Assembly: GCA_030524545.1 (NCBI GenBank)
Contig: JAUNGM010000035.1
Coordinates: 1 to 41,244 of the forward strand
DNA from: Eubacteriales bacterium
GTDB taxonomy: Bacteria > Bacillota > Clostridia > Lachnospirales > Lachnospiraceae
Direction: 5' to 3'
DNA length: 41,244 bases
Under the pieces are notes generated by a model. It saw only the letters and a program-made list of their open reading frames with translations, had not been told where the DNA came from and searched no databases. Below are positions 1 through 41,244 of this stretch, piece by piece. Both the position numbers and the translations under genes were made by a program. Positions within the stretch are counted from its first letter, which is position 1. Each line of letters opens with the position of its first letter.

Positions 1-1
1 T

Positions 2-1243
2 CTTACCAAAAAGGAGCCATTTTTTACCAGAAACACAAACTATTTTACACTACCGAATTATGCATCAAAGTCCATGCAGCTTTTACAGATGATTCTTCTG
101 CACTCCAGAGATGGAATTTCCAAGAAAAGTCTGATTGACAGCCTTTATGGCATGGAGGATGTGGAGAATAAGAATGGAAGTCTGAATAACACCATCTTTC
201 GTCTGCGCAGACAGTTGAGATCGGCAGGTCTTCCAGAATGTAATTATATTGTCATCCAGAAGGGAATGTGCAGGTGGGATGATGCGATTCCTGTAGAGGT
301 GGACTGTATCCGCATGGAGGAATATTTTGAAGAAGGAAGGCAGGATGCAGACAGAAACAGAAAGATACAAGCTTTTATGGAGGGCTGCCGGCTTTATACA
401 GGGGAATTTCTTCCAAGTATGATTGGAGAAGACTGGGCTGCAGTACGGAATGTTTATTATCAGAATCTTTATTCTTCCTGTCTGGAGGAACTTTGCAGAT
501 ATTTAAAAGAGCAGGAACGATTTGAAGATATCTATCAGCTTACAACTGTTGCTTCTGAAATTTATCCGTTTGAGGACTGGCAGATTTGGAGAATTGACAG
601 TCTGATTTCCATGGAACGGTACAGGGAGGCTACGGAAATTTACGAAAAGGTAAATAAGTTGTTTTTTGACGAACCGGGCCTTCCGGCGTCTCCGGAAATG
701 ATTCAGCGTTTTCAGCACATGGCAGAGTGTCTGGAACAGTCAATCGATGCGATTGAAGATATTAAGCAGCGGCTTTGTGAAAAGGAAATGGCCGATGGAG
801 CATATTATTGCACTTTTCCTGGGTTTGTGGACACCTATCATGTTGTCAGCAGGATGTTGGAGCGGAATAATATTTCTGTTTTTGTTATGCTCTGTACATT
901 GAAATGCGGACAAAACCAGGTTTGCGGACAACGGGAAAAGGACAGGGAGATTTCCGGTATCCTTCGGAAATCGATCAGGAAAGTTCTTCGAAAAGGTGAT
1001 TTTTATACAAAGTATAATTTGGGCCAGTATCTGGTGATGCTTTCCGGAATCAGTCAGAAGGACTGCAGCAAAGTTTCCAGGCGTATTGATGAGGAGTTTT
1101 TCCGGTATATTTCTGAACATGTGAAGAAAGACGACTACTCCGTAGAGTATTATGTTGCATCCATAGATGATATCTGTCCCAACAAAGAAAGGGAAACATT
1201 GTATAGAGAACCGCATATTATGGAAAAAATTCAGGGACAATAA
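2..1243 (+). CDS. BTAD-type transcriptional regulator, 5' end cut by window edge
   Basis: The reading frame is open to the left edge, so the first in-frame ATG (74) is probably internal and the protein is N-terminally incomplete. Visible parts, counted from the edge: a winged-helix-like segment (about residues 25-95, with KKSLIDSLYG and a conserved NTIFRLRRQLR helix as in OmpR/SARP regulators), then a helical bacterial transcriptional activator domain (about 100-255, with YTGEFLPSM and later TPR-like helices). The last 130 residues resemble a decayed GGDEF-type fold: a hydrophobic strand (ISVFVMLCTL), then RKGDFYTKYNLGQYLVML where a cyclase would have R..D...R.GGDEF. Likely a cytoplasmic DNA-binding regulator; its ligand and targets are unknown. 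It ends just before a strong terminator, so it is transcribed separately from hrcA. Family assignment is fairly sure, the cyclase-like tail is inference. Confidence 0.75.
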   Translation, partial: LTKKEPFFTRNTNYFTLPNYASKSMQLLQMILLHSRDGISKKSLIDSLYGMEDVENKNGSLNNTIFRLRRQLRSAGLPECNYIVIQKGMCRWDDAIPVEVDCIRMEEYFEEGRQDADRNRKIQAFMEGCRLYTGEFLPSMIGEDWAAVRNVYYQNLYSSCLEELCRYLKEQERFEDIYQLTTVASEIYPFEDWQIWRIDSLISMERYREATEIYEKVNKLFFDEPGLPASPEMIQRFQHMAECLEQSIDAIEDIKQRLCEKEMADGAYYCTFPGFVDTYHVVSRMLERNNISVFVMLCTLKCGQNQVCGQREKDREISGILRKSIRKVLRKGDFYTKYNLGQYLVMLSGISQKDCSKVSRRIDEEFFRYISEHVKKDDYSVEYYVASIDDICPNKERETLYREPHIMEKIQGQ

Positions 1244-1258
1244 TGAAATGAAGTTGAG

Positions 1259-1286
1259 AGGAATCGTTGAGAAACGATTCCTTTTT
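1259..1286 (+). terminator. Rho-independent terminator after the BTAD regulator
   Basis: A perfect 10-bp stem (AGGAATCGTT at 1259-1268 with AACGATTCCT at 1273-1282) closes a GAGA tetraloop and runs into a run of five T. It separates the upstream regulator from the heat-shock operon. Confidence 0.9.
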
Positions 1287-1340
1287 CATAAACTTTCCAA
1301 AAGATTTTGAAAAAAAGGCGAAAAAAATTTCGGATTTTTA

Positions 1341-1369
1341 TTGACAAAACAGTGCAACGGTGCTATCTT
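1341..1369 (+). promoter_or_regulatory. Sigma-A promoter of the hrcA operon
   Basis: TTGACA at 1341-1346 is followed after exactly 17 bp by TATCTT at 1364-1369. The start of transcription would fall at about 1376, just before the CIRCE element, so a bound repressor would block initiation. Confidence 0.85.
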
Positions 1370-1382
1370 AACAATGTAAATG

Positions 1383-1409
1383 TTAGCACTCCACTGAACT
1401 GAGTGCTAA
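1383..1409 (+). promoter_or_regulatory. CIRCE operator (HrcA binding site)
   Basis: TTAGCACTC (1383-1391), nine spacer bases, GAGTGCTAA (1401-1409). This is the full CIRCE consensus with no mismatch. HrcA, encoded directly downstream, is the known repressor of this site and is activated by GroEL in characterised Firmicutes, so the operon is predicted to be autoregulated and heat induced. Confidence 0.97.
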
Positions 1410-1435
1410 CAAATCGGACAGAAAGGAGCGGAGAC

Positions 1436-2479
1436 ATGGAAGAAATGCTGAATGACCGTAAGAAGAAGATCCTGAAGGCCATCATTAAAACTTATATGGA
1501 AACAGGTGAGCCGGTTGGTTCCAGAACGATTTCCAAGTATACGGATTTGAACGTCAGCTCAGCAACGATCCGCAATGAGATGTCCGACCTGACAGACCTG
1601 GGATATATCGTCCAGCCCCATACATCGGCAGGAAGAATCCCCTCTGACAAGGGTTATCGCCTTTATGTAGACGAACTGATGAAGGAGAAAGAGAGCGAGG
1701 TAGCAGAACTCCGTGAACTGGTGCTTGAGAAGACCGGTAAGATGGAGAAGGTGCTGAAGCAGGCAGCGAAGCTGCTGGCAACGAATACCAATTATGCTAC
1801 AATGATTTCCGTACCCCAATACAGCGGAAGCCGCCTGAAATTTATCCAGTTGTCCAGAGTCAGTGAACTGCAGCTTGTGGCTGTGGTGGTTTGTGAGAAC
1901 AATGTCATCCGGAATCAGATCATCAATCTGGAAGATGAGATGGATGACGAGACGATCCTGAAACTGAATCTTCTTTTGAATACCAATCTGAACGGTCTTC
2001 CCATCCAGGATATCAACCTTGGAATGATCGCAAGACTGAAGGAACAGGCGGGGATTCACAGCGGTGTGGTTGCTACCGTTCTCGACGCGGTTGCAGCAAC
2101 GATACACGTAGATGAAGAAGATCTGGAAATATATACGTCAGGTGCTACGAATCTTTTCAAATATCCGGAGCTTTCGGATAAGAGCAAGGCTACGGAGCTG
2201 ATTTCCACCTTTGAGGAGAAACAGCAGCTTGCGGATCTGGTGAAAGAACGGCTTGCTGATGCCGATAATACCGGAATTCAGGTATATATCGGGGATGAAT
2301 CTCCGATTAAGACGATGAAGGACTGCAGCGTAGTGACTGCCACATATGAACTGGGCGAAGGGATGACCGGTACTATCGGAATCATCGGACCGAAACGAAT
2401 GGATTACGAAAACGTCGTAGATAACCTGAAAACCCTCAAAGTCGAGTTGGATAAGATATTCAGAAAAAAGCTTGAATAA
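1436..2479 (+). CDS. hrcA: Heat-inducible transcription repressor HrcA
   Basis: 347 residues, the usual length. The N-terminus carries the winged-helix DNA-binding region (RKKKILKAIIKTYMETGEPV, then SSATIRNEM and QPHTSAGRIPSDKGYRLYVD, which are family hallmarks), followed by the GAF-like dimerisation domain. The frame could be opened at a GTG at 1403, but that codon lies inside the CIRCE operator. The ATG at 1436 has an AGGAG seven bases upstream (1424-1428), so it is chosen. First gene of the operon hrcA-grpE-dnaK-dnaJ; represses its own transcription through the CIRCE site. Confidence 0.96.
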   Translation: MEEMLNDRKKKILKAIIKTYMETGEPVGSRTISKYTDLNVSSATIRNEMSDLTDLGYIVQPHTSAGRIPSDKGYRLYVDELMKEKESEVAELRELVLEKTGKMEKVLKQAAKLLATNTNYATMISVPQYSGSRLKFIQLSRVSELQLVAVVVCENNVIRNQIINLEDEMDDETILKLNLLLNTNLNGLPIQDINLGMIARLKEQAGIHSGVVATVLDAVAATIHVDEEDLEIYTSGATNLFKYPELSDKSKATELISTFEEKQQLADLVKERLADADNTGIQVYIGDESPIKTMKDCSVVTATYELGEGMTGTIGIIGPKRMDYENVVDNLKTLKVELDKIFRKKLE

Positions 2480-2500
2480 AAGAAAGGCGGTAGAAAAAGC

Positions 2501-3166
2501 GTGTCAGAAGAAAATAAAAACACATCTGAAGTGCAGGAAGAAGTAAAAGCTTCTCCGGAAACAGAACCCGCAGCGGAAGAGGGATATTCAGAAGCGGCGG
2601 AAACCTCCGCAGAGGCACCTGAGAAAGCCGCAGATGAGGCTGAAGCCGATTCGGAAGAAACCGTTTCGGATACTCCGGAAGGCACACAGGAGCCAAAAGC
2701 CAAAACTTCTTTCTTCGGCAAAAAGAAAAAAGAAAAGGACAAATTTGAGCAGCAGATTGAAGAATTGACAGACCGTCTCAAACGGAACATGGCTGAGTTC
2801 GATAATTTCCGTAAACGTACTGAAAAAGAAAAGGCAAGCATGTATGTGATCGGTGCGAGAGAAATCGTTGAAAAGATTCTTCCGGTTGTGGATAACTTTG
2901 AGAGAGGCCTTGTACAGGCACCCGAGGGTGATGCGTTTGCGGACGGAATGAAGATGATCTATAAACAGTTTATGACAACCCTGGATGACCTGGGAGTGAA
3001 ACCGATTGAAGCTGTCGGAAAAGAATTTGATCCGAACTTCCACAATGCCGTGATGCATGTGGATGATGAATCCGTTGGTGAGAACGTTGTAGTGGAAGAA
3101 CTGCAGAAAGGCTACACCTATAAGGATTTCGTGGTTCGTCACAGCATGGTAAAGGTAGCAAACTGA
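2501..3166 (+). CDS. grpE: Nucleotide exchange factor GrpE
   Basis: 221 residues beginning at GTG, 21 bp after hrcA, with an AGGCGG about ten bases upstream. The first 75 residues are a low-complexity Glu/Ala/Ser-rich acidic tail ending in a basic KKKKEKDK patch. Then come the long coiled-coil helix with RNMAEFDNFRKRTEKEK and the C-terminal beta-wing (GKEFDPNFHNAVMHV, GYTYKDFVVRHSMVKVA), both GrpE signatures. It releases ADP from DnaK. The acidic leader is longer than in many homologues but typical of Clostridia. Confidence 0.95.
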   Translation: MSEENKNTSEVQEEVKASPETEPAAEEGYSEAAETSAEAPEKAADEAEADSEETVSDTPEGTQEPKAKTSFFGKKKKEKDKFEQQIEELTDRLKRNMAEFDNFRKRTEKEKASMYVIGAREIVEKILPVVDNFERGLVQAPEGDAFADGMKMIYKQFMTTLDDLGVKPIEAVGKEFDPNFHNAVMHVDDESVGENVVVEELQKGYTYKDFVVRHSMVKVAN

Positions 3167-3168
3167 CC

Positions 3169-3207
3169 TAGAACACTTAACGAAATCAAGCCGAAGGCGC
3201 AGATTGA
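3169..3207 (+). repeat. Direct repeat copy 1 between grpE and dnaK
   Basis: A 39-base sequence starting TAGAACACTTAACGAAATC that recurs at 3289-3327 with one difference (C at 3200, T at 3320). It begins three bases after the grpE stop codon. Copies lie exactly 120 bases apart. Confidence 0.9.
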
Positions 3208-3288
3208 GTTTAGTGAGAAGGTCGTTCGAAGGAACTTAATGAGTCCGACCGTAAGGGAAGGACGAATTTAGTGAATCGAACTTCTTTG
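3206..3288 (+). repeat. Degenerate repeat units between the two exact copies
   Basis: The stretch between the two 39-base copies holds related short motifs: GAGTTTAGTGAG (3206-3217), GAACTTAATGAG (3232-3243) and GAATTTAGTGAA (3264-3275), each 26-32 bases apart. They share GARYTTARYGAR with GAACACTTAACGAA at the head of the exact copies. The whole intergenic block thus looks like a decayed array of roughly 25-35-base units. No ORF or U-tailed terminator is seen here. Confidence 0.6.
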
Positions 3289-3327
3289 TAGAACACTTAA
3301 CGAAATCAAGCCGAAGGCGTAGATTGA
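3289..3327 (+). repeat. Direct repeat copy 2 between grpE and dnaK
   Basis: Second copy of the 39-base repeat, 38 of 39 positions identical to 3169-3207. It ends 34 bases before the dnaK Shine-Dalgarno sequence, so it lies in the dnaK leader of any operon transcript. Confidence 0.9.
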
Positions 3328-3376
3328 TGAGAACTATTTATTTTTTTATAGAAATGATGATAGGAGGAAATTTATC

Positions 3377-5251
3377 ATGGGAAAAATCATTGGTATTGAC
3401 TTAGGAACAACAAACAGCTGTGTAGCTGTTATGGAAGGCGGACAGCCGACCGTTATCGCAAATACAGAAGGAGCAAGAACTACACCGTCCGTAGTGGCAT
3501 TCACAAAGACAGGCGACCGTCTGGTAGGTGAGCCGGCAAAACGTCAGGCAGTTACCAACGCAGAAAAAACAATCTCTTCTATTAAAAGAGAAATGGGTAC
3601 CGATTACCGCGTAACTATTGATGACAAAAAATACTCTCCGCAGGAAATCTCTGCAATGATTCTGCAGAAGCTGAAAAAAGACGCAGAGGGATATCTTGGA
3701 GAAACAGTTACAGAAGCAGTTATCACCGTACCTGCATACTTTAATGACGCACAGCGTCAGGCAACCAAGGATGCCGGCAAGATTGCAGGCCTTGATGTAA
3801 AACGTATCATCAACGAGCCTACCGCAGCAGCACTTGCATATGGACTTGATAACGAAAAAGAGCAGAAGATCATGGTATATGACCTTGGCGGCGGTACATT
3901 CGATGTTTCCATCATTGAGATTGGTGACGGCGTAATCGAAGTACTTTCCACAGCTGGTAACAACCGTCTCGGCGGTGATGACTTTGACCAGAAGATTACA
4001 GACTGGATGCTTTCCGAATTCAAGAAAGCAGAAGGTGTTGACCTGAGCAACGATAAGATGGCACTTCAGAGATTAAAAGAAGCTGCTGAAAAAGCGAAAA
4101 AAGAGCTTTCCGCTGCAACCACAACAAATATTAACCTTCCGTTCATCACTGCAACCGCAGAAGGCCCGAAGCACTTTGACATGAACCTTACAAGAGCAAA
4201 ATTTGATGAATTGACACATGACCTTGTAGAGAAGACTGCTGAGCCGGTTCGTCGTGCACTGTCTGATGCAGGAATCACCGCATCTGAACTTGGCCAGGTA
4301 CTTTTGGTAGGCGGTTCCACACGTATCCCGGCCGTACAGGATAAGGTTCGCCAGCTTACAGGCAAAGAGCCGAGCAAATCTCTGAATCCGGATGAATGTG
4401 TTGCACTTGGTGCTTCCGTACAGGGTGGCAAACTTGCAGGCGATGCAGGCGCAGGGGATATCCTTCTTCTGGATGTTACTCCGCTGTCCCTGTCTATTGA
4501 GACCATGGGAGGAATTGCAACCCGTCTGATCGAAAGAAATACCACGATTCCGACTAAGAAGAGCCAGATCTTCTCCACAGCAGCAGACAATCAGACCGCT
4601 GTAGACATCAATGTTGTACAGGGTGAGCGCCAGTTTGCAAGAGACAACAAATCCTTAGGCCAGTTCCGTCTGGATGGAATTCCGCCGGCACGCCGTGGTG
4701 TTCCGCAGATCGAAGTAACCTTTGATATTGATGCAAACGGTATCGTAAATGTATCTGCAAAAGATCTGGGAACAGGCAAAGAGCAGCATATTACAATTAC
4801 CGCAGGCTCCAACATGTCTGATGACGAAATCGATAAGGCAGTAAAAGAAGCTGCTGAATTTGAAGCTCAGGATAAGAAACGTAAAGAAGCAATCGATACC
4901 AGAAACAATGCCGATTCCATGGTATTCCAGGTTGAGAATGCAATGAAAGAAGCCGGGGACAAACTGGATGCAGGCGACAAGGCAGCTGTAGAGGCAGACC
5001 TGAACGCACTGAAGGATCTGCTGTCCCAGACAACAAACGTGGAAGAGATGACAGACTCTCAGGTAGCTGAGATTAAGGCTGCACAGGAGAAGATGATGGA
5101 AAGTGCTCAGAACCTCTTCTCTAAGATGTATGAGCAGGCTCAGCAGGCAGGAGCCGGCCCGGATATGAACATGGGCGGCGGTGCTTCCCAGGGCGGAAAT
5201 GAAGCAGGCTACGGCGATGATGTTGTAGATGCTGATTATAAAGAAGTCTAA
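3377..5251 (+). CDS. dnaK: Chaperone protein DnaK (Hsp70)
   Basis: 624 residues. Start ATG has AGGAGG nine bases upstream (3362-3367). Canonical motifs in order: phosphate-1 [10 protein letters not shown], the linker-strand [16 protein letters not shown], connect-1 [13 protein letters not shown], phosphate-2 [13 protein letters not shown], adenosine motif [11 protein letters not shown], the beta substrate-binding domain ending VSAKDLGTG, the helical lid, and the [11 protein letters not shown] tail. ATP-driven folding chaperone working with the GrpE and DnaJ encoded on either side. Lacks the extra segment of proteobacterial DnaK, as expected for Firmicutes. Only the hrcA promoter is evident upstream. 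Confidence 0.98.
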
Positions 5252-5280
5252 GACGATAATTGATATAGGAAAGAATAATT

Positions 5281-6465
5281 ATGGCTGATAAAAGAGATTA
5301 CTATGAAGTCCTCGGCGTGAGCAAGACCGCTGATGACGCTGAGCTGAAAAAAGCATATCGTAAATTGGCCAAGAAATATCACCCGGATGTAAATCCGGGT
5401 GATAAAGATGCAGAAGCAAAATTTAAAGAAGCTACGGAAGCATACACCATTTTAAGTGATCCGGATAAAAGAAAGCAGTACGACCAGTTCGGCCATGCGG
5501 CTTTTGAAAACGGCGGCGGTGGAGCCGGCGGCTTTGGCGGTTTTGACTTCAGCGGTGCTGATATGGGAGACATTTTCGGCGATATCTTTGGCGATTTATT
5601 TGGTGGCGGCGGAAGTAGAAGACGTGCAAACAACGGTCCTATGAAAGGTGCCAATCTTCGTGCGCGTGTCAATATTACCTTCGAGGAAGCTGTATTCGGC
5701 TGTGAGAAGGAACTGGAGATTATGCTGAAGGACGAATGCACCACTTGTCATGGAACAGGGGCCAAACCGGGTACACAGCCTGTAACATGTCCGAAATGTA
5801 ATGGAGAGGGACAGATCGTTTACACCCAGCAGTCTATGTTCGGAATGGTGCGGAATGTTCAGACATGTCCGGAATGTCATGGATCAGGGAAGGTAATTAA
5901 GGAGAAATGTACTTCCTGCCGCGGCACCGGATATACCTCCTCCAGGAAAAAGATTCAGGTTTCCGTACCGGCGGGAATTGATAACGGCCAGAGCATCCGT
6001 ATCCGCGAAAAGGGTGAGCCCGGTACCAACGGCGGCCCGAGAGGTGATCTGCTGGTAGAGGTAAATGTAGCACGCCATCCGATTTTCCAGAGACAGGATA
6101 TGAATATCTTTTCCACCGCACCTCTTACCTATGCACAGGCTGCATTGGGCGGTACCGTACGCATCAGTACGGTAGACGGAGATGTGGAATATGATGTGAA
6201 GCCGGGTACCCAGACCGATACCCGTATCCGTCTGAAAGGCAAGGGCGTTCCGTCTCTGCGGAATAAGAATGTCCGCGGCGATCACTACGTTACATTGGTA
6301 GTGCAGGTACCTACCAATCTGAACAGTGAAGCAAAAGAGGCTCTGCGCAGATTTGATGAAGCCTGCGGCAATACGCAGTCAGGCACTCAGGGCTCCTCTT
6401 CTGAAAAAGGCGAGAAGAAGAAAAAGAGTTTCATGGACAAATTAAAAGAAACTTTTGAAGAATAA
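5281..6465 (+). CDS. dnaJ: Chaperone protein DnaJ (Hsp40, type I)
   Basis: 394 residues with all type I parts: J domain (about 5-70, with the HPD triad in KKYHPDVNP that triggers DnaK ATPase), Gly/Phe-rich linker (about 76-115), four CxxCxGxG zinc repeats ([32 protein letters not shown]), and the C-terminal peptide-binding beta domains. The last 25 residues are lysine and serine rich. Starts 29 bp after dnaK with only a weak AGGA site. Last gene of the heat-shock operon, closed by a terminator. Confidence 0.97.
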
Positions 6466-6496
6466 CAAAGAATCAATAAAAAGAAAATTAAATTAG

Positions 6497-6528
6497 AAGA
6501 AAAGAGGAGGAATCCTCTTTTCTTTTTT
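6497..6528 (+). terminator. Terminator of the hrcA-grpE-dnaK-dnaJ operon
   Basis: A 12-bp perfect stem (AAGAAAAGAGGA at 6497-6508 with TCCTCTTTTCTT at 6513-6524), a four-base loop and a run of T to 6528. Confidence 0.9.
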
Positions 6529-6606
6529 GGTGTATTCGTGTATGATATAGAGAATAGTGTGCAGAAATGACAATACGTCATAAGTAAGAAAGGACAGAAT
6601 CAGATT

Positions 6607-7317
6607 TTGAAAAAAAGACAGAAACGTTCTCTGGCAGAATTATTTCCCGGTTGGGCGGTTGTGCCCCTGTTGTTCATTCTGGCAGTAAACTGCCTGGTCT
6701 ACTGGGGAAGCGGGATTCTGACAGCGGACATTCATCATTATGATTTTACTATGAATTTTGACCGTGCAGTTCCGTTGATTCCGGAATTTATCTGGATCTA
6801 CATACTGGCGTATGTTTTTTGGGCTGCAAACTATATTCTTTCCGCACAGAGGGGAAAAGATATTTTTTACAGATTTGTAGCAACTGATTTGACGGTGCAT
6901 CTCGTATGCTTTATACTGTTTCTGGTGCTGCCTACCACGAATGTCAGGCCGGAGATTACGGGGAATTCCCTGTCAGAGCAAATGCTGAGGCTGATTTATA
7001 TGATGGATGGGGGAAGCAGCCCATCCAATCTGTTTCCATCCATCCACTGTTATGTAAGCTGGCTCTGTTGGCGCGGACTAAAAGGAGCAGATGAAATTCC
7101 GAAGTGGTATCAGAATGCTTCCCTGGTATTTGCGGTTTTGATCATTGTGTCGACACAGGTGCTGAAGCAGCATTATATTGTAGATGCCATTGGCGGTGTG
7201 GTTCTGGTGGAGGCAGCATGGCGGTTCTATCAGAAAGGAAACAGGCACCGAATTGTGGAAGCCGCCTTTGAGCGCTTTAATGAAAAAATATGGAAACAAA
7301 AGGAACAGGCCGTATGA
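6607..7317 (+). CDS. PAP2/Aur1-like membrane phosphatase or phosphotransferase
   Basis: 236 residues with about six hydrophobic membrane segments. The active-site motifs of the PAP2 superfamily are visible: PSNLFPSIHCYVSW (PSxH motif with the catalytic His) and STQVLKQHYIVDAIGG (motif 3 with S, His and Asp). In motif 1 the RP is present (TTNVRPE) but the usual leading Lys is not, which is more like the Aur1/inositolphosphotransferase branch than classical phosphatidate phosphatases. Substrate is probably a phospholipid or polyprenyl phosphate at the membrane. Starts at TTG 6607 with AGGA twelve bases before it, so the start is less certain. A TATGAT at 6541 may belong to its promoter. Followed after 41 bp by prmA. 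Confidence 0.75.
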   Translation: MKKRQKRSLAELFPGWAVVPLLFILAVNCLVYWGSGILTADIHHYDFTMNFDRAVPLIPEFIWIYILAYVFWAANYILSAQRGKDIFYRFVATDLTVHLVCFILFLVLPTTNVRPEITGNSLSEQMLRLIYMMDGGSSPSNLFPSIHCYVSWLCWRGLKGADEIPKWYQNASLVFAVLIIVSTQVLKQHYIVDAIGGVVLVEAAWRFYQKGNRHRIVEAAFERFNEKIWKQKEQAV

Positions 7318-7358
7318 CAGCCTATTCTTGTATCATATAAACAGATGGGAGAATGTTT

Positions 7359-8312
7359 ATGAAGTGGAATCGTTTTACAGTTAAAACAAAGACAGAGGCA
7401 GAGGATATGGTCATCTGCACTCTGGCAGAGGTTGGAGTGGAAGGTGTGGAAATCCAGGACAAGCAGCCTCTTACAGATGAGGATAAGGCTCAGATGTTCG
7501 TGGACATCATGCCCGAAGGACCGGAGGATGATGGAATCGCATACCTGAATTTTTATCTTGAGGAGGATGCAGATAAGGACGCCATTCTGGCAGATGTCCG
7601 CGCTGCTCTGGATGAACTGAAGAGTTATATGGACATCGGGGAGGCTACGATTGAAGAATCCCAGACAGAAGATAAAGACTGGATCAATAACTGGAAGGAA
7701 TATTTCCATCAGTTTTATGTGGATGATATTCTGATTGTTCCGTCCTGGGAAGAAGTGAAAGAGGAGGATCAGGACAAAATGATTCTCCATATTGATCCGG
7801 GTACCGCCTTTGGAACAGGAATGCACGAAACGACTCAGTTGGTCATCCGGCAGTTAAAAAAATATGTGACAGAGGATACGGAGCTTCTGGATGTGGGAAC
7901 AGGAAGCGGTATTCTTGGCATCGTAGCGCTGAAGCTTGGTGCGAAACACGTTGTAGGAACTGATCTGGATCCCTGTGCTGTTCCCGCTGTCGCTGAGAAT
8001 AAGGAAGCCAATCAGATTCCTGATAAAGATTTTGACATGATGATCGGGAATATTATTGATGACAAAGCTGTACAGGATGAAGTGGGATATGAGAAATATG
8101 ACATTGTTGCTGCTAATATTCTGGCAGATGTACTCCTGCCGCTGACTCCGGTCATTGTCCGTCAGATGAAGCAGGGGGCTTATTACATCACCTCCGGTAT
8201 CCTGGATGTAAAAGAAGATGTGGTCGTGGATGCGGTCAAAAAAGCCGGACTTACATTGGTAGAGGTAACAAGGCAGGGCGAATGGGTATCTGTAACAGCC
8301 AGAAAGGACTGA
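7359..8312 (+). CDS. prmA: Ribosomal protein L11 methyltransferase PrmA
   Basis: 317 residues. An N-terminal substrate-recognition domain is followed by a Rossmann methyltransferase with motif I LDVGTGSGILGIVALKLGA and the D of GTDLDP binding S-adenosylmethionine; IDPGTAFGTGMHETT and ANILADVLLPL are PrmA hallmarks. An ATG at 7353 is in frame, but the GGGAG at 7347-7351 sits one base from it and seven bases from the ATG at 7359, so 7359 is chosen. It methylates L11 lysines and the N-terminus. Three bases separate it from rsmE, indicating co-transcription and probably translational coupling. Confidence 0.95.
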   Translation: MKWNRFTVKTKTEAEDMVICTLAEVGVEGVEIQDKQPLTDEDKAQMFVDIMPEGPEDDGIAYLNFYLEEDADKDAILADVRAALDELKSYMDIGEATIEESQTEDKDWINNWKEYFHQFYVDDILIVPSWEEVKEEDQDKMILHIDPGTAFGTGMHETTQLVIRQLKKYVTEDTELLDVGTGSGILGIVALKLGAKHVVGTDLDPCAVPAVAENKEANQIPDKDFDMMIGNIIDDKAVQDEVGYEKYDIVAANILADVLLPLTPVIVRQMKQGAYYITSGILDVKEDVVVDAVKKAGLTLVEVTRQGEWVSVTARKD

Positions 8313-8315
8313 AAA

Positions 8316-9065
8316 ATGCAGCGTTTTTTTGTGGAAGCCCATCAGATTGAAGAAGAAAAACATCAGATTCACATTACAGGAAGCGATGTAAAGCATATCC
8401 GTAATGTATTGCGTATGAAAACAGGAGAAGAACTGTGGATCAGCAACGGAGCAGACAGGGAGTATCACTGTACTATAGAAGCTTTTGGAGAGGAAGAAGT
8501 GCTGCTGCATATCCTTTATGCCCAGGAACCGGATTATGAGCTGCCGAGCCGCATCTGTCTGTTTCAGGGACTTCCGAAGGCAGATAAGATGGAGCTGATC
8601 ATTCAAAAAGCAGTGGAACTTGGAGCTTGCGAAATTATCCCTGTAGAAACAAAACGCTGTGTTGTGAAGCTGGATGCAAAAAAAGCAGAAAAAAAAGCAC
8701 AGCGCTGGCAGCAGATTGCAGAAAGTGCGGCAAAGCAGTCTAAGCGGATGTTGATTCCAAAAGTTAAAAATGTCGTGACTTTTAGGGAGGCACTTGCGTA
8801 TGCAGGAGAACTGGATGTGATTCTGATTCCCTATGAACTGGCAAAAGGAATGGGAGAAACAAAAGCGATTTTAAGTGCCATTGAACCCGGGCAGTCGATA
8901 GGAATTTTTATCGGCCCGGAAGGCGGTTTTGAGGAGACAGAAGTGGAAGCTGCAGTCTGTGCAGGGGCCAGGCCGATTACCCTGGGCAGAAGAATCCTGC
9001 GGACCGAGACAGCCGGTCTGGCAATTTTATCTGTTTTGATGTTCCGGCTGGAGTGCGGCGATTGA
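8316..9065 (+). CDS. rsmE: 16S rRNA (uracil-1498-N3)-methyltransferase RsmE
   Basis: 249 residues. N-terminal PUA-like region (MQRFFVEAHQI, HIRNVLRMKTGEELWISNG) and a C-terminal SPOUT knot with IGIFIGPEGGFEETEVEAA and LGRRILRTETAGLA, the S-adenosylmethionine-binding knot signature of the family. Modifies the decoding centre of the small subunit. It follows prmA by three bases, a pairing that is widespread in Firmicutes, often next to dnaJ as here. Confidence 0.95.
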   Translation: MQRFFVEAHQIEEEKHQIHITGSDVKHIRNVLRMKTGEELWISNGADREYHCTIEAFGEEEVLLHILYAQEPDYELPSRICLFQGLPKADKMELIIQKAVELGACEIIPVETKRCVVKLDAKKAEKKAQRWQQIAESAAKQSKRMLIPKVKNVVTFREALAYAGELDVILIPYELAKGMGETKAILSAIEPGQSIGIFIGPEGGFEETEVEAAVCAGARPITLGRRILRTETAGLAILSVLMFRLECGD

Positions 9066-9071
9066 GAGGAA

Positions 9072-9115
9072 ATCCCAAAGGGGATACCATTATTGCCGCA
9101 GTAAATGCGGCAATA
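9072..9115 (+). other. Two tandem hairpins in front of the cysteine desulfurase
   Basis: ATCCC (9072-9076) pairs with GGGAT (9081-9085). Then TATTGCCGCA (9091-9100) pairs perfectly over 10 bp with TGCGGCAATA (9106-9115) around a GTAAA loop. No T run follows, so these are not ordinary terminators. The second stem ends directly at the GAGAGG ribosome binding site (9116-9121). Confidence 0.6.
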
Positions 9116-9129
9116 GAGAGGAAATGTTT

Positions 9130-10284
9130 ATGGAAGTTTATTTTGATAATTCAGCGACTACCAGATGCTATGCATCTGTAAAAGATATTGTGGTGAAAAC
9201 CATGACCGAAGATTTTGGTAATCCTTCCGCCATGCACAAAAAGGGGATTGAAGCAGAAAATTACGTAAAAGAGTCTGCCGGGATTCTTGCCGGTCTTCTG
9301 AAAGTGCAGGAAAAAGAGATTCTGTTTACTTCCGGAGGGACGGAATCAAATAATCTTGCCCTGATCGGGGGTGTCATGGCGAACAGGCGAAGCGGCAATC
9401 ACATAGTTACAACATCCGTAGAGCATGCTGCTGTGGGACAGCCGGCAGCCTATCTGGAGGATCAGGGTTTTGAAGTGACGTATCTTCCTGTGGATGAGCG
9501 GGGTGTTGTAAAGATGGACGCACTTGAGGAAGCGCTTCGGCCGGATACGATTCTGGTATCTACCATGTATGTGAACAATGAAGTGGGTGCTGTAATGCCC
9601 GTAGAGGAGATCGGCAGACTGGTACATGCAAAATGCCGGAAAGCCCTGTATCATGTGGATGCAATCCAGGCATTTGGGAAATACCGTATTTATCCAAAAA
9701 AATCGGGAATTGACCTCCTGTCCGTAAGTGCACACAAAATCCACGGCCCCAAAGGTGCAGGATTTTTGTATATCAATGAAAAGGCAAAGGTTCAGCCCCA
9801 GATTCTTGGAGGCGGCCAGCAGAACGGGATGCGTTCCGGCACGGATAATGTCCCCGGCATTGCAGGCCTTGGCATTGCGGCAAAGGAAATATACGCAAAT
9901 TTTGACAAAAATATCGAGCATTTATACGAGCTGAAAGAACATCTTGCAGAAGGACTTGGTTCCATGGAAAATGTTCTGATAAACGGTATGGCGGTCAGAG
10001 AAGGTGCTCCGCAGATTTTAAGTGCAAGTTTTCCGGGAATCCGCAGTGAGGTACTGCTTCATACTCTGGAGGACAGGAATATTTATGTTTCGGCAGGAAG
10101 CGCATGCTCCAGCCATAAGCGCAAAGCCAGCGGAACCCTGTCTGCTATGGGAATGCCAAAGGAACAGAAGGAAAGCACCATCCGTTTCAGCTTTTCCGAA
10201 GAAAATACCATTGAGGAAGTGGATTACTGCCTTTCCGTACTAAAGGAAGTTGTACCCATGCTTCGCAGATACGCGCGCCGTTGA
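9130..10284 (+). CDS. Cysteine desulfurase (NifS/NifZ type, likely ThiI partner)
   Basis: 384 residues, PLP enzyme that removes sulfur from cysteine as a persulfide. Seen: N-terminal DNSATTR, FTSGGTESNNLAL, VEHAAV, the pyridine-binding VDAIQAFG, the PLP lysine in SVSAHKIHGPKG, and the persulfide cysteine in SAGSACSSHKRK. The in-frame ATG at 9124 has no room for a ribosome site; the ATG at 9130 has GAGAGG eight bases upstream. Directly followed by thiI, as nifZ-thiI in Bacillus subtilis, where the desulfurase is dedicated to 4-thiouridine in tRNA. Dedicated sulfur supply to ThiI is therefore the best guess; a general Fe-S role cannot be excluded. Confidence 0.9.
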   Translation: MEVYFDNSATTRCYASVKDIVVKTMTEDFGNPSAMHKKGIEAENYVKESAGILAGLLKVQEKEILFTSGGTESNNLALIGGVMANRRSGNHIVTTSVEHAAVGQPAAYLEDQGFEVTYLPVDERGVVKMDALEEALRPDTILVSTMYVNNEVGAVMPVEEIGRLVHAKCRKALYHVDAIQAFGKYRIYPKKSGIDLLSVSAHKIHGPKGAGFLYINEKAKVQPQILGGGQQNGMRSGTDNVPGIAGLGIAAKEIYANFDKNIEHLYELKEHLAEGLGSMENVLINGMAVREGAPQILSASFPGIRSEVLLHTLEDRNIYVSAGSACSSHKRKASGTLSAMGMPKEQKESTIRFSFSEENTIEEVDYCLSVLKEVVPMLRRYARR

Positions 10285-10321
10285 TTTCGAAAACGTCGTA
10301 CCCATAGAAAAGGAGAAAACA

Positions 10322-11503
10322 ATGATATTTCATGCATTTTTGATTAAATACGCAGAAATTGCCATCAAAGGCAAAAACCGCTACCTGTTTGAAGATGCAC
10401 TTTTGAAACAGATGCGTATCGCCCTTTCCAAAATAGAGGGAGATTTTCAGGTAACAAAAGAACAGGGGAGGGTTTATGTCTTCTGCCCGGAGGAATATGA
10501 TTTTGAGGAAACAGTGGAAGCATTGCAGAGAGTGTTCGGTATTGTGGAAATCTGTCCGGTGGTCATCTATGAGGATCATGGCTTTGAACAGATGGCACAG
10601 GATGCTGTGAGTTATATGCAGGCCCGCTATCCGGGATATGCAGGAACTTTTAAGGTTTATACAAGGCGCGCTAAGAAATCTTATCCCATGACTTCTATGG
10701 AAGTCAGTGCGGAAATCGGCGGCAGGATTTTAGATGCATTTCCGGAGGCAACAGTGGATGTGCATGAACCGCAGCTGACCCTTTCCGTGGAAATCCGTGA
10801 GAAGATTTATGTGTATTCCGACTCCATTGAGGGCCCCGGAGGTATGCCGATCGGCACCAATGGTAAGGCGATGCTTCTGCTTTCCGGCGGAATTGACAGC
10901 CCGGTGGCTGGCTATATGATTGCCAAGCGAGGGGTGAAGATTGAGGCCGTCTATTTCCATGCGCCGCCATACACCAGTGAACGCGCTAAACAGAAGGTGG
11001 TGGACCTGGCAAAGCTGGTTGCCAGATACAGCGGCCCGATTCGTCTGCATGTGGTGAATTTTACGGACATTCAGCTTTATATTTATGATCAGTGCCCGCA
11101 TGATGAGCTGACCATTATTATGCGCCGTTATATGATGCGTATTGCAGAGCATTTTGCACAGAAGGACAAATGTCTGGGTCTGATCACAGGGGAGAGCATC
11201 GGACAAGTGGCAAGTCAGACGATGCAGAGCCTTGCAGCCACCAATGAAGTGTGTACGCTGCCGGTTTACCGTCCGGTGATTGGCTTTGATAAACAGGAGA
11301 TTGTGGAGATTTCCAGAAAGATCAATACATTTGAAACATCCATCCAGCCGTTTGAGGATTGCTGTACCATCTTTGTGGCAAAGCATCCGGTGACGAAGCC
11401 GAATCTGAATGTTATCCGCCGTTCAGAGGAGAAGCTTGCGGAGAAAATTGATGAATTGATGGAAGAAGCACTGAATACAACGGAAATTATTGAAATCGGG
11501 TAA
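10322..11503 (+). CDS. thiI: tRNA 4-thiouridine synthetase ThiI
   Basis: 393 residues: ferredoxin-like and THUMP RNA-binding domain (about 1-165), then a PP-loop ATPase with LLSGGIDSPVAGYM, which adenylates U8 of tRNA before sulfur insertion. The protein stops after the PP-loop domain and lacks the C-terminal rhodanese domain of the E. coli enzyme, as known for Bacillus ThiI. Start ATG 10322 has AGGAG six bases upstream (10311-10315); the longer in-frame reading from 10250 overlaps the previous gene and has no site. Works with the desulfurase just upstream. No own terminator is visible before the converging gene. Confidence 0.94.
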   Translation: MIFHAFLIKYAEIAIKGKNRYLFEDALLKQMRIALSKIEGDFQVTKEQGRVYVFCPEEYDFEETVEALQRVFGIVEICPVVIYEDHGFEQMAQDAVSYMQARYPGYAGTFKVYTRRAKKSYPMTSMEVSAEIGGRILDAFPEATVDVHEPQLTLSVEIREKIYVYSDSIEGPGGMPIGTNGKAMLLLSGGIDSPVAGYMIAKRGVKIEAVYFHAPPYTSERAKQKVVDLAKLVARYSGPIRLHVVNFTDIQLYIYDQCPHDELTIIMRRYMMRIAEHFAQKDKCLGLITGESIGQVASQTMQSLAATNEVCTLPVYRPVIGFDKQEIVEISRKINTFETSIQPFEDCCTIFVAKHPVTKPNLNVIRRSEEKLAEKIDELMEEALNTTEIIEIG

Positions 11504-11523
11504 TGGAATAGAATGACAGCCGC

Positions 11524-11553
11524 AACAAAAAGAGGAACTGTTTCCAGTTCCTC
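11524..11553 (-). terminator. Terminator of the HPr-like gene (minus strand)
   Basis: GAGGAACTG (11532-11540) pairs with CAGTTCCTC (11545-11553). Read on the minus strand the stem is followed by a T-rich run (complement of AACAAAAA). On the plus strand no T run follows, so it terminates the minus-strand gene. Confidence 0.8.
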
Positions 11554-11568
11554 AATGTTCTTCGGCTA

Positions 11569-11805
11569 TCAGTCGATTACATACTGATTGACAACTTCCA
11601 TTACCTCTTCCAGAGGTGCGCCGTCGGCATGAATGTTCAGGTCGATAGGTTTGGATAAATCCAGACTGAAAATTCCCATGATAGATTTTGCATCGATTAC
11701 GTATCTTCCGGATACCAGATCAAAGTCGCAGTCGAATTTGCTGATTTCATTTACAAATGCCTTTACTTTATCAATGGAGTTCAGTGAGATTTTAGCTGTT
11801 TTCAT
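11569..11805 (-). CDS. HPr-family protein lacking the phosphorylatable histidine
   Basis: 78 residues, the length of an HPr domain. The C-terminal half reads like HPr: DAKSIMGIFSLDL matches the Ser-46 region of HPr (NLKSIMGVMSLG-like), and DLNIHADGAPLEEVMEVV the last helix. At the N-terminus the HPr active site (LHARPA, His-15) is replaced by DKVKAF, so PEP-dependent phosphotransfer is not possible. It could act like Crh of Bacillus, a regulatory HPr without His-15 that is phosphorylated on serine by HPr kinase, but it is too diverged to call it Crh. Good GGGAGG ribosome site and its own promoter and terminator: a monocistronic unit converging on thiI. Confidence 0.8.
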   Translation of the reverse strand: MKTAKISLNSIDKVKAFVNEISKFDCDFDLVSGRYVIDAKSIMGIFSLDLSKPIDLNIHADGAPLEEVMEVVNQYVID

Positions 11806-11851
11806 GATTAGAACCTCCCTACTTAGTTTAGTTATAATTATTTACAGCTTC

Positions 11852-11880
11852 ATCTTACCCGTACCCCCATGAAAAGTCAA
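11852..11880 (-). promoter_or_regulatory. Promoter of the HPr-like gene
   Basis: On the minus strand TTGACT (11880-11875), a 17-bp spacer and TAAGAT (11857-11852), about 45 bases upstream of the start codon. Confidence 0.75.
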
Positions 11881-11973
11881 GGTGTAAAGACATTAAATTT
11901 GTGTAAACAATAAGAAAGATAAAAATAATTGAAAATTTTCTGAATCCATGCAATGAGGAACTGAGGTAGAGAC

Positions 11974-13308
11974 ATGAATAAAAAGGTTGCACTTCACAAT
12001 TTAGGATGTAAGGTCAATGCCTATGAGGTAGAGGCCATGCAGCAGCTTCTGGAGCAGGCAGGATATGAGATTGTGCCTTTTGAGCCGGGAGCAGATGTTT
12101 ATGTGATCAATACATGTACTGTTACGAATATTGCGGACAGGAAGTCACGACAGATGCTTCATAAGGCAAAAAAGATGAATCCGGATGCCATCGTGGTAGC
12201 TGCCGGATGCTATGCACAGACAGATACAGGAAAGCTGGAGGCTGACAGTGCGGTGGATCTGATCCTGGGCAATAATCAGAAAAAAAATATTGTCGAAGCT
12301 CTTACGGAATATGAAATTGAACACCGGAAGGCTGCCAGGGTCATAAAAATCAATCAGACAAAAGAATATGAGGAACTGTCGATCGGATACACGGCTGAGC
12401 ATGTACGTGCCTATCTGAAGGTGCAGGATGGATGTAATCAGTTTTGCACATACTGCATTATTCCCTATGCAAGAGGCAGGGTACGCAGCCGCAGGCCGGA
12501 AAGTATTCTTGAGGAAGTACATGCTCTGGCAGAACGCGGCTATAAAGAAATTGTACTGACCGGGATACATTTAAGCTCTTACGGAGTGGATTTTCCGGAA
12601 GGGGAGAACATGAACCTGCTGGGACTGATCCGTGCAGTCCATCAGATAGATGGAATCAGAAGAATCCGCCTGGGTTCTTTAGAACCGGGAATTGTGACAG
12701 AGGAATTTGCGAGAGGGATTTCCGGCCTACCGAAGGTCTGCCCTCACTTTCATCTTTCCCTTCAGAGCGGCTGTGATGCGACTCTGAAACGCATGAACCG
12801 CAGATATGATTCCGGGGAATATGCCATGCGCTGCGAACTGCTTCGGAAATATTATGAAAACCCGGCGCTTACTACGGATGTGATTGTGGGATTTCCCCAG
12901 GAAACAGAGGAGGATTTCCGGAAATCCTATGATTTTGTGGAAGAAATCCATTTTTACGAGACACATATCTTTAAATATTCCAGACGTCAGGGTACTAAAG
13001 CAGCCGTGATGGAAGGACAGATTACTGAGAGTACAAAAGCACAGAGAAGCGACAAAATGCTTGCATTGCATGAACAGCGGTCACAGGAATATGAGAGCGC
13101 AATGCTTGGAAAAGAGCTGGAAATCCTTCTGGAGGAGGAGATTCAGGTGGACGGACGGGCTTATTATGTAGGGCACAGCAGGGAATATGTAAAAACTGCA
13201 GTGGAAAAGCAGGATGGAATCGGTGTAAATGATATCGTATCTGTCAGAGCGGAAAAATTCCTTGAAAAACATGTGCTTTTGGGAATCTTTCAGGGACAGA
13301 AGCAATAA
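11974..13308 (+). CDS. mtaB: tRNA t6A37 methylthiotransferase MtaB
   Basis: 444 residues. N-terminal methylthiotransferase domain with LGCKVNAYEVEAM, NTCTVTNIADRKSRQ and AAGCYAQ, which hold the three cysteines of the auxiliary cluster. Radical SAM domain with CNQFCTYCIIPYARGR (CxxxCxxC), then a C-terminal TRAM-like region. The LGCKVN and TVTNIADRKSRQ forms point to MtaB, which makes ms2t6A at position 37, rather than to RimO or MiaB. Single gene between the HPr-like unit and the ireB cluster. Its own promoter is not obvious in the AT-rich 90 bases upstream. Confidence 0.93.
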   Translation: MNKKVALHNLGCKVNAYEVEAMQQLLEQAGYEIVPFEPGADVYVINTCTVTNIADRKSRQMLHKAKKMNPDAIVVAAGCYAQTDTGKLEADSAVDLILGNNQKKNIVEALTEYEIEHRKAARVIKINQTKEYEELSIGYTAEHVRAYLKVQDGCNQFCTYCIIPYARGRVRSRRPESILEEVHALAERGYKEIVLTGIHLSSYGVDFPEGENMNLLGLIRAVHQIDGIRRIRLGSLEPGIVTEEFARGISGLPKVCPHFHLSLQSGCDATLKRMNRRYDSGEYAMRCELLRKYYENPALTTDVIVGFPQETEEDFRKSYDFVEEIHFYETHIFKYSRRQGTKAAVMEGQITESTKAQRSDKMLALHEQRSQEYESAMLGKELEILLEEEIQVDGRAYYVGHSREYVKTAVEKQDGIGVNDIVSVRAEKFLEKHVLLGIFQGQKQ

Positions 13309-13321
13309 ATATAAGTTTTGA

Positions 13322-13350
13322 TTGTATTTTACATGGAATTATATTAAAAT
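13322..13350 (+). promoter_or_regulatory. Candidate promoter of the ireB cluster
   Basis: TTGTAT (13322-13327), 17-bp spacer, TAAAAT (13345-13350), 34 bases before the ireB start. The -35 box is weak; the -10 box is good. Confidence 0.5.
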
Positions 13351-13383
13351 AAGTAAGAAATAATAGTAAGGACGTGAGAGAAA

Positions 13384-13656
13384 ATGACAGAGAATAATCT
13401 GGGAAATACCCAATATTTTAGGACAAAACCGGATCAGGAGCTGGAAGTAAAGGAAGTCCTGGATCTGGTCTATACTGCAATGGATGAGAAAGGCTATAAC
13501 CCTGTAAATCAGATCGTAGGATATATTATGTCAGGAGACCCTACTTATATTACGAGCCACAAGGGTGCCAGAAGTATGATCATGAAGGTTGAGAGGGACG
13601 AGCTGGTAGAGGAACTTTTGAACGAGTATATTAAGAATAAAGCCTGGGAACGCTGA
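13384..13656 (+). CDS. IreB family regulatory phosphoprotein
   Basis: 90 residues, the family's usual length (also called UPF0297 or YrzL). Conserved segments: NTQYFRTKP near the start, [28 protein letters not shown] and HKGARSMI. In Enterococcus faecalis IreB is a substrate of the Ser/Thr kinase IreK and lowers intrinsic cephalosporin resistance; a similar link to PASTA-kinase signalling is inferred here. Its stop codon overlaps the ruvX start (TGATG), so the two are translationally coupled, an order conserved in Firmicutes. Confidence 0.93.
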
Positions 13657-14108
13657 TGATGCGTATACTGGGATTGGATTACGGTTCCAAAACCGTTGGT
13701 GTGGCTGTCAGCGATCCGCTCGGGCTGACAGCACAGGGTGTGGAGACCATCTGGAGAAAACAGGAGAATAAGCTCCGCCGGACATTGGCCCGGATCGAGG
13801 AGCTTGTGAGTGAATATCAGGTAGAGCGGATCATCGTCGGGTATCCGAAGAATATGAACAATACCGTCGGAGAGCGGGCACAGAAATCTCTGGAATTTAA
13901 GGAAATGCTGGAGAAGAGAACTGGCCTGCCTGTTGTGATGTGGGATGAACGGCTGACCACTGTTGAAGCAAACCGTACATTGATGGAGGCCGGAGTACGC
14001 CGGGAGAACCGGAAACAGTACATGGATGAATTAGCGGCCATTTTTATTTTGCAGGGATATCTGGATTCCCTGTCTATGAATAAGGAAGAACATGATGGAG
14101 AAAATTAA
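13656..14108 (+). CDS. ruvX: Holliday junction resolvase-like RuvX (YqgF)
   Basis: 150 residues, RNase H fold. [19 protein letters not shown] carries the first catalytic Asp, [16 protein letters not shown] the family motif, and DERLTTVEA the second acidic site. The tandem ATGATG at 13656 offers two starts; the first overlaps the ireB stop. Described as a putative resolvase and, in E. coli, as a 16S rRNA maturation nuclease, so the cellular role is not settled. It overlaps the following DUF1292 gene by 17 bases. Confidence 0.93.
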
Positions 14109-14352
14109 ATTTCAGTCTGAAGACGGGACAATTGAGGAATTTTATATAGAGGAACAGACCAGGATCGGAGGGACTGCATATCTTTTAGTATCCGATTCTC
14201 CTGAGGAGGAAGCAAACGCCTATATTTTAAAGGATGTATCAGAAGATACCTGTCAGGAAGCCTGTTATGTAATGGTAGAAGATGACGAGGAGCTTGAGGC
14301 TGTTTTCAAGGTCTTCGAACAGATGATGGAAGATGTAGATTTGGAAATGTAA
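14092..14352 (+). CDS. DUF1292 family protein (YrzB-like)
   Basis: 86 residues, very acidic, with the DUF1292 layout: a beta-rich start ([30 protein letters not shown]), then ILKD and a C-terminal helix with [19 protein letters not shown]. It begins inside the end of ruvX. Found after ireB and ruvX in most Firmicutes; no molecular function is known. A small cytoplasmic protein, perhaps a regulator or binding partner. Confidence 0.9.
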
Positions 14353-14699
14353 AAACTGATTAAGCAATTTATTCTGTTTATTTGGATATTTAAGCGGAAA
14401 ATTTTAATTTCCGGCTGGAACCGGAGAACCAGCTCCTGCCTGACAGGAGAATGTGCATTACTGTGCTGCAGAGTGTGTATGATATACTACGTTGAGAGCG
14501 GTAAGACAGTAATCTATTTGTAACTATTCACAACCACCCGTAACTGTGAAGGTACTGGACAGTTATATATTTTATATGCCTGGAAAAGGAATTCTGCTGT
14601 GCCCGGATACGTGAGAAGAATCAGGCATGGCGGTAAAAGGCAGTTCCCGAATCCGATAAAGGGGATAAATTGCACGCAAATAGCATGGAGGTGCAATTA
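14353..14699 (+). other. Long gene-free leader in front of the RNase J gene
   Basis: About 350 bases without a convincing ORF. It holds a small hairpin (CTCCTG 14433-14438 with CAGGAG 14444-14449), a second weak stem around 14413-14432, and a TATGATATACT box near 14478 that could be a -10 element but lacks a good -35. No T-tailed terminator is seen after DUF1292, so RNase J may be read through from the ireB promoter or from a promoter inside this stretch, giving a long 5' leader. Confidence 0.45.
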
Positions 14700-16559
14700 T
14701 TGAAGAACGACAACAATGAGACTTACAAGAAAGGCAGCAGCCAGAATGCTGCAGGAGATTTGAAGAAACAGGCAACGAGACAGAAGAACGGCAAATATAA
14801 ACAGCAGTCCAAAAACAACAGGCGACCGGATAATAAACACACGGAGAAAAACAGCAAACCGATTTTCAAAGCACCGGTGAAAGCAGCTTCCCGCCGGGGC
14901 CGCAAAAATTCCTCCAGACTGAAGATCATACCGCTTGGCGGTCTGGAGCAGATTGGAATGAATATTACCGCATTTGAATATGAGGATAGCATTGTTGTGG
15001 TAGACTGCGGTCTCTCATTCCCGGAGGATGATATGCTGGGAATCGACCTGGTCATTCCGGATGTCACTTATCTGAAAGAGAATATTACGAAGGTAAAGGG
15101 GTTTGTGATCACCCATGGGCATGAAGACCATATCGGTGCACTGCCGTATGTCCTGAAGGACATCAATGTTCCTATTTATTCCACGAAACTGACCCTTGGA
15201 CTGATCACAAACAAATTAAAAGAGCATAATCTTGTGCGCACAACGAAACTAAAGGAAGTGAAGCACGGACAGGTCATCAACCTCGGTGATTTTTCCATTG
15301 AGTTTATCAAAACGAATCACAGTATACAGGATGCGTCAGCATTGGCGATTTATTCTCCGGCAGGAATCGTGGTGCATACAGGTGACTTTAAGGTGGATTA
15401 TACACCGGTCTTTGGAGATGCCATTGACTTGCAGCGCTTCGCAGAAATCGGCAAAAAGGGTGTGCTGGCGCTGATGTGCGACAGTACCAATGCGGAACGT
15501 CCGGGATTTACCATGTCTGAGCGCAGTGTGGGAAAAGTGTTTGACAATCTGTTTAATGAGCATAGAACTTCACGTATTATTATTGCAACATTTGCTTCCA
15601 ATGTGGATCGTGTACAGCAGATTATCAATACGGCATACCGTTTTGGAAGAAAGGTGGCAGTGGAAGGCCGCAGTATGGTAAATGTTATTACAACAGCTGC
15701 CGAACTTGGATATCTGCGGATTCCGGAGAATACCCTGATTGAAATTGACCAGGTAAAAAATTATCCGGATGAACAGGTGGTGCTGATCACCACGGGAAGC
15801 CAGGGCGAGTCCATGGCAGCGTTGTCCCGTATGGCAGCCAACATCCATAAAAAGATTACCATTAAGCCGAACGATACGATCATTTTCAGTTCCAACCCCA
15901 TTCCGGGCAATGAGAAAGCGGTTTCAAAGGTGATCAACGAGCTTTCCATGAAAGGAGCTAAGGTTGTGTTTCAGGATGCCCATGTTTCCGGACATGCGTG
16001 TCAGGAGGAAATCAAGCTGATTTATTCTCTTGTACGTCCAAAATATGCGATTCCCGTACATGGAGAGTATCGCCATCTGACAGCACAGAAACATGTTGTG
16101 GAAGATTTGGGAATCCCGAAAGAGAATATTTTCATTTTGTCCTCCGGCAATGTTCTGGAACTGGATGACCAGAGTGCGGAAGTGACAGGAGCTGTCCACA
16201 CAGGTGCTATTCTGGTGGATGGACTTGGTGTTGGAGATGTTGGAAATATTGTACTTCGTGACCGCCAGCATCTTGCAGAGGACGGCATCATGATTGTTGT
16301 CATGACACTGGAGCGCCACAGCAATGTTGTCCTGGCAGGACCGGATATTGTATCCCGTGGATTTGTTTATGTGCGGGAATCGGAGGATCTGATGGATCAT
16401 GCAAGAGAAGTAGTGGAAGAGGCGCTGGATGCCTGTCTGTCCAGAAATATTACGGACTGGGGCAGAATTAAGACCATGGTAAAAGATGCACTGAGCGATT
16501 TCCTTTGGAAACGCACGAAGAGAAGTCCGATGATTCTTCCGATCATTATGGAGGCTTAA
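14700..16559 (+). CDS. Ribonuclease J
   Basis: 619 residues from TTG at 14700, which has a strong GGAGGTG seven bases upstream (14687-14693). Earlier in-frame starts at 14670 and 14685 lie before that site. The first 75 residues are a Lys/Asn/Gln-rich, probably disordered extension. Then the metallo-beta-lactamase/beta-CASP core: IIPLGGLEQIGMN, the metal motif ITHGHEDHIGA, HTGDFKVDYTP, MCDSTNAERPG, TTGSQGE, and the C-terminal region. An endo- and 5'-3' exonuclease of mRNA decay and rRNA maturation. A paralogue choice (J1 or J2) cannot be made. The next gene's ribosome site lies in its last codons. Confidence 0.94.
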   Translation: MKNDNNETYKKGSSQNAAGDLKKQATRQKNGKYKQQSKNNRRPDNKHTEKNSKPIFKAPVKAASRRGRKNSSRLKIIPLGGLEQIGMNITAFEYEDSIVVVDCGLSFPEDDMLGIDLVIPDVTYLKENITKVKGFVITHGHEDHIGALPYVLKDINVPIYSTKLTLGLITNKLKEHNLVRTTKLKEVKHGQVINLGDFSIEFIKTNHSIQDASALAIYSPAGIVVHTGDFKVDYTPVFGDAIDLQRFAEIGKKGVLALMCDSTNAERPGFTMSERSVGKVFDNLFNEHRTSRIIIATFASNVDRVQQIINTAYRFGRKVAVEGRSMVNVITTAAELGYLRIPENTLIEIDQVKNYPDEQVVLITTGSQGESMAALSRMAANIHKKITIKPNDTIIFSSNPIPGNEKAVSKVINELSMKGAKVVFQDAHVSGHACQEEIKLIYSLVRPKYAIPVHGEYRHLTAQKHVVEDLGIPKENIFILSSGNVLELDDQSAEVTGAVHTGAILVDGLGVGDVGNIVLRDRQHLAEDGIMIVVMTLERHSNVVLAGPDIVSRGFVYVRESEDLMDHAREVVEEALDACLSRNITDWGRIKTMVKDALSDFLWKRTKRSPMILPIIMEA

Positions 16560-16564
16560 GTACA

Positions 16565-16906
16565 ATGGAAGCAGTCAATAAAAATATAAAAATACTCTTA
16601 TCGATCATCAAGAAAACTGATGTATATAGAGAATATAAAAAACAGGAAGAGATTATCGGCAGGGACCCGGAGCTTCGGGTGCGTGTGGATCAGTTTCGTG
16701 CAGACAATTTCCGGCTTCAGAATGAAGCCGGAAAGGATAATCTTTTTCATGTTGCTGAACAGCTTTGCAGGGAGTCCGCAGAGCTTCGCAGGTATCCGGA
16801 AGTAAATGCGTACCTGGATGCGGAGCTTGCTTTATGTAAGATGATGCAGACAATCTGCAAAGAACTGATCGCCGGAATTGACGTTCACGTCCCGGCAAAT
16901 CTGTAA
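16565..16906 (+). CDS. YlbF/YmcA family protein
   Basis: 113 residues, all-helical, Com_YlbF family: ALLSIIKKT-like start (IKILLSIIKKTDVYREYKKQEE), then a DPELRVRVDQFRADNFRLQNEAG segment and a C-terminal helix. In Bacillus subtilis YlbF, YmcA and YaaT form the Y-complex that binds RNase Y and steers mRNA maturation. Its position right after RNase J, five bases from the stop codon with GGAGG in the end of that gene (16550-16554), fits a role in RNA turnover. The frame opens further upstream at 16505 but that part overlaps RNase J and is not used. Confidence 0.85.
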   Translation: MEAVNKNIKILLSIIKKTDVYREYKKQEEIIGRDPELRVRVDQFRADNFRLQNEAGKDNLFHVAEQLCRESAELRRYPEVNAYLDAELALCKMMQTICKELIAGIDVHVPANL

Positions 16907-16938
16907 TGCCGTTTTGAGAACCAAAAGGGAGGAAATTT

Positions 16939-17340
16939 ATGGGTAACACAAGAGAGCGTGTAGGAGCAGCAGGTGTGGCTGTAGCTGGCGGATTTTTCAG
17001 AATTGCACTCTATGTCTGCGTGGTTGTTCTGATTTTCTGGCTTGGCAAGACTACGTATCATTTCGGGTATAATATCTTTAACCAGCAGGCCATGAGTCCG
17101 GGAGAGGGTCAGGAAGTGACTGTGGTCATAAAAGACGATACTTCCGTTTACAAAATTGCCAAGACTCTGGAGCGGAAAGGCCTGATTCAAGATGCGCTGG
17201 TATTTTGTGTACAGGAAAAATTATCCAACTACAGCGGTAAACTGAGACCGGGTACATATTTGCTGAGTACGGCATATACACCGACCAGAATCATGGGAAT
17301 TCTGGCGGGAGATACGGAGCAGGGAGGATCTGACTCGTGA
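16939..17340 (+). CDS. MltG/YceG-like protein without the catalytic domain
   Basis: 133 residues. A cytoplasmic Arg-rich start, one membrane helix (about 19-42, IALYVCVVVLIFWLG), then a LysM-like domain as at the N-terminus of MltG (VTVVIKDDTSVYKIAKTLERKGLI, then LRPGTYLLSTAYTPTRIMGIL). Full MltG is about 330-380 residues and carries the transglycosylase domain with the catalytic Glu after this point; here the protein stops. The reading frame closes with a clean overlap (GTGA) to the next gene, and no remnant of the missing part follows, so it is a short form, not a fresh frameshift. May sense or bind glycan or act through partners. Good GGGAGGAAA site. Confidence 0.8.
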   Translation: MGNTRERVGAAGVAVAGGFFRIALYVCVVVLIFWLGKTTYHFGYNIFNQQAMSPGEGQEVTVVIKDDTSVYKIAKTLERKGLIQDALVFCVQEKLSNYSGKLRPGTYLLSTAYTPTRIMGILAGDTEQGGSDS

Positions 17341-17987
17341 TCGTGGAAGAGAGGATGCGTACTTATATCAATTCACTGGATCCGGGCAATACACCATTTC
17401 TGGAAGAATTGGAGCGGTGCGCGCATGCATCCTATGTTCCCGTTATCCGAAGGGAAATGCAGAGTTTCATAAAAGTGCTTCTGGCAATCCATAAGCCGAA
17501 GCGGATTTTGGAGGTGGGGACTGCCATAGGCTTCTCCACACTTCTTATGTGTGAATACGGGCCGTCAGACCTGACGATTGTTACGATTGAAAACTATGAG
17601 AAAAGAATTCCGATTGCCCGGGACAATTTTCGAAAGGCAGGACGGGAGAAGCAGATTACCCTTTTGGAAGGAGATGCCGGAAAGTATCTGAAAGAACTGG
17701 AAGGGACGTTTGACCTGATTTTTATGGATGCGGCAAAAGGTCAGTATATTCACTGGCTGCCGGATGTGCTGCGGTTGATGCACCCGGGCAGTATCCTGTT
17801 GTCAGATAATGTGCTGCAGGAAGGGGACATCATTGAGTCCCATTTTCTTGTGGAACGACGTAACCGTACCATTTATAAAAGAATGCGGGAATATCTTTAT
17901 GAACTGCAGCATCATCCGCAGCTTCTTACCACGATCCTTCCCATTGGAGACGGAGCGGCGGTGAGTGTAAAGCAGGGAGAGCAGTAA
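17337..17987 (+). CDS. O-methyltransferase, TrmR-like (tRNA 5-hydroxyuridine methylation)
   Basis: 216 residues, class I methyltransferase of the caffeoyl-CoA/YrrM type: motif I ILEVGTAIGFSTLLM, the metal-binding IFMDAAKGQY, and LLSDNVLQEG. Starts at GTG overlapping the previous stop by four bases, with AGGGAGG at 17321-17327. In Bacillus subtilis the neighbour order yrrL(mltG)-yrrM-yrrN-yrrO is the same; YrrM is TrmR, which methylates 5-hydroxyuridine 34 to mo5U, and YrrN/YrrO are TrhP proteins. The U32 peptidase-like gene follows here too, so the TrmR role is well supported by context. Confidence 0.85.
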   Translation: MIVEERMRTYINSLDPGNTPFLEELERCAHASYVPVIRREMQSFIKVLLAIHKPKRILEVGTAIGFSTLLMCEYGPSDLTIVTIENYEKRIPIARDNFRKAGREKQITLLEGDAGKYLKELEGTFDLIFMDAAKGQYIHWLPDVLRLMHPGSILLSDNVLQEGDIIESHFLVERRNRTIYKRMREYLYELQHHPQLLTTILPIGDGAAVSVKQGEQ

Positions 17988-18016
17988 ATGCTGCAGAGGA
18001 GAGGAAAATTAATTAT

Positions 18017-19264
18017 ATGAAAAAGCCAGAATTATTAGTGCCTGCCAGCAGCCTCGAGGTTTTGAAGATCGCTGTTGTTTTTGGGGCAGATGCGGTATAT
18101 ATCGGAGGCGAAGCATTTGGTCTCCGGGCCAAAGCTAAGAACTTTTCCCGTGAAGATATGGCGGAGGGAATTGCCTTTGCCCATGAGCACGGAGTGAAAG
18201 TTTATGTGACTGTCAATATCCTGGCGCATAACTATGATCTTGCGGGTGTGCGGGAGTATCTTCAGGAACTCCGGGAACTGAAGCCGGATGGACTGATCAT
18301 TGCGGATCCAGGCATTTTTTCTTATGCTAAAGAAATCTGTCCGGAAATCGAACGCCATATCAGTACGCAGGCGAATAATACGAATTATGAAACGTACCGT
18401 TTCTGGTATCAGCTTGGGGCGAAGCGTGTGGTAACAGCCAGAGAGCTGTCTCTGAAAGAGATTCAGGAAATCCGGGCACATATTCCGGATGATATGGAGA
18501 TAGAAACGTTTGTCCATGGTGCTATGTGTATTTCCTATTCCGGCAGATGTCTTCTGAGTAACTATCTGGTAGGAAGAGATGCCAATCAGGGTGCCTGTAC
18601 TCATCCCTGCCGCTGGAAATATTCTATTGTGGAAGAAACCAGGCCGGGAGAATATATGCCTGTCTTTGAAAATGAAAGAGGAACCTACATTTTTAATTCC
18701 AAAGATCTGTGTATGATTGAGCATATGGATGATATCCTTACAAGCGGAATTGACAGCCTGAAGATTGAGGGCCGTATGAAAACCGCCCTGTATGTGGCAA
18801 CCGTTGCGAGGACTTACCGCAAAGCGATTGATGATTATCTGGAAAGCCCCGGGAAGTATCAGGAGAATATGGACTGGTATAAGGAACAGATTTCCAACTG
18901 TACGTACCGCCAGTTTACCACCGGTTTTTTCTACGGCAAGCCGGATGAAAATACGCAGATTTATGACAGCAATACCTATGTGAAGGAATATACGTATCTG
19001 GGTTATGCAGAAGCAGTGGATGAACGCGGTTATGTGCAGATTACGCAGAGGAACAAGTTTACGGTAGGTGAGACGATTGAAATTATGAAACCGGACGGCC
19101 GTAATCTTGCCGTACAGGTCAAAGCAATTTATGACGAAGAGGGCAATTCCGTAGAAAGCGCCCCTCATCCTCAGCAGAAGCTGTTTGTGGATCTGGGTGA
19201 GGGAATGGAAGTCTACGATCTGCTTCGAAGAGCGGAGAAGGCAGATGCGGAGACAAAAAGGTGA
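18017..19264 (+). CDS. U32 peptidase family protein, TrhP-like (tRNA U34 hydroxylation)
   Basis: 415 residues. Family signature: ELLVPASSLEVLKIAVVFGADAVYIGG at the start, then ETFVHGAMCISYSGRCLLSNYLVGRDANQGACTHPCRW region and KIEGRMKT. I give key residues only: cysteines of MC, GRC, HPC and later KDLCMIEH are candidates for the iron-sulfur cluster known in TrhP. Despite the peptidase name, TrhP (YegQ, YrrN/YrrO) makes ho5U34 in tRNA using prephenate. Next to the TrmR-like gene, so both steps of mo5U34 synthesis are encoded together. Bacillus has two such paralogues in tandem; only one is here. Confidence 0.88.
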   Translation: MKKPELLVPASSLEVLKIAVVFGADAVYIGGEAFGLRAKAKNFSREDMAEGIAFAHEHGVKVYVTVNILAHNYDLAGVREYLQELRELKPDGLIIADPGIFSYAKEICPEIERHISTQANNTNYETYRFWYQLGAKRVVTARELSLKEIQEIRAHIPDDMEIETFVHGAMCISYSGRCLLSNYLVGRDANQGACTHPCRWKYSIVEETRPGEYMPVFENERGTYIFNSKDLCMIEHMDDILTSGIDSLKIEGRMKTALYVATVARTYRKAIDDYLESPGKYQENMDWYKEQISNCTYRQFTTGFFYGKPDENTQIYDSNTYVKEYTYLGYAEAVDERGYVQITQRNKFTVGETIEIMKPDGRNLAVQVKAIYDEEGNSVESAPHPQQKLFVDLGEGMEVYDLLRRAEKADAETKR

Positions 19265-19308
19265 AACAGAGCACATAAGCAGTAAGAAAGCTGACATCGA
19301 TAAGATAC

Positions 19309-19356
19309 AAAAACGATTCCCCGGCTGCTCTGCCGAATATGCAGGACAGCCGGGGA
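19309..19356 (-). terminator. Hairpin, likely terminator of sigK (minus strand)
   Basis: TCCCCGGCTG (19318-19327) pairs with CAGCCGGGGA (19347-19356), 10 bp perfect, with a 19-base loop that can pair further inside. On the minus strand it is followed after five bases by GTTTTTG. The offset of the T run makes this moderately sure. Confidence 0.5.
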
Positions 19357-19373
19357 TTGTGCTGTGTCGGCCG

Positions 19374-19402
19374 GTCCTGCAAATACAGGATACCTGCAGG
19401 AC
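19374..19402. other. Second hairpin between the converging trhP-like and sigK genes
   Basis: GTCCTGCA (19374-19381) pairs perfectly with TGCAGGAC (19395-19402). Flanking TGTGT (19364-19368) and ACACA (19402-19406 region) can extend the stem across a bulge. No T run on either strand. Confidence 0.5.
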
Positions 19403-19431
19403 ACACAGGAAATCATGGGATAAAAGATGTC

Positions 19432-20061
19432 TTATACGTTATCGGGAAAAAGTGCCCGCAGCTTTTGCAGGGCATTTTTTTCAATACGTGATACGTAGGA
19501 GCGGCTGATGTTGAGATCCCTGGCGATTTCCCGCTGTGTCTGTTCCTTGTTTCCGAACAGACCGTACCGGAAACAGATTACCTGATATTCTTTGGGAGAG
19601 AGAACTGATTCAAGGGATTCCATCAACCGCTGAATATCCTTTCTGGTAGAATAATCCTCCACCACATCCACAGGAGGGCTTTCAATAATATCCAACAGGT
19701 TGATTTCATTTCCTTCCTTGTCAGTGCCGATCGGGTCGTAAAGCGAGACCTCTTTGGAATGTTTCTTCTTGGAACGAAGCATCATCAGAAGCTCATTATC
19801 AATACACCGTGCCGCATAGGTAGACAGCCGCGTGGCTTTCTCAGAATCAAAGGTGGAAATCGCTTTGATCAGTCCTATGGTACCGATGGAAATCAAATCA
19901 TCCAGATCCTCGTCTGTTCCCTGGTACTTTTTTACCACATGGGCTACCAGGCGGAGATTCCGTTCAATCAGGATTTGCCTTGCTTCCAAATCGCCCCCCT
20001 GGTAACGTTGAAGATAGAACTTTTCTTCAGCTGATGTCAAAGGTTGCAAAAAAGCCTTCAA
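19432..20061 (-). CDS. sigK: Sporulation sigma factor SigK, without pro-sequence
   Basis: 209 residues, late mother-cell sigma factor. Region 2 (IERNLRLVAHVVKKYQGTDEDLDDLISIGTIGLIKAI, key stretch NLRLVAHVVKKY) and region 4 (SPKEYQVICFRYGLFG, then TQREIARDLNISRSYVSRIEKNAL) match SigK. The protein starts at TTG with MKAFLQPLTSAEEKFYL, which corresponds to the mature Bacillus protein; the 20-residue pro-sequence is absent. Reading upstream in frame gives GAT, GAA, GGT and then TGA, so no longer form is possible, and the GAGGTGA ribosome site overlaps that stop. The gene is not split by a skin-like element. Confidence 0.92.
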   Translation of the reverse strand: MKAFLQPLTSAEEKFYLQRYQGGDLEARQILIERNLRLVAHVVKKYQGTDEDLDDLISIGTIGLIKAISTFDSEKATRLSTYAARCIDNELLMMLRSKKKHSKEVSLYDPIGTDKEGNEINLLDIIESPPVDVVEDYSTRKDIQRLMESLESVLSPKEYQVICFRYGLFGNKEQTQREIARDLNISRSYVSRIEKNALQKLRALFPDNV

Positions 20062-20204
20062 ATCTTCACCTCAAAGGGGATTTCTTTACAGTCTATGCCG
20101 CGGACAGGCTTTTCGTGCTTTTCCAACGAAATAAGACTTTTTAAGGATAACAAATCGGAAGAGGGATCCGTGAGGCCTTAACATTTATGCGGCCTGAAGA
20201 TTTC

Positions 20205-20233
20205 TTTACAAAAATGGGAATGTGTGCTAGTAT
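20205..20233 (+). promoter_or_regulatory. Promoter of the c-di-GMP gene pair
   Basis: TTTACA (20205-20210), 17-bp spacer, TAGTAT (20228-20233) preceded by TGC, an extended -10. An inverted AGGCC/GGCCT pair lies just upstream (20173-20195). Confidence 0.7.
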
Positions 20234-20272
20234 CAAAGGTGTAGTGCAAATCCAATTTTGAGAGGGATAACT

Positions 20273-22195
20273 ATGAATTTCACGCTTACGATAGAAGTAA
20301 TTGCCGCGATGATCATCGTGCTTCTGGTGATATACAGTTTGGATGAAAAGAGTGCGAGGAATACAAGAACCCGGTCATACCGCTGCTGTCTTTATGTTTC
20401 TCTGGCTGCAATTGCTGCGGATGCGTTGTCTGTATGGGGAATACGTCATATTATGGAAATACCCGTATGGGTGAATGTCGCTATTTCCAGCCTGAATTAT
20501 CTGTTGGTCAATTTTAATTCCGCAGTGCTTGCTTTGTATCTTTCCGGTCAGATTTTTGAACATTTTCCCAAACATCATTATAAAAAGAAAATCTTTGCTG
20601 TGATTGCAGCAATGTATGGGATTGTGGCTCTGGCAGTTGTGGGCAATCTTTTCAGCGGCTGTCTGTTCGGGTTTGAAAACGGACAGTATGTGCGCGGGCC
20701 GCTGAATCTTTTGGGCTATGCTGTTTTGATAAGCTATGTGGCTCTGGTTGGAATTTCCTATCTGGTAAACAGTAAGATTGCAAGTGCGTCCATGAGAAAC
20801 GCGATGCGTACTATGCCGTACGTGGTATGCGGGGTGGTGATGCTTCAGCTATTATACAGAAATGTAATGATGAACGGAATGGTTGCGGCACTGGTGGATC
20901 TGATTCTTTTTCTGAGCTTTCAGAGCAGCCGTAACAGCGCGGATTATCTGACAAACCTGGGAAACAGAGGTGCTTTTGTAGAAGAGCTTGCTGTTTGGAC
21001 GAGAAGAAAGAGAAGATTTCATGTCGTGCTGCTGAGCCTGAATAAGTTTGGGAGTGTGAACCGGGAATTCGGGCAGAAGAACGGAGATGAGTTTTTATAT
21101 GCAGTTGCCAGATATCTGGATAATTTTTCTGCAAATGCAAGAGCTTATCGTCTGGGAAGCCTGGAATTTGCGCTGCTGTGTCCGGAAGAAGACTGCCGTA
21201 GGATTGGCCACTGTATTGAAATTATACGGGAACGGTTTACCAGGCCCTGGGAAATCGGAGATATGGAATACCGGCTTTCCGTGTCCTTTGCAGATATTTT
21301 GTGGAACGGGCAGGATTGGGATGGAACACAGATCATTGAACGTCTGGAATATGCCATGATACAGGCCAAGGCAAAAGGCAGCAATGGATGGGTGCACTTT
21401 GATGAACGGCTTAATGAGATGATGGAACATCAGAAACATATGATCGAACAGATGAGGGAAGCAATCGCAAATGAGAATTTTGCTGTCTATTATCAGCCGA
21501 TTTATTGCTGGGGCGTGGATCTTTTCTGTTCGGCGGAAGCGCTGGTCCGCATGATCGACAAGGACGGCAGGATCGTTTTGCCCAATGAGTTCATTCCCCT
21601 TGGGGAGACAACTGGCCTTATCAAGGAGATCAGTTGGATCATTGTGGAAAAAGTATGTGCTTTCATGGCTTCACATCCGAATCTTGGGCTGAAAGGGATT
21701 ACCATCAATATGTCCATGCAGCAGTTTATGGATGCTGAGATGGAACATATTCTGGATAAAATTGTCCGGAAATATGGAATAGATTACCATGTCCTGAAAA
21801 TTGAAATTACAGAGAGGATTGTTTCTGAAGATCCTGAGAAAGCCAAAAAGATCATGGAATCGCTTACGCAGAAAGGCGTATGCTTTTATCTGGATGACTT
21901 TGGCACGGGTTATTCCAATTTTTCCGTTGTGCTTTCCCTGCCGTTTGATACGATTAAATTGGACAAATCACTGACGGATAAAGTATTGGGGACGGAGAAA
22001 GAGCGGGAGATCGTTGGATCTATTGTGGAAATGTTTGTGAAAGCCGGCTACAGTATCGTGGCGGAAGGCGCAGAAACAGAACAAATGGTGGAAGAACTGA
22101 AAAAGCTGCATGTGGACAGGATACAGGGATATTACTATTCCAGGCCGCTTCCGGATGCGGAATTTGTAAAATTTATGCGGAACAAGAAGGATTGA
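20273..22195 (+). CDS. Membrane c-di-GMP phosphodiesterase: degenerate GGDEF plus EAL
   Basis: 640 residues. About seven hydrophobic segments in the first 215 residues form a membrane sensor. Then a GGDEF-type domain (about 220-375) whose active site reads RLGSLEF instead of RxGGDEF, so cyclase activity is not expected. The EAL domain (about 395-635) is complete: SAEALVRM, NMSMQQF, EITERI, DDFGTGYSNF, IKLDKS, EGAET and QGYYYSRPLP, the residues that bind metal and c-di-GMP. Predicted to hydrolyse c-di-GMP to pGpG, perhaps with the GGDEF part as a GTP sensor. Start ATG 20273 has AGAGGG six bases upstream. A GGDEF gene follows after three bases. Confidence 0.9.
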   Translation: MNFTLTIEVIAAMIIVLLVIYSLDEKSARNTRTRSYRCCLYVSLAAIAADALSVWGIRHIMEIPVWVNVAISSLNYLLVNFNSAVLALYLSGQIFEHFPKHHYKKKIFAVIAAMYGIVALAVVGNLFSGCLFGFENGQYVRGPLNLLGYAVLISYVALVGISYLVNSKIASASMRNAMRTMPYVVCGVVMLQLLYRNVMMNGMVAALVDLILFLSFQSSRNSADYLTNLGNRGAFVEELAVWTRRKRRFHVVLLSLNKFGSVNREFGQKNGDEFLYAVARYLDNFSANARAYRLGSLEFALLCPEEDCRRIGHCIEIIRERFTRPWEIGDMEYRLSVSFADILWNGQDWDGTQIIERLEYAMIQAKAKGSNGWVHFDERLNEMMEHQKHMIEQMREAIANENFAVYYQPIYCWGVDLFCSAEALVRMIDKDGRIVLPNEFIPLGETTGLIKEISWIIVEKVCAFMASHPNLGLKGITINMSMQQFMDAEMEHILDKIVRKYGIDYHVLKIEITERIVSEDPEKAKKIMESLTQKGVCFYLDDFGTGYSNFSVVLSLPFDTIKLDKSLTDKVLGTEKEREIVGSIVEMFVKAGYSIVAEGAETEQMVEELKKLHVDRIQGYYYSRPLPDAEFVKFMRNKKD

Positions 22196-22198
22196 GAG

Positions 22199-23698
22199 AT
22201 GATGGATGAGAAAGAGCTTCAGCAGGTTAGTACGAGAGGGTATTTGAAGGTATGTGTTATCTTCCTTGTCTTTATGGTGTTTTGTATCGGCATTTTTTTC
22301 TATGCCGTACAGCTTCGGGTGGATCAAAATGTCGAATCCACTCTTCGGGATAATCTGTCCCACCAAAGCTTTCATTTTCAGTCAATGATGGATACGGAGT
22401 TTGAATATCTGGAATCCATTGCCAGCTATATCGGGATGCAGGAAGAGCTGGTATCGGAAACGAATATTGATCTGATTTACAACCTGTACGAAAAAAGCGG
22501 CCTGGAGCGTGTGGCGATCATTGATGCACAGGGAAACAGTTATTATGATAACGGCGAAGAAAAATCAGTAGCTACCCGGGAATATTTCCAGGAAGCCATG
22601 AAGGGGAACCGGACGTTAAGTGATCCGTTGGAAAGTATGGTGGATTCCAGCACCAGAGTGATCCTGGGAGTGCCGATTTATAAAGAGGATGAGGTGATCG
22701 GCGTTTTAGGAGGCTCCTATGATGTAGGAGCATTAAGCCGGATGATGTTCGGAGAAATTTACGATGGAGAAGGCTACTCCCTGCTTGTCACTCCTGAGGG
22801 GGAAATTGTTTCTTTTGAAGGAATAAAGGAAACAGAACCAAATAAAAGCGGCGAAGATTTCTTTGCAGGGTTTGGCAATGTGCAGTTTCAGGGACAAGAT
22901 TCTATGGAACAGATGCAGAAAGACTTTTCTGAGCATAGGGAAGGTAATGTAAAGTTTTCATCTGGCGAAGGAGATTATTATCTGGCCTATGAGCCGCTTG
23001 AAATCAATAACTGGATGGTCTGCTATGTGGTAGGCGGCGATAAGGCTATGGAAGGATACCGCTTTATACGGCAATACGAGGTTTTTTTGGCAGTTGTACT
23101 GGGAATCGGAATTGTGTTTTCCATGCTGATGCTCTGGTATACCGGTAATAAACGTCAGAAGAGCTTGTTTGAATATGCCCGTACAGATGCTTTGACAGGG
23201 CTCTTTAATAAGCAGAAAACAGAAGAACAGATCAATGCATGGCTGATAAATGAGGAGTGCCAGAAGATTCAGGCATTTTTTATGCTGGATATTGATAATT
23301 TTAAAACCATTAATGATGTTTATGGACATGCTGTGGGAGATGAAGCACTTCAGCAGGTAGGAAGAACACTGAAAGAGGAATTCTGGGGCAGCGATGTGAT
23401 CGGACGTATCGGCGGAGACGAATTTGTAGTTCTCATGAAGAATATCAGAGATACGTCGGCAGCTATTTCTCATGCCCGGTCATTCGGGGAACGTGTGCGC
23501 AAACTGGAAGTAAGGGGGATTGAGGGAGAAGGGCTTACGTGCAGTATCGGCCTTGCGTATGCCCCCTACCATGGCAGCAGTTATCAGGAATTGTATAAGT
23601 GTGCGGATGATGCATTATATGAAGTCAAACGCAGAGGGCGTAACGGGTATTTTGAATATCAGGATCCGGAGGAATTCGCAGAAGAAATTCCGGAATAA
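22199..23698 (+). CDS. Membrane diguanylate cyclase with extracellular Cache-type sensor
   Basis: 499 residues. One membrane helix near the start (about 15-37), an extracellular sensor region of about 240 residues (PDC/Cache-like: GLERVAIIDAQGNSYYDNG, REYFQEAMKGNRTLS, GVPIYKEDEVIGVLGGSYDV), a second helix (about 280-305), then a GGDEF domain with DALTGLFN, MLDIDNFKTINDVYGHAVGDEAL and an intact RIGGDEFVVLM. The inhibitory I-site RxxD upstream of GGDEF is WGSD here, so feedback by c-di-GMP is probably lost. Makes c-di-GMP in response to an external ligand. Co-transcribed with the EAL gene; a terminator follows. Confidence 0.9.
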   Translation: MMDEKELQQVSTRGYLKVCVIFLVFMVFCIGIFFYAVQLRVDQNVESTLRDNLSHQSFHFQSMMDTEFEYLESIASYIGMQEELVSETNIDLIYNLYEKSGLERVAIIDAQGNSYYDNGEEKSVATREYFQEAMKGNRTLSDPLESMVDSSTRVILGVPIYKEDEVIGVLGGSYDVGALSRMMFGEIYDGEGYSLLVTPEGEIVSFEGIKETEPNKSGEDFFAGFGNVQFQGQDSMEQMQKDFSEHREGNVKFSSGEGDYYLAYEPLEINNWMVCYVVGGDKAMEGYRFIRQYEVFLAVVLGIGIVFSMLMLWYTGNKRQKSLFEYARTDALTGLFNKQKTEEQINAWLINEECQKIQAFFMLDIDNFKTINDVYGHAVGDEALQQVGRTLKEEFWGSDVIGRIGGDEFVVLMKNIRDTSAAISHARSFGERVRKLEVRGIEGEGLTCSIGLAYAPYHGSSYQELYKCADDALYEVKRRGRNGYFEYQDPEEFAEEIPE

Positions 23699-23705
23699 AG
23701 AGAAA

Positions 23706-23743
23706 CAGGTCATTTTTCCAAAAGGAGGTGACCTGCTTTTTTT
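23706..23743 (+). terminator. Terminator of the c-di-GMP gene pair
   Basis: CAGGTCA (23706-23712) pairs with TGACCTG (23729-23735), followed after one base by seven T. The loop contains AAAGGAGGTG, a full Shine-Dalgarno-like string that is part of the hairpin and has no start codon at the right distance. Confidence 0.85.
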
Positions 23744-24122
23744 ATGGGAAAGTACTCCATATTGTTCTGTGTTAAAGATGCGTTCCTATGAAATAAAAAA
23801 TATATCGTAGAGAATTTGTCAGCAGCCGAAGTATAAATAAATATAAAAGTTTATATAAATGTTTATATCAAAAATGGGAGAACAAGTGGAAAATACGCTT
23901 TTTAGCAGATGAAAACTGGTAAAAATGAACAAAAAAATGAAAAATATTTCTTGTATATTCACGAAAAGACGAAAAATAGAAAACAAAATGTAAAAAGAAT
24001 ATTGAAAATTTTACATAATCATTTAAAATGTAAAGCATGAAACAGGAAGAAATTCCAAAACAGATATCCGGTTCGTATCCAGGATATCCCCCAAAATTAT
24101 ATTATTTCAGGAGGGCAAAAAA
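23744..24122 (+). other. AT-rich leader region upstream of the ribose-type transporter
   Basis: About 380 bases without a gene. A weak promoter candidate is TTGAAA (24002-24007), 16 bp, TAAAAT (24024-24029). The later part holds a hairpin, GATATCC (24063-24069) with GGATATC (24082-24088), in the predicted mRNA leader. AGGAGGG at 24109-24115 is the ribosome site of the binding-protein gene. No clear catabolite-repression (cre) box was found. Confidence 0.45.
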
Positions 24123-25145
24123 ATGAAAAAAAGATTCGTGAGTATTCTGTTAGGTGCAGCAATGATGGTATCCGCAATGGGCGGTGTTTCCGTAATGGCA
24201 GCAGAAGGAGAAGCTCTGCCGGGCGGCGGTTCTAACATCATCTATGTTATCACACCATCCGTATCCAACCCGTTCTTCAAGACAGAGGCAGACATTGCTA
24301 CAGCAACTGCTGAAGAATTAGGATATGAAGTAAAAGCTGCTTCTCACGATGATGACCCGACAAAACAGACCGAACTTTTTGACAGTGCGATCGCTGATAA
24401 AGCAGCAGCCATCATCTGTGACAACGCAGGTGCTGACGCTACCATTGAAGCTGTTAAAAAAGCAAGAGATGCAGGAATCCCGACTTTCCTGATCGACCGT
24501 GAAATCAACGAAGACGGCGTTGCAATTTCCCAGATCGTAGCAAACAACTATCAGGGTGCAAAAGCCATTGCTGAAGTTTGGGTAGAAGCAATGGGTGAAG
24601 AAGGCAAATACGCTGAATTACTTGGTAAAGAATCCGATACCAATGCAGGCGTTCGTTCCTCCGCATTCCACGAAGTAATTGACCAGTATCCGGATCTGGA
24701 AATGGTTTCACAGCAGACCGCTAACTGGGAAAAGACAGAAGCATTTGACAAAACAGAAGCAATCCTTCAGGCAAACCCGGATCTGGATGGAATCATCTGC
24801 GGCAACGATACCATGTTAGAGGGTGCGGCAGCAGCATGTGACGCAGCAGGCATCACCATTCCGATCATCGGTGTTGACGGTTCTGACGAAGCAGCAGCCC
24901 TGATCAAAGAAGGCAAAGCTACCGGTACCGCATTACAGCAGGCAGCCCTGATCGCTCAGATGGCAGTTGAGCAGGCTGATAAATACCTCAAAGAAGGATC
25001 CACCGGTCTTGATGAAAAACAGTTAGTAGACTGTATCGCGATCACTGCTGACAACGTAGATAACTTAAAGACCTTTAACTACACAGAAGGCGGCGCTGCA
25101 GAAGAAACAACTGAAGAAGCTGCAGAAGAGGAAGCAGCAGAATAA
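24123..25145 (+). CDS. Sugar ABC transporter substrate-binding protein (RbsB-like)
   Basis: 340 residues, periplasmic-binding-protein type I fold of the ribose/galactose cluster: IIYVITPSVSNPFFKTEAD, DPTKQTELFDSAIADKAAAIICDN, PTFLIDREI, DGIICGNDTMLEGAA, IPIIGVDGSDEAA. The signal peptide (MKKRFVSILLGAAMMVSAMGG, cut near VMAAEG) has no lipobox cysteine, so the protein would be released rather than lipid-anchored. The last 15 residues are almost all Glu, Ala and Thr. Ribose is the likely substrate because rbsD and rbsK lie downstream; other pentoses cannot be excluded. Confidence 0.9.
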   Translation: MKKRFVSILLGAAMMVSAMGGVSVMAAEGEALPGGGSNIIYVITPSVSNPFFKTEADIATATAEELGYEVKAASHDDDPTKQTELFDSAIADKAAAIICDNAGADATIEAVKKARDAGIPTFLIDREINEDGVAISQIVANNYQGAKAIAEVWVEAMGEEGKYAELLGKESDTNAGVRSSAFHEVIDQYPDLEMVSQQTANWEKTEAFDKTEAILQANPDLDGIICGNDTMLEGAAAACDAAGITIPIIGVDGSDEAAALIKEGKATGTALQQAALIAQMAVEQADKYLKEGSTGLDEKQLVDCIAITADNVDNLKTFNYTEGGAAEETTEEAAEEEAAE

Positions 25146-25184
25146 TCTGATCCTGGTAACGAAATAGAATCAGAAATGATATTC

Positions 25185-25218
25185 AGAGACAGGAAGGCTG
25201 AAACGCCTTCCTGTCTTT
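25185..25218 (+). other. Strong intergenic stem-loop after the binding-protein gene
   Basis: AGACAGGAAGGC (25187-25198) pairs perfectly with GCCTTCCTGTCT (25205-25216) around TGAAAC. Only a short T run follows, so it is probably a partial terminator or an mRNA-stabilising hairpin. Either would yield more binding protein than membrane components, a common arrangement in ABC operons. Confidence 0.75.
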
Positions 25219-25259
25219 AAAAGGAAACGATTTTTTGGAACTGAGTGACCTATCCGCCG

Positions 25260-25308
25260 TTAGAGCGCGTTTGAAAGTTCATTCCTGCAATTTTCAAACA
25301 CACTCTAA
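25260..25308. repeat. 49-bp imperfect palindrome inside the transporter operon
   Basis: Arms of 20 bases (25260-25279 and 25289-25308) around a nine-base loop. The left arm begins TTAGAGCGCGTTTGAAAG. Seventeen Watson-Crick pairs and one G-T pair form; the only two mismatches are both C opposite A, at 25266/25302 and 25268/25300. No T run follows, so it is not a terminator by the usual rule. It looks like an inserted palindromic repeat. Confidence 0.75.
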
Positions 25309-25349
25309 TGACAGAGATTTCATAGAAAGACAATTATAAGGAGAGCACT

Positions 25350-25991
25350 ATGAAAAAACGTATGTTAGCCTTGAGCCTTATCATTGCCATGGCCGCCACG
25401 ACCATGACCGGCTGTGTAAAGGTGGTAAAAATAGGAGAAGAAGCACAGTATACCGGCAAGACGGAATTTAATGCAGGGGATAATGTTGCTGAAATCTGGG
25501 AATCCCAGGCTGTACCGGAGCTGCAGGGCAAAGCAGTGGAACTGGCTGATTTTCTCACAGAAGCAAACGGAGATCTGAAATCCCTGGTAGATAAATACGG
25601 AAAATACTCCATGGGTACCAGCGGCGAGATCAATTATGTGGTAAAAGGTACCGGAACTATTACGGAAGTGAATCAGGAGAAGAAGGCCGGATATATGACA
25701 GTGAAGCTGGACGGCTATGACGGAACTGAAGAGATTTCCATTCAGATTGGCTCCGTTTATAAGGGCTCCTCTATCCGTGATTCCCTGGACATCATCAAGT
25801 TTGGTGATTATACGAACCAGCAGGACTGGGCAGCAGTGTCCCAGAGCATCAACAAGCTTGTTGACGAGCAGGTGGTACAGCCGGCTGACCCGGCTTCCCT
25901 GAAGGACAAAACCATTACCTTTATGGGCTGCTTTACTGCAAGCGACAATACCAAGGTGCTGATCACTCCCGTAGAGTTGGAAGTACAATAG
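25350..25991 (+). CDS. DUF2291 family lipoprotein
   Basis: 213 residues. Type II signal peptide with the lipobox TMTGC near residue 23, so it is anchored in the outer leaflet of the membrane. The body matches DUF2291, a family known mainly next to sugar ABC transporters of the RbsABC type; conserved looking parts are VAEIWESQAVPEL and GSVYKGSSIRDSL. Function unknown. Placed between the binding protein and the ATPase gene; its stop codon overlaps the AGGAGG of the next gene. Because the binding protein lacks a lipid anchor, this lipoprotein could be its docking partner (inference). Confidence 0.8.
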   Translation: MKKRMLALSLIIAMAATTMTGCVKVVKIGEEAQYTGKTEFNAGDNVAEIWESQAVPELQGKAVELADFLTEANGDLKSLVDKYGKYSMGTSGEINYVVKGTGTITEVNQEKKAGYMTVKLDGYDGTEEISIQIGSVYKGSSIRDSLDIIKFGDYTNQQDWAAVSQSINKLVDEQVVQPADPASLKDKTITFMGCFTASDNTKVLITPVELEVQ

Positions 25992-26003
25992 GAGGTACAG
26001 GAT

Positions 26004-27563
26004 ATGGCATATAAATGTCCGGAACATGTTTTCCTGCATGCAGACCATATCAGCAAGATTTATCCCGGTACAAAAGCCCTGGATGATGTTTCCTTTGACC
26101 TTCTCAAAGGAAAGGTAAACGTCCTGATCGGCGAAAACGGAGCCGGAAAATCCACACTGATGAAGATGATTGCAGGCATTGAGCGTCCAAGTGAAGGAAA
26201 ATTATACATAGGAGACAAAGAGGTTTCCTTTAAAAATACCACAGACGCAAGAAAGAACGGAATCGGTATCATTCATCAGGAACTGAGCCTGTTCCCGAAC
26301 CTGAATGTATACCAGAATATTTTCATGGCCCGTGAGAAGACCATCGGAAAGATCAAGCTGGATAACAAAACACATATTGAAGCGACAAAGAAGATCCTGA
26401 AAAGACTGGAGCATGAAATTGACCCTAATACGCAGGTGGGCGAGCTTCGTGTAGGCCAGCAGCAGATGATTGAAATTGCCAGAAACCTCGTTGCAGATGA
26501 CCTGAAGGTACTCATCATGGATGAGCCGACTTCTTCTCTCAGCCAGCAGGAGGTACAGGTTCTCTTTAAGATCATGAGAGAGCTTACCGCACAGGGGATT
26601 TCCATCGTATATATTTCCCATCGTCTGGAAGAAATCATGCAGATCGGTGACCATGTGACCATTCTCCGTGACGGCAGATACGTATCTGATGCAGATGTAA
26701 AAGACATTGATGTTCCCTGGATCGTTCATGAGATGACAGGCGGTGAGAAATCCTATCCGAAGCGTGCCACAAATGTAGACTGGTCCAAAGTAGAGAACGT
26801 GCTGGAAGTAAAAAATCTCTGCCTTCCCAAAGCAGGCGGCGGCTATCTGGTAGATCATGTCAGCTTTGAACTGAAAAAAGGAGAAATCCTTGGAATCTAC
26901 GGCTTGATGGGTGCAGGACGAAGCGAGATCTTCGAATGTCTGATGGGCCTTCATCCGGAACATACCGGAGATGTTTATCTGGAGGGCGAGAAACTGAATA
27001 TTAAATCTATTTCCTCCCAGATCGACAAGGGCTTTGCCCTGATTCCGGAAGACCGTCAGGCACAGGGACTTGTACAGACCATGGACATTGAGAAGAACTG
27101 TTCCCTTTCCGCTATGAAGAATTACAAAAAAGCGGGCATCCTTCTGAATTCCAAAGTGGAGGGAGAGAAGGTAGACGAGCAGATCAAAGATATCCACATT
27201 AAGGTTGCAGATAAAAAACTGCCAATTTTATCCTTATCAGGCGGTAACCAGCAAAAGGTAGTAATTGGTAAGGGTATCCTTACGGAACCAAAGATTATGC
27301 TGATGGATGAGCCGAGCCGAGGCATTGATATCGGTGCCAAGACTGAGGTATTTGATATCATCAACCAGTACGCAAGCCGCGGATTGTCCATTATCGTAAT
27401 TTCTTCTGAACTGCAGGAAATCGTAGCCATCGCAGACCGCGTTATGGTACTGTCCAATGGTCTGAAGACCGGCGAATTCAGAGGTGACGAAATTCAGGAA
27501 GATACTCTGGTACTGGCGTCCTACAAGGGACATCATACACAGAATAAGGAAAAGGAGAATTAG
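26004..27563 (+). CDS. Sugar ABC transporter ATP-binding protein (RbsA-like)
   Basis: 519 residues with two ABC domains in tandem, as usual for RbsA/MglA. First domain: Walker A IGENGAGKSTLMK, signature LRVGQQQMIEIARNL, Walker B VLIMDEPTSSL, and ISHRLEE. Second domain: degenerate Walker A GLMGAGRSEIF, signature LSLSGGNQQKVVIGKGIL, and LMDEPSRGIDIG. The decayed second site is normal for this family. The ribosome site AGGAGG overlaps the stop codon of the DUF2291 gene. Powers sugar uptake through the permease encoded three bases downstream. Confidence 0.95.
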   Translation: MAYKCPEHVFLHADHISKIYPGTKALDDVSFDLLKGKVNVLIGENGAGKSTLMKMIAGIERPSEGKLYIGDKEVSFKNTTDARKNGIGIIHQELSLFPNLNVYQNIFMAREKTIGKIKLDNKTHIEATKKILKRLEHEIDPNTQVGELRVGQQQMIEIARNLVADDLKVLIMDEPTSSLSQQEVQVLFKIMRELTAQGISIVYISHRLEEIMQIGDHVTILRDGRYVSDADVKDIDVPWIVHEMTGGEKSYPKRATNVDWSKVENVLEVKNLCLPKAGGGYLVDHVSFELKKGEILGIYGLMGAGRSEIFECLMGLHPEHTGDVYLEGEKLNIKSISSQIDKGFALIPEDRQAQGLVQTMDIEKNCSLSAMKNYKKAGILLNSKVEGEKVDEQIKDIHIKVADKKLPILSLSGGNQQKVVIGKGILTEPKIMLMDEPSRGIDIGAKTEVFDIINQYASRGLSIIVISSELQEIVAIADRVMVLSNGLKTGEFRGDEIQEDTLVLASYKGHHTQNKEKEN

Positions 27564-27566
27564 AAT

Positions 27567-28616
27567 ATGGCAGAGAAAAAATCATCCAACAATGCTTTGA
27601 TGATGACCCTGTTAAAGGGCAGGACCTTCATCGTTTTGATTGTATTACTTATTTTCTTCAGTATTACGGCAAATAACTTCCTTACAGTAGGTGCGCTTCT
27701 TACCGTTGCGAAGCACGTAGCTCTGTACGGTATTCTGGCGATTGGTATGACCTACGTAATCATTACCGGCGGAATTGACCTTTCCGTTGGTTCCGTAGCA
27801 GGTCTGGCAGGTATGATCGCAGGCGGACTCATCCAGGAAGGTCTCACCCTGAAATTTGCCGGTGTTACTCTGTATTTCAGCGTACCGCTGGTTGTGATCA
27901 TTACCATGATTCTTGGTGCGGTCGTAGGTGCATTGAACGGTGTCGTTATCACAAAACTGAACGTTGCTCCGTTTATTGCAACCTTAGGTTCCATGTATAT
28001 CTGCCGCGGTCTTGCAAATATCCGTTCAAACGGCGCGACATTCTCCGATCTGGCAGGATATGAAGGCCTTGGAAACACAGGATTTGAATTTTTCGGAAGA
28101 AACTTTATGGGAACCATGATTCCGGTTGGCGTTATCATTCTTGCAATCGTAGCAGTCATTGCAGGAATCATACTGAAGAAAACACCGTTTGGCTGGCATG
28201 TACAGGCAATCGGCGGCAATGAGAAGGCTTCCAAGCTTTCCGGTATCAAAGTTGACAGAGTAAAGATCTGGGTATATGCTTTCTCCGGTCTGTGCTCCGC
28301 AATCGTTGGTATCATTGCAACATCCCAGCTTGTTTCCGCAACTCCGAAGACCGGTGAGTCCTGGGAAATGAACGCAATCGCAGCATCCGTTCTTGGCGGT
28401 ACTTCCATGGCCGGCGGTGTCGGAAGTATCGGCGGAACGATCGTTGGTGCATTCGTTATTGGTGTGATCAATGACGGTATGACGATGTGCGGTGTTACCG
28501 AGTTCTGGCAGAAGATCATCCGTGGTCTGGTTATCATCGTAGCAGTCGTAATTGACCAGTTCCAGAGAAACCTGCAGGCAAAGATGGCTCTTCAGGCTCG
28601 AAACGAGAACAAATAA
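27567..28616 (+). CDS. Sugar ABC transporter permease (RbsC-like)
   Basis: 349 residues, eight to ten membrane segments, BPD_transp_2 family. Recognisable parts: GMTYVIITGGIDLSVGSVAGLAGM, NGVVITKLNVAPFIATLGSMYICRGL, and ASVLGGTSMAGGVGSIGGTIVGA (shortened here to key strings VLGGTSMAGGVG). Starts three bases after the ATPase stop. Last gene of the transporter unit, followed by a hairpin. Confidence 0.95.
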   Translation: MAEKKSSNNALMMTLLKGRTFIVLIVLLIFFSITANNFLTVGALLTVAKHVALYGILAIGMTYVIITGGIDLSVGSVAGLAGMIAGGLIQEGLTLKFAGVTLYFSVPLVVIITMILGAVVGALNGVVITKLNVAPFIATLGSMYICRGLANIRSNGATFSDLAGYEGLGNTGFEFFGRNFMGTMIPVGVIILAIVAVIAGIILKKTPFGWHVQAIGGNEKASKLSGIKVDRVKIWVYAFSGLCSAIVGIIATSQLVSATPKTGESWEMNAIAASVLGGTSMAGGVGSIGGTIVGAFVIGVINDGMTMCGVTEFWQKIIRGLVIIVAVVIDQFQRNLQAKMALQARNENK

Positions 28617-28629
28617 TCAATAGTATACG

Positions 28630-28657
28630 CCCCGGCATGAGAAAATACATGCCGGGG
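28630..28657 (+). terminator. Terminator-like hairpin after the permease gene
   Basis: CCCCGGCATG (28630-28639) pairs perfectly with CATGCCGGGG (28648-28657). Only ATTTGTAA follows, so termination may be partial. Confidence 0.6.
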
Positions 28658-28709
28658 ATTTGTAAATACCGCAGTATGCAAAATAGTTATCGATGATAGA
28701 GCGGCTATA

Positions 28710-28718
28710 TGCTATAAT
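28710..28718 (+). promoter_or_regulatory. Extended -10 promoter of rbsD-rbsK
   Basis: TGC immediately before TATAAT (28713-28718), the full extended -10 consensus. No good -35 box is present, as often with such promoters. Transcription would start near 28725. Confidence 0.65.
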
Positions 28719-28728
28719 AAGAAGAATG

Positions 28729-28743
28729 ATTGCCGTCGGCAAT
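28729..28743 (+). promoter_or_regulatory. Candidate operator, 15-bp palindrome
   Basis: ATTGCCGTCGGCAAT, arms of seven bases around a central T, lies at about +5 to +19 of the predicted start. Its position suits a repressor such as a LacI-family regulator, but no regulator gene is in the window. Confidence 0.45.
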
Positions 28744-28786
28744 AGAATGTTTGGGGTAAAAATATCAGAGAAGGAGAAGACTTGGG

Positions 28787-29188
28787 ATGAAAAAAAGAGG
28801 GATTATCAATGCACAGCTTGCAGGCCTGATCGCAGGACTGGGGCATAAGGACACATTTATGATCGGAGACGGCGGAATGCCGATCCCGAAGGGAATTGAA
28901 ATTGTGGATCTGGCACTTTGCGGAGGCGTACCCACCTTCCGTCAGGTAATGGATGCGGTGCTGGATGAAACAGAGGTGGAGCATTATACCATTGCTGAAG
29001 AAATTGTGGAGAAAAATCCGGAGCTGTTATCGTATATCCGGGAATCTCTTCCGAATGCGGAGTCTGAGATGATTTCCCATACAGATTTAAAGGAAATGTC
29101 CAAAACGATTAAATTTGCAATCCGAACAGGTGAATTCACTCCATATCCGAATATTATCCTTCGGGCAGGAGTTGCATTTCCGGCATAA
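28787..29188 (+). CDS. rbsD: D-ribose pyranase RbsD
   Basis: 133 residues, usual length. Catalyses interconversion of pyranose and furanose ribose so that ribokinase gets its substrate. Seen: LIAGLGHKDTFMIGDGGMPIP with the conserved His and Asp, and the C-terminal TGEFTPYPNIILRAGVAF. These forms fit RbsD rather than the related FucU. AAGGAG lies ten bases before the ATG. Co-transcribed with rbsK 24 bases downstream. Confidence 0.93.
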   Translation: MKKRGIINAQLAGLIAGLGHKDTFMIGDGGMPIPKGIEIVDLALCGGVPTFRQVMDAVLDETEVEHYTIAEEIVEKNPELLSYIRESLPNAESEMISHTDLKEMSKTIKFAIRTGEFTPYPNIILRAGVAFPA

Positions 29189-29212
29189 ACAGAATAAGGA
29201 GGTGCGGAAGTT

Positions 29213-30097
29213 ATGAAAGTTTTAAACTTTGGTTCATTAAATCTGGATTACGTTTATCAGGTAGAAAGCATTCTGATTCCCGGGGAAACGCAGGCTGCAA
29301 AAAACAGGAACACCTTCTGCGGCGGCAAAGGACTGAACCAGTCCATTGCCCTGGCAAAAGCAGGAATCCCGGTTTATCACGCAGGAATGATCGGAGACGG
29401 CGGAGAAATCCTGCTGGAAACCTGCAAAGAAAACGGAGTCAATACGGAATTTATCAGTAAAATCCCGGGACCCTGCGGTCATACGGTGATCCAGGTAGAT
29501 AAAAACGCCCAGAACTGTATTCTCCTCTTTGGCGGTGCCAACAGAAGCATCACCAGGGAGTTTGTGGATTCTGTGCTTTCTTCCTTTGAAAAAGGTGACC
29601 TCCTGCTCCTTCAGAACGAAGTGAACGAGCTGGATTACATCATTGATGCCGCCTATGAAAAAGGAATGAGGATCATTTTGAATCCGTCCCCTTATGACAG
29701 CGCGTTGGAAGCGTGTGACTTATCGAAAGTCAGTCTGTTTCTTGTAAATGAAATTGAAGGCTTCCAGATTACCGGAGAAAAAGAACCGGAAAAAATCCTC
29801 AGCAGGATCAAAGAACTGTACCCGAATGCCGGGATTGTCCTGACTCTGGGCGGTGACGGCTCCGTATATCAGGATGAGACAGGTATTTACCATCAGGGAA
29901 TCTACAAAGTAAAAGCCGTAGACACCACAGCGGCAGGGGATACTTTTACGGGATATTTCATTTCCTCCATCATTGACGGAATGCCGGTGCAGGAAGGCCT
30001 TGCACTTGCGGCAAAAGCCTCTGCCATTGCCGTATCCCGCCCGGGAGCAACCGCATCCATTCCTCTTCGGGAAGAAGTGCTGTCATGCGGGCTGTAA
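29213..30097 (+). CDS. rbsK: Ribokinase RbsK
   Basis: 294 residues, PfkB-family kinase: N-terminal FGSLNLDYVYQV, GGKGLNQSIALAKAG (substrate binding), and near the C-terminus DTTAAGDTFTGYF, which carries the anion hole and catalytic Asp. ATP-dependent phosphorylation of ribose to ribose 5-phosphate. The N-terminal motif has NLD where many ribokinases have NMD, a mild change. AAGGAGGTG upstream of the ATG. With rbsD and the transporter it completes a ribose-use pathway. Confidence 0.9.
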   Translation: MKVLNFGSLNLDYVYQVESILIPGETQAAKNRNTFCGGKGLNQSIALAKAGIPVYHAGMIGDGGEILLETCKENGVNTEFISKIPGPCGHTVIQVDKNAQNCILLFGGANRSITREFVDSVLSSFEKGDLLLLQNEVNELDYIIDAAYEKGMRIILNPSPYDSALEACDLSKVSLFLVNEIEGFQITGEKEPEKILSRIKELYPNAGIVLTLGGDGSVYQDETGIYHQGIYKVKAVDTTAAGDTFTGYFISSIIDGMPVQEGLALAAKASAIAVSRPGATASIPLREEVLSCGL

Positions 30098-30128
30098 AAA
30101 ACCACTGATAAAGATTACAAAAGCCATA

Positions 30129-30167
30129 AAAAAGGTATCGCTGCGGCCAGGCCGGCGATACCTTTTT
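30129..30167 (+). terminator. Terminator of rbsD-rbsK
   Basis: GGTATCGC (30134-30141) pairs with GCGATACC (30155-30162), flanked by A5 on the left and T5 on the right; an inner CGGCC/GGCCG pair adds stability. Could work in both directions. Confidence 0.88.
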
Positions 30168-30191
30168 CTTATGATGAATTTTGTCGCTTCC

Positions 30192-30220
30192 TTGCACTGA
30201 AGCTGTTTGTGGTGTATAAT
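30192..30220 (+). promoter_or_regulatory. Strong promoter of the DUF5717-DUF5716-TPR unit
   Basis: TTGCAC (30192-30197), 17-bp spacer, consensus TATAAT (30215-30220). It lies 57 bases before the TTG start of the first gene and shows the unit is a separate, probably housekeeping transcription unit. Confidence 0.85.
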
Positions 30221-30276
30221 CACTAAATGAGTACAGTCGAACTAAGAAAGAATATTGAACGATAAGGTGAACGATT

Positions 30277-33200
30277 TTGAAGAAAAAGATTGAGCAATTG
30301 TTAAACGGAAAATTTGAATATGAAAATCCGGTTCTTTTGTTTTCCCGGGAAAAGATTGAAGTCACATTAAAATCCGGAGAAACTCTGAGAGGGGAACTGC
30401 ATTTTGGAACAGAAAAGAATGAGAGGATTCGCGGGTATATCACTTCCTCAAACAGAAGAGTTGTAGCCGGAATGCGGAAATTCCAGGGAACAACGATCTG
30501 CCTGCCCTACGGAATCGATGCTGTCGGAATGCAGCCGGGAGAATCACTCGACGGATGGCTCTGCTTTACCACAAACATTGGAGAGTACAAGCTCCCCTTT
30601 CATATTGAGACAGAGAAAGAGGAAATCCGGAGCTCCATAGGAGAGGTGCTGAATATAGAATCCTTCCGGGAAATCGCAGAGAGAAATTTCCGTGAAGCAT
30701 ACCGTCTTTTTAAAGATAAATCATTTCCTATGGTAATGTCCGGGAAGTCGCAAAGAGAAAAAGCTCTGTATGCAGGTCTCTCCGTGCAGCCGGTGACTTA
30801 TCAGCATCTGGAAGAGTTTCTGATAGGAATGGAACAGAAGCAGCCGGTATCTGTCTCCCTGAAGCAGTCAGGGGGAGAGTTTTATGAGATACGGGAATCC
30901 ATGCAGGAATCTTTTGAGATCCATAAGAACGGATGGGGACATTTGCGTCTGGATATTGAAGCCAGAGGAGATTTTCTGGAGGTGGAACGCCATGTGATCA
31001 CAGACGAGGAGTTTATCGGAAGCAGCTATCGTGTGGAATATCTGATCCGCAGGGATAAGCTGGGAGATGGTCATCAATTCGGCGAGATTATTGTGAAAAG
31101 TCCGTATCAGAAACTGGTATATCCGGTGGTGGTATCGAAAGGCGCAAAACCATCCGTAGATATCAGCGTCATAGAGAAGCACCACAGGATTTCCCTGATC
31201 CGGGATTATCTGGAATACCGCAGCGGAAAAATGGATTTCAAAACCTGGGCAGCCAGTGCGCATTTTGAGTTGAACCAGCTTCAGGAGGCTGGCTGTGATT
31301 ATCCGGAATATCAGATGATGGAAGCTTATCTGCTCCATAAAGAAGGATCCAATGATGCCGCCATAGAAATTTTAAAGAGATACAAAAATAAATCCTATAC
31401 CCGGGACGACCTGGAGTTTGCAGGTATTTACCTGTATCTGTGCAGTCTTACCGGAATTTATAAGGACAATGTGCAGGCGCTTCGCAAGATTCAGAATTTT
31501 TATATGCAGAAAGAGGACAGTATGGTGCTGCTCTGGCTGCAGCTTCAGATGGATGGCTCCTTCCGTCACACACCTTCTAAAGCAGTCTTTCTGATGGAAG
31601 AACAGTTTGATCGCGGATGCAGAAGTCCGCTGCTCTATCTGGAAGCATGGAGGTATATCAGCGGGGATATGACACTGCTCCACAGAATCAGCAGATTCTG
31701 GGTACAGGTATTCCTTTATGCAGGCAAAGCCGGCCTTCTGACAGAGGAGCTGGTCATGCGTTTGTCCTATCTGTCAGGATATGAGAAAAACTTTAACAGA
31801 AGTCTTTACAGGGCTTTGGCAATGGGATATGAAGCATTTCCGACGGATGATACTTTGGAGGCCATCTGCAAATATATTATCAGGGAAAACCCAAGAAAAC
31901 CGGAATACTTCCGGTGGTTTTCTCTTGCAGTGGAGCATGGACTCAGAATTACGAGACTTTACGAATATTATGTGGAGACTTTAGACACCTCTTATCAGAG
32001 AGAACTGCCGAAAACGCTTCTTATGTATTTTACATACAATGACAATACCCTTGGAGATTCCAGAAAGGCATATCTCTATGCCAATGTCATTGCATATAAA
32101 GAGAAAGAACCCGGAACCTACGAGAACTACCGGGAAAATATACGAAGCTTTGCCATGCAGAAGCTGAAAGAAGGACGGATGAACGAGAATTATGCAGCTC
32201 TTTATCAGGAGTTCTGTATGAATCCGTCCAATGCCCAGGAAGCTTCAGCCGCTGCCAAAATGATGTTTACCTGCCGCCTTTACTGTGATGATCCCAAGAT
32301 CCGCCAGGTGATCGTGCGTCATAATCAGATGGCAAGGGAAGAAATCTATCCGTGTGTGCAGGGAGTGGCGTATCCAAGGATTTATACGGAGGATGCGGCG
32401 ATTCTGTTCCAGGATGAGAAGCAGCGCAGATATGCGGCTACGGTAGACTACAATGTAACCGGGATGATGGATGAACGGGAGCTCCTTCCAAAAGTGCTGG
32501 AGTATGGTGCAACAGAACCGGGAATTTTGCTTCATTATTGTGAAAACACTGCGCTTAGCCGGGATAATCTGGAAGTTTTCCAGCTGCTTGCGCAGTCAGA
32601 CTTCTATACGGAAACCTATCGTAGCTCCATCCGCAAAAAGATTTTGGATTATTATGCGGAACATGTGCAGGGGGAAGACCTGGATGGCTATCTGAAGAAG
32701 ATGGATTTTCGGGAATATGCCCTTGTGGACCGCAGGACACTTCTCGAGGTACTGATCTCCAGACGATTTTTTGAAGAGGCTATGGAGATCGTGGAGGAGT
32801 TTGGGTATGAAGGAGTAGATCTGGGAAGCCTGCTTAAACTTACCAGCAGGATGATTCTCGGCTGTGAGATGGCAGAAAATGAAGAACTGCTGGCTTTGGC
32901 AGCAGAGGTATATCGTTCCGGAAAATATGATGAAGTGATCCTTCATTATCTGATGAAGTACCGTTTCGGACCTATGGATGATCTGTTTGCTATCTGGAAG
33001 AGCGCCGTTGGATTTGAAATGGATACCTACGACCTGGAAGAGAAGATTCTGGAACTTTTGATGTTTACTTCCGATTACCGCAAAGAGGGAGAAAATGTTC
33101 TTGCGGCTTATGTAAAGCAGGCAGGCAGGGAGCGTATGATCGGGGCCTATCTGACCCAGGTGTCGTACGGTGTATTTGTGAAGGAATATTCCATGAGCAG

Positions 33201-33834
33201 CTTTATACGGGAATGCCTGGAAAATGCTTATGAACACAGATGGCCGGTGAACCGCATCTGCCATATGGCTCTTTTAAAAGCATTATCCAAAGAAAAGTCC
33301 GCGAAGAACAGGCATGTGGAAATGCAGAGGGAGCTTCTTGGGGAATGTGCGAAGGACGGTATGGTATTTGCTTTCTTCCGCAGGCTTTCTCCGGAACTGT
33401 TAAGTCCCTATCAGTTGGATGACAAGACTTATGTGGAATATCATACACACCCCGAGGCAAAAGTAACGCTGTTTTATGCTCTGGATGCAGGGCTTGGCAT
33501 TGAGAAGGAATATAAAAGCGAACCGCTGAAAAATATGTATGAAGGTATTTTTACAAAGACGTTTACACTGTTTTATGGAGAGTCGCTTCATTACTATTTC
33601 CAGGTAGAAAAGGACGGCAGGATTTATAAGACTTCCGAGAGGGTAATTACGATGAATCGGGTGGACGGCACGCCGATGAGCAAATACCAGCTCCTCAACC
33701 AGATGCTTTCTGCAAGGCGGCTGGACAAAGAGCAGGAAGTAGCGGCAAGGCTGAAGCAGTATCTTCGTCAGGAACAGTATGTGAAGGAAATGTTTACAAT
33801 AGAAAAGGAACGGTCAGATGAACGAAATTCGTGA
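30277..33834 (+). CDS. DUF5717 family protein: beta-sandwich domains and helical repeats
   Basis: 1185 residues from TTG at 30277 (AAGGTGA six bases upstream). I recognise it as DUF5717, a family I know mainly from Lachnospiraceae; function unknown. No signal peptide or membrane helix is evident, so it is likely cytosolic. Parts: an Ig-like beta domain (about 15-115, with RGYITSSNRRVV, QGTTICLPYGID, TNIGEYKLPFHIE), a second beta domain (about 200-285), a long all-helical TPR-like region (about 300-1020, with motifs such as HKEGSNDAAIEILKRYK), and a C-terminal beta domain (about 1035-1145, ending in KTSERVITM). Looks like a large scaffold. Its end overlaps the next gene by 17 bases, so the two are translationally coupled. 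Confidence 0.8.
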   Translation: MKKKIEQLLNGKFEYENPVLLFSREKIEVTLKSGETLRGELHFGTEKNERIRGYITSSNRRVVAGMRKFQGTTICLPYGIDAVGMQPGESLDGWLCFTTNIGEYKLPFHIETEKEEIRSSIGEVLNIESFREIAERNFREAYRLFKDKSFPMVMSGKSQREKALYAGLSVQPVTYQHLEEFLIGMEQKQPVSVSLKQSGGEFYEIRESMQESFEIHKNGWGHLRLDIEARGDFLEVERHVITDEEFIGSSYRVEYLIRRDKLGDGHQFGEIIVKSPYQKLVYPVVVSKGAKPSVDISVIEKHHRISLIRDYLEYRSGKMDFKTWAASAHFELNQLQEAGCDYPEYQMMEAYLLHKEGSNDAAIEILKRYKNKSYTRDDLEFAGIYLYLCSLTGIYKDNVQALRKIQNFYMQKEDSMVLLWLQLQMDGSFRHTPSKAVFLMEEQFDRGCRSPLLYLEAWRYISGDMTLLHRISRFWVQVFLYAGKAGLLTEELVMRLSYLSGYEKNFNRSLYRALAMGYEAFPTDDTLEAICKYIIRENPRKPEYFRWFSLAVEHGLRITRLYEYYVETLDTSYQRELPKTLLMYFTYNDNTLGDSRKAYLYANVIAYKEKEPGTYENYRENIRSFAMQKLKEGRMNENYAALYQEFCMNPSNAQEASAAAKMMFTCRLYCDDPKIRQVIVRHNQMAREEIYPCVQGVAYPRIYTEDAAILFQDEKQRRYAATVDYNVTGMMDERELLPKVLEYGATEPGILLHYCENTALSRDNLEVFQLLAQSDFYTETYRSSIRKKILDYYAEHVQGEDLDGYLKKMDFREYALVDRRTLLEVLISRRFFEEAMEIVEEFGYEGVDLGSLLKLTSRMILGCEMAENEELLALAAEVYRSGKYDEVILHYLMKYRFGPMDDLFAIWKSAVGFEMDTYDLEEKILELLMFTSDYRKEGENVLAAYVKQAGRERMIGAYLTQVSYGVFVKEYSMSSFIRECLENAYEHRWPVNRICHMALLKALSKEKSAKNRHVEMQRELLGECAKDGMVFAFFRRLSPELLSPYQLDDKTYVEYHTHPEAKVTLFYALDAGLGIEKEYKSEPLKNMYEGIFTKTFTLFYGESLHYYFQVEKDGRIYKTSERVITMNRVDGTPMSKYQLLNQMLSARRLDKEQEVAARLKQYLRQEQYVKEMFTIEKERSDERNS

Positions 33835-35065
33835 CTTGATGATTGGAATTGATTTTGGGAAAAGGTATTCCCAGATTTGTTATTATGACAGGAAGGCGGA
33901 GGAGGCGCGTTCCATCAGCATGAAGGTGGGAAGCAGCCAGTATGAAGCCCCCACCTGTCTCTGCAGGAGAATGGAACAGGGAGATTACTGTGTAGGTCTG
34001 GAGGCAGAATATTTTGCAAGGGAAAAGGGCGGAATCATGCTGGATGACCTGTACGGGATTTCAGAGAGTACCGGTCCTGTACAGGTGGCAGAAGAGGAAA
34101 AGCAGCCGTGGGAGCTGCTGGCCCTGTTCCTGAAAGGAATGCTGAAGTTTTTGGGAATTCTGGACATTGTAAAAAACACCAAATGTATGGTGATCACATG
34201 CCCGTCCCTTACCTCGGAACAGGTTTTGAATTTTCAGAAAGCATGCAAAAGCCTTGGTTTTCCGGAAGAAAAATATATGCTTCTGGATTATGGCGAAAGT
34301 TTCTATTATTATATGCTTTCACAGAAAAGGGATACGTGGAACAGGAATGTGGCGTGGTATGCATTTTCTCCGGAGAAGGTGGTATTTCGTCGGATGTCCA
34401 TGTCCTCCGCATCCCGGCCGGTTCTGGTGAGAATTGGGGAGCCTGCGGAGGCAGAATTGAGCGAAGGCGGTGAAAGCCGGGATTCCGACTTCTGCAGATT
34501 TGTCCAGCAGACGCTTGGGAATGAGCTTTATTCCAGTATCCAGATCACGGGCATTGGATTTGACCCGGAATGGGCAAAACAGTCCGTAAAGATGCTCTGT
34601 TACCAGAAGCGAAAAGTATTTTACGGCAACAACCTGTTTGCAAAAGGAGCCTGTGCGGCTGCTGTGGAACGTCTGGAAAAGAAGAGCCTGAAAGGATACC
34701 GTTATATGAGCGAATCTCTGGTTCTGGCAGATGTGGGAATGGAGATGCGTGTGATGGGGTCTCCTGCATATTACCCGCTGATCGAGGCAGGAAGTAACTG
34801 GTATGACTGCAAAACCCGGTACGAGCTTCTGCTGGATCAGATGGAAGAACTGGTATTTACCGTAGCTACCATGGACAACCCGGAAAAGCGCCGTGTAGCC
34901 ATGAGTCTTCCGGGCCTGCCGAATCGGCCGAACAAGACAACACGTCTTGAGGTGGAGTTGAGCTATAAATCCCCGAAGGAATGCTGTATCACAGTGAAGG
35001 ACTTAGGATTTGGGGAAATGTTTCCAAGCAGCGGCAAGGTCTGGAAAGAAACAGCCCAGTGGTAG
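33818..35065 (+). CDS. DUF5716 family, degenerate Hsp70/actin-like protein
   Basis: 415 residues. By eye it follows DnaK of this window from end to end: MIGIDFGKRYSQICYYD against [30 protein letters not shown] against [29 protein letters not shown] against [26 protein letters not shown] against [26 protein letters not shown] against [13 protein letters not shown]; and LEVELSYKSPKECCITVKDLGFGE against [23 protein letters not shown]. The phosphate-2 motif DLGGGTFD is replaced by YAFSPEKVVF and GG of the adenosine motif is lost, so ATP turnover is doubtful. The helical lid is absent. Starts inside the DUF5717 gene. Family name from memory; the Hsp70 relation is my reading of the sequence. Confidence 0.8.
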   Translation: MNEIRDLMIGIDFGKRYSQICYYDRKAEEARSISMKVGSSQYEAPTCLCRRMEQGDYCVGLEAEYFAREKGGIMLDDLYGISESTGPVQVAEEEKQPWELLALFLKGMLKFLGILDIVKNTKCMVITCPSLTSEQVLNFQKACKSLGFPEEKYMLLDYGESFYYYMLSQKRDTWNRNVAWYAFSPEKVVFRRMSMSSASRPVLVRIGEPAEAELSEGGESRDSDFCRFVQQTLGNELYSSIQITGIGFDPEWAKQSVKMLCYQKRKVFYGNNLFAKGACAAAVERLEKKSLKGYRYMSESLVLADVGMEMRVMGSPAYYPLIEAGSNWYDCKTRYELLLDQMEELVFTVATMDNPEKRRVAMSLPGLPNRPNKTTRLEVELSYKSPKECCITVKDLGFGEMFPSSGKVWKETAQW

Positions 35066-35076
35066 GAGGAAGCAGC

Positions 35077-35859
35077 ATGAGCGGATATATTTTATGTCAG
35101 ACAAAGAAAGCAGATACGCCGTATTTTATCGAGAATATCAGCACGAATATCTATACCATTGAGGAATTGTGCTATTATCTTTATCATAATCTGTATCTGG
35201 TTGACGACACCATTATTAATGAAGGCCTGTGTACCTGGATCCAGGAAGAACTCGGACTTCCCAAGCTGGCGGCGAAGCTTCGGCCGAATCTCGGGAAATA
35301 TGCCAGTGCGGAGGATGTCCTGTATCCGATTTTTAAGGAAATTAATTACCTTACCTATGAGGAACTTCGGATCCTGAACGGACAGATGAAGAAGCTGGAT
35401 GCAGAGCCTGCGGCCGTACGTGAAAAGCAAAAAGGGGATGCATTGGTGGAAAACAGGATGTATGTCACTGCCATCCATGTATACCAGAAGCTTTTGGAGC
35501 GTGAGGATCTGGAAATCGCCAGGGAAGGTATTACTGAGAGTGTATATCATAATCTGGGCTGTGCCTACAGCTACCTGTTTCAGATGGAAAAAGCAGTGGA
35601 ATGCTTCTTAAAAGCCTATGAGCAGAAGCAGAGCAAAGAAGCGCTGAAGTGCTATCTGCTGGCTTACCGCAGTATTCGGACGCCGATTGAATATGAAAGC
35701 AGGCTTACGGAACTTCAGACAGGAGAGGATGTGCGTCAGGAAATTAAGGAAGCGCTGGATCACTTTGCAAAGAGCCCGGAGAAACAGGTCTATTCCCAGC
35801 ATATTGACAGTCTTTTGGAACAACTGACCAGAGAATATCATCGCAGCACCGGTTCATGA
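35077..35859 (+). CDS. TPR-containing protein, third gene of the Hsp70-like unit
   Basis: 260 residues, no signal peptide or membrane helix. Start ATG 35077 has AGGAGG seven bases upstream (35064-35069), which overlaps the DUF5716 stop; a longer reading from 34981 would run through that gene and is not used. The first 110 residues are mixed (YILCQTKKADTPYFIENIS, then a helical region). About 120-230 form TPR-like helix pairs: GDALVENRMYVTAIHVYQKLL and YHNLGCAYSYLFQMEKAVECF with the usual A, L and Y spacing. TPR proteins commonly bind chaperones, which fits the neighbouring Hsp70-like gene. Family not otherwise recognised. Confidence 0.75.
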   Translation: MSGYILCQTKKADTPYFIENISTNIYTIEELCYYLYHNLYLVDDTIINEGLCTWIQEELGLPKLAAKLRPNLGKYASAEDVLYPIFKEINYLTYEELRILNGQMKKLDAEPAAVREKQKGDALVENRMYVTAIHVYQKLLEREDLEIAREGITESVYHNLGCAYSYLFQMEKAVECFLKAYEQKQSKEALKCYLLAYRSIRTPIEYESRLTELQTGEDVRQEIKEALDHFAKSPEKQVYSQHIDSLLEQLTREYHRSTGS

Positions 35860-35876
35860 CGAGCCGGTGTTGTTTT
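35845..35876 (+). terminator. Terminator of the Hsp70-like unit
   Basis: CACCGGTTC (35847-35855) pairs with GAGCCGGTG (35861-35869), one G-T pair, followed by TTGTTTT. The stop codon of the TPR gene lies in the loop. Confidence 0.8.
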
Positions 35877-35920
35877 GGTTTCCGGGCCAGTTAAAAAATA
35901 AAAATCTTTTCAGTGAACTC

Positions 35921-35949
35921 TTGACAGCCTTGAAAGCATATGTTACCAT
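35921..35949 (+). promoter_or_regulatory. Promoter of the amino-acid ABC transporter
   Basis: Consensus TTGACA (35921-35926), 17-bp spacer, TACCAT (35944-35949). CATAAT at 35947-35952 is an alternative -10 with a 20-bp spacer. Confidence 0.65.
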
Positions 35950-35971
35950 AATTCCATGCTTTCACATGGTA
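35931..35971 (+). promoter_or_regulatory. Overlapping inverted repeats across the -10 region
   Basis: TGAAAGCAT (35931-35939) and ATGCTTTCA (35956-35964) are perfect 9-bp arms that enclose the -10 box. TACCAT (35944-35949) can also pair with ATGGTA (35966-35971), and CCATG (35954-35958) with CATGG (35965-35969). Likely an operator for a repressor of the transporter; an RNA role is less likely because most of it precedes the expected transcription start. Confidence 0.55.
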
Positions 35972-36025
35972 GAGTGACTGTGTGATAAACAAATACCAGA
36001 CAAAAATGTATAGAGGAGATATATT

Positions 36026-36817
36026 ATGAAAAAGAAAGTCATTGCAATGTTATTAACAGCAACTATGGTTTTATCTATGAGCGCAGGCGTTTACGCAGCA
36101 GATGAGAGCGATGCAGCTTATGTTAAGGAGAAAGGAACCCTGGTAGTTGGTATCACCGACTTTGCTCCGATGGATTATAAGGAAGAGGGCAGTGATGACT
36201 GGGTTGGTTTTGATGCGGATATGGCGGCTGCTTTTGCTGAGAGCCTTGGCGTGGAAGTTGAATTTGTAGAGATTGACTGGGACAACAAGATTATGGAACT
36301 GGATGGAAAGACCATTGACTGTGTATGGAATGGCATGACCCTTACAGATGAAGTGACCAGTTCTATGGAATGCTCCAATGCATACTGCAAGAATGCGCAG
36401 GTTGTAGTCGTTCCTTCAGATAAAGCAGACGATTACCAGGATACGGACAGCCTTTCTGATTTGGCTTTCGCAGTTGAGGCAGGAAGCGCAGGAGAAGAAG
36501 AAGTGAGCAATCTCGGACTGGAATACACCGCTGTGAAGGCACAGTCTGACGCTTTGATGGAAGTATCCGCAGGAACTTCTGATGCAGCAGTCATTGACCT
36601 TTTAATGGCAGCCGCTATGATCGGTGAAGGAACAGGCTACGAGAACCTGACACATACGGTAGAACTGAATAGCGAAGAGTATGGTGTAGGATTCCGGAAA
36701 GGCTCTGATCTTGCAGAAGCTCTGAATGAATTCTTTGTAACAAGCTACGAAGACGGCAGCATGGTAGAATGTGCTGAAAAGTACGGTGTTCAGGATGCTG
36801 TGATCGAGCAGAAGTAA
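36026..36817 (+). CDS. Polar amino-acid ABC transporter substrate-binding protein
   Basis: 263 residues, SBP family 3 (type II fold): KGTLVVGITDFAPMDYKE, GFDADMAAAFAESLGVEVEFVEIDWDNKI, CVWNGMTLTDE, then the second lobe with DLAFAVEAGSAGEE and YGVGFRKGSDL. Signal peptide MKKKVIAMLLTATMVLSMSA ending at VYAAD with no lipobox Cys, so again not lipid-anchored. Which amino acid is bound cannot be read from the sequence. First gene of the three-gene transporter; a hairpin follows it, which would lower expression of the membrane parts. Confidence 0.9.
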   Translation: MKKKVIAMLLTATMVLSMSAGVYAADESDAAYVKEKGTLVVGITDFAPMDYKEEGSDDWVGFDADMAAAFAESLGVEVEFVEIDWDNKIMELDGKTIDCVWNGMTLTDEVTSSMECSNAYCKNAQVVVVPSDKADDYQDTDSLSDLAFAVEAGSAGEEEVSNLGLEYTAVKAQSDALMEVSAGTSDAAVIDLLMAAAMIGEGTGYENLTHTVELNSEEYGVGFRKGSDLAEALNEFFVTSYEDGSMVECAEKYGVQDAVIEQK

Positions 36818-36846
36818 TACTTTGGAAACATTGAACAGCACTGTCA

Positions 36847-36875
36847 TAGAGGGCGGTTTTACCGCTCTCTATTTT
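36847..36875 (+). terminator. Attenuating terminator between binding protein and permease genes
   Basis: TAGAGGGCGG (36847-36856) pairs with CCGCTCTCTA (36862-36871) with one G-T pair, then four T. As the permease gene has no visible promoter, partial readthrough is expected. Confidence 0.7.
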
Positions 36876-36907
36876 CATGAAATCATAAAAGAAAGCAGGA
36901 TATTCCT

Positions 36908-37594
36908 ATGGAACAGATCATGGAACAAATGCCGATAGTCATTCATTCCCTGAATATCGGTTTTTTACAGACATTAAAACTTTTCTTTGTGACTTTGATC
37001 GGGGCTTTTCCGCTGGGACTGATCATGTCCCTGGGTTCCACATCCCGTTTTAAACCGTTAAGTTACTTTATAAAATTTGTAGTGTGGATCATACGAGGTA
37101 CGCCTCTGATGATCCAGCTTCTGATCATTTATTATTTTCCGGGGCTGGTATTACATAATCCAATCTGGGGCGGCGGTGAGGCAGGACGTTTCCTGGCTGC
37201 ATCCGTATCGTTTATTCTGAATTACTCCTGTTATTTTTCAGAGATATACAGGGGCGGTATCCAGAGTATTCCGGTGGGACAGGAAGAGGCAGGCCTGGTG
37301 CTTGGTATGACCAAGACGCAGATCTTCTTTAAGATCAAGCTTCTTCAGGTGATCAAACATATTGTTCCTCCTATGTCAAATGAGATTATCACACTGGTAA
37401 AAGACACCTCTCTTGCACGGATCATCGCTCTGCAGGAGATTATATGGGCAGGTCAGGCATTTATGAAAGGTTCCCAGGGGATTTCCGGTGCAATCTGGCC
37501 GCTGTTCTTTACGGCAGTTTATTATCTTATTTTCAATGGTATCCTGACTCTTCTCTTGGGAAGGCTGGAGAAAAAACTGGATTATTTCAGATAA
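36908..37594 (+). CDS. Polar amino-acid ABC transporter permease (HisM family)
   Basis: 228 residues, about five membrane segments. FLQTLKLFFVTLIGAFPLGL opens the domain, and the EAA loop that contacts the ATPase is GGIQSIPVGQEEAGLVLGMT. WIIRGTPLMIQLLIIYY and LVKDTSLARIIALQEI are typical of the HisM/GlnP family. One permease only, so a homodimer is likely. The ATPase gene follows after 22 bases. Confidence 0.93.
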   Translation: MEQIMEQMPIVIHSLNIGFLQTLKLFFVTLIGAFPLGLIMSLGSTSRFKPLSYFIKFVVWIIRGTPLMIQLLIIYYFPGLVLHNPIWGGGEAGRFLAASVSFILNYSCYFSEIYRGGIQSIPVGQEEAGLVLGMTKTQIFFKIKLLQVIKHIVPPMSNEIITLVKDTSLARIIALQEIIWAGQAFMKGSQGISGAIWPLFFTAVYYLIFNGILTLLLGRLEKKLDYFR

Positions 37595-37616
37595 TTATTC
37601 GGAGGAGGATCAAACG

Positions 37617-38402
37617 ATGGCAATTTTAGAAGTAGAACATATATGCAAATCCTTTAACCGTACGGAGATTTTGAAGGATATCAGCTTTTCCTTAGAAAAG
37701 GGGCAGGCGGTTTCTATTATCGGTTCCTCGGGGAGCGGGAAGACGACCCTTCTCCGGTGTCTGAATTTCCTGGAACAGCCGGATAAAGGAATCATCCGCG
37801 TCAATGGAGAGACACTTTTTGATTCCGATGATCTTTCTACCCAGAGAGAATCTGCGATCCGTAAAAAACGCCTTCATTTCGGCCTGGTTTTCCAGTCATT
37901 TAACCTGTTTCCGCAGTATACCGCTCTGGAAAACGTAATGCTTGCAAGGGAACTTCTGGCAAAGGAGAGCCCGGAATATAAAAGCAGAAAAAAAGAGATC
38001 CATGAGGAAATCCGTGTTCAGGCAGAGGAGCTTCTGGAAGAGATGGGGCTTGCAAACCGGATGGGAAACTATCCTCATCAGCTTTCCGGAGGACAGTGCC
38101 AGCGTGTGGCCATTGCAAGGGCTTTGGCGCTTCAGCCGGATATTCTGTGCTTTGACGAACCGACTTCGGCACTGGATCCGGAACTTACCGGGGAGGTGCT
38201 TCGGGTCATCAAGGGACTGGCAGAACAGAAAACCACCATGATCATCGTGACCCATGAAATGGCTTTTGCCCGTGATGTGGCAGATCAGGTGATTTTCATG
38301 GATGACGGTTATATTCTGGAACAGGGAGAACCGCATCAGGTATTCGAAAATCCGAAAGAAGAGCGTACGCGGCAGTTTTTATCACGGTATACACAGGGAT
38401 AG
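37617..38402 (+). CDS. Polar amino-acid ABC transporter ATP-binding protein (GlnQ family)
   Basis: 261 residues: Walker A GSSGSGKTTLLRCLN, Q-loop FGLVFQSFNLFPQYTALENV, signature LSGGQCQRVAIARAL, Walker B ILCFDEPTSALDPE, H-loop VTHEMAFA. All catalytic residues are intact. The insert ESPEYKSRKKEIHEEIRVQAEE after the Q-loop is a little longer than in GlnQ. GGAGGAGG precedes the ATG. Last gene of the operon; no strong terminator is seen before the purB promoter. Confidence 0.95.
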   Translation: MAILEVEHICKSFNRTEILKDISFSLEKGQAVSIIGSSGSGKTTLLRCLNFLEQPDKGIIRVNGETLFDSDDLSTQRESAIRKKRLHFGLVFQSFNLFPQYTALENVMLARELLAKESPEYKSRKKEIHEEIRVQAEELLEEMGLANRMGNYPHQLSGGQCQRVAIARALALQPDILCFDEPTSALDPELTGEVLRVIKGLAEQKTTMIIVTHEMAFARDVADQVIFMDDGYILEQGEPHQVFENPKEERTRQFLSRYTQG

Positions 38403-38425
38403 AAGGAAAAGTTTTGGGTTTTTGG

Positions 38426-38454
38426 TTGCTTTTAAAGATGTGATGTTATATAAT
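38426..38454 (+). promoter_or_regulatory. Promoter of purB-purA
   Basis: TTGCTT (38426-38431), 17-bp spacer, consensus TATAAT (38449-38454). Transcription would begin near 38461. Confidence 0.75.
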
Positions 38455-38484
38455 TTCTAAGGAATATATAACCACATTAGAAAT
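38453..38484 (+). promoter_or_regulatory. Inverted repeat over the purB transcription start
   Basis: ATTTCTAA (38453-38460) and TTAGAAAT (38477-38484), perfect 8-bp arms 16 bases apart, begin in the -10 box and span the expected start. A candidate operator for purine control; the ribosome site AGGAG (38486-38490) starts two bases later. Confidence 0.5.
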
Positions 38485-38497
38485 CAGGAGAGTAAAG

Positions 38498-39931
38498 ATG
38501 AGTACAGACAGATATGTAAGCCCTTTATCAGAGCGTTATGCAAGCAAGGAAATGCAGTACATCTTTTCCCCGGACATGAAATTCCGTACCTGGAGAAAAC
38601 TGTGGATCGCTCTTGCAGAAACGGAGAAAGAACTGGGCCTGAACATTACCCAGGAGCAGATTGACGAGCTGAAGGAACACGCAGAAGATATCAATTATGA
38701 TGTTGCCAAAGAGCGTGAGCGCCAGGTACGCCATGACGTGATGTCTCATGTCTATGCATACGGCGTACAGTGTCCCAAGGCGAAAGGTATCATCCATCTT
38801 GGAGCAACCTCCTGCTATGTAGGAGACAACACTGATATAATCGTAATGACAGAGGCACTGAAGCTGGTCCGCAAGAAACTTGTGAACGTAATTGCAGAAC
38901 TGGCGAAGTTTGCCGATCAATACAAAGCACAGCCGACACTGGCATTTACCCATTTCCAGCCGGCACAGCCGACCACCGTGGGCAAACGTGCGACCCTTTG
39001 GACCCAGGAATTCCTGCTGGATCTGGAAGACCTGGAATACGTACTCGGCACCATGAAGCTTCTCGGCTCCAAGGGAACGACAGGTACCCAGGCAAGCTTC
39101 CTGGAGCTGTTTGACGGAGACCAGGAGACTATTGACAAGATCGATCCCATGATCGCAGCGAAGATGGGCTTTAAGGAATGCTATCCTGTATCAGGACAGA
39201 CCTATTCCCGCAAGGTGGACACCCGTGTGCTGAACGTTCTCGCAGGCATTGCCGCCAGCGCACACAAGATGTCCAATGACATCCGCCTTCTGCAGCATCT
39301 GAAGGAAGTGGAAGAGCCGTTTGAGAAATCCCAGATTGGTTCCTCTGCAATGGCATATAAGAGAAATCCGATGAGAAGTGAGCGTATCGCCTCTCTGTCC
39401 AGATATGTGATGGTGGATGCCCTGAATCCGGCGATCACCTCTGCGACCCAGTGGTTTGAGAGAACTCTGGATGATTCTGCTAATAAGCGTCTGAGTATTC
39501 CGGAGGGATTCCTTGCCATAGACGGCATTCTGGATCTCTGCCTGAATGTAGTGGATGGTCTTGTGGTCTATCCTAAGGTCATTGAGAAACGCCTGATGTC
39601 CGAGCTGCCGTTCATGGCTACCGAGAACATCATGATGGATGCGGTCAAAGCCGGCGGAGACCGTCAGGAGCTTCATGAGCGTATCCGTGAGCTTTCCATG
39701 GAAGCAGGACGCAATGTGAAGGTGGAAGGCAAGGATAACAACCTTCTGGAACTGATCGCTGCAGACCCTGCTTTTAACCTGACTCTGGAAGAGCTTCAGA
39801 AGACCATGGATCCGGCCAAATATGTAGGCCGTGCAAAAGAGCAGACAGATGCCTTCCTGAATAAGGTAGTGAATCCGATTCTGGAAACACATAAAGATCT
39901 GCTTGGCGTAAAAGCAGAAATTAATGTTTAA
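38498..39931 (+). CDS. purB: Adenylosuccinate lyase PurB
   Basis: 477 residues, fumarase/aspartase superfamily. It splits SAICAR to AICAR and adenylosuccinate to AMP, both releasing fumarate. The signature loop GSSAMAYKRNPMRSE with the catalytic Ser is intact; HLGATSCYVGDNTD and FTHFQPAQPTTVGKR contain the active-site Thr and His residues. The form with SPLSERYASKEMQYIFS at the start is the longer version seen in Clostridia and animals. Starts seven bases after AGGAG. purA follows 48 bases on, so both steps from IMP to AMP are encoded together. Confidence 0.96.
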   Translation: MSTDRYVSPLSERYASKEMQYIFSPDMKFRTWRKLWIALAETEKELGLNITQEQIDELKEHAEDINYDVAKERERQVRHDVMSHVYAYGVQCPKAKGIIHLGATSCYVGDNTDIIVMTEALKLVRKKLVNVIAELAKFADQYKAQPTLAFTHFQPAQPTTVGKRATLWTQEFLLDLEDLEYVLGTMKLLGSKGTTGTQASFLELFDGDQETIDKIDPMIAAKMGFKECYPVSGQTYSRKVDTRVLNVLAGIAASAHKMSNDIRLLQHLKEVEEPFEKSQIGSSAMAYKRNPMRSERIASLSRYVMVDALNPAITSATQWFERTLDDSANKRLSIPEGFLAIDGILDLCLNVVDGLVVYPKVIEKRLMSELPFMATENIMMDAVKAGGDRQELHERIRELSMEAGRNVKVEGKDNNLLELIAADPAFNLTLEELQKTMDPAKYVGRAKEQTDAFLNKVVNPILETHKDLLGVKAEINV

Positions 39932-39979
39932 GGAAAGAGTTCTACACAAGAAATTAACACGCGAGGAGGAAGATGTGTT

Positions 39980-41244
39980 ATGATCACAGCAGTAGTTGGA
40001 GCGAACTGGGGAGACGAAGGAAAAGGTAAGATTACCGATATGTTGGCCCAGGAAGCAGATATTATCGTGAGATTTCAGGGAGGTGCCAATGCAGGCCATA
40101 CCATAGTCAATAACTATGGCAAATTTGCACTTCACACGCTCCCGTCCGGTGTGTTTTATGATCACACCACCAGTATTATCGGCAACGGCGTGGCACTGAA
40201 CATCCCGGTGTTTTTTAAAGAATATAATGAAGTTGTGAGCAGAGGCGTACCGGCCCCGAAGATCATGATCTCTGACAGGGCACAGATGGTAATGCCATAC
40301 CATATCCTGTTTGACCAGTATGAGGAAGAACGTCTGGGCGGTAAGTCCTTTGGTTCCACCAAGTCCGGTATTGCCCCGTTCTATTCTGATAAATACGCCA
40401 AGATCGGCTTCCAGGTAAGCGAGCTTTTTGACGAAGAAACGCTTCGTGAGAAGGTTGTCCGCATCTGTGAGACGAAGAATGTGCTTCTTGAGCATTTATA
40501 CCATAAACCGCTTCTGAATCCGGACGAACTGATGGCAGAACTGATGGAATACAAGAAGATGGTAGAGCCGTATGTGGGCGATGTTTCCCTGTATCTTTGG
40601 AATGCTCTGAAGGAAGGCAAGAAGATTCTTCTGGAAGGCCAGCTTGGTTCCCTGAAGGATCCTGACCACGGAATTTACCCGATGGTTACTTCTTCTTCCA
40701 CACTGGCTGCTTACGGAGCCATCGGAGCAGGCGTACCTCCGTATGAGATCAAGAGGATCATTACCGTCTGCAAGGCTTACTCCAGTGCCGTAGGAGCAGG
40801 TGCATTTGTTTCCGAGATTTTCGGAGAGGAAGCAGATGAACTTCGCAGAAGAGGCGGTGACGGCGGAGAATACGGCGCAACCACAGGCCGTCCGAGACGT
40901 ATGGGATGGTTCGACTGTGTTGCATCCAAATACGGCTGCCGTATGCAGGGTACCACAGACGTTGCCTTTACCGTACTGGATGTACTTGGCTATCTGGATG
41001 AGATTCCGGTATGCACAGGTTACGAGATCAACGGCGAAGTGACGACAGAATTCCCGACCACAGGACTTCTTGAAAAAGCCAAACCTGTTCTGGAAGTACT
41101 TCCGGGCTGGAAGACCGATATCCGCGGAATTAAGAACTATGATGATCTTCCTGAGAACTGCCGGAAATATATCGAATTTGTAGAAGAGAAGATCGGTTTC
41201 CCGATTACCATGATTTCCAATGGCCCGGGAAGAAACGACATTAT
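39980..41244 (+). CDS. purA: Adenylosuccinate synthetase PurA, 3' end cut by window edge
   Basis: 421 codons are visible; the frame is open at the right edge and should end within a few residues, as the family is about 425-430 long. GTP-dependent formation of adenylosuccinate from IMP and aspartate. Seen: P-loop-like VVGANWGDEGKGKITD with the catalytic Asp, FQGGANAGHTIV with the catalytic His, LEGQLGSLKDPDHG, VTSSSTLAAYGA, and TTGRPRRMGWFD. The usual GxQWGDEGKGK reads GANWGDEGKGK, with Asn for Gln. GAGGAGGAAG precedes the ATG. Co-transcribed with purB. Confidence 0.95.
   Translation, partial: MITAVVGANWGDEGKGKITDMLAQEADIIVRFQGGANAGHTIVNNYGKFALHTLPSGVFYDHTTSIIGNGVALNIPVFFKEYNEVVSRGVPAPKIMISDRAQMVMPYHILFDQYEEERLGGKSFGSTKSGIAPFYSDKYAKIGFQVSELFDEETLREKVVRICETKNVLLEHLYHKPLLNPDELMAELMEYKKMVEPYVGDVSLYLWNALKEGKKILLEGQLGSLKDPDHGIYPMVTSSSTLAAYGAIGAGVPPYEIKRIITVCKAYSSAVGAGAFVSEIFGEEADELRRRGGDGGEYGATTGRPRRMGWFDCVASKYGCRMQGTTDVAFTVLDVLGYLDEIPVCTGYEINGEVTTEFPTTGLLEKAKPVLEVLPGWKTDIRGIKNYDDLPENCRKYIEFVEEKIGFPITMISNGPGRNDI

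Follow-up and report, generated by a model that had tools for sequence, protein, structure and literature searches.

The described systems closest to the locus analysed here are Hsp70s of the HscA/DnaK type that work with GrpE, the MoxR-VWA chaperone pairs and the GTPase-centred GAP1-N2 systems. RavA-ViaA is a MoxR-VWA chaperone pair; it resembles by analogy an Hsp70-VWA protein encoded in families of the order other than Lachnospiraceae, where a chaperone ATPase and a VWA adaptor form a single polypeptide, but its ATPase is of the AAA+ type and not an Hsp70, and no Hsp70-VWA was found in Lachnospiraceae themselves (0/150 genomes at 1e-150, with no positive within that search). In GAP1-N2 systems, HSP70, GrpE, an HSP70 without the peptide-binding domain and an FNIII-DnaJ/TPR fusion co-occur, a part set that is placed in firmicutes and actinobacteria in section 29 of the paper concerned (Kaur et al. 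2020, PMC7159879). Measured against the systems as they appear in that section, the long operon described below is similar in theme: it has HSP70 with GrpE (a pair absent from the three-gene unit), a second, reduced HSP70, TPR and VWA. It differs in its several Hsp70 paralogues and its Hsp70-VWA fusion and in the lack of the GTPase and GAP1 core among the ten operon-type proteins scanned; the locus, moreover, is mostly single copy and near-universal in Lachnospiraceae.

The likeness to HscA/DnaK-type machines is one of homology, extending over the length of DUF5716 and the Hsp70-B of the long operon, which also encodes a GrpE domain; DUF5716 nevertheless lacks the ATPase motifs, subdomain IIB and the lid, and the GrpE-like gene was found in 0/15 Lachnospiraceae genomes. 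The window proteins score far above the cut-offs of the Pfam families DUF5717_N, DUF5717 and DUF5716_C, whose short descriptions (PF18984, PF18983, PF18980) give neither a function nor a link to Hsp70; the long operon and the pseudo-Hsp70 origin of DUF5716 are additions made here. A full-text literature search, with subscription papers and preprints outside it, returned no function for the DUF5716, DUF5717 and TPR unit and no description of the long or the reduced machine. Few bacteria of the human gut are commoner than Lachnospiraceae, and a strongly constrained locus for which the literature searched has no function constitutes a gap in their core biology. Our preferred reading, to which we give a probability of about 0.6 on sequence grounds, is that the unit is the reduced Lachnospiraceae form of a dedicated multi-Hsp70 operon and serves as an ATP-independent scaffold or holdase, sometimes tethered to the membrane.

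The three-gene unit and its distribution

The window is the whole stretch of DNA analysed, 41,244 nucleotides of Lachnospiraceae contig JAUNGM010000035.1. The unit and its flanking elements are:

30192..30220, + strand: promoter-like element, TTGCAC, 17 bases, TATAAT (sequence read-out)
30277..33834, + strand: gene of the DUF5717 protein, proposed scaffold; TTG start, 1185 aa; Pfam PF18984 and PF18983
33818..35065, + strand: gene of the DUF5716 pseudo-Hsp70, 415 aa; Pfam PF18980; 17-base overlap with the DUF5717 gene
35077..35859, + strand: gene of the TPR protein, 260 aa; 11 bases after the DUF5716 gene
35843..35873, + strand: intrinsic-terminator-like hairpin, 13 pairs, overlapping the TPR stop codon

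Re-reading of the ORFs and sequence bears out the positions given to the three genes in the earlier note, and Pfam upholds its assignment of them to DUF5717, DUF5716 and TPR. In the mechanical ORF list the TPR frame begins at an ATG further upstream and has 292 aa; the start at 35077 is preferred because it fits the relatives and an alignment beginning MSGYILC. Compared with three relatives, the genes have dN/dS of 0.04-0.10 (0.07-0.08 for the DUF5717 gene), with dS near saturation; by this sequence measure all three are under purifying selection.

The flanking elements are less secure. What had been called a consensus promoter has its TATAAT but is weak, since the -35 hexamer matches at only 3/6 positions, for which reason it is missing from the scanner list. 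Shuffled versions of the region contain promoter-like sites at least as often (mean 10.4, six in the real sequence), and the element recurs in only one (L013) of four near relatives aligned, not being seen in L002, L003 and L018. The proposed terminator does have its 13-pair hairpin, the longest stem of the listed terminator-like sites (12 in the region, 6.3 expected), but none was seen there in the four near relatives aligned. Nor does the 17-base overlap show the fixed stoichiometry that had been read from it: it is not conserved, and ORF spacings (mechanical ORF calls) differ among mapped loci, from which the short L004 was left out.

The genes do, however, form one conserved unit. In a family sample of 150 Lachnospiraceae genomes, that is, 150 genera, DUF5716 and DUF5717 are each present in 145 and occur together in 144; DUF5717 lies directly upstream of DUF5716 on the same strand in 141 of these 144, a count that omits second fragments of DUF5716 (G385) and of DUF5717 (G270, G299, G337), and in the other three the two are on different contigs. 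The refuting condition set in the earlier note, families found mostly apart, thus fails within Lachnospiraceae. The locus is mostly single copy. DUF5716 and DUF5717 are both missing from three genomes of 93-99% completeness, so that the unit is dispensable in some lineages. Among 249 genomes of the phylum, PF18980 was found in four, all Lachnospiraceae.

The 1185-residue protein matches DUF5717_N at 8.8e-267 (887.8 bits) and DUF5717 at 1.3e-98 (330.4 bits), against a cut-off of 25 bits. Its description as a beta-sandwich was not confirmed, no Pfam or PDB profile match identifying any fold in the N-terminal part. Pfam scans of 27 members gave DUF5717_N in all 27, DUF7356 in three and 13 other families once each, none of the latter matches to the N-terminal region being convincing on sequence; PDB profile searches gave no rows with alignment A5 and one, at E 0.088, with alignment A8. 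The proposed helical repeats gain slight support from TPR_2 (8.3e-5, under the cut-off) in one orthologue. In other families DUF5717 is divided into two proteins, with the N-terminal part separate, in 11/17 loci.

The TPR protein matches TPR_8 at residues 156-184 (8.3e-6, just above the cut-off) and has a family-specific N-terminal domain. Its orthologues in other families are longer (~390 aa versus 260 aa), and by profile it matches a ~390-aa orthologue (Prob 99.5, E 2.3e-23, 176 columns). DUF5716 and TPR are fused as a single polypeptide in five genera, through two fusion events, and these fusions argue for physical contact between the two.

DUF5716 as a degenerate Hsp70

DUF5716 matches DUF5716_C at 4.9e-101 (338 bits, cut-off 34.7). 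Its kinship with Hsp70, claimed from the first, is real: the motif alignment, the tree of Hsp70 rows and a full-length profile match to Hsp70-B (408 columns, Prob 99.7, E 5.9e-27) agree, and on these comparisons DUF5716 is a degenerate Hsp70-B. Against the Hsp70-VWA profile, a shallow Blautia-only profile (A3) reached only Prob 70.5 (E 3.9e-5) and a broader one (A13) 96.4; a search of the PDB with the window sequence gave no rows at E up to 10. The positions that matter are:

33845..33883, + strand: codons of the phosphate-1 remnant, GIDFGKRYSQICY (alignment column read-out)
34355..34396, + strand: codons at the phosphate-2 position, WYAFSPEKVVFRRM (alignment column read-out)
34454..34483, + strand: where the nucleotide-binding subdomain IIB, missing here, would roughly lie (rests on alignment A4)
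35000..35035, + strand: codons of the C-terminal motif DLGFGEMFPSSG, a type also present in Hsp70-B, e.g. DLGFGDMYPPSG in L064

Phosphate-1 reads GID[LF]GTT[NH]S in the compared Hsp70 rows; in the window protein the phosphate loops GTTNS and DLGGGT are replaced by GIDFGKRYSQ and YAFSPEK. Likewise gone are the catalytic lysine (the SSIKREMG position, which we take to be that of K70 of DnaK) and the connect-1 Glu-Pro pair, the latter position reading LDYGESFYYYML. The decay is general. Among 23 DUF5716 and DUF5716-like rows, GGGT is missing in all, the Glu-Pro pair is broken in all (Glu kept in L063, Pro in L085) and the catalytic lysine occurs in none, two having a gap at the position. Subdomain IIB, which contacts nucleotide and GrpE in Hsp70s, is represented in alignment A4 (29 chosen rows) by a single residue in the window protein, versus 67-84 residues in six Hsp70 rows; the stretch comprises 1-24 residues in 14 Lachnospiraceae rows and 64-71 in nine rows from other families.

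The Hsp70-B profile alignment extends nearly to the C terminus of DUF5716, across the substrate-binding beta domain, which by this alignment is retained; the protein stops after it, and the alpha-helical lid is absent. Loss of the ATPase motifs makes ATP cycling by DUF5716 unlikely; it does not exclude nucleotide binding, since GID and GxGF survive.

The long operon of other families

In 16/20 loci from other families of the order, the orthologous genes lie in the order DUF5717, Hsp70-A, GrpE-like, DUF5716-like, Hsp70-B, Hsp70-VWA, TPR, with small extra ORFs between them at some of the 16; the domains, including GrpE and VWA, were assigned by Pfam on L066. In Hsp70-VWA, a VWA domain replaces the lid of an Hsp70. 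The motifs of the long-operon Hsp70s are intact in the five rows examined, while in the DUF5716-like protein of these families they have already decayed, subdomain IIB still being there. To call the window unit self-contained, as was done at the outset, is therefore misleading: its orthologues elsewhere in the order sit among three Hsp70s and a GrpE-domain protein, and 63/150 Lachnospiraceae genera have a fourth gene downstream.

The GrpE-like gene is present in 60/146 genomes of the order, every one of them outside Lachnospiraceae, and its model matched 0/196 genomes of the class, a set that held no genome known to match. A 17-row Hsp70-VWA profile, sharing 16 rows with the one used for the family search, scores two outside proteins of other families at 1044 and 1083 bits. 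Hsp70-A and Hsp70-B are absent from 20 Lachnospiraceae loci and from the loci of 21 named relatives; this concerns the locus and not the genome, and an HSP70 family search of 60 Lachnospiraceae genomes has among the matches listed DnaK and, in many of the genomes, other Hsp70s as well, the A and B types not being separated. The window genome has its own DnaK, HrcA, GrpE and DnaJ.

The opposite direction of change, with the short unit ancestral, is disfavoured because the Hsp70 rows have both the motifs and subdomain IIB, and because long-operon lineages are the first to branch when the tree is followed from its Hsp70 end. G400, which has the long operon, groups beside Lachnospiraceae in both the Hsp70-row tree (midpoint root and long branches; 17/20 DUF5716 rows of named relatives omitted, Hsp70-VWA rows trimmed to 500 residues and fused DUF5716 rows to 430) and the DUF5717 tree (31/59 clustered rows and three new ones, again with long branches).

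A proposed motorless scaffold and the alternatives

Orthology of the loci, the gene losses from the locus, motif decay, the missing IIB, the fusions and purifying selection are established by sequence comparison, and a mechanism may be sketched on them. The Lachnospiraceae locus lacks the three motif-intact Hsp70s and GrpE and keeps DUF5717, the pseudo-Hsp70 and the TPR protein. DUF5716, presumably no longer cycling on ATP, could use its retained beta domain to serve as a static subunit for binding or scaffolding, framed by DUF5717 and the TPR protein; a two-helix protein, where present, might tether the complex to the membrane, near which a putative client would be held or assembled without ATP. 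The fuller historical version, that an ATP-driven multi-Hsp70/GrpE machine lost its motors in the Lachnospiraceae ancestor and became a permanent holdase or scaffold that needs no nucleotide and is tethered to the membrane in some cases, the full machine still running in relatives, is more tentative, and we put it slightly short of even odds.

The tether is a predicted two-helix membrane coiled-coil protein encoded downstream in the 63 genera mentioned; 63/65 matches to it fall within 2.5 kb downstream of DUF5716, and hydrophobic segments for two helices are present in 9/10 of the downstream proteins, the tenth having one long segment. Some long operons also encode a predicted coiled-coil membrane protein after TPR. 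The two-helix protein is absent from the window genome and from most Lachnospiraceae, so that tethering cannot be general.

This protein also speaks for an actin-like envelope scaffold in the style of FtsA, MreB or PilM. There DUF5716 would be an actin-fold adaptor on the cytoplasmic part of the two-helix protein, in the way that PilN is bound by PilM, with DUF5717 and TPR building a larger envelope assembly. Hsp70s and actins share a common fold, DUF5716 has lost subdomain IIB, and a DUF5716-like protein (L066) has a weak match to MamK (E 7e-4, 18.7 bits versus a cut-off of 400). We nonetheless consider this unlikely, at perhaps one chance in five: the Hsp70-B match spans the beta domain, which actins are not known to have, up to the C-terminal motif; FtsA, PilM and MreB give no match to the window DUF5716 at E up to 1; and in the PDB the membrane protein has its best matches in keratin coiled coils (E 0.0004), MreC reaching only 0.47.

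A functional, self-contained chaperone of Hsp70 type that runs on ATP with the help of a TPR co-chaperone and a helical scaffold, one form of the chaperone-like complex inferred in the earlier note, is improbable. The Hsp70 ancestry and the fused TPR partner speak for it, and the genome's DnaK, HrcA, GrpE and DnaJ could in principle help; but catalytic lysine, Glu-Pro and GGGT are gone in 14/14 Lachnospiraceae rows, IIB is nearly absent, and the operon's own GrpE-like gene is missing in 15/15 Lachnospiraceae genomes. What survives of that interpretation is the conserved unit and the Hsp70 relationship. Equally improbable is a machine of conflict or defence that has been domesticated and shares its theme with GAP1-N2 systems. 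The Hsp70s, GrpE, TPR and VWA of the long operon and the similar part set in section 29 of PMC7159879 invite it, as does the PADLOC candidate PDC-M61B, which matches three L066 Hsp70s (best 2.3e-8, in the Hsp70 part). Against it stand the scan of operon-type proteins (0/10 a GTPase or GAP1), a PADLOC scan at 0.01 in which the three window proteins, both DUF5717 parts, the membrane protein and the GrpE-like protein had no match, and a mostly single-copy, adjacent, near-universal locus quite unlike mobile, variable systems. A sporulation-specific complex is very improbable and largely refuted: many Lachnospirales form spores and SpoIVA matches occur in 103/150 Lachnospiraceae genomes (counting G310, below the cut-off), but DUF5716 is present in 45/47 genomes without a SpoIVA match, and SpoIVA in 3/5 without DUF5716.

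For the preferred reading of a reduced multi-Hsp70 operon, the comparison amounts to a natural experiment in the reduction of an Hsp70 machine, running from the long operon through an IIB-bearing pseudo-Hsp70 to a locus with only the non-catalytic parts; the Hsp70-VWA fusion and operon-borne GrpE of the relatives are unusual in themselves. In family f113, DUF5717 is apart from the GrpE-like gene in 11/14 genomes, on another contig in ten of the 11 (some perhaps contig breaks) and 45 kb away in G465, so that a single operon is not required. In G411 (L110) a DUF5716-like gene and the DUF5717 parts are present but no GrpE-like match, and its locus is perhaps, by gene content, a second reduction.

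The three-gene unit in Lachnospiraceae

The earlier note placed three tightly packed genes between a promoter and a terminator. The gene positions are borne out (forward-strand coordinates), as are the 17-base overlap of the first two genes and the 11-base gap before the third:

30277-33834, DUF5717 gene (Pfam DUF5717_N and DUF5717)
33818-35065, DUF5716 gene (Pfam DUF5716_C)
35077-35859, TPR gene (weak Pfam TPR)

All three are under constraint, with dN/dS of 0.04-0.10 in pairwise comparison with three relatives (dS being near saturation). The proposed boundaries fare less evenly. The promoter has a perfect -10 element, but its -35 element matches at only 3 of 6 positions; promoter-like sites are not commoner across the region than expected by chance (6 observed, 10.4 in shuffled sequence), and the window promoter is common to one of four near relatives. 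The terminator-like hairpin has the longest stem among those listed, but it is not seen in the same four relatives. A canonical hrcA-grpE-dnaK-dnaJ cluster, a separate ordinary heat-shock operon, lies ~24 kb upstream of the unit (1403-6465), and 20258-22195 encodes a GGDEF-EAL protein, probably a cyclic-di-GMP enzyme.

The window's family was taken as Lachnospiraceae on the basis of 22 named relatives, mostly Blautia. Among 150 genomes of this family, each from a different genus, DUF5716 and DUF5717 are each present in 145 and occur together in 144. DUF5717 is directly upstream of DUF5716 on the same strand in 141 of the 144, the pair being on separate contigs in the other 3. A separate TPR gene comes next in 18 of 20 mapped loci (in L095 recognized by profile only); in the remaining two, DUF5716 and TPR form a single ORF. 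This fusion is confirmed in three further genera, and the 5 fused rows require two changes on the DUF5717 tree, also when the starred branches alone are used.

DUF5716 as a pseudo-Hsp70

A profile of 18 family DUF5716 sequences aligns with Hsp70-B, a protein of the longer operon described below, over 408 columns (Prob 99.7, E 5.9e-27); the alignment crosses the beta domain and reaches a C-terminal DLGFG..PSSG-type motif. The match to the VWA-type Hsp70 covers only ~200 N-terminal columns (Prob 96.4; 70.5 with a shallower DUF5716 profile). Motifs were read from a 29-row alignment (14 family DUF5716, 9 DUF5716-like from other families of the order, 5 Hsp70-A/B/VWA, and the window DnaK), with residue numbers as in DnaK. 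The motifs have decayed: GGGT is missing from 14/14 family and 9/9 other-family rows, the connect-1 Glu-Pro pair is broken in the same 23 (L063 keeps Glu, L085 Pro), and the catalytic lysine occurs in none of them (the position is a gap in L086 and L088). DnaK and the 5 Hsp70-A/B/VWA rows have all three features. The subdomain IIB stretch comprises 1-24 residues in the family and 64-71 in the other-family pseudo-Hsp70s, against 67-84 in the six Hsp70 rows. Because the other-family rows have decayed yet keep this stretch, the motifs probably decayed before the IIB lobe was lost.

Descent from a longer operon

Outside the family, DUF5716_C matches 56 of 131 genomes of the order. In 48 of these there are two or three match rows, as a rule in ORFs next to each other. 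Mapping of twenty such loci reveals a full set on one strand in 16, in the order DUF5717, Hsp70-A, GrpE-like, DUF5716-like, Hsp70-B, Hsp70-VWA, TPR, with small extra ORFs between genes in some. Locus L070 has all of these genes as well; its GrpE-like gene is short, and its Hsp70-VWA and TPR frames are split. L065, L071 and L077 are partial versions. The N-terminal part of DUF5717 is a separate protein in 11 of the 17 other-family loci carrying DUF5717. At L066, Pfam HSP70 matches Hsp70-A (9.5e-71), Hsp70-B (7.2e-59) and Hsp70-VWA (3e-92, with VWA_4 at 1.1e-11), GrpE matches the C-terminal third of the GrpE-like protein (4.4e-7), and the DUF5716-like protein matches DUF5716_C (1.1e-16) and HSP70 (5.5e-12). 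In Hsp70-VWA (L066:10887-12974; alignment A7, 16 sequences, L066 61-95% identical to the 15 others) the VWA domain stands at the lid's place, its DxTxS motif apparently intact (DTTGSM). The TPR proteins of the short and long forms match by profile over 176 columns (Prob 99.5), including the family-specific N-terminal domain. A single operon is not required, since in another family, f113, DUF5717 lies away from the GrpE-like gene in 11/14 genomes (e.g., G401, G422, G465, which have both genes), on other contigs in 10 (some perhaps contig breaks) and 45 kb away in one.

The short form descends from the longer operon. In a midpoint-rooted tree of 98 Hsp70-type rows, with many long branches, Hsp70-A, Hsp70-B and Hsp70-VWA form one group each. 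The 24 DUF5716 rows of the family also fall into a single group (support 82) with L070, whose genome carries the long operon, beside it (99); the DUF5717 tree likewise puts L070 beside the family (100/99). Flanking genes common to both forms agree with this descent: downstream of the operon lie valine-tRNA ligase and FolC, at L078 from another family as at L089 and L084 from the window's own, and upstream of it a HisC/CobD-like gene recurs at several loci of either form (neighbour identities beyond L069, L078 and L089 are by BLAST cluster).

Genes were lost from the locus in Lachnospiraceae. Among 146 genomes of the order (15 family, 131 outside), DUF5717 (E up to 0.001) is found in 75, comprising 15/15 and 60/131, and the GrpE-like model matches 60, every one outside the family (0/15 within); 59 outside genomes have both. 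Hsp70-VWA at 1e-150 is found in 0/150 family genomes, a sample without a known carrier; a control profile of 17 rows, 16 of them shared with the search profile, scores two other-family proteins not included in it at 1044 and 1083 bits. Neither Hsp70-A nor Hsp70-B lies at any mapped family locus, an absence at the level of the locus; other Hsp70s also occur in family genomes. The other-family locus L110 (genome G411), with a two-part DUF5717 and a DUF5716-like gene, has no Hsp70-A/B/VWA within the fetched stretch and no GrpE-like match in its genome, and is possibly a second, independent reduction.

Possible function and a fourth gene

In the literature open to full-text search, the sole match to DUF5717/DUF5716 lies in cancer work. 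Among published systems that were found, the closest in theme is the HSP70-GrpE variant of the GAP1-N2 GTPase systems (PMC7159879); these have a GTPase and GAP1 at their core, and neither is among the operon-type proteins scanned here. The sequences themselves show the descent, the losses from the locus, the motif decay, the fusions and the constraint, and the roles of the proteins are inferred from them. DUF5716 would be unable to run an ATP and GrpE cycle, and may instead bind or scaffold as a fixed subunit to which TPR is attached, with DUF5717 as the frame. Three family genomes, 93-99% complete (G277, G339, G346), count against this reading in that they lack both DUF5716 and DUF5717; they could help to reveal the unit's task. 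Sporulation is an unlikely task, since 45/47 SpoIVA-less family genomes retain DUF5716.

At some loci, of the short form as well as the long, the next gene after TPR encodes a coiled-coil protein. Its model matches 65/150 family genomes, in 63 within 2.5 kb downstream of DUF5716, and has no match in the window's genome; the two members scanned (L080, L086) have no Pfam match over cut-off. Hydropathy predicts two adjacent membrane segments in 9/10 of these proteins; the tenth has a single long one. Where present, this two-helix protein may tether the complex to the membrane. Long stretches lie on both sides of the predicted segments (L094:11598-12782 and 9 relatives).
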